From: Monosiga brevicollis MX1
Lineage: Eukaryota; Opisthokonta; Choanoflagellata; Craspedida; Salpingoecidae
Assembly (NCBI RefSeq): GCF_000002865.3
Contig: NW_001865047.1
Location: forward strand, 1,108,759 to 1,152,363
Reading direction: 5' to 3'
DNA length: 43,605 nucleotides
Made by a program: the position numbers and the translations under genes. The stretch's first letter is position 1. Every line of letters begins with the position of its first letter. Positions 1-43,605 of this stretch are shown piece by piece. Under the pieces are notes generated by a model, which saw only the letters and a program-made list of their open reading frames with translations, ran no database searches and was not told the DNA's origin.

Positions 1-274
1 CCTCCCCGCTTCCTCTTGACGACCTGCACGCCCTCTCTCTTTACCCATAATTGTCCATCACCCCTGCCTGCCCTTTCTCCCCATCCCGCTCTCCTTCTCA
101 CCCCTAACCCCCCGTGCCCGTGTGTGTGTCTGTCTGTCTATGTGTGTCTGTGTGTCTGTGTGTGCTGGCTGCTTTTCCATCTAGAGAGGCGGATCGTGGG
201 AAGTACCATCAACGCCAACCGTCATCGCCACCACTTGCCACCGACCGACAAGGAGCACGCAAGGACCTGCCGGC
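1..274 (+). promoter_or_regulatory. 5' flank of CaMKII gene
   Basis: Pyrimidine-rich sequence with an imperfect TG tract at about 118-170, then TTTTCCATCTAG ending near 182, which looks like the 3' end of a 5'-UTR intron. The start codon of the kinase follows at 275. No separate gene is visible; open frames here are carried by the low-complexity tract. Confidence 0.5.
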
Positions 275-1642
275 ATGGCGCAGTTCACCGATGTTTACGA
301 TTGTGACTTTAATGACAAGGGCACCGTCCTTGGAAAGTAAGCCACCCGCGCCCGCCGTGCCAATGCGCCTCGCCCCTCCCTCTTCTATCCTAGGCCCTCT
401 TCCTCCTCGCTCGTGCCTTGTTACCACACGGCGCCCTCTCTCGCGCCTTACACTCGCGCCTGACGCTCACGCCTTGTCGGCCTTGCCCTTGAATCTGCTT
501 GCTTCACCCAGAGGCGCCTTTAGCATTGTGCACCGATGTGTCAACAAGGCCACCGGCGAAGTTTGCGCCGTCAAGGTCATCAACACGGCCAAAGTCAAAA
601 GCTCTGGTTTGTTCCGACATTGTCAACCTGTCAACCTGCTCATCCCGCCGCCGACGCGTCGACCCGCCGACCCTCGCATGCCATCTGAACCTTTCCTGCC
701 CCGCTTCCAGACATTGCCAAGATTGAGCGCGAAATCGCCATTTGCACCATGCTCAAACATGACCACATTGGTCAGTCTGCTCCCGCCCTGTAGTCATGCG
801 ATTGCCTTCTATTTGACTCACCCACACCCCCTTTTCGCTTGGCCCTCCCTCCTGCTAGTCCGCCTTCGCAACCATTACAAGGACCGCACTCACTATTATT
901 TGGTTTGTACATGCCCCCGCTTTCTTGAACCTCGTAAACACCCGCCCTTCTCCACCTCATCACCTTACGCCACCTCACCTTCCTCACCTTTCTCCCACGA
1001 ATACTCCTTCTGCAGGTCTTCGAGTATGTCTCCGGCGGCGAGCTTTTTGATGAAATTGTCACCCGCAGCTTCTACAACGAAAAGGACGCGCGCGATTGCA
1101 TGTACCAAATTCTCGTCGGCCTCCAGCACTGCCACGAACGCAACATCATCCATCGCGACCTCAAGGTTCGCGCTCGCCATCCACCCACCTTGCATGCCCA
1201 CCTGATCCACACTTTGTCTCAAGCCCTGCCCTCTCTCAATCGCCCACTCGCCAACTCTACCACAGCCCGAGAACCTGTTGTTGGCCAGTCGCGAGAAGGA
1301 TGCCCCCGTCAAGATCACGGACTTTGGCCTTGCCGTCCTGATGGAGAATGGCCCCTCCTATTTTGGTTTTGCCGGAACCCCAGGTACACCGCATGACCAA
1401 GGCCTCAGCGCTGCCGCGATCCCTTGAGCATTCATTGACACTCTCTTTGCCATTCTCACCCGACTTAGGCTACCTGAGCCCAGAGGTGATCAAGCGTCAG
1501 GCCTACGATACCCAGGTCGACGTCTTTGCTTGCGGCACCATCCTTTACATCCTTCTTTGCGGTCGGTCCTCCCTTTCAGTACCCCCTGCACTCTTTCACG
1601 TTGACATCTGCGTGTGCTTCCCTCGCCCGCCCTGACTTCGCT

Positions 1643-1674
<32 letters not shown>

Positions 1675-2055
1675 TTCTTCTTCTTCTTCTTCTTCTTCTT
1701 CTTCTTCTTCTTCTTCTTCCATTCCTTGTCTCTGCTCTCTGGCCAGGCTACCCCCCGTTTTGGGATGATAACCAACAGGCCCTTTACGAGCAGATCAAGC
1801 GCGGCTCGTATGACTACCCCTCCCCGGAATGGGACACTGTCACCCCCGAAGCCAAGGACCTGATCGACCGCATGCTCACCACCAATCCCACCCGCCGCAT
1901 CACCGTTGCCGAGGCTCTCAAGCATCCCTGGCTGGCCGATGCCAGCGTGCCCTCCACCGTTCATCGCCAGACGACCATCGACGAGCTGCAAAGGTTCAAC
2001 GCTCGCCGCAAACTCAAGGTCGGTCCCTCCCCAAGCTAGCAACCCCGACATCGAC

Positions 2056-2114
<59 letters not shown>

Positions 2115-3073
2115 TTTCTTTCTTTCATTCTTTTTTTTTTCTGATTTTCCTTCTTCCTCATGATATAGGGCAGTGTCAAGGCTGTTATGGGCGTGGGGCG
2201 TATGCTCTCTCTGACCGCCGCAGCTTCCATGTTCATGCGCAAGGGCAACCGCGGGGTAAGCAGGAAGCTTTTGCATGCTTGAGTTGCAAAGCCAGCCAGC
2301 TTGACCCCGAGTCCTTTTCCTGTGTCCTATCTTACCTTCCCTATTCTTTCGCATCGCACAGGCCAGTGAACCTGGCGTGGTGCAGCAAGAAACCATCACC
2401 AGCACTGACACGGCTGCAGAGAAAGATACCCTGGCCCTGTTGACCGCTAATCAGCGCCTTTTCAAAGCCATCTTGTTTCGCGATTGGTCCACTTACAAGT
2501 TCGTTTCGCCCACCACCCCCGACTGCAGTCAAAGTCGTTTCTCATACCTCACAACCTGTACCACGCTCTTTAGAGAGCTCGTGGACGAGGACGTAACCTG
2601 CTTTGAACCCGAGGCTAAGGGCTACCTCATCGAGGGCCTGAACTTTCACAAGTTTTACTTTGAAAACTGTAAGTCCTCACGCTGTGGAACAACCGACTCT
2701 CTTCTCCGCCACTTTTCTCACCCGGCTTTCGTGATTTGTGCCTTGCCCGATCGTGCCAGTGCCTCGGCGCGACTCGAGCCAAGTTAACACGACCATTATC
2801 GACCCCAAGGTGAAACTGATGGGTGACAGCGCCATCACAACCTATGTGCGCTTGACGCAAAGCATTGACAAGTATGTGTCACATGTTTGCCGCCATACCC
2901 TCAATGTCACATGCCGATATTGTTATTGCGGCATCTCACCGGTGACCACAACTAGGGATGGAGCGCCTCGCACCCAACGTTCGGAAGAAACCCGTGTGTG
3001 GACACGAGCCGCCGATTCTCCGCATGGCTGGAAGAACGTCCACTTCCATCGCTCCGGCGATGCCAGCGCCTAA
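275..3073 (+). CDS. CAMK2: Calcium/calmodulin-dependent protein kinase II, full length
   Basis: Ser/Thr kinase activated by Ca2+/calmodulin and held as a multimer by a C-terminal hub. Thirteen exons: 275-336, 512-606, 711-770, 859-902, 1016-1165, 1266-1383, 1469-1561, 1747-2018, 2169-2255, 2362-2498, 2574-2668, 2760-2871 and 2956-3073. The phases close and give 480 residues (human alpha form 478). The glycine loop reads LGKGAFSIV, the ATP lysine is K42, the catalytic loop HRDLKPEN has D135, and DFG follows. The autoinhibitory segment has [10 protein letters not shown], with T284 matching Thr286 of animals, then FNARRKLK for calmodulin binding. The association domain shows [29 protein letters not shown] and SEETRVW. 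The two inhibitory threonines after the calmodulin site are replaced by Ala-Val. The start is the first ATG that joins the glycine-loop exon in frame. Introns carry TTC and TG repeats. Confidence 0.95.
1636..1720 (+). repeat. (TTC)n microsatellite in a CaMKII intron
   Basis: A nearly pure TTC/CTT run of about 27 units fills the middle of the intron between 1561 and 1747 and merges into the polypyrimidine tract before the 3' splice site at 1746. It makes poly-Ser, poly-Leu and poly-Lys open frames that are not genes. Confidence 0.95.
2057..2112 (+). repeat. (TG)n microsatellite in a CaMKII intron
   Basis: About 27 uninterrupted TG units lie in the intron between 2018 and 2169, just after the exon that encodes the calmodulin-binding core, and are followed by a T-rich tract. 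Confidence 0.95.
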
Positions 3074-3498
3074 GACAAGCCTGCCCACATGCTTGCAACA
3101 GCGGACCATTTCCTGCCTGTGCCACTCGGGTCGCACTGCGTTAAATTGCGGCTGGGCAACCTGGACGTGGTAGTTCGGCTGCATCGTGCCCCGTTTTGAC
3201 CCTCTTGCCTTTCCAACATCTATTCCTTTTGTTCAGTCCTTGTCGTGTCACATCATTGTACGTTTTGCGCGTCTTTTCGACTAGACTCCAGCCGCATCTC
3301 CATAACTTGAGAGCTTTGCTCACGCACATTCATCCAAGCCGGTTTGATTATCTTGACCCTCAATTGATTTGTGAGTTGTGAGGCGTGTCTATGTCGACTG
3401 TTTTTTTTTTTTTTTTTTTTTCGGTTTGATTACACGACGTCCATTCCGCCGCACATCGACCCGCCCATCATCACTCTCGCTTCGCAATGGAGCACGCG
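3074..3498. other. Convergent 3' intergenic region
   Basis: Holds the 3' ends of the CaMKII gene (+) and the lyase gene (-). The only distinct element is a run of 21 T at 3401-3421. No gene seen. Confidence 0.7.
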
Positions 3499-6400
3499 TT
3501 AAGATTGAACAATCGTGCATGCAACCAGCGTGCTTGCGCCGTGGGTATGCTCTGGCAACTCAACGATCACACGATCATTTGTGGCACCCGGGCAAGTCAA
3601 ACCATTGAGATTCAACACGACGTTCATGGGACGTGCTTCCAGATGAGGATTGTTGACGGCCAATTCAACTTCCGAGCTTCCCACAGCCTGCCGCACCTAA
3701 GTCTCCGCCAGGCGCACGATGAGCCTCTGGTGGTTGCAGCCCGCCCCGGCCTGCCCATCAAACTTTCCCGTGAAGATACAAAGACTCGCCGCTTACCGTA
3801 ACAATGCCCACTGACAATGGCGTGACAGACCAGCCAAGGGACGCATGCTGTTGTTGACTCACTACATTGCACCATACCATCGAGCGATGCAAGTCAAATC
3901 GTGAGCCAGGCGCGGTGGTTGCAAGATGCTCAGAGAATGACAATGGACGCAAATTGTTGGTCCAAGCGTACAGCGCGCAAGATAAGCGGTCGACATGACT
4001 TGGCGCTGCACTATAAAGACGGTTGCTGCATCAGTGGTCTGAACCATCACGGCTTGGACTGCCTCATCATTTGAGATGACAGTGACTTTGGAGGTGTCGG
4101 GCGCGCTATCCTCGCGGGTCAGGCGATAAGCGCATGTTGGCGTCACGGCTTTGCCAACACCGTGCACCACGCTGAGCGAGAAGACAGCGTGCGCCACGGG
4201 GTTGGAGGGTCCCTGCGTGATGTCGGCCCATGACCCGCGCTGCACCTATTGGTCATGGCAATCAAAACGGCCCCCAGAATCACCAAGTTGCTGGCCTTGC
4301 CCCCAGAAAGATGGGCAATCAAACAAGACCTTGACGCGAGACAAACCTCCGTGGATAGCTCGATCACGGCGTCAGGAGAGAGTTCAAGATCATAGCGGAT
4401 ACCATCGTGACGAAGGGCCTGAACGCCCATGAGCGAAACGCTTTGATTTGCGGCAAACTCTGTGTCCCAACGGTGAAATGTGGTGAGTTGTGCTTACGCA
4501 CGTGTTTGCGGTCGTGAAACGCCAACAAACCAGTCTGACTGCCATTGGTCCATTCAATGAGCACAGGGCCATTGAGCAGGCGTTGGTCAAGCGAGGTCGT
4601 GAGGTTGTAAGACAGATCCGTGCTGCTGAGATTGGCCGCTAGGGCGATGACGGCATCGTCGTAAAAGAACCACGACTTGGCTGTAGGTCATAGGTGCGAG
4701 CACGCAGCAGTGAGCGCACCAGCTGAACAGCGTCTGGTTGCCCCCTCCCCGGTCCTTTCCCCCCTTTTCTGCCAGTACAGACAGACCGGCATATATGTGA
4801 TCACTGTGGCCGCGAGCAAAGTCCATCGTGGCGGCAGCCACTTGTCCATCACTAGCGGCACCCGTCCAGGGGCGATGAATCACATCCTGCACCTGTGGGA
4901 CGAGCGGCAAGAGCGAGCTTGAGGTTAAGCGGCATGGTCTTGCGGTATATCACGCAAGGCATGGGCTGGGGTCGTGATGGACGAGGGCATACGGTTGCAC
5001 AGGTGTACTCTGTCGGGCTTTGCAACTCAGTAGTACCAGGCAGACGCTTCCAGTTCCACACTGTGCCGCGCCCAAGGTGCCAACACCAACGCCATCAGCA
5101 AAAGAAACGGGCTGCGTGCGAGAAACTTCAAGCACACAGGATGTTTGGGAGGCAAGAGTGCTGGCCACATGTACCTGGGAAGATGTTTTCGTACTCGCGT
5201 CCCGTTTGAAAGAGATTGACCACCCCGTCCGCTAGTTTGATGACCGAATGCATCCGACCGAATGCATCCGACCAAATGAGCGCAGGAAATGCGGAGTGAA
5301 TGCATCAATCTTGGGAGAACAGGCGGTGAGGCAAAAAGAGTTTGCCATTGAGGCCACCACACGTGACATACCAAGTGCGCGCCCTTGCAGGTTTTCGCCG
5401 TTAATACACTCCGAGTTGATGGTGCGGTTAGAGAACATGCGCAACGATATTGTCAAGTTTGGACGCTGATGCACGAGATAGTCAGAGTCGTAATAGTGTA
5501 CGGTCTCTGCCGGCCGGTCACAAGTCTCGGTGGTCAAAAGGCACTTGCCAAACGCCTGCAGCTCCGAGCTCTGTGGAGCGCTGGGCGATACCTAGAAGGA
5601 AGAAGGACAACTTTGTGAGACACTCAAAGACCCAACGACGTGGATTTACGTCGCCTACCTCAGGCAGAAGAGGCGCAAATATAACGGCTAGCGGCGTGAG
5701 GCGTGGAGGCTCAAACGCGGGGAAGGCCAGGCGAAAGTCGGTAAAGGCGGCAAAGTAGTGGTAGTGGCCTTGATTGATCTACATCACACAGGTGGCAGTT
5801 GAGCGCCGGATGTGCTTAGGAGGGGTGCAATGTTCGCGATGCCGCTTGTGCGGTGCGGTGCGGTGCGAGTCGAGTTGACGCATGGCCAACTGACATTGAA
5901 TTCGTCGTTTTGAACAAAGTATGTCATGAGCCTAAGCAGGAGCAGGGGGTCAAATGGAAAGGCATACATGGACAAAGCAAAGTTCAGAGGTTTGCATCAC
6001 AGACCGGCCAGAAGTAGTGTAATCAAAGTTGGGACCTCGGGTGGCCAGGCGTTGGCCCTTGAGGATGTATTGAGCCAGGACGTTCCACTGTGGGGTAAGC
6101 CGGTCAGAAATCAAGAGTAAGCATGTGTCGAGAAAAGGTCGGTGGACCGCACAATGCCGCGTCGCGTACGGGATCAGTGTCAATGGCATAGGAGGTGTTG
6201 GCAGCCCATGAGGTGATGCTGAGCATGTTGGCAGTGAAGATGGAACCGTAGCCCCAACCCATGTAAAGCTAAGGGTGTGGGTGACACGACGTCCATTCAT
6301 GAGTACGACAGCGATGTCATTGCGTCGATGAAGGAAGGTAGGGAAAGCAGCCAAGGCTATGACATGCCTGTGGTCCATGCTGGTGAAAGGAAAAGTCTTG

Positions 6401-7572
6401 TTGGATACCATCTGCCTGTTGTGACGTTTGAACTACGAGGAACGGCGGTGGTCAGGGCTTGACAGGCTGCGCCAGTGCGCTGCGGCGGGAAGCGCCGACA
6501 CTGACTGATGGCAGTGGAATAGATGAGGTCAAAGGCAGTGCGTAAACGTGTAGTATTGCCCCTCTCTAAAAGGCCGCGGAAGATGTTGTTCTGGGCCAAC
6601 TGTACCAAGCACGGAACAACAAAACGCAAGGCCCAAAGGGCAGTTGAGCAGCGGTTGACCAGCATCCGCAAAAAGGATGGCGAGCATGCTGGGGGAAAGC
6701 TGCCACTTGCCCAAACGCGATTGCAGCCCGTTGCAGCGGCGGCGGCACTCAAGGTGGCCCGTGCCAGGATCGGCTGGGCTCGTTCTAGCATGTCTGGGCT
6801 GGGGTTGAGTGTAAGCAGGATCTTGGCCACGATGTGAGGCGTGCCGATCTCGTTCCACCTGGCGCGATGATTGGGCGTGTGGTGACATGCAGTGAGCTGA
6901 AGAATGACAAACGTCAGTGGCTGCACAAAGTGGACCATGGCATGGCATGGCATGGCATGGCATGGCATTGGTTGCAAGAATGACCAACCACCAATTGTCG
7001 TTGATAAAGTCGTTGTCGAGCCAGTACTGCAAGGCACAGTTGGTGCGGTTGCGCAGGCTGGGCTCAGCTGGCGATATGAGCGAGGTGAGTGGCGGATCAA
7101 AACGACCAGAGGAAGGCATCAATGGGCAGCACGAAGAAACGGGCGTCGGGGCAGGGCGCACCGGAAGAATTGGTGGCCAACTCAATGGCCATGAGCATCA
7201 CCCGCTGCAAGTGTAGGCTAAAAAGCAGTGTCCTGGGGATCAGTAGGCGCAACACCAGCTTGGCTGCAGCGAGAGTGGAAGCAGATCGCACCTGGTGAGC
7301 CACCACGAGCGCCCGTCCGTGTCATTGTAGTTGATATCGTCGAAAGCGCAGTCTGCGGTGAGCTGCGTCGTCGCGTGGGACACAAAGGCAGGCAGCGTCG
7401 CCACTGGCGAAGTGGGCAAAATTGCCGCCCGAACACGCTGCTCCAGCAAAGCCACATCCCCACCACCCCAGAACCGATCCTCCCCCACCACCCCACCCAC
7501 CAACACCACCAACACCACCAACACCAGCCCCGCCGCCCATCGCGCCACCGCCGCCACCATCATCGTCATCAT
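3499..7572 (-). CDS. Secreted polysaccharide lyase family 8 (chondroitin/hyaluronan/xanthan lyase type)
   Basis: Predicted to cut uronic-acid polysaccharides by beta-elimination outside the cell or in a digestive compartment. Translation starts at 7572 with a hydrophobic signal peptide ending near VGGVVGED. Exons 7572-7292, 7217-7162, 7067-6989, 6858-6711, 6599-6506, 6411-6368, 6268-6170 and 6087-6005 join in consistent phase. They give the helical domain: NDNWWWNEIGTPH (aromatic patch), TGCNRVW (catalytic Asn about 185), SFHQHGPQ (His 231), LYMGWGYG (Tyr 241) and SGR (Arg). The beta-sandwich part follows: DYLVHQRPNLTISLRMFS, NSECINGENLQG, EYENIFP joined to VWNWKRLPGTT, ASDGQVAAATMDF, SWFFYDDAVIALAANLSSTD, GSWADI and a C-terminal domain ending at 3499. 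Two introns use GC donors. Exons around 5931-5620 and 4430-3620 are not fully resolved. It diverges from the PH-PTB adaptor gene. Substrate within the family cannot be read from sequence. Confidence 0.88.
6937..6966 (+). repeat. (CATGG)n pentanucleotide repeat in a lyase intron
   Basis: Five to six copies of CATGG sit in the intron between the NWWW-encoding exons of the lyase gene (6988-6859). Confidence 0.9.
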
Positions 7573-7862
7573 CACACACACACACACACACACACACACT
7601 GCCCGTGCCCGTGCCCCGTGCCCAGCTCGGCTCGCGCACCGATCGTCTGACAAACGACAAACGAAAAGGATCTGACATTCTGGCACTCTGACATTCTGAC
7701 ATCTGGTAGGTATGATGCTACCAAATGTTGTATGACGAAGGGGATGTGATCGTGGTGGTTATCTCTCTCGCTCTCAAACTTCGCTCTCTCAACCTCTCTC
7801 TCTCTCTCTCAAGCTCTCTCCCTTCCTGTCATGTGTCTCGCTGGTTCTTGTCGTCCCTCTCT

Positions 7863-7906
<44 letters not shown>

Positions 7907-8207
7907 TCTCTCTCTCTCTGTCTTGACGGGGGGCAGCGGGTGCCTGCACGATTCACAAAAACCTCATTTTTTTTTTTTAAAGAGCAAGAGCGCGCGCGTG
8001 CGCAGCCGTACATGTCTAACTGTCTCTGTATCTGTATCTGTGACGGTGACGGGCACACGACCGAGGTGATTCAAACGCGAGGCGCGCCAAGGGGCTTCCT
8101 TGGCGGAGGGTTACAACGCTTTTGTTGAGTTTTCCTTTTCCTCCTCTTCCTCCTCTCTCTCAGCGCGAGCGTTGAGCGGGGGGGACCTGCGGTGCCGCAA
8201 AGCAGGG
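7573..8207. promoter_or_regulatory. Divergent promoter region of lyase (-) and PH-PTB adaptor (+)
   Basis: About 635 bases separate the two start codons. A (CA)n run at 7573-7599 directly abuts the lyase start codon. A CT-rich stretch covers 7785-7920, mostly (CT)n, and a T9 run lies near 7970. Two similar TCTGACATTCTG copies occur at about 7670-7700. No TATA box or other defined element was recognised. Confidence 0.5.
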
Positions 8208-10605
8208 ATGGCGGCGCCGGGTGAGGCACGGTCCGAGGCACCGGCCTCGCCGCCGCCATCACAGGAATTGGGCCGTGAAGCGTCTCGGGAAGGCGATGAC
8301 CTCATGTCGGACGATGTCAAGGTGGCCGAGGGCTACTTGGTGAAGAGTCCGCCCATTCAGAACCTGGCTTCGCCCAATTTCCGGCGATGGCGCCAACGCT
8401 ACTTTGTCCTCTGGGCCAACTCAAAACGCCTCGAGTACTTCTCCGATGCGAGTCAAAAACACCTCAAGGGTGTCATTGACCTCAACCGCTGTTGGCAAAT
8501 CAAAGACTCGGTCCAACACCCCAAGTTTACAAACGTCTTCTGGTGAGTTTGAACATTTTTTGCGCCCTTGACGCGCCACAGGCCCCCGTCCCCGCTGCCC
8601 CGCCTACAACCTGTCGCGACCCATGGTCGGCCTCAAGTCCGGCAAACGTACAAGTCCTCACACGTTGTTGCCGCTGCTTTGTGGCGTGGTCTTGGAACGC
8701 TTGCGTAGCGTGGCAGTGCCAGATCGTCGCTACTTTCTCATTGCAACCACAGACATTCAAAAAGCCGCCTGGCTCGCCAAACTCCGGTGCGTGTGTGCCC
8801 CCCTTGGTCAACCTGGACCCCAACTCGTCACAACTTTCAAGTCCACTGCCCTACTTCTTGCCCACCCTTGATTCCTCATCTCATTTCGGGCCCCCTCGGC
8901 TCACTCCCTCCGTGGTCATTCCGACAGGGAGGTGTGTCGGCACCCGGTGGCCAAGACAGAGTTTGTGCATGTGGACGTGCGAAAGCAGCGTTCCATCTCC
9001 CATGGCATTCTCGACTCGACCTTTGAAGCGCCTTCTTCTGCCCCGCTGCCCCGCCCATTGCGGGCAACCAACCCGCCGCAAGGCGTTGCCGCTGCAGCAC
9101 GCCTGCGTGCCCACCAGAATGTGGCACCTGCCGTGCCAGACCGCCCTTTGCCCGGTCGCACCTCTGCCCCACGCCCCACCAGCAAGCCCATTGATGAAGG
9201 CGAAGAAGAAGTTGTCTACCGCGCCAACACCGTCCCCTCCGTTCGCAGCAGCATCTGTGCGTTTCGTCGTTTTACAGACCCTGTTACTGTTGTTTAAAAA
9301 GTGCTTGCTCGTGTTTGATTTGGTGTACTCGTCTCCCCTCCATGAGCCCTCACCATTGGACAAAATGATTGTGCTTGACCACACCCCCCTCCCCCCTCCC
9401 TTCCTCCTCAGGCTCAACTGGTGGCGTGCCATCTGCTACCACGCCACCCCAAACCACGCCGCTCCTGCTCTTTCCGTGTGTCAGCCCGTCCGGACAACGT
9501 GGTTGGCTCCGTCTTGATCCGGTGCAACTCTGTCTTCTGGATGGCAACTGCAAGCTTGTCCGCCAAGTTTGGCCCCTTCAAAGCATTGTAGCCCACAGTC
9601 AAGTTGGCAACCATTTTCAACTCGAGGCTCGCGGCGAGGCCCATGTCGCGTTTCACCTCATCGATGATGGCCGCAATGTCTCCACCTACCTCGACTCCAT
9701 TCTGGCAAACACAAACCCGTCACCAGCCCCTGCTCAGATCCAGGTGTGTTTGATCGGCATCACACTGACAATGTTGATTGAAATTTGCCTCCTTGGATCT
9801 TTGAGACATGGCCGCACGCTCATGCCATTTGGTGCTTCGTGCATTCCCGCTCCGTGTACCCCATTTCCCCCCATGGCTTCAATGCAGTCACCCGTGGTCG
9901 CCGCTGCCGCTGCTGCTCGTCAGTCTCGCATTCTTCCCGGCCGGCAAAATACATTGTCAAGCCGTCGCTCCAACAGCATCCGCTCTCAGGTCTCCGAGGA
10001 TTTGCCGCCGCACGAGGAGTATGCGGTCTTGGAATTTGGTCCTCGACGTCGGGCGGCCCCACACCCTATTCGTGAGTTTAGTTCCGATAGCTCAGACCAA
10101 GACTCAGACGCAGACGCCCTGCCTCCTCCTATCCCCCGGCGCCAACAAAACATGTCCTTGACTGCACCAAACGCACCCGTTGCCCACGCGGCTCCAGACA
10201 TTGAAGCCGGTGAGGATAAGCGAGTGCGGCTTCTCAGAGCCGCTTCACAGGAAGAGACCAGCAGCGACGAGATGCTCGATGCAAACCCTGTCGCTGACAT
10301 AACCAACGAACCGGAAACCCAAGTCAAGCAGCTCGATCGAGTGCAATACGTCGAAGTGGATCAGCTCAAGACCTTGGCCTTGGCCAAGGCTTTGGAGGGT
10401 CAAACGAACACTATCGGCACTCGTGAAACCAGGCACGGTGCCACTGCGCCTCCTGTTCGACTTCAGCGGCCCTCCATGAAGTCTGGCACCAGCGTCATGG
10501 ATCATGAGTATGAAAAGGCTCGCCAACTCGGTACGTCCCGTGCAAGCACGTCATTATATGATGTTGGCTGACACACACCCTTTATCTTTCTTTTTTCTTT
10601 CTTTT

Positions 10606-10637
<32 letters not shown>

Positions 10638-10975
10638 TTCTCTTTTTCTTGTTTCGTGCTTCTCACCCAGATGCCTTTCTTTCGGCAGCGCGGGAGGTGA
10701 CTGTTGAAATGCATAGTGGTACGGGCTTTGTCTCCAGTCTCCTACAAGAGCTTGATGAGCTCGTGGATGAGGTACGTTGATGGCTTACTCGTTCGTTGAC
10801 GGCTTTACTCGTTCCATGACTTGCCACAAGATCGTCAACGTAATCCGTGCTCTGCTTATTGTAGGTGGATAAAGCCACTCAGGTCCAGGCGGAACGAGTT
10901 GCACCGTACGAAGAGTGGCTCCTAAACGATGCTGGTCGGCTTGAACTCAGCACAAACATGGGAAAGCCAAACTAG
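8208..10975 (+). CDS. PH + IRS-type PTB docking adaptor with Gab-like tail
   Basis: A multi-site adaptor predicted to bind membrane phosphoinositides and tyrosine-phosphorylated partners. Exons 8208-8542, 8709-8786, 8928-9256, 9412-9743, 9888-10530, 10671-10771 and 10865-10975 close in phase to 642 residues. The PH domain (about 41-138) reads EGYLVKSPP, RRWRQRYFVLW, GVIDLNRCWQI, RYFLIATTD and AAWLAKLR, most like Gab/DOS PH domains. Residues about 277-350 form an IRS/DOK-type PTB domain: GWLRLDPVQLCLLD, VRQVWPLQSI and HFQLEARGE. The tail is long and probably disordered. It carries the SH3 ligand PPIPRR (about 438-443) and tyrosines in EEYAVLEF (Y403), RVQYVEVDQLKTLALAKAL (Y512) and DHEYEKA (Y566). 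The Y512 segment resembles the SHP2-binding tail motif of Gab1/Gab2. The C-terminus contains a short predicted helix (SSLLQELDELVDEVDKA). Order and content differ from standard DOK, IRS and Gab proteins. Confidence 0.88.
10580..10650 (+). repeat. Polypyrimidine (CTTT)n-like tract in an adaptor intron
   Basis: An impure T-rich run fills the intron between 10530 and 10671. It gives poly-Lys and poly-Phe open frames that are not genes. Confidence 0.85.
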
Positions 10976-11218
10976 CACCGACATACTTTTGATATTCCCC
11001 GTATCTTGCACCACCCCTGTTTCTCTTGCTCTCTTTCATCTAACAGCTCATCTTTGACGTTTATCTCGCCAGCTACTCCTTTCCTTCTAATTCGAGGCGT
11101 GACGCTTTTTTAATTGACACAAAAGCTGCAAGACTTTTTTCCTTTTTGAAGTGAATTTTTCGTATCAACTGTCAGGAGCAGCGCGACTTGTCATTTTGCC
11201 ATGGCTTTCCGCCTTGCA
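10976..11218. other. Short convergent 3' gap
   Basis: Only 243 bases lie between the stop of the adaptor (+) and the stop of the cGMP kinase (-). It is AT-rich with T runs near 11108 and 11135, suited to two 3' UTRs. No gene is visible. Confidence 0.6.
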
Positions 11219-14200
11219 TCAAAAAAAGTGATCCAGCGCGCAGGGGCCCACTGGAGGAGCAGGCGCCATTTCACTTGGAACATCAAAAAATCTATAATTT
11301 TGACAGCACAAAGAAGACGATGAAAGACGATGAGGGTTGTCTTGGACTGTGAACATGAGTCTATGAATCTCCTGATGACTGGTTGAAAGAACAGGTCTGC
11401 TCGGAGCCCATGAGATCTTACCGTGTTGGATCGTCTTTGGAAATGTCGGGCACAAATGGTGGCGGTATACATTGTTGGGCTAGACTGGCCCAATCTACCC
11501 GAGCAAACCAAATGTGGTGCTTTATGTGCATGATGCCCTCGATTCCTGTACCTAAACGGTCTGCATTGACATCTCTGCCCCAGCGTGACAAGGAAAGTTG
11601 TCCAAAAAAGAAGCGAAGAGCAACTCATGTCAGCATGTCGTCAGAAGAAGCATTGGCAACAGCGGTGCATGCTTTATCGGTTCAGATGGTCAGCGCAAAG
11701 CTTGACAGGATCACGCGCGAATGCGCTCATCGGCAGAAAGAACGTACAACAAGCGACTATTATTCTGACCTGCAGAGACGATAAACGAGGTCTTTGGCGT
11801 CACACCCGAGCCGCGGGCTACAGTGGATCTGATCCACTCCCAAGACAATCTTGTTGTACACTTGCATGGGATCCGCATGCTGAAACGGGGTCCTGCGCAT
11901 GTGTGTCAGACGTGCCCAAGTCAGTGATTTTGACGTGCAAGTCTACATGAGGTGGCACGTAGAGGATACCTCACCTGCTTGTCAAAAGCTCGTATATAAA
12001 GATGCCAAAAGCCCAGTAGTCGCACGTCTGATCGTGTCCCTGCAGTTGGTTAGCAACCACAATACTGCAGCGTAAGAACTCATTTCAAGCGAGCTGATCG
12101 ATCTTCACTTTTGCAGGGTGGGCTAGCTCAAAGACATGGCCAATCATTGTTGTTGCCAATGACAGATGGCCATGCGTGTAAATGGCGCCATTCACACAGT
12201 ACCGCAACCTCCTGTGTTTTCTGTTTCTCTTCAACCAGAATCCCATAACGAGCCAGTGACCTCGTGTCACCATCTGCACAGACCTGATTCATGATGATTT
12301 CTGGTGCCATGTACTCCGGGGTGCTAAACGCGAGATGGATTCCACACACGTGTGTGAACTCAGCACCGCTTGGTACCTCTTGGCCTCTCATGGCAACTTT
12401 TACACACCCACAAAAGGTCCAGGTCTTCTTGTTGCCTGGCAGGTGGCGAGCAAAGCCAAAGTCCACCTATAGCCAGGTGACATGAAGAGACGCGGCTCTA
12501 TAATCTAGCAGCAGGTCTCGCCCACTCTGACTTACCAACTTGACATAGCCACGGGCATCAAGCATTACATTTTCGGGTTTCAGATCGCGGTACAGGATGT
12601 GCCGATGATGAAGATAGGCCAGGCCTTCAAGGACACAGGCGCAATAGAAGCGAGCGTGATCCTCAGCCAGCGGGCCGCCCAGCCTATGATCAAACAGTCA
12701 TCGAATGAGTTTGGAATGTCGAGCGAAAAGGCAGCGGCACAAGGCCGCTTGGATGACTGGACATATTGTGGTGCACACACTTGAGATGACGCCATAGCTC
12801 GCCGCCTAGTAGTGCCTAACGTTCAAATTGAGAGGTCGGAGCAGATTATGGATCACATTGTAAAGTCGGATGACCATGTATCACTTTATGTCGTTGGCTA
12901 CTTCATTCCTGATATGGGCGTGTGCACGCTCGTGTGCATCTGCAGGCACCAATAGGACCTCTTGACACAGACACAGGTGCAGACACAGACACACCTCAGA
13001 CAGTAGGTAGAAATAGCAGTCATCTTTGAAGGTTGCGACTAGCCGTGTGCAAAAGGGCGAGTCCAGTCCGGCCATAATCTACAAAGCGTGGCCTGACAGG
13101 TCAAAGACTGGAGTATCATGCCCGCCTTGCATCACAATGGCATACCTCGCGCTCTGATTGCACGTATACCTCTTGCTTGGATTGCAAAACGGCGGCCTTG
13201 CTAATGGCCTGATAAGAACAACAAGGAATTAGCTCCGAGCTTCTCGCAGTGATTCGGGCAACAACACACCTTCAGGGCCCATTGCTTTTGATGCTGTGGG
13301 GCATAGACCAGGTCGACACGCCCAAAGCCACCCACACCTAACACACTGTTGGCAATTACACCCCCACACACATACATACACAAAACACAGCTAGAGTCAA
13401 TTGCTGGGTCATTGTAAACGGTCATCATCATTTAGAACCGTTTTAGGGATATTAACCGAGCCCTATTTACCTCAAGACGTGCAGGTCTTCCAGTCTAAGA
13501 TCAGTGTCCAGCAAGTGTTGGGATGGCATTGGCAAAGTCTCATCCTCTGCATCTATTCATTGGTTCGACCAGCCGCGTGAATCGACACAAGCCTTCGTGT
13601 GCATTTAAAGTTTTAAAGAGAGTCCAGCTCACGGTTTTCATACCCAAGTAAGAGAGCCGACCCAGGACTTTCAACGGCACGATAAATTTGGCAAACGTCT
13701 GAGTTTCGTTGGGGTCAATATGGTCGATCGATGGCGCATCAGCCCGAGCGATCGTGTTTGAGGAGTTGTAAGTGTAGGAGGAGACTGACCGACTGATCGA
13801 GTGTGGCACAAGCCACAGCCGTCTTTGCTCTGCAAGAGGCCGTGCGAACGCTATTGGTCTGAAGCAAGGCGCCCTCGCCAAAGTGATCGCCACACTTCAA
13901 AACGCGCAGGACATGGCCATTTTGCACCACCTCGACCTCACCCTTTGTAATGAGATAAAAGGTGTGCCCCTTGTCCCCCTCGCGAACAATCAGCTGCGTC
14001 TCATCGAAAGTAACCTGGGGATAGAATAGGGTATGAGCAGTCGGCATCAGCGTCCCAAGGGATCACACCAAAGCCTGGTCCTACCTCGCACGCCCCCGCC
14101 ACGAGCTGGGACAGATAAGAGTTGTCGAGGCCTTGGAAGAGTGGCATGCGATGAAACAGACCTGCGAGCCGCTCGTGCTCGTCCATCTTTGCCTGCATCA

Positions 14201-15563
14201 GTGCATAGACGTGAAGATGCAGTCGTGTGCGTGAAAAGAAGTGAGCAACGCCAAGAGCACGCCGGCGAGGAGATAAATGACCTTGCGGGTTATAAACTTG
14301 AAGGCTGGCCGGTCAATTGTAAAAGCTTGAACGTCAGTCTGCGCTACAAGCACAGAGGTTGATGGTCGTGGGTGGAGATGGATGAAGCAGCCAAGTAACG
14401 AGCCATTGCAACTCTCTACCTGTCACCGTCGCAGTGCGCTGGCAATCATAAAGAAGCGCCAGCTCGCCAAAGACAAGTGGGGCCATGCAGAGCTTGGCAC
14501 CGTGACCTGTCGAAATGTTGAGAGTACCCTCGATGGCTACAAAGAGTCGTTCACCTCGGGCACCGCGTCTAATAACGGTAGTGCCAGCTTGGTAAAAGCG
14601 GGGCTCCATGCTTGTGGTCAAGGCCTGGCGTTGGCCCAGCGTGAGCTTGCTTGTGTACGTGTTTTGATCCAGGGCCTTGAGCAAGACTGCTTTGGTACTG
14701 AACGTGAGCAAAGCCGTGCAGGGAAGCCGGAAGGACATCAAATGATTAGCATTGCAACAGATGTGGCCTCAAATCAGGGTGCATCGGCGGACGCACGCAT
14801 CATCGACGCTGTTGGTGAACGCAACAGACGTGTGTGGAGTGCGGGACGCCACCAAGCCGGTGCGAGGGCACCCTCCGACACTCTTTGCCATGGATGTTGG
14901 TCGTGCCTGCTAAAATAGTGCAACGTCTGGTCAAGCTGACGTAGAAGGTGTGAAAAGTGCACAGGGTTTCCTGAATACTTTAGACGCGCGGTGAGCCAAC
15001 CTCGCTCTGTGCCGCAAGAGCCAAGCCGTCGTTGCTGATGACTGTGATGCGAGGCACCTCAAGACGGGTATATTCAGGTGGTGCCGACAAGAGGGTAGAG
15101 GACTCTAATAAGAGTAGCTGCGGATCTCGGGCGTGTTGCCGCGCAACACATTCAAGTTTCTCCAGCTGCAGGTCAAGGGAAGGGGGTGAGGAGTGGCGCG
15201 CCGTGTCCGGCAGTGCGAAAGACATGAGGGCAGGTACCTCGGTAGAGAGGTGATGTTTCTCGGCAAGAAGGCAGTCATGTTTATGTTGGAGTTGCTCTTG
15301 GTCAAGAGCAAGGCGGGTGAGACGCGTGCGCAGCGCTTGTGTAGTGCGCAGCGCCGCGTCCAAATCAAGTTGTAGGCGAGTGCACTTGCTGTTGACGGTT
15401 GCGAGCGGCTTGTGTGCTTGCTGTGCATGGAGTGCAGCATCTCCTGAGCGGGGCATGAGTGAAAGGTATGGCACAGGGCACGGTGGCGGTCGAGAAGAAG
15501 GGACACGGTTGGCACAAAGGTGTAAAAACGAGTGCAACCTGGACGTGAGACAGCAGAGCCCAT
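11219..15563 (-). CDS. PRKG: cGMP-dependent protein kinase (PKG)
   Basis: AGC-family kinase switched on by cGMP, with the classic PKG order. The start at 15563 gives MGSAVSRPG, a candidate N-myristoylation signal, then a heptad-rich segment (exon 15443-15238, [19 protein letters not shown] onward) for dimerisation. Exon 15165-15001 and a small tentative exon follow. The first cyclic-nucleotide domain ends [16 protein letters not shown] and the second FGEGALL then SVRTAS; both have the Arg-Thr pair typical of cGMP sites. Kinase motifs: [71 protein letters not shown] and [19 protein letters not shown]. The AGC tail reads [19 protein letters not shown] then [15 protein letters not shown], and ends ALDHFF at 11219. 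Roughly 17 exons; the junction near 14990-14740 and parts near 13760-13540 and 11820-11630 are not fully resolved. It shares a promoter region with DNAI1. Confidence 0.92.
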
Positions 15564-16370
15564 GTTGGTGGTCTTGAGCAACGGATCAAACAACTGCCAC
15601 GTACAGCCCATGTTATGTTGGCACCGTGCCCCCGTCGTTCCCCCGCCTCACGCTGCGACAGCAAGCCTGGTTCCCTACCAGACAGAACAATGCTCCCATA
15701 GCACACACACACACACGCTTATGGTGCGGCACCTGTGTTTCCGCTCTTGGTTTATAACTTTTACTTGTGGTAGTTTTTGGATCTATTTACACTGGTAATT
15801 CAACGATGAAACCTTTTTTCTTTTTTTCTTTTGTGCCATCAAGTTTCAAGTGTGACACGAGTCGCAGTTTGATAACTACTAATTGTATAGTTCTCAAAGT
15901 AATTAATCCAGTGCCAGTTATTCAGAAGCGCTCGACCTTGACAACCGTTGGTAAGCGATCAACGCCAAGGCGACGACCGCTTCAGCACAATCGCGCGATG
16001 CTGCCTCCTCCCTGAGGGCAGGGACGCGGTCATCTCGTCTGATTTTGCTGGTTGGCTGTGTGGCTTTGATGTGGCCACCCCAAGGCTCACCCCCCCTCTC
16101 GAAAAGCATCGACTGCTTGGTATTGTCCGGCTCTGTGCATCTTTCTCACACCGCCAAACTCTTTGATTTCTGCCTCAAAGACTGTCATTCCGAATCAGTG
16201 CTTGAGCACAGACCGTGCGCACAGATCGCCCCAGATTGCGCCTGGCTGTTGTGGTGCGCTCCTTCTCCACGGTCGGTTTACTTGATTATAGGGACACTCG
16301 GCGACGTGGCAGTCTCTGTTGCGCTTCTCGTGACTGACTCGAGAGTCCTTGTTCTTTGTCTGCAGGCACC
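15564..16370. promoter_or_regulatory. Shared promoter region between PKG (-) and DNAI1 (+)
   Basis: About 800 bases lie between two divergent start codons. It holds a short (CA)n at 15703-15716, an AT-rich patch at 15740-15910, and a Myb-like imperfect palindrome ACAACCGTTGGT near 15941. TTGTCTGCAG just before the DNAI1 start suggests a 5'-UTR intron ending at 16365. No full RFX X-box was found in it. Confidence 0.5.
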
Positions 16371-19268
16371 ATGAGCGACTTGAAGGCGGCTTCGCGCCAA
16401 AGCTTGCGCAGCAAAAGCAAGAGCTTGGCCTCCAAGTCGCAGCTTCGCTCTGTCAGCCGAGTAGGTCGTGGCACAGACACTTGCTCTTTTATTTTCTGTT
16501 CTTCTCCGGCTTGTATGTGTGACTCATGACTCTTGGGGTATATTCTTGTAGCTGCATGCTGGTAGTCGAACCCGTCTTGGTGGCGAGGGCCCAGATGTCG
16601 ATGCTTGGATTCAGCAAAAGGATCCCGTGAAACCGGTTGATCAGGTGAACTCTACCTGTCTCTTTAGCCTCTTTTAGCCTTGCACCCCGTGGAGCATCAA
16701 GACGCCTGGCTCCTCTGCTTGGCTTGACAGCTCTCGAGCGCTGCTCATGACGTGTGCTGGCCCGGGGCCTTTCCTCGCTCGGGCGCCCAGTTGGTTTTGA
16801 CAACCGAGGAGTTGGACCAAGAGTTGACGCGCATCCTGCGCGCCGACAATCCTCATGCTCCTGACAACATTGTTCGCTTTTCTTTCAAGGTGCGAAGCGC
16901 TTTTGCTTCGAAAAATTACAAGCTTCAGGCTCGTGCTGCTGGCTAGCTACTTGGCTCACTTGGTCATCTCTGTTTACCGTGTGTATCATGGACTGTCACG
17001 GACACTGCGGGCAGGAACAAGCTTACCGCCAAATGTCCAGCGTGGAGCAATGTGCAGTGCACTTTAGCCTCTCGGGGACAATTGTGCACAAGGAGAGCGA
17101 TGAAGGCCGTCGTCAGCAGACCCGCAATCGCTTCAAGCGCAACAGTATGGCGGGGGCTGCGCTCACCACGGAGGCTGGCGTGGATGCAGGAACAGATGCA
17201 CCGGACGCCGGTGAAGGCGCAGAGGGCGAGGATACCAAGCTGGCCCCCACCACCGAAGAGGACGAGGGGATCACTGGGGACGACGCTGCGGCAGAAGCCG
17301 CGGCCGAGGAGGCCCCCGCGGTGGCGGCCGAGAACGCCGAGGAGCCGGATGAGGACGAAGAGGATCAACAGGACAAGCCCCTGCGCAACCAGTTCAACTT
17401 TAGCGAGCGCGCTTCGCAAACCTACAACCACGTCATGCGCGAGCGCGGTACCATGACGGATGCCCCCGCCCGACGTAACTTTAGCGGTAACGCAACGCAA
17501 TGGGTCATGTACGACGCCTACGTGGCCGACCTGGCCAAGCAGGCCGCTGCCAAGGATCCCAAGAAGAACAAGCAGGTGACCATCAAGCGACCCAGCACCA
17601 CGAAACGTAGCATTTTGCAAGAGCCCGAAGACGCTGCTGCCAGTTGGGCTGCCATGGCCAACGTGAGTGACCGACCCCTGCCCGTCCCGGCCGGTGTTGT
17701 CGCTCTTGTGTGTTTTTGAATCTGTTGCCATATGCCTATGCGTCAAGTCTCACCTCGGAGATATCTGTTGCAGTACTTTTCACCTGCAACGGTGGAGAAG
17801 ATGGAGCGCCTGACCAACCAGAACACGTTTGATGATGTGTTGCAAGATTTCCGCTATTGGGATGATCCTTCAGACCAGTTCAAGCCGGCTGAAGGTAGCC
17901 TGCTGCCCCTGTGGAAGCTCACTCATGACAAGTCGCGCAAGAAGACTGTCACCAGCATGGCGTGGAGCCCGCATTACAAGGACCTGCTCTATGTTGGCTT
18001 TGGCTCGTACGACTTTAGCAAGCAGGCCGGTGGCATGCTGTGTCTCTTCTCCCTGAAGAAGCCCTCCTATCCTGAGTATGCCATTACTCTGCCCCATGGC
18101 GTCATGTCTCTGAGCGTGCATCCGGATCACCCTTCGATTGTGGTTGTTGGTCTCTACAATGGCGACGTGGCTGTTTACGACTTTACGTACGTTTGATGAC
18201 GCGTCATGCCCCGGTTGCTTCGGTTGCGTTGAAGTGCTCGTGTCGCAGTTTTCAGCGATGCCGCCTAACACACATGTGTGCTCGCTGTTCACCCCGACAA
18301 TGTAGGAAGGAGAATGTCTCGACACCCGTGGCGATGTCCTCGGCCAAGACTGGCAAGCACATCGATCCCGTGTGGCAATTGCAGTGGCATGCCGATGATG
18401 TGGACGGCAACTTGAACTTTACGTCGGTATCGTCAGACGGCCGGGTCACGAGCTGGACGCTGGTGCAGACAGAACTGCAGCACACAGACATTGTGCAGCT
18501 GCATCTGCAAGAGTCAGCAGCGGACGAGGAAGGCGTCATGGAGCCGCTCTTTGGTCTCGGCAACGGCACGGCACTGGCGTTCCACCCAACGCAAGACCGC
18601 CTCTTCCTGGTTGGAACGGAGGAGGGTGACATTCACCTCTGCTCCAAGGCTTACAGTTCCAAGTATATTGGTTCGTACAAGTCACACAGCATGGCCATTT
18701 ACCACGTGGCGTGGAATCCCTTCCATCCGGACATCTTCATCTCGTGCTCGGCGGATTGGTCGGTGAAGATCTGGAAGAAGGATCTGGACAAGCCCGTCTT
18801 TACCTTTGATTTGGGCAACGCTGTGGGTGATGTGGCGTGGGCGCCCTACTCCTCGACCGTCTTTGTGGCCGTGACGACGGATGGCATCGTGCACCTCTAC
18901 GATCTCTCGACGAACAAGTATCAGGCCATTTGCAAGCAGCCCATTGTCAAGAAGAGCAAGCTGACGCACGTGTCCTTCAATACGGCCTTCCCAATCATTG
19001 CCGTGGGCGACGAGCGCGGTGGTACCACCACGCTCAAGCTCTCGCCGAATCTCCGCAAAGCCTACGGGGTACGTCTATTGTGCTGACTGATCTTGCCATG
19101 TTTTTTTTTTTGTCTTTGTTTTGGTTCGGCCTGTTTCTCCTTGTTTTATTCGTGGCTAGCCTGACCTCATCAGCCGCGCTTCGGTCTTTGCTGGCACAGG
19201 ATAAAAAGTTCAAGGAGGAAGGGGCACAGCAAGCTCAATTGCAAAAGGTGATTGACAGCGTGATTTGA
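16371..19268 (+). CDS. DNAI1: Axonemal outer-arm dynein intermediate chain 1 (IC1/IC78 type)
   Basis: WD-repeat intermediate chain that anchors outer-arm dynein to axonemal doublets. Exons 16371-16460, 16552-16644, 16791-16889, 17015-17662, 17774-18186, 18306-19068 and 19200-19268 close in phase to 724 residues (human DNAI1 699). Family signatures are dense: [69 protein letters not shown] and [14 protein letters not shown] repeats run from about residue 340 to 690, with [69 protein letters not shown] and [11 protein letters not shown] long acidic Ala/Glu-rich linker (about 150-205) sits before the conserved core. This is a strong marker of a flagellated cell. Confidence 0.96.
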
Positions 19269-19424
19269 TTCTAATTGGATATTTTTTTCTGTGAATGGCT
19301 GCCCAAGGCAGTATCGGGTTCTTCCCCCTCTTGGCCAACACGCAATCCTTTTGCTTTGGCATGATGCTTCCATGTTTTTTGTGTTGTCCTTCTGAAATTG
19401 AGAACAGCAGAAGCGACTCCAGTC

Positions 19425-19668
19425 CGAGAGCGAGAGCAGTACGAGGGAAGTGTAGTACGAGAGGACAGTACAAGAGCGAGTGCAGTACGAGAGGTAGTGT
19501 GGTGTAGTGCGAGAGGTAGTGCATAGTGTCGGTACGAGAGCGAGTGTAGTGTCGTACGAGAGCGAGTGTAGTGTCGTACAAGAGCGTACCAGAGCGAGTG
19601 TAGTGTCGTACGAGAGCGTACGAGAGCGAGTGTAGTGTCGTACGAGAGCGAGTGGAGTGTAGGCGTGC
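19425..19668 (+). repeat. Degenerate minisatellite, about 22-base unit
   Basis: At least eight imperfect copies of a unit containing GTACGAGAGCGAGTGTAGT with variable spacers. Some copies are halved and the best-matched copies are at the right end. Confidence 0.85.
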
Positions 19669-19741
19669 AAGCCAAGAAAGAGTGAGTGTGTGTCAGGAGA
19701 TGTGAAGGAATAATTCATCTGACATTTCCCAATTTCATTGT

Positions 19742-19746
<5 letters not shown>

Positions 19747-19775
<29 letters not shown>
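19747..19775 (+). repeat. (GA)n microsatellite in the 5' UTR of the PDZ gene
   Basis: About 14 GA units follow AAAAAA and end 14 bases before the ATG at 19789. GAGA tracts this close to a start codon may affect promoter openness, but that is inference. Confidence 0.85.
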
Positions 19776-19780
<5 letters not shown>

Positions 19781-19788
19781 GATCGAAG

Positions 19789-21613
19789 ATGGCGGATGAC
19801 AATGAGCACGAACGGCATCCGCTCTTGGTCGGTGGGCATGGCGATGGCGATGGCGATGGCGACGAGGAGGAGGAGGAGGAGGAGATGGAGGAGGATCAGG
19901 AAGCGCTGCTCTTGCCGAGACAGTCAGATGCACTGATGGAGGAGGTGGGGGTGAGCCCTGTTCGGACTGAGTACAGTTCTCGTCGGGTGAGTCGAAGCAG
20001 TGCGGCAGGGAGCCTTGCCATGGCACCGCCCCCGGCCTACGACGAACCAGCCTGGTGCAATTCGCGACCTATTGGGGCCGACGCAGAAGAGATCGACGCC
20101 GTTTTACAAGAGACGCATTTTAGCGAAGCTGCACCGCCTTCATTTGCGGAGGCCACTCGTTCGCAACCTCGGTACGGTGGCGCCCCCTCGTTTGTCTTTA
20201 GCGCCAATGGGACATCGCTTTTCGCTCGTGCGTTTGACCGGTTTTGCCCGTTTACTTTGAATGCAGGGGTATGGTATCCATTGACATGACGGCCATGAAT
20301 GCCCGAGAGCCCCTTGTCCACGGCCCGCGCAACATTTTGCTGACTCGTCAAGGCGACAGCTTCGGGTTCACCCTCGGAGGCCATGCTCCGGTACGTGACG
20401 TGGGACTCACGCGCTCCAAAGCGGTTGGGTGAGCCCCATCCGCACGGTACCAAGCCAACACCGTTCTAGTTGTAGCAAGGCCTGCCTCATCAGTGCACTG
20501 TTGTGCCTCAGACGTACATTGTTGACGTCGAGCCCCTGGGCCCTGCGGCCCGTGTGGGTGTGACCAAAGGGGATCAGATTCTTGAGGTGAACGGGACCGA
20601 CGTGCATGGCGCAGACATTCCCACTGTTTCCATGCTGATTCAAGTAAGACATTGCTTTGGGCAGCGTTTTCTTCTGCCTGGGTTTCTGTGCGTGTGTTTG
20701 TGCGTATGTGCTTCTTTTTGGGGGGCGACCCTGATATTTTGGCGTCGCGGATACGTCGTTTTTTCGGCTTGTAGCAAACGGACGAGCAGTTGGCCATGAT
20801 TGTGGCCCATCCGCCGCCTGCGCTGCACCATTTACCGATCGAGGAGGAGGATGGGGAGGCAGCAGCCTGGTACTCAGCCTTGCGGGTGGTTCCCAATGAC
20901 GCGCGAGGCGTCGATCCTCTTGCCCGACCCAATAGCTTTATGGGTACGTTTTGCGGCGCCATGGCCCTTTTGGCTGGATCGCATCGAGCCGTGTCCATGA
21001 TGTGCGGATGTTCTTGTCTACGCTCACGCGACCATTGGCGGCATCAACAGGCCAGGCCCTTTGCTCCATGTTTTTGTGTCCTTGTCTTGGGGCTTTGGCA
21101 GTGTGGCATTCCCACCTGGTAGGTGACCCTGAGCCTGGGTCAATTTTGCTCTCTTTAACAACCAAGTTGTGCTTATGCTGGTCTTTGCGAGGTCGTTTCG
21201 AGGAGACTGACTGACTGCCTGCGTGTGCGCCCGACTTTTGATTAGGTGCAAGCTGCATGGGTGCGGCAGGCTCATCATGCCGCTCACGCCCACGCCATTA
21301 TGGTACGCATTGAGCTCGGCAGTTGGCGCTCATGGCTCGATTTGGTGGACTGGTTGATGTATGAACCTCTTTATGCCCGTTCCACACCTGCTCACGTTTG
21401 ATTGGTGCTTTCTGGATGGAATATGGCGTTTGGGGGTGCTCATGCACGCCTTAGGCCCGTCGTACAGCATCTTCGGCCGTGTTTTACGGGCTCATGATGT
21501 GGATGCTGTTTCTCTTCATTTACTTTGACTCCCGCGCGCGTGCTGATGCTGGCAATGGTGATGATGATGATTGGTGGCAGAATAACAGCACCAACCCTTC
21601 AGGCTGGCCCTGA
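19789..21613 (+). CDS. PDZ-domain protein with C-terminal membrane anchor and PPxY motif
   Basis: A predicted tail-anchored scaffold. Exons 19789-20171, 20267-20390, 20512-20643, 20775-20943, 21253-21302 and 21455-21613 close in phase to 338 residues. The N-terminal 128 residues look disordered and acidic: a GDGDGDGDEEEEEEE run, leucine clusters HPLLV and EALLLP, and MAPPPAYDEP, which contains a PPxY WW-binding motif. A single PDZ domain (about 146-225) reads NILLTRQGDSFGFTLGGHAP, then TYIVDVEPLGPAAR, GDQILEVNG and GADIPTVSMLIQ. A linker follows, then one hydrophobic helix AVFYGLMMWMLFLFIYF (about 294-310) and a short acidic tail ending NPSGWP. With no signal peptide the N-terminus should face the cytosol. 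I recognise no named family; the 21253 acceptor was chosen because it keeps frame. Confidence 0.82.
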
Positions 21614-22198
21614 AGTCCCAAATAATTGGTCATTTGCCGCGCTGTCGTCTCCTTCGACCGCGTCCTTCTCGTCGTTCTCTCCTTCTCCTTTTTTTTTTTT
21701 GTTTTTCTTTTCTTTTACTATTTGCCTTTCATTGTGTCTCTGCGCCGCGCGCAGAAGCGGTGTCTTCTTCATGTTCGCTTGGCCCTCTGCGTTGCACTTT
21801 TCCGGCCGGCAAGGTTTGGGCTCCTATCTTTTCTTGACGCGATAGCTTCACAGACCGCAGTTTGTGGGTGTGTGACCGTTGATGGTCTCTCTGTATCCTG
21901 GACGCTGCGCGTCCAACCTCGCTCTTTGAAGCATTTGCATCATCTAGACTGCTCTTTTCACCAATCGAGCCTGCACTGCTCCCCTCGTCCTTGTCTCTTG
22001 CAACCACCCTCACGTTGGTGACCAACTCTCGCAGAACAGCAACCCCCCTCCCCCTTCGCCCATCATAAATTATTATCGTTGTTTTCTGTGACTGTTGTTT
22101 GCTGTTACTGTTGTTGTTGTTTGTTGTTGTTGTTGTGTTTTACATCGGATGTTAATTTTTTTCGTCTGACAACTAGACAAGCAGCATTCAGAGCCATC
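21614..22198. other. Intergenic, T-rich and (TTG)n
   Basis: Holds T-rich runs (21690-21720), CT-rich sequence and an impure TTG repeat at about 22086-22138, close upstream of the sulfatase start. Open frames are low-complexity. A noncoding leader of the sulfatase is likely here, but no gene is seen. Confidence 0.55.
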
Positions 22199-25100
22199 AT
22201 GACAGGGGCGATCGCGGCGGCGCTACTGGCCGTGGTGTGGCTGATGATGGTGGAATCAGTGCATGCGGTGGCGGCTGGCACAAAGCCCCATGTATTGTTC
22301 ATTGTGATTGATGACCTGGGCTATGATGACCTCTACTTTCGTGGACATCAGATTCGCACGGTAGATTCTGACGCGTGCGCGATCCCTTGGTGTTGGCTGC
22401 ACACCGCCTGGGCCTGCCCTCACCCGCGATCCTTTGGCCGTCACGGTGGATTGATCCGTCAAACTAGCCGAACATTGACGCATTGCAAGAAGAGGGCTTG
22501 CTGTTTACGCAAATGTACATGCAAGACGTGTGCTCCCCTTCTCGGTGCGTGGTCCTTCTGGTTGCGGTTCATGCGTGCGCCTGTGGTCTCTTGAATCGAA
22601 TCAACGGGCGGCTGATGGGGCTTCCTTGCGCCGTGTAGCGCATCGATCCTCTCGGGGCGCTACGCCATGCATCACGGGTAAGATCACGCACCATCACAAG
22701 CTGGCGCAACCCTCCAAGCGATCCTGCCACCGTCTGATGGCTAGCATGGGGGTCCTTGAGCTCAAGCGTGCACCATTGTCCCCCACCATTCCTTCCCACC
22801 AGCGTTACCGACTGGATCCCCCCCCGCGATTCTTATGGGCTCATGCTGAATGATACCACACTTGCCGACAAGATGCGAGAGGCCGGGTACGACACGCGTG
22901 CCGTGGGCAAGGTTTGTCATCTTGTGAAGAACATTGGGTATCACTCTCGGCAACATTGATTGCAGTGGCTCAGAAGGCCATTTTTTTTGGGTTTCCCCCC
23001 ACCAGTCACGACGGGACTGCTCACGGCCGCGCCTCCTTCTGCGTTGTAAACTTTTCCTGATTACTAGTGGCACATGGGCTTTTACAAATGGGTAAGTAGC
23101 CACAGCAAACCCGTTGTCGGCAGCGTTTGTGCACGGGCGTCGGGAGTTCCAAAGCTCACCCTCATCCTCGGACCGACCACAGGCCTACACCCCCACCTTT
23201 CGAGGATTCAACTCTTTCCTGGGTTATTATAGTGGGGGCGAGGTATGTACATGATGTGGCTGGCCATGCAGGGTGTTTGAAGAAAGGAATCAGCTCAGCG
23301 TCACGCCCCGACCACTGCACTGCCCATTGCTTGCCGAGCACTCACTTGGACTACGGCACTTTCTCCACCCACCCAGGACTATTTCACCCATGAGACGGAC
23401 AACGCATACGATATGCACCGTGATGAAGGACGTCACTGCGGGCCCAACTGTTCCATCCCTGCTTGGGACCTGAGTAAGAGCGCGTGGGGTGGCAGGGAAA
23501 TGCGCGCGCACATCTGCCGAGGAAATGAGGTATTGGATGGAGATGGCTCACGGTAAATTGAACAGAGGGACAATATAGCACCACCATCTTTTCTGAAGAA
23601 GCCATTCGCATCATCAACCAGCGACAAGCGGCTGATCCGCCGCTATTCCTCTACCTGGCATATCAGGCAAGTGTCGATCCGAAATTCTTTCAACTGTAGA
23701 GGCTGGAGGGCTGCCAGTATTCGACCGGGTCTCATCGTCTGGCATTTGGTCTGGTGCACAAGGCGGTGCATGCCCCCGCGCAGGTGCCACCACAGTACAA
23801 GGAGCCTTACGCTGATGTCATCACGGACCAAGAGCGTCTCACCTTTGCCGGCATGATCTCGGCCTTGGATGAAGGCGTTGGCAACGTGACCCGGGCTCTC
23901 AAAGCGCAGGGCATGTATGAAGATACTTTGATTATCTTTACCACCGACAACGGCGGTACGTGCGGTGCACCAGTGCGTTGCAAAGGTAGATTGTGAGACG
24001 AGGTAAAATCATTGGGTGCATGTATCATTTGCAGGACCCGTGGTGGGTGGCGATGCGGTAGGAGCACGCAACTATCCGCTCCGGGGAGGCAAACATTCCA
24101 TTTATGAAGGTCAGGCTGGCCGTGGTACAAAGTGGAAGAAAGGTGGTGGGGGTGCTGAAGTTTGCTCGGACCTTACGGCCTTCATCTTCGGGTTCAGGTG
24201 GGGTGCGAGGGACGGCGTTTATCCGTCCCCCCAACGGAGTCAAATTTCCCAATGCCAGCGGCGAGTACACCGAGGTGATGCATGCTGCAGATTGGCTGCC
24301 GACCTTGTGTGAGGCCGTTGGGGTCACGTGCAATACGACCAACACGCTGGATGGCGTCAGCCATTGGACCAATTTCCAGGCCGCAGTTCCATCTGTGATG
24401 CGTCAGAGCGTGGTGATTGGCAACAGCACCGACCTGTGCACGAGTAGCAAGGACTGCGGCTTTGGATACCGAAGAGGAAATCTCAAGCTTCTTCGCGGCT
24501 CAGGGGGCGAGCCATACACTTGGACCATCGTGGCCAATCAAACCGGTGGCAAGTGCAATGTTGCGTATGACGTGTGTTGTCCCGGGAACGACGTGCAGGT
24601 TCTCAACGTCAGCTCGTACAACGACTGCTGCGGGCATTGTCAACAGCTTGACAAGTGTCAGGGCTTTTCCTTCCGGTGCGTGTGTTATTTGTGCCCATTC
24701 GCGTCGCAAAGGGCAACGGATGACGGGCAATGGGTGGCGACCTTTCAAGTGACAGGTTCTTGGCCACGGGCACGCTAACGTGTGCTAATAGGCCTGGTTT
24801 CTTGATTTTTTGTTTTGTTTTCACTTTGTGTTTTTTTAAGTTCTGGATCTGATGTATTTTGCTTTCTTTTGTTTTATTTTTGGTTCGGACGGTCTGAGAG
24901 CTCAAAGCCTGGTTGTGACGGTGAGCTTAGGTGGAATCGCGATGCAACGGCAGCTGACAAGGAGGAGGGCAATTGCTACCTCAAATCAGCGCTCAAGGAT
25001 TGCACGTATTCGCCTGGCCAATGCGTATCCGGTAGGTGCTGCTGCATGGCTGGTGCCGCCCCGTCTCGCACGGTGATCTCATCCATGGGTCCACGCTGTG

Positions 25101-25461
25101 GTATTGTCAGGTGGTCCAGATCACCAGACCGTGCCCCATGCCTACGTACCGGCCAATGGGACACTGCTGTATGATGTGGTCAATGACATTCGTGAATTGA
25201 CTGATGTAAGTGGCGTTGAGCACATAATGTTCGTGGCAAGGAGGGGGGCCGTGGATCTGTTTCACCTTCTCACGCCGACATGGGTGTGTCGTGATGGAGC
25301 AGCTCAGCAACAATGCCACAACCGAGCTGACACAGATGCAGGCCGAGCTGGATGACATCTTGCAGACATTCTTCCAGGCCTCTGACGATTCAGAGTGTCC
25401 CTTTCCGGCGTCCGGCTGGCCAACACAAGGGCAAGGCCCCGTAATGCAACCATGGTGCTGA
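22199..25461 (+). CDS. Arylsulfatase-B-like secreted sulfatase with PAN/apple-like insert
   Basis: Formylglycine-dependent sulfatase closest in my reading to N-acetylgalactosamine-4-sulfatase. Fourteen exons (22199-22360, 22468-22544, 22639-22677, 22803-22911, 23068-23091, 23183-23242, 23377-23473, 23566-23666, 23763-23955, 24035-24109, 24198-24675, 24901-25031, 25111-25205, 25303-25461) close to 599 residues (ARSB 533). A signal peptide leads to PHVLFIVIDDLGYDD (metal Asp pair). The catalytic motif is CSPSR with Cys76, then ILSGRY, GKWHMGFYKW, YTPTFRGFNSFLGYYSGGED, YQ joined to AVHAPAQVPPQY, FTTDNGG and GGVRGTAFIRPP. Between core and C-terminus (about 432-515) sits a Cys-rich insert with CC, CCGHC, CQGFSFR and CYLKS, in the style of PAN/apple domains. 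One intron, 23667-23762, has a GC donor. The tail ends VMQPWC. Confidence 0.9.
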
Positions 25462-26160
25462 CCGCAGCCGGGCGTCATGCCCCTGCAAGCGTGGTGTGCC
25501 GTGTACAGATGGTGATGGTGGTGACGCATGGAGGTTTCTTTCGGGCTGTGCACCAAGCCCAAATTTGACCTTCTGCCAGTTTCGAGTTGTTTGCCTGCTT
25601 GCTTGCATGAATTTTGATCCTTGTACGCTTGCGCAATCTCTACCGTCTCCAGCACCAATGCCTGCGGCTACAACAGTAAAAACACATGTTCTCGAAAACA
25701 GTTCTCACATCTGTAACGGCAAAACTACTGTTTCAAACAAGCTGAGACCCCTTTCTGGAGCAAAACCAACAATCAGAAAACGCCTTTGCTGTGAAGAGAG
25801 TTCTTGCAGCGAATTATGCAGTTTATGCAGTTCACCTGTATAACCCGCACGACAATACTACGCACTTGATGCGTGCTTTTATAAAGTTAAGGTTGCGAAT
25901 AGCATTTTCCCCTTTGCGCCAGTGAGTAGTTGGTCGATCATCATCATCATTGCGATCCCCGTTGATCATCATTACGGCGGCGGCTGTCACTGTGGCACTG
26001 TGGCTGTAATGGCAGCGGCTGCCCGGTTTGATGAGGCGGCGTGACTTCAACTGAGATAGCCAGGGGAGGGGGGATTCCTTTGGCAACTCACGCTTTTTTT
26101 GGGGGGTGGATCCATGGTGCTCTTAGGATTTTTGTCTGCGGCACCTTTGGGTCACCCGTC
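25462..26160. other. Intergenic region upstream of the sedolisin gene
   Basis: About 700 bases with no convincing gene. A (TCA)n-like patch lies at 25939-25972, followed by alternating GGCGGC and GGCACTGTGGC runs (25976-26010). The sedolisin promoter and leader should lie here. Confidence 0.5.
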
Positions 26161-28657
26161 ATGTTGGCCAAAGCTTCCGCGTTGGCGGTGCTGCTTGCCG
26201 TGGCCGTGGCCTCGTCGGCCGCGGCCTCTGTGCGAGTTGCAGCGCCGACTTATCCCTGCTTCTGGAAGTCGGGCTATGCCGTGGATTCTCAGCAGGAGAT
26301 CCGCTTCACGTTTGCGCTTAAGCAGCGCAACCTGGACCAGCTGGCTGAGATTGCGCTCGCTGTGTCCGATCCCACCTCGAGCAAGTACGGCCAGTACTTG
26401 ACCACGGAGCAAATCGCCGATCTGACTGCCCCCCGCCCCGAGCACATGGCTGCTGTCATCCAGTGGCTCGAGGCGAACAAGGTTGCCTTTAGCGTGCGCC
26501 TTCACAACGTGGAGGTCATCTGCACCGTCGCTCAAGCTGAGGCCCTGCTGGACACCACCTTTGCCCTGGCCAAGAGTGAGAAGTACGGTCAATCAAAGAT
26601 CCATGCCGGTTGGTGCCTCGTGTCTCGTGGACTCTTGTACTTTTGTTCGCCCTCGGAACCTTTTCCTCGAGATGACGGCGGTGGTATCTGCCGACCTGTC
26701 CACTCACAGGCTGATGCTGACACGACCTTGCTCGGCATGGTGTGCGTCTCGCTTCTTCTTGCTACTAGGTGCCTACACGCTGCCAGCGGAGATTGCCGAC
26801 GCCGTCGAGACGGTGTTTGGCCTGCATGGTCTCCCCATCCCACCCCGCGAATCTGTGCGCAGTGTGGGCGATGTTGTCGCCGTCACCCCGGCTGTCATTG
26901 CCCAGTCGTACAATGTTTCTGGCGCCACTGTGAACCGCAACGGCTCCAACATCCAGGCCGTGGCCGAGTTCCAGGCCCAGTACATGAACAAGAATGACCT
27001 GGTGTCCTTCTTCAAGGCCGAGGTTCCCAAGGCCCAGACGGGTGACGATCAGGTTGCCAAGTTTGTGGGCTCCCCCTACGTTGAGGGCTCGTCTGTGGAG
27101 GCCGCCCTGGACATCCAGTTCATCATGGGTGTGGCCGATGGCGTGGCCACGCAGTTTTGGGAGTTTCCCAACAACGACTTTTGCAACGACTTGAACGTGT
27201 ATACGACCGAGCTCCTCACCACTGCCGACGTGCCCCTGGTCAACTCCATCTCTTATGGTTGGCAGGGTGACCTGGACCAGCTCTCTTGCCAGGACAAGGA
27301 CCTCCAAGCCGTGGATAGCAACTGGGCCAAGCTTGCCGCCAAGGGCATCTCCGTCCTGATCTCCTCTGGCGACTCTGGTTCGGGCTTCACCGAGCCTCAG
27401 TGCGACCCCTCCAAGCCCGGCGAGAAGGGCGTCGAAGTGACCAAGGGCGAGCTCCAGACTACCGAGAATGCCGAGGCCTATGAGTGCTGTGCCATGGCTC
27501 AGCAGACCGGTGCGCCGGGCTGGACCTGGTATCCCCCCAGCAACGCCGTGCAGGCCAAGATGGCCGCGCCGGCTCCTCGCGCGCTTGGTTTCACCGACGC
27601 CGACTACCACTGCGAGGTGACAGAGGACGCCAAGTACTTCAAGTCACGCGACGTGTACATCTTGAACGGTGATGTCTCCGTCAGCGGTGGCAAGGTCAAG
27701 GTGCACTGCCCCAACGGCACCATTGCCGACACCTACATTGATTTCGGCGCCGAATACTCTGGTGCGGGCGATGAGAAGCTGCGCAACTTTACCATGTCTG
27801 CACGCGCTGGCCTGCTGAAGCACGCCAAGTTTGGCGGCACTGCTCTCTACCTGGATGGCGAGACAACTCCCCTGGAGCTGCGTTTCACCGACCCCTACAC
27901 TCAAGAACTCAAGGCCGTCTTCGCCAGCGGCCCCAACCCCCCACCACCACCGCCTCAGGGTACCTGCAAGATTTACAAAACCGTGACGGCGACGGCCAAT
28001 GTTTCCTCCAGCATCATTTCTGGTGGCTCTGCCGTCCTCCCTCCTTCCCAGCTGCCCACCCTGTTCCCGTCGTGGCCTGCCTCCTCACCCTGGGTGACGG
28101 CTGTCGGTGCCACCCGCTTTGTGGGTGAGGCTGGCTCAGAGCAGATGGCCTCGGACCAGTTTGGCAGCGGTGGTGGCTTCTCCTTCCGCTTTTCCAATGC
28201 CAACGCCACGTGGCAGCAGAAGGTGGTGGCAGCGTACGTGGCTCAGGGCCGTTCGCTCGCCAACTTTCCTCCGGCCAACTCCTTCCCTGCCACGGGCCGT
28301 GCTACTCCCGACGTCTCGGGTCTGGGCGAGGGCTACCAGGTCTACGTGAATGGCGAGGTGGAGCCTGTCGGCGGTACCTCGGCCTCCTGCCCCATGTTTG
28401 CTGCGCTCATCTCCCTCATCAACGAGGAGCGTCTTGCAGCGGGCAAGCCCCAGATGGGCTACCTCAACCCGTTCTTGTACCAAAACTCGGATGCCTTTAC
28501 GGACATTGTCAAGGGCACCAACGCCATTGGTCGCGGCGGTGAGCAGCTCAAGTACGGCTTTGCTGCCGCCGAGGGTTGGGATGCCGCTACGGGTCTCGGC
28601 ACTCCCATTTTCAGCAAGCTCCTGCCCGCGGCCATGGCTGCAGCCCGTGACTTGTAA
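26161..28657 (+). CDS. Secreted sedolisin (S53 family, tripeptidyl-peptidase-1 like) with large insertion
   Basis: Acid serine-carboxyl peptidase made as a pro-enzyme. Exons 26161-26608 and 26769-28657 give 778 residues, far longer than TPP1 (563). Residues 1-22 are a signal peptide. The prodomain has QRNLDQLAEIALAVSDP, SSKYGQYLT and FGLHGLP. The catalytic Glu260 and Asp264 lie in SSVEAALDIQF, the oxyanion Asp in SSGDSGSG (349-355), and the nucleophile Ser687 in GGTSASCP. The calcium-site end reads DIVKGTNAI and WDAATGLGTP. About 225 extra residues lie between SGDSGSG and SSPWVTAVGA. They include a Cys- and Trp-containing stretch (ECCAMAQQTGAPGWTWYPPS), a beta-rich region and a PPPPPP hinge. 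The start at 26161 is preferred because the signal peptide begins there. It follows the sulfatase on the same strand, and both look lysosomal or secreted. Confidence 0.93.
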
Positions 28658-30314
28658 AAAAAAAGGTGCCTTCCTTGTTTGGTGGCTTTTTAGTCACTGC
28701 AAGCGAGACGTGTGAGTTGAGCCGATCGGAGGGGCGGTGGCCATTTTATGTTTCTTCTCTTTTTTTCTTGTCGCTGCTCTCCTGAACTGGGCCGACGTGC
28801 GCCTTCTTGTCGCCTGGTCGCGCTGATTCTTTGCTTTCAGTCGTGACGTTGGAATTGATTCATCCCTGCTTGGTATACCGTTTCAGAATGCCATCCGGCC
28901 TTGAGCCAAGATGGGGAGAGCATCAAACAAACACATGGACAGCATTGTTAGTCAAGCCTTGTGCTGCCTTTGGCACCTTCAAAAGAAGCAGTGCAATCTA
29001 GCTCCTGCCTGCTGGATTGAGAGAGGTCAAGGGGTGACTTTGCCTCTTTCTTTTTTGTTCGAGGAAGACATAATAATACTGATCTTCTTCATGGTAGTAA
29101 TAACATGATAACCATTTCACCCGGCATGACAAGATGGTCGCGCGTGTCTGCGCTTTTGTGCAGTTTGGAAAGACGGAGACGAGCATTCTTTTGAGTTTGG
29201 ACGTTGGCGACGCTGTTTGGGGCCGCAGGCGATGTGACGTGGTCTTTGGGCACACCAGGTTTGCTGAAAGTCGGGCACGCCAGCAGACAGGCAGTGGCAC
29301 ACGTTTGCTGAGAAAGGGGTTTTGAGATCGAATGTTTCGCCATACCATTGTTGCATGCGAAGCACCGCCCCACCCGAGTGAGGCAAGTGCCAGTCGCACA
29401 CACTCTAATGTTGCCTGTGGTGCTGCAACTCGCAGGCGCATGATGAAACAGCAAGCCGAGGCTTATTTGCTGGCATTGCGGCATGAATCGCTTGAAATGG
29501 GTCATATTCCTCTCACATTAGAAAGACGTGGCGTGCTTCTTGAGAGGCCTGCTCTGTGCCTGAGAACCTCTCCACACCCGGCTCACCTGTGCCGGGCAGC
29601 GCTGGCCAACCCCCGAATGGGACGCCGCGCCCGTGCCATACCAGAGTTGACAACGCAGAACGCTGGTGGCACCAGGCTCCGCCCATGATCACAACTATTT
29701 TCGTTCAATGCGAGCAGTCGGGGGAGGATGGTATTTTGGGGACATGCATGGGCTGACGACGGCAGGCAGCCTGAGCAGCGTCGTCCATATCCGCGTGAGA
29801 GGGGGCGAAGTGTCATTCCATTCTTGCCGGTGAAGCGAAAGCACATGAAACCCTGGTCGAATGAGGGGCTGGAGACGCGTAAGAGTTTGAGGAGGCAAGC
29901 ACAAGTAGGCAACCAGGAGGCGAAGGAGTATGGACACCATGTTGTGTGTGATGTCGCGTGTGTAAGACGGCGCGCGGCGTTCAGGAACAAAATCACAACA
30001 AACTCGAAACCCACGAACCTATGCAAGTCCCTGACACCTCTTCCCACCCACCCGTCGACTTTGGTGTCATCGGTCATCGCAAGAAGAAAGCATACATACG
30101 AAGCAAGCGGCTCATCGTGCGCAAGCGCAGGCAAGCCGAAAAGCAGCGCGCAGCTGATCAGAGTTGCAGGCGACCCCACCCCCAACACAACGGCAACAGA
30201 GCGGGCACAAAAATGCACGCAAGAAAAAATTCTCAAAACCTTTGTCAAAATTTTGGCACATTTCGGCCGTGTGTCCCAAAACTGACACTTGGTTGTCGCG
30301 GGCGGGATGCCGAG

Positions 30315-30332
30315 TTGTCAGCATGCTGACAA
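30315..30332. repeat. Perfect 18-base palindrome
   Basis: TTGTCAGCATGCTGACAA reads the same on both strands, and a further TTGTCAG copy follows at about 30341. It could be a paired factor site or a hairpin stem without loop. Confidence 0.8.
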
Positions 30333-31503
30333 GCCTATCGACTTGTCAGATAATCTCCACCGAGTTTACAAGGGAGACTCTTAGTCTTGCATCAAAATGT
30401 CGGTAACAGCTGTTGTTAACAGATATGTAGATGACTTTGTAGGGAGCCTTGATGGAATGTAGGTGCCTGCCTGCATGCATGCCGAGTGGGAGGGTCGCGG
30501 CGCGGCGGGCATGAGCACGGTGCGACACCGCAGCCGGGCAGCACATTGAAGCAGGACGGGGAGGTGACGGTCGCGGCCTCGTGGACATGGTCGGAGCGAG
30601 GTTTGAGGAAATGGGTCAAGTCCGCCCGCCGATGGAGGGTTTGGTGCGCACATACCCCTGACCTCATCGCACAATTTTGTGGGTTTGGGCCCTGCCTGTG
30701 CCCCCAAAAAAAGAAACCCCACCTGTCGTCACTGATGAGTAGAGACTACACGCTCGTAGACGTGCGGAGGCACGTTGACATGTCCGATCATAAAACTATG
30801 GCCGACCCACAATACTTTTGTCGCCGCCTGCTCCTTGTTTGTGGGTGTATTGAGCTGGCATGGTTTTTGGATGCGAACGGTCTTTCCCATGTGCCTCTGT
30901 CTCCCAGGGACCTGCCCTAGTGCCAAACGAGATATCGCACGCACACACGCACACACGCACTCGGGCACAAGCACCACCCCCTCTGATCCATGGCGACTAC
31001 TGGTGTTTGTTGTCTGCTCCTCATTTCCAATGCACACCTACCTGTCTGGCCGGAGGGCAAGGAAAAGTCTTTCTACTTTCTGCTGTCGTCGCCTTTGTCC
31101 TTCGATCACGCAGAACATGCCCTCCCCTTCTGTCTTCCTTCCTGGAGGTCAGGCAACGTTGTGCATCTCCTTATCCCCTCCCTTTCCAACGGTCAAATGC
31201 CTTCCTTCCCTCACCTCCTGCTCCTGCGGTTTCAGGGTTTACACCACTGCTGGAATAAGCTGACCAGTGAATGCTTGAGGCACACCAGCGCTTTCATGAG
31301 CCGCATTTTACCCCGCCCCCACCCACCCGCGAGGAACCTGCCATCGCTCACCAGCCGTCTTCCCCGAGCCCACAGTGGTTGTGGCCAAAAGCTTTGAACG
31401 CTGCCATCTGCCTCATTCAGAGCCACCAGCCGGACCAGCCCACGTCCTTTGGCCACGTCGTGCTCCTCACCCCCTCCATCTCATCTCCATTCCTTTGCAC
31501 AAG

Positions 31504-31532
31504 CCATTGAACGCCATTGAACGCCATTGAAC
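31504..31532 (+). repeat. Three tandem CATTGAACGC copies before the arginyltransferase-like gene
   Basis: Three copies of a 10-base unit end about 45 bases before the start codon at 31575, so they probably lie in the 5' UTR. Confidence 0.8.
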
Positions 31533-31574
31533 CCGCTGCCGTACGCTCGCTGCTGTCAGCCCAAACTCGTCACC

Positions 31575-33661
31575 ATGGCTTTGCCGATGGACGCCTGCTT
31601 GCCCACGGATCTGCTCGACTCGGCTGTGCTGCGTGACCTCATGAATGACAGCGGGCCTCTCATCGATCTGCCCCACACCTCATCGAATCAATCAACCCCA
31701 GAACCCGATTTACTGCAAGCCGCACTGAATGCCAACCACGACGATCTGGCCCTCTTTGACACCTCCCCTACCATGCCTGAACCCCTTGCTCTACGATTGC
31801 CCAGCACCAGTCACCATCAGGTCCACGCGCAGCCCAGTGGCCTCGCCTTAGCTTCACCCTCGGCGGGTCTTTTGCCACTGACACCACGCCAGAGCCTACG
31901 AGGCCTCGAACACCTCTGGTCCGCCCTCAACACGCCCGTTCTAACCACCCCCGTCTCACTCAATGGCAATGGCAAGTTTTGGGCCGAGCCAGGCACGCCC
32001 ACAAGTGCCACGCCCCCGGGTCCGGCCAACGCCGGCAGCAACGCCTTCACCTATCCTTCCACTATGCCAGCCGCCGAGACCCACAATCTTCCTGGCCTTT
32101 CCGGCCTTTCCGATTCCCGTCCCCTACGCTGCACGAACCAGCCTGACCCCTTGATGCCTCTCCTGGATCTTGCCCCTGCTCCCAAGCGGTGCAAGGCCGA
32201 ACCCATCAACATGGACATGCGCTTTGCCTCCCCTGCATCCCGGCCTGCCAAGCCCTCCGTGCCCCTCAACTGGAGCCCCGCTCTCCCCAACGAGATGGAG
32301 GCTGCCCAACTTACCCCCGAGCGTTTTCTGGAACTCGTGCAGTCGGGCTATCACCGGTATGTGCAGGTGGCTGCTTGTAACCCGTCAGCCCCGTTGTTCA
32401 CCGAGGCCGAAATTGGCTTTGATACTGCTCACATTCTCATGTGTGCTGGCGCTCCCTTCCACAGTCAAGGGTGCACATGGACGCGCCAAGGCCTCGCGCG
32501 CACACGGTAGGCTTTTGTGGCCAACACTCGTGCTCCAGTCTACTCTTTGCACTCGTGTACATGATCTTTGGTGGTGGCTCATCGTCTTCCACCCCGCGTT
32601 CCCCACCGACTAGGATCTCAATCGCCAGCGCTGAAGTAGCCCTTGAAACAGAGCATCGTCTCGAGATGCTCCGCTTTGCCATGTACCAAATCACGGGCAC
32701 CACGGTCAACCCTCAGTTGACTTCGCTCTATGACCTCTGTGAGGAAACAGCGGCACCTAAAAGCCCCGCAATCACGCACAATTTTGCAAGCCATTTGCTG
32801 ACCACCACTACGCCCCTCAGAAATGACAGCAAGGCCTTGTCCGCCACTGAGGCGCGCAGCCAGCCTCGTGCTGCTGGAAATCGTGCACGACGACCAGATC
32901 GTGCGGCCGGCCTTCAGACCGTCTATGCCTCAGCCTTGGGCCGCCGCCGGCGTTTGCGTCGCGAAGCAAGCGGAGGCGATCGCGAGAATAAAAACTCGCC
33001 TGCTGGCGGCGAGAGTGACACTTTAGCAAGCCAGGAAACGCCCGCCAGCAACAGCGCAAGCCAACGTGTGGCCCCTCAAACATCGAGCCCTCACCGCGCT
33101 TCACGGCCAGACTTGAGTGCCAGCGCCGCCGTCACTCCACCTCGCAACGAGAGCCACAAACTGCTGGCCCTGCCCCCCCAGCCCGAGCTGGCGGCTATGA
33201 GTCTTCACTCTCTATGCCATGACCTGGTTGGTCGCATGGCCACAATGAACGGCCGTTCGGTGAGCGCATGTGCCGCGGTTCTTGTGACGATGGTGCCGGC
33301 TGCTTTTGACGAGCGTACCTACATGCTGTGCGTGCGCAATCATCACGCTCGAAATGCGCGGGCCGAAGACCTCAGTATCGAGGCCTACATTCGCAACTTT
33401 GTCAGCTCGCCGCTACGCTTTGGAACTCCTGGCGTTCGCCTCAGCGGCTCAGGACGTGTGCCTCAGGGCAGCTACCATATGATGTATGCTCGGCAGGGTC
33501 GCCTGCTGGCCGTCCGTGTGGTTGACGTGGTGGGAGATCAATGGATTCGCGGCCCTATCTTTGCTGATCCGCGCCTGGCCCCGCTCAACTGGGACCGTCT
33601 GTCGCTTGTCTACGAGCTGCTGCTCTGTCAGCGCCTGGGACTCTCCGCACTCGTCATGTAA
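31575..33661 (+). CDS. Divergent arginyl-tRNA-protein transferase-like protein with long N-terminal extension
   Basis: Exons 31575-32356, 32466-32507 and 32614-33661 close in phase to 623 residues. The first 240 residues are Pro/Ser/Thr/Leu-rich and probably disordered, with a basic PKRCKAEP patch. LTPERFLELVQSGYHR then resembles the start of the arginyltransferase N-domain. The last 110 residues match the C-domain pattern: CVRNHHARNARAEDLSIEAY, IRNFVSSPL, GSYHMMYARQGRLLAVRVVD, then DPRL, LNWDRLSLVYELLLCQRL. True ATE1 enzymes add Arg to N-terminal Asp/Glu for degradation. Here the Cys-rich N-terminal motif and the CCP-type motif are not visible, and the middle (about 310-470) is low-complexity. 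It may be an inactive or repurposed relative. Splice junctions have good GT-AG signals. The C-terminal homology is the solid part. Confidence 0.68.
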
Positions 33662-34513
33662 TGGGCAGCAGCCGGTATTCCCTTTTTTTTTAATTTTTTT
33701 TTTTCTGTTGTCATTTTTTGGCTTGTTTGCTTTAAACTATTCAGACCTCAAGCCGTGCTTGGGACCGTCGTGCGTGCCGACTGCAGCGCCGCACTCATCT
33801 CCCTCAATCCCAAATAGCGATTGAGTTGTTTTAAAATTGGCTTGTCTTCTTCGAGCGTACTGTGTATTTGATTTGGAGGCTGGCTTCCATCCAGCACCTG
33901 GTTGTCCAGCTAGGAAATGCCTTTGAATGTGTTGATAAACGTCCCTCTGGCTTTGGGTCATCGAAATTGAAAACTTGAACCCGCGGGTCGGCATCGTTTC
34001 AAGCACCAAGTTTCAAACTGGTCCATGGCCTGAACAACAATGCTATGACTGTCATTGTCGCCACGCCGTTAGCATGCCGTGATGATCAAGATTGAAATTG
34101 ATTGAGAGAGAGCACGAGTGCGGGGCATGGCTGCAGGCGTTGAGGGAGCACCGCCACAGCCAGCCAGCATGCTTGGCTTGCAACCACTGCCTGCCTGCCC
34201 AGACCACACGGTTTAACGGCAAACGACAGGCGCCGGGTTTGATTGCTTCAGCCTAAAACGAGCCAAAAACACAATGCCACTCCGTGGCTTGGAAAACTGG
34301 CACACTCAGAAGATATGATACAAAGAACGAGCAGGAAGAACGACAGAGGCACGGGTGATCGGGTTCGCGTCTGGAGTCGGGGCGGGCTTGGGACTAAACA
34401 TTGCCAGTCCAACAAAGGCTTTGCAACCAGCTGCAGCCCTATGAGTGAAGCCAGGGCTGGACTGCCACAACGTGCTATCGAAGCAGACCCATACGATGCC
34501 AGGTCGAGGCGCT
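33662..34513. other. Convergent 3' intergenic region
   Basis: Lies between the 3' ends of the arginyltransferase-like gene (+) and MRPS28 (-). T runs at about 33682-33702 suit a polyadenylation region. Several small open frames have no recognisable domain. Confidence 0.5.
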
Positions 34514-35063
34514 TTAAGCCTGCAGGCTACTTTCAATGTCAAGGGGCAGGCGAACAAAAGAACCCTTGGCCTGCATGGTGCTAGTGTGGCGGTCATCGCC
34601 CAAAAAGTGCGCCGTCAACTCGGGGTCATCCAGCTGCACAACGACACGCCGTCCCGGCTGTGTGCGATGATAACTGCCGAAACCAAAAGGATTGAGGTGA
34701 GTGGGTTGGAAACATAGAGCACCAGCAACGGCGAGCGACGCCAAGAGGAACGTTTTCTTTCTTTCTCTTCCACAGGATGGCGCGCGGGCTAACACTGACA
34801 CGACGAACGTACCTGGCGGCCGAGCCAATCTCCTTGCGGAGGAGGGTCACGGGAAACTTGAGGCCGACATCGACCACGACCTTGTCATGGAGGTTCTCCT
34901 GAATGGTGCCGAGAACATGACGCCCGTAGATGGCCTTGTCCAGTTTGAAGAGCGCCGAATTACGAAGCAAGCTGTCAAAGCTAGCCATTCGTCGCTGATG
35001 AACCGCAGTCTGCTGCTGTTGAACCGCCCGTACCGCCACCACTGCTCCTCGTCGCGCTGCCAT
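34514..35063 (-). CDS. MRPS28: Mitochondrial small-subunit ribosomal protein MRPS28 (bS1m)
   Basis: Structural protein of the mitochondrial 28S subunit. Exons 35063-34813 and 34673-34514 join (AG plus T making Ser) to 136 residues, shorter than human MRPS28 (187). The first 25 residues, Ala/Arg/Val/Gln-rich and lacking acids, look like a mitochondrial targeting peptide. The mature part reads ASFDSLLRNSALFKLDKAI, GRHVLGTIQENLHDKVVVDV, GLKFPVTL, RRVVVQLDDPELTAHFLGDD and TSTMQAKGSFVRL, the family pattern in order. The start at 35063 is the first ATG after a stop-free stretch and gives the targeting peptide. A 13-mer containing CAGCTG lies about 65 bases upstream. Confidence 0.87.
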
Positions 35064-35694
35064 TTCGTGTGGTGTTGTTCGAGAAAAAGAAAAAAAATGC
35101 ACAACCTCATTCCAGGTGGGGTGTTGGTAACAGCTGTTCTCGACGTCAATTTTCAAAATTACAATGTCATTTGAACCTGCAAACTTGAATCTGATAAGAC
35201 CTTTTGTTTTTTACTTTTCCTTTGGCTGATGAGGGACATCAAGCGGGTTGTTGGATCAATCAAGATTCAATTAGTAGGGGTGAGAAGAAGCCCGAAATAC
35301 TCCCAATGCGAACGGTTTGCACCGGCCATTATTGGCGAGCACAGAACCAGGCAACTTGATCTCGTTCTCAGCAGAAAAAGACAGATGAAGGACAAGCAAA
35401 AGAAGAAATAGTCGCATCCGCGATGCGACAGCCGCAGGCAAGGGCCACGAGGGAAACAAGTGAATAAGCTAAGAAAGACGAGGCGCGTGGAAGTAGAAAT
35501 ACGCAGGCTCGTGCAAAGGCGCCTAGCGCCAACATTTCTCATTGCAATGCGCCTCGGAACAACGAGGCGCGCGCAAGAGCAGAATACATGCACTCCAAAG
35601 AGTCACTGACATGATCACGACATTCACATTCACATTCACATTCATGCACACATACACGCAAACTTTGGAACCAGAGATGAGGTGTGATTAGCAA
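35064..35694. other. Gap between MRPS28 and guanylyl cyclase
   Basis: About 630 bases that hold the MRPS28 promoter (-) and the 3' UTR of the upstream cyclase (-). A short (CATTCA)n repeat lies at 35621-35645. No gene seen. Confidence 0.5.
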
Positions 35695-38600
35695 CTACAA
35701 GGAAGACGAAGACGCCCCCTTTTTCTGTGATGTGGGCATCACTGAGAGAATGTGTGAATGCACAAAGCTCCAAACGTCCACCTTGGGCTCACCGCCAATG
35801 CGAAGTGAGGACAAATCCGGAGTTGCTGTTGCAAAGTCGGGACCAGCCTGCATGGTGGTGGAGTGGCTGACCACTTTCGGGGAGGTGTCCTAAGGAAATT
35901 TCCAAACCAGATGCGTGTGTGAGAGAAGTACCTGAAGGTGGTGCAACAAGCGATTGCTTCTGCACATGTGGTATGTGGTGCGGTGCGCCATCACTGTTCA
36001 GCACGCACCTTCACTGGCACGGGCCCAAGGTAGAGCTCAAGAACCCGGCTGGTGCGCTTGATACGCCCCGTTGTCGCCATAGCGGATTGAATTTGGCGCA
36101 GAGTCATGGAGGAAAGAAGCATCTTCGAATACGCGGCATCGGTGAAGAAGCGATACTTGCTGGCCTGCTGTGCGTCCTCCAGCACATCGGCCATCACCTC
36201 CGACAGTGTGGCAAAGCCGCTGGCAAAGGGCACTGTCAGGGCCTGACCATCCATGTCAATCTCGACGGTGAAGTATTCCTCCTCTTCCATGGAAGCATCA
36301 GCGCGGCGCACGTTGCGCGGGACATCAGACCCCAAGGCCATGGAGCTCGGTAATTGGGAAAGGCTAGGGCCGGTGGAGAGTGCAAATCGCGGGTCATACA
36401 TGGCTTGCGCACCCGGCATTGGAGAGACAGTGCGTTGCAGATCACGATGCAGGTCCAATGCAGGGGTGGAGGGGCCGCTGGCTTTTAGGACCTCGACGTC
36501 GGGGGCCTCGAGTTGCACGTCACCGTTCTCGCGACCCAGGAGGAAGAAGGTCTTCATCTCACCCTTGCCCTTGACCGCGATACGACCACGGGTGAGGTAA
36601 TTCCATTCGGAGCGCTTGTGAAGAGATTTCAAAAAAGCGTAGCTACACTGCACAGCGCCGGGAACGCCTGTGGATTCCATGCGCGAGGACACGTTGACCG
36701 TGTCGCCAAAGAGGCAGTAGCGCGGACGCTTCATGCCCACGACACCGGCCATGCAGACACCCGAATGAAGACCGACGCGAATGCGCAAGGCCTCGCCATC
36801 CATGGGTGACAAGACAGTGGCAGCTGCCGCCACCATGTCCACGGCAAAACCGGCGAGGTTATCTGCGTGGCGTGGATTGGCCACGGGTAGACCGCTGGCC
36901 ACCATGTAAGCATCCCCGATTGTTTCGACCTTGAAAACGTTGTGCTTCTCGCAAAGTACGTCAAACTTGGAGAACAGCTCGTTGAGCATGGCCATCACAT
37001 CCGTGGGCGACACATTGCTGGAGATGTTGGTGAAGCCCACAATGTCGGAGAACAGGAGTGAAACATTTTCGTAACGCTCGGCGCCGGGCATGATGCCCTT
37101 CTGCAGCGAGTCGGCAATGGTGGGAGGCAGAATACTGTACAAGAGCTCGTGAATCCTCATCTTTTCACGATTGACGTTTTCACGCTCAACCTCAAGCTCG
37201 CGCGTTAGCACCTCCAACTCCTTGGCCATGCCGATCGTGGCGCTTGAGTGTTGTTGCGCAAACACCATGTCACGGGCATTAGAATGGACGGGCAACTCCA
37301 CGAGGTCAATGTCATACGTCTTGAGCTCCTCCAAGTTGCTGAGGTGGGGAGTGCCAACAAAGACCATGACGTCCATCTCCTGCTCATAGCGGACTTCGCC
37401 CTTGAGAAAGAGATGGCCTTTGAGGTTGGCCACACCGACGCGGCGATAGCGCTCGGCAGCTGCTCCAGTGAGCTCGTACGTACGGCCAGTGACAGGGCAC
37501 TTCATAGAAACGGGCTCGTCTCTCGCGGCATCGTCGCGGACAACTGCAAAGACCATCTGAGAACCATCCCATTCCGATTTCTTGTCAAACTCAAACTTGA
37601 TGGTGTAGGGTCGCACCACGCGAGCAATGGCGTCCAAAGAGTCGCCCACGCAGGATTTCGCAAAACGCTTGGCCAAGTTGCTACCGATCGAAGTGACCTT
37701 GAAGTCGCGATTGAAAGACAGATGCCAAGGAAAAAGGGCATCGAGGGTATCAGGACTCAGATTGAGGTTGCCGTTGTTTGAAGAGTAAGTGGCTTGAGTC
37801 TTGATGCGGGTGCCAAAGGTACGCTCGATGTTGTCTGTCTTGATGGTAAACTCGTCGTAGCCGACGTCCTCACGGCGCTTGATGGTGGTAAACTCGAGCT
37901 GGAGGTCGAAAAGAGCGCTGGCAACAGCGGTAAGAAGGCCCCAGAGGTAGGGACGAATGCCGTCGCGGCTGGAGAAATACTGCATGAGAATGGTATTATC
38001 CTCATTGCGAAATGCGTTGATGGAGGGACCGGACATGGAGGGGTAGACGTTGGCAAAGTTCATGTGCATGGTGTCCAGGTTGCGACACAACATGAAAAAA
38101 TCATCCCCCAAACTAGAGTACAAGGGGCAAGACAAGAACCAAATAAGTGGGAAGCGAGTGAACCAAGACCAGCAAGCGCATGTGTATATGCATGGCTTGG
38201 GGTGGCGGCCGGCCGGCAGCTCCATACCTCTGGGCCAAAGGCAGGTAGCCCTTGCGAATCAAGGGCGGGAGCTGGTACAGGCCTGTTTGAAACAGAACCT
38301 CTTCCACCGTGAGACCCGTCACCTGGAGGGGAGAACGAGCGGGCAGAGAAGGAAAGTTAATAAAGACACCGCAGCTGCAGGGCTGCGTGCCGCGGACGAG
38401 AAGGGGAAACGAAACCGTTCAGCGCCGGCGAGGGGATGAAAGCGCGCACCTCTGCAGAAACGGCGACGCAAATGAGGGTCTCATCGTCGGGTTGTGCTGT
38501 GTTGAAGGTAATGTCAGTGTCGACACCGCGCCAGCTCGAGGATTTTGGCAATTTCTTCATCGGCATTGTCGCGCGTTTGAAGCCACTCGACGAGCGCCTC

Positions 38601-38745
38601 GGCAACAAAACCGTACCTAAGTGAATTGGTGACAGCAAGGGATAGCAAGAGAGGGAAAAGGTCGTCACGGGAGGTGCCTCGCATCGTTGCTAAGAACGGC
38701 TTGGGCCGGGTGCCGGGAGAGTACACGGGTCGGAAGCACATACAT
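35695..38745 (-). CDS. GUCY1B: Soluble guanylyl cyclase, haem-binding beta type
   Basis: Makes cGMP from GTP in response to a gas bound at haem. The ATG is split: AT at 38745-38744, G at 38616. Further exons: 38616-38450, 38322-38228, 38112-36009 and probably 35889-35695, giving about 853 residues. The H-NOX domain starts MYGFVAEAL, with proximal His104 in NLDTMHMNF and Tyr133-Ser135-Arg137 in MQYFSSRDG for haem propionates. The HNOBA (PAS-like) region has FNRDFKVTSIGSNLAKRF and LKGEVRYEQEMDVMVFVG. A coiled coil leads to the class III cyclase (about 430-620): LLFSDIVGFTN (Asp444), KVETIGDAYM (Glu484, Asp488), RYCLFGDTVNVSSRMES (Cys554, Asn561, Arg565). About 230 extra C-terminal residues include a possible beta-grasp fold. 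Exon 38616-38450 has one surplus base near 38530. The long frame could instead stop at 35991; the 35889 exon is preferred because the donor and acceptor are strong. Confidence 0.92.
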
Positions 38746-39488
38746 GGTGGAAGGTTAGAGGGTGAACTGGCTGTAGTGACAAGTAATTTGTCCAGCTCAA
38801 CCGTGGCACAACGTTCCAGCTGGGCTGCCGTTTGATATGGTGCTTTGGTTGATGCTGCGCGGGGGTGAAGGGAAGGGGGAAATGCAAGGAGCAGAAGGCA
38901 GCAGCAAAAGGAAAATGAGTCCTCACACGTTTTGCTCTCAAAAGCGGGCTTCACGCATGTGCTTCCAGAAACAAAGACCAGTCGCCTCGCTTCCCAACAA
39001 CAGATGAACATAGTCAAGTCATGAGGAAGCAACAAGAGTGATTGGGGAGGGGAGAAGGGGTCAGACAAGAATAATAAGATGGCAGTGACCTGGCGAGGCA
39101 CAAAAATGAACCAACACCCCCAACCAGGGAGCTGTTTCAGAGACGGGAGAAGCGAGTGTAGCTTGAACGTGGGAGGAGAGACTGGGAATGGGTTGAGTTG
39201 GGCAGAGCAGGCAGTTGGGGTGGAACGAAGCCCCAACCAGGGTGGGAGATACCTTTCACGAGTTGAAAACACAGAGAGAGAGAGAGAGGGAAAAGCGCGA
39301 AGGTCTCAAATTGGAGCAGAAGGAAGGAGGGCACCTCTCACCTTGACTCGAGGGTTTGCGAGACGGCCAGAGGAAAGCAAAGCGTCAATCATCAAGGACC
39401 TGGCGCCATACCAACGAGCCAACCAAAAAAACCCGAGCATCATGAGGTCAAAAATTGTCCTGACTCAATCCGGTTGGGTGTCACCAGG

Positions 39489-39523
<35 letters not shown>

Positions 39524-39773
39524 GTTGTGGGGACGATCATAATTCCCAACGGGCAGCCAAGAGTCAAGAAAAAAAAAGAGGGGTTCAATACGAGAAGGTG
39601 ATGTGGTTTGGTACAACGTGGTTGGGGACTATGGATGCTAAATGTCATCACGACCAACATTCCAAGTCAAACCCCCCACCACCACTCTCGACAAACGTTG
39701 TAGGAACTAACAATGACGCATCATAACAGAAGCAAGGGAACAAGGCGATACATAAAAAGATGTAGTGAGTGAG

Positions 39774-39819
39774 TGTGTGTGTATGTGTGTGTGTGAGGGT
39801 GAGACTCTCACACTGCTCT

Positions 39820-39870
<51 letters not shown>
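39774..39870 (+). repeat. Paired TG and CA microsatellites (inverted)
   Basis: A TG/TATG-type run (39774-39795) is followed about 30 bases later by a (CA)n run of about 23 units (39824-39870). The arms are complementary and could fold back. Confidence 0.9.
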
Positions 39871-39872
<2 letters not shown>

Positions 39873-40553
39873 CTGCACAGTGCTGCACAGTGCTGTGAGC
39901 CATGTGTACAAACAAACAGCAAGTTACGCGGCAAGTCTTTCGGTCTGGCGATGATGCACACTCAGACACCCAACCAATGGAGAATGAAGCGGTGGTTGTG
40001 TCCAAATGGCAAACAGGGTTGGGGCGTGCAGAAGATGGGGTGGAGGAGCACACAACTCGACCATACCTGGAATGGCCGAGGCTTTCTCGAGCACAAGAAA
40101 CACGAGGGGAAAAGAAAAGCACGGTCGAGCCAAAGCACACGATTACGATCCTGACTCTCTGAAGATGGCAAGCGAAAACGCCGAGGCGCGGTCAGGAAAC
40201 TTTTTAAACCCAGCAAAGCACCACCACCACCACCACCAACAAAAGGGCAGCAATGTGTGTGGGTTGCAAGAAGCACAGCACTTATGCAGAAGAGGCTGAA
40301 GCGCGTGGGGAATAAAGAATCTTTGGAAGGAGCGGGGAAGAAGGACAGATCACCGACCGGCTAAAGGGTGTGTGTATCGATGGCGGCCAAGGAGCAAAGA
40401 GCATCGACCACGGCAGCGGTGCGCGAGACAATCGATCCTCCGTCAAAGAGAAGAAAAATGGCTCAAACGCAGTTGAATGCGGTGCGCGCGTGCATTTGTC
40501 CCACTGACCCCCGTTGTTGTCCACAACACCACCACCACGGGGTCAGATGACGG

Positions 40554-40770
40554 CTCTCTCTCTCTCTCTCTCAAGTTCTCTTCTCTCTCTCAAAGTATCT
40601 CGATCTCTTCACACTCTCTAAAACACTCTGGCTCTGTGTCTCTCTCTCTAACTTTCCCTCTAATTCTCCTTCTAAACTAAATCTGTTTCTCTCTTGTCTC
40701 TCTCTCTCTAACTACAACTCTTTCAAACTCTCTCAATCTCTCTCAATCTCTCTCAATCTCTTTCTCTCTC
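40554..40770 (+). repeat. CT-rich simple-sequence block
   Basis: About 215 bases of TCTCTCTC interrupted by AACTCT and AATCTC units, including a short array of TCTCTCAA units at 40733-40760. One strand is almost purine-free over long stretches. Confidence 0.9.
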
Positions 40771-41650
40771 ATATATATGTAGCATGCATAGGACGCCCCC
40801 ACGCAGACGCAACAGAGGCAACAGGCAACAATGTGAGGCGGTCACTCAGGACATCTCTCTCTTTTCACTTACGATGGATGGAGGAATGCTGCTTGGGATG
40901 TGGGTGATGGCATGCGCCTTCCACTTCAGCCACTGACATCCACTGACAGCCCCAAGGGTCCTGATCGTGAGCGAAGGAGTTGCGCCATCATTGGGCGTCA
41001 TGAGAGTCTCGAAATGGTTGCAAAACCAGGCGAAGCCTTGGGTTACTGGATCTTAAAAGATCACACACACACACACGCGCATACACACGCACATGCACAT
41101 ACACTTCAAGTGCCGGGATGGACCGACCGATGAACCGTTTTGGTTCGACTCATCTGTCTGGCGCGCTGCCGCTGTGCCAGATCACGACACCCTCCCGTGC
41201 CGACGGCTGCCATATGAACCGCCCATGTGCATCCCGGGCAGCTGCAAGAGGTGAGGACAGGTTTCACGTGCATTAATGCCCCCACTGCAACGTCACCCAT
41301 CCCACATGAAATCCCATAATCTATGGTCTTGCAGGCCCTTCGTTACCTGCACGAAACATCACCTTACACCTTACCTTCCACAACAACGTGGGGTATTGAC
41401 CTTTTGTCGAGTCGTTTCCCTCAACATGGGATGCGTTTGGGCTTTGTCTCTTCTTCAGCTTTGAAAACAGGGAAGATTCATAGACGACCTGATTGCTCTC
41501 TCTTGAAATAATCCATCTCGACAACACATCTCTAGTCCGAAATCCTGTATGTTTTCATGAACGACCGTCAAGACCAGCACCGTCAGCCAAAATGTAACGG
41601 AACCACGCCAAAGGGCAGCGTAAGCGCTTCGACCGATTCCCCTAAATGCG

Positions 41651-41690
<40 letters not shown>
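41651..41690 (+). repeat. (CCTG)n tetranucleotide repeat
   Basis: About ten tandem CCTG units, all in one run. Not in any recognised gene. Confidence 0.95.
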
Positions 41691-41692
<2 letters not shown>

Positions 41693-42707
41693 ACGTGCCC
41701 TCGTTTGTACCAGCACGACACCGCCCGCCGACCGCGGCGTTCCGACAAATAATCAACCGAGCAAGGCATTGTTCGCAGGGAAGATTGACCCTGCAAGGAT
41801 TGCCCCTTCACACAGCGAATTGCTCACGTGGCTTTGCCTACACGCTCTTCGGGTTGTCAAGTTGAGTGTCCCAAAGGCGTGAGAGCGGACAACAAGAGGT
41901 TTCTTTTGGTGCACAACGCAGTCATGTGAATCTGGGGGCGACCCGTGATATGACGGCGAATCACGATGATGAGTGACCTAAAATGGCGTCATAGTCAAGG
42001 CCAAACACTTCTTTGCAACGCAACATCTTCTTGCTTCTCATCGACATACCGCTGACATACCTTCACAGACCGGCGGCGTCGTCTCCCGCTCGCAAACACC
42101 CCCATAGCTGGCGCGACGGCCCTTTTGAAAAGAAAAAAAAAAAATCAGGGTGCTGCATGAGGCCGCGAAATCATGCCCTGCGACACCCAGCTAGCCAGGC
42201 CCGCCACACCTTTGAACATGCTCGGGATGCATCCACGACATCCACTGCACTCTCCCGCCTGCCTGCGTGCAGAGATCGCAGTAGTAGGTCTCCTGTTGGG
42301 CCCTCTGCTCTGGGGCACAAGCTCCTCCATTCTGCGTCATCGTGTGATATAGCCCAGAGGGTCCCGGACAAGTGTGACGGAGGCCTGGTCACCAAGAACA
42401 CTGGCCAGGGCTTGACTCGAGCGAGTAACCTGCGAACCCCCTTCCTCACCCCGAGCTGGCCTATGCTTGCAATCAGGCAACGCACTTTTTGGAATGGCAT
42501 TTGGGATTCAACGTCGGGGACGGCACCCAAGACACAATGTCATTTCATGGGCAGACGTTGTCCTGCTACCGTGTCCCTCTGCAATTACCTTCAGTGCTTG
42601 AGCGCTTGCCTGTTTCCCTGTGTCTCGGGGTCTTATCTTCACGACCCGATTGTTGCTGACCCATCATAGCCATGTCCTGTGGAATGTGTGATACGGCTTT
42701 CTTCTTC

Positions 42708-42713
<6 letters not shown>

Positions 42714-42752
<39 letters not shown>
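42714..42752 (+). repeat. (TG)n microsatellite
   Basis: About 19 TG units end directly at an X-box-like sequence (42752-42766), about 370 bases before the zinc-finger start codon. Confidence 0.95.
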
Positions 42753-42754
<2 letters not shown>

Positions 42755-42769
42755 GCCATGGCACACGTG
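42752..42769. promoter_or_regulatory. X-box-like site overlapping a CACGTG E-box
   Basis: GTTGCCATGGCACAC at 42752-42766 matches the RFX consensus GTTGCCATGGCAAC except at the last positions. CACGTG follows at 42764-42769. Similarity to RFX sites is established; function here is inference. Confidence 0.35.
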
Positions 42770-43124
42770 CCAGTCACAGCGTGCGTTTTTTTTTGGTCTG
42801 AAACTTGTCGCAACACGACACGCGCGGATTGTTGTCGCAGACAATGGCAATGCCATCAAGTTGTCATTGCAATGGTCATCGGAAGCTTTGACCCTCCGGC
42901 GCGGAGACACTTTTTCACCTGTTCATCGAGACAACTTCGGTCACGTACCAAGTGTCATCCCTTATGGTTTGACCGTTGAGATTCGTTCTTCCGTTACAAT
43001 TTCCGTTGCATTTTCCTTCTCCTCAACGGTGAGTCCCCACCCTTCCTCATTCCTCGCATGCGCTGCCATTTATTGATGCGTGAACCATCTCACCTTGCCT
43101 TTCTTTTCTTTGCGTGCAGCCATT

Positions 43125-43605
43125 ATGGCGACTCCTTCTCCGGTGTCTTGTGCAATCTGCAACATGCTTGTCTCGGATTCCAATGAGCAACGCCATGTTC
43201 AAACGCACCATTCCACTCCACCCGATCTCCGCCGCCCTTCCGAGTGCTTTCCTTCTCTGAACTGGATTGACTGTCCTGCGCCAGGATGTGTGTGCTCAAT
43301 GCGCAAGGGCGATCCGCTGATGGCGCACTACATTGAAAGCCATCCTGTACATGCCAACGAAAATTTGACCACCTTTTTTCCCAGCGCTGTTTGCTGCGAC
43401 TGCGGCCACTGGTCCTTTAATCGCGTCTGCGCCAAAAGGCATCGCTCTATGAAGCATCGTGATGCAATAACGCATCCCCCCAAGGTCAGCTCCCGCGTCT
43501 TCGTGCTCGGACATGCACTACGCACAGTGCAATTGATCCTTTGGCAGGCCTGCCTCATGGAACAAATCCCGAACAAGTGCCTCTCAATCTTATTTTCTTT
43601 TTTTT
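43125..43605 (+). CDS. C2H2 zinc-finger protein, 5' part (runs off the window)
   Basis: The start at 43125 follows GTGCAG|CCATT, the likely 3' end of a 5'-UTR intron. About 120 residues are read before a probable donor at 43484 (AAG|GTCAGC) with an acceptor at 43547. Three Cys-His fingers are visible: C9-x2-C12-x11-H24-x3-H28; C50-x4-C55-x12-H68-x4-H73; C90-x2-C93-x12-H106-x4-H111. The spacing is irregular and the linkers lack the TGEKP pattern, so classical tandem DNA binding is not certain. The family is not recognised. The window ends in a T-rich run, probably the next intron. Confidence 0.65.
   Translation, partial: MATPSPVSCAICNMLVSDSNEQRHVQTHHSTPPDLRRPSECFPSLNWIDCPAPGCVCSMRKGDPLMAHYIESHPVHANENLTTFFPSAVCCDCGHWSFNRVCAKRHRSMKHRDAITHPPKVSSRVFVLGHALRTVQLILWQACLMEQIPNKCLSILFSFF

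Follow-up and report, generated by a model that had tools for sequence, protein, structure and literature searches.

The gene at positions 8208–10975 of the analysed stretch of Monosiga brevicollis DNA (the window, 43,605 nucleotides) probably encodes a Gab-like docking protein that recruits SHP2 and carries an extra F3/PTB-like module. Gab-SHP2 docking is a central relay in animal growth-factor signalling. If functional, the near-identity of the docking site to that of Gab1 and the presence of a conserved SHP2-type phosphatase in a choanoflagellate would place the scaffold-phosphatase link before the origin of animals, i.e., the Gab-SHP2 link may be older than animals.

Gene Structure

The gene can be read as seven exons separated by six GT-AG introns, which join into a single frame of 642 codons without inner stop (8208–10975):

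8208–8542, plus strand: exon 1, open frame from the ATG at 8208, donor GT at 8543, top of the six frames by codon score
8709–8786, plus strand: exon 2, AG acceptor picked to continue the frame and the PH domain, donor GT
8928–9256, plus strand: exon 3, open frame and splice ends
9412–9743, plus strand: exon 4, F3/PTB-like domain, open frame and splice ends
9888–10530, plus strand: exon 5, tail carrying the two tyrosine sites, open frame, splice ends and codon score
10671–10771, plus strand: exon 6, open frame and splice ends
10865–10975, plus strand: exon 7, carries the stop codon, open frame and splice ends

This continuous frame confirms the gene coordinates and the position of Y512 that were proposed in an earlier note on this DNA, and its translation also contains the PPIPRR (438) and YAVLEF (403) motifs named there. 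The gene lies in intron-rich DNA, and the genome searched was the 39.47-Mb assembly of 57 contigs. The final 21 bases of a published 3' primer for M. brevicollis HMTK1 (PMC3082566) have a single match in this assembly, against none for the reversed control, which points to M. brevicollis or a very close relative. The codon score was derived from four long open frames of this genome, and by this score the frame used is the best of six in seven of seven exons (exon scores of −0.03 to 0.16). Since three of the 18 intron frames likewise reach zero or more, the codon score backs the seven-exon model without proving it. Intron 4, which precedes exon 5 (9744–9887, 144 bases), is open in frame with a read-through score of −0.23, i.e., under that of all exons. 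As it contains no in-frame stop, its retention is possible and would add 48 residues leaving the flanks intact.

The SHP2-Type Site at Y512

The tail contains a segment closely resembling the region around Y659 of Gab1:

10335–10382, plus strand: DRVQYVEVDQLKTLAL, Gab1 pY659-like SHP2 site with Y512, by PDB search and alignment

In an ungapped alignment 12 of the 16 residues are identical to the Gab1 segment, giving a BLOSUM62 score of 55; across eight pieces of this genome scanned in six frames (112,809 positions), the runner-up scores 30. A 30-residue query around Y512 used in phmmer against 177,635 distinct PDB sequences (E up to 10) returned solely Gab1 (chain 9qcd_C, E=0.057). The proposal of a Gab-type SHP2 motif in a unicellular holozoan is upheld, and the Gab1 segment quoted in the earlier note agrees with this PDB chain. 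The match is beyond chance inside the protein (E ~4.5e-5 within 642 residues) but not significant in a blind search, where E rises to ~0.37 with a proteome of assumed size and to 5.5 with the genome in six frames.

All of the Gab1 residues R-3, V-2, V+1, V+3, D+4 and Q+5 are retained at Y512, and position -1 is a glutamine where Gab1 has an aspartate. The C-SH2 domain of SHP2 is described as preferring an anion at -1, hydrophobic residues at +1 and +3 and an aromatic residue at +5, and for Gab1 pY659 a Kd of 27 nM is given, which refers to the tandem SH2 domains (extract and Table 2 of PMC12878756). For gp130, the same extract reports that the stretch from -2 to +5 retains the entire affinity (PMC12878756). 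At Y512 the identity reaches past this stretch into KTLAL, so that SH2 binding alone is insufficient to explain KTLAL.

Y403, SH3 Ligands and Other Sites of the Tail

Two further elements were located upstream of Y512 in exon 5:

10020–10022, plus strand: Y403 in HEEYAVLEF, anionic at -1, hydrophobic at +1 and +3, aromatic at +5, judged by the SH2 preferences in extracts of PMC12878756 and PMC8591604
10125–10142, plus strand: PPIPRR, class II SH3 ligand pattern, residues 438–443, by pattern match

Y403 matches the C-SH2 pattern better than the N-SH2 pattern, the glutamate at -2 being the sole misfit to the N-SH2 domain, which takes a hydrophobic residue at this position (extract of PMC8591604). 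The spacing between Y403 and Y512 is 109 residues. For strong SHP2 activators, linkers near 40 angstrom are reported and lengthening cuts activation (extract of PMC10231330). If Y403 binds the N-SH2 domain, the two sites would stand in the favoured head-to-tail order, yet the 109 residues are far above the reported optimum.

PxxPx[RK] patterns occur twice, at 205 and 438, and are predicted SH3 ligands by pattern only; no [RK]xxPxxP is found in the 642-residue protein. With regard to SH2 partners, the tail carries the SHP2-type motifs at 403 and 512, and the p85 motif YxxM, the Crk motif YxxP and the Grb2 motif YxN have no match in the 642 residues. Likewise, PxxxRxxKP, which we take to be the typical Grb2 C-SH3 binding pattern, has 0 matches in the 642 residues. 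The typical Grb2 site is also absent from DOS proteins and SOC-1 (PMC2747914).

The PH Domain

8328–8940, plus strand: PH domain, residues 41–142, spanning exons 1–3 (Pfam PF00169, E=4.4e-11)

The presence of this domain, also proposed in the earlier note, is clear from the Pfam match. Its top PDB match is the PH domain of DAPP1 (1fao, E=9.5e-7), and it is distant from the reference PH sequences of DOK1 and IRS1. The domain may be described as DAPP1/Gab-like; its N-terminal placement matches Gab/DOS proteins, the Gab subtype being a candidate assignment after comparison with Gab PH sequences.

The PH query of the docking protein matched only one other place in the genome (E=6.8e-4). This locus (G000:C15:238500-246500) is a candidate PH-SH2-SH3 adaptor, in which the PH domain starts with GWLIKSPP.

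The Middle Domain

9492–9716, plus strand: PTB-superfold domain, talin-F3-like, about residues 275–349, by profiles, without aligned IRS-type phosphotyrosine arginines

The middle domain had been read as an IRS/DOK-type PTB domain. Its PTB-superfold behaviour is supported by a home-made PTB/F3 profile of 13 sequences (13.6 bits, 0 of 1000 shuffles as high), and the assignment to the IRS/DOK type did not hold. The Pfam IRS profile gave 15.7 bits (E=0.016) with a slice of 75 residues and 13.4 bits (E=0.083) with a slice of 188 residues, both falling under the cut-off of 22 bits; with E allowed up to 10 it was still not listed for the whole 642-residue protein. A four-sequence FERM-F3 profile reached 9.0 bits (0 of 1000 shuffles as high), compared to 1.8 bits for a nine-sequence IRS/DOK/FRS profile (30 of 1000 shuffles as high), which is a small profile with four of its nine sequences partial. 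Among the 15 sequences compared, those of talin F3 score best. Moreover, the columns of the IRS-1 arginines are occupied by V, A and a gap in the alignment, the third column being alignment-dependent since an arginine sits just beyond the gap. On these grounds, i.e., the Pfam IRS scores under cut-off, the 1.8 bits of the IRS/DOK/FRS profile and the absence of the phosphotyrosine arginines in the alignment, the IRS/DOK type of this domain is not upheld. Nor is the reading of the gene as a PH+PTB protein of the DOK/IRS kind, as the second domain sides with FERM-F3 and lacks the aligned arginines and the PH domain is distant from the reference ones of DOK1 and IRS1.

IRS-type PTB exons were observed at two other places of the genome. 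One lies on the reverse strand of G000:C54:60000-67500 (exon C54:63428-63580, E=8e-13) and keeps the arginines; upstream of it there is an open frame with MGCTGSKQ, which resembles a myristoylation start as in FRS2. Choanoflagellate FRS2 matches have been called unconvincing in an extract of PMC7260276. The other (G000:C56:330000-337500, about 3855–4748) is followed by a tyrosine-rich open frame (NEYAEV, SGYAEP, PAYADV) and is perhaps part of another docking protein.

The SHP2-Type Phosphatase

The genome encodes a fitting partner, in which SH2, SH2 and phosphatase exons follow each other in order (C39:699643-702454, minus strand). A joined piece of 327 residues, which takes in the SH2 pair and runs into the phosphatase domain, matches human SHP2 (PTPN11) with E=4.2e-113 (381 bits) and SHP1 with E=7.2e-104 (351 bits); as it matches both, the phosphatase is SHP2-like or derived from their common ancestor. 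The binding pockets are largely conserved. The N-SH2 domain shares 66 of its 98 residues with human SHP2 and keeps 16 of the 22 listed positions, including R32, S34, S36, H53 and K55, the differences from human being K35R, T42A, H85P, Q87E, K91V and E97D. In the C-SH2 domain, where the alignment was read by eye, E123, R138, S140, Q141 and S142 are kept and human K120 is replaced by proline. Genome-wide, 114 SH2 matches and 83 tyrosine-phosphatase matches were counted per exon. Shp2 and Grb2 homologues of Monosiga have already been published (extract of PMC7260276).

The alanine of the M. brevicollis N-SH2 domain (G000:C39:698500-704500) at the position of human T42 coincides with a Noonan-syndrome change of human SHP2, T42A, which was reported to raise N-SH2 affinity (extract of PMC8591604).

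Proposed Mechanism

We infer a transcript of the modelled structure and the following course of events. The DAPP1/Gab-like PH domain would take the docking protein to phosphoinositide-rich membrane, where cellular tyrosine kinases would phosphorylate Y512 and probably Y403. M. brevicollis kinases are reported to phosphorylate tails, which then bind an SH2 domain (extract of PMC3584944). Phosphorylated Y512 would bind an SH2 domain of the host SHP2, most likely the C-SH2 domain like Gab1 pY659, and pY403 could occupy the remaining one. Docking would thereby localise and open the phosphatase, as it does by Gab1 in animals. The F3/PTB-like domain and the PxxPxR sites might tie the docking protein to further partners, the contact of the former probably being phosphotyrosine-independent.

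Relation to Known Docking Proteins

With Gab/DOS proteins (Gab1, Gab2, DOS, SOC-1) the protein shares the N-terminal PH domain, proline-rich SH3 patterns, a tyrosine tail and an SHP2 site near-identical to Gab1 pY659. It differs by the added F3/PTB-like domain, the absence of typical Grb2, p85 and Crk sites and its non-animal source. With these sites absent and common descent being a hypothesis, it is not counted as a member of Gab/DOS, which it resembles in sequence features. With DOK, IRS and FRS2 it has in common a PTB-superfold domain ahead of a tyrosine-bearing tail, and with DOK and IRS also the PH domain in front, whereas the second domain scores low on the IRS/DOK/FRS PTB profile and lacks the aligned arginines and the PH domain is distant from the DOK1/IRS1 reference sequences; it is not assigned to DOK/IRS since its second domain did not behave as an IRS-type PTB on testing. 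DAPP1 (Bam32), which bears an SH2 domain, is closest to the PH domain in the PDB (1fao), whereas no SH2 domain is found in the protein by Pfam at E up to 10. Talin resembles it by the F3 domain, whose sequences gave the middle domain its top scores out of 15 compared, whereas FERM F1/F2 and rod domains are absent from the 642-residue protein by Pfam.

Origin and Alternative Readings

In a review of 2009, Monosiga was not credited with a bona fide Gab/DOS protein, and the sea anemone NeGab was described as having no bona fide SHP2 motif (PMC2747914). In sponge, structural matches were reported for Gab1 and Gab2 (extract of PMC10176882). Among the open-licence papers listed on Gab, SHP2/PTPN11 and phosphotyrosine domains in choanoflagellates, Monosiga or unicellular relatives, no description of the docking protein was seen. 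Outside this genome, no relative of the protein turned up in the collections searched, which comprised no eukaryotes.

There is a serious possibility that the resemblance arose by convergence, a DAPP1-like choanoflagellate PH adaptor having gained the SHP2 site independently, which would give a Gab-like function without common descent. That NeGab has no such bona fide motif does not speak for a site passed on by simple vertical descent. However, the identity that goes on to KTLAL, past the SH2-contacting residues, and the occurrence of PH domain, proline-rich part and SHP2 site in Gab order within one protein argue against convergence. Alternatively, the protein could be a surviving form of the animal Gab/DOS ancestor, i.e., a PH and F3/PTB-like platform that was wired to SHP2 before the animals, after which the Gab line would have dropped its middle domain and gained Grb2 recruitment; we consider this descent doubtful. 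It is unlikely that the protein is an adhesion or receptor-tail adaptor, its F3-like domain holding NPxY-like receptor tails in unphosphorylated form and its SHP2 site being used chiefly for negative feedback instead of a Gab-type relay. That two genes, one for a PH protein and one for a protein with the F3 domain and the SHP2 site, were joined in the model is highly improbable, as the six introns all have GT-AG ends and leave the frame unbroken, exon 4 offers no in-frame ATG from the upstream stop up to the F3/PTB-like domain and the preceding intron 3 (9257–9411) contains neither AATAAA nor ATTAAA.

Neighbouring Genes

Besides the Gab-like docking gene, the 43.6-kb window contains a soluble guanylate cyclase with HNOB, HNOBA and cyclase domains (35991–38225, minus strand) and PKG-like frames (12128–14741, minus strand) in which a cNMP-binding domain occurs twice and a kinase piece scores under its cut-off, i.e., two parts of NO-cGMP signalling within the same 43.6 kb.
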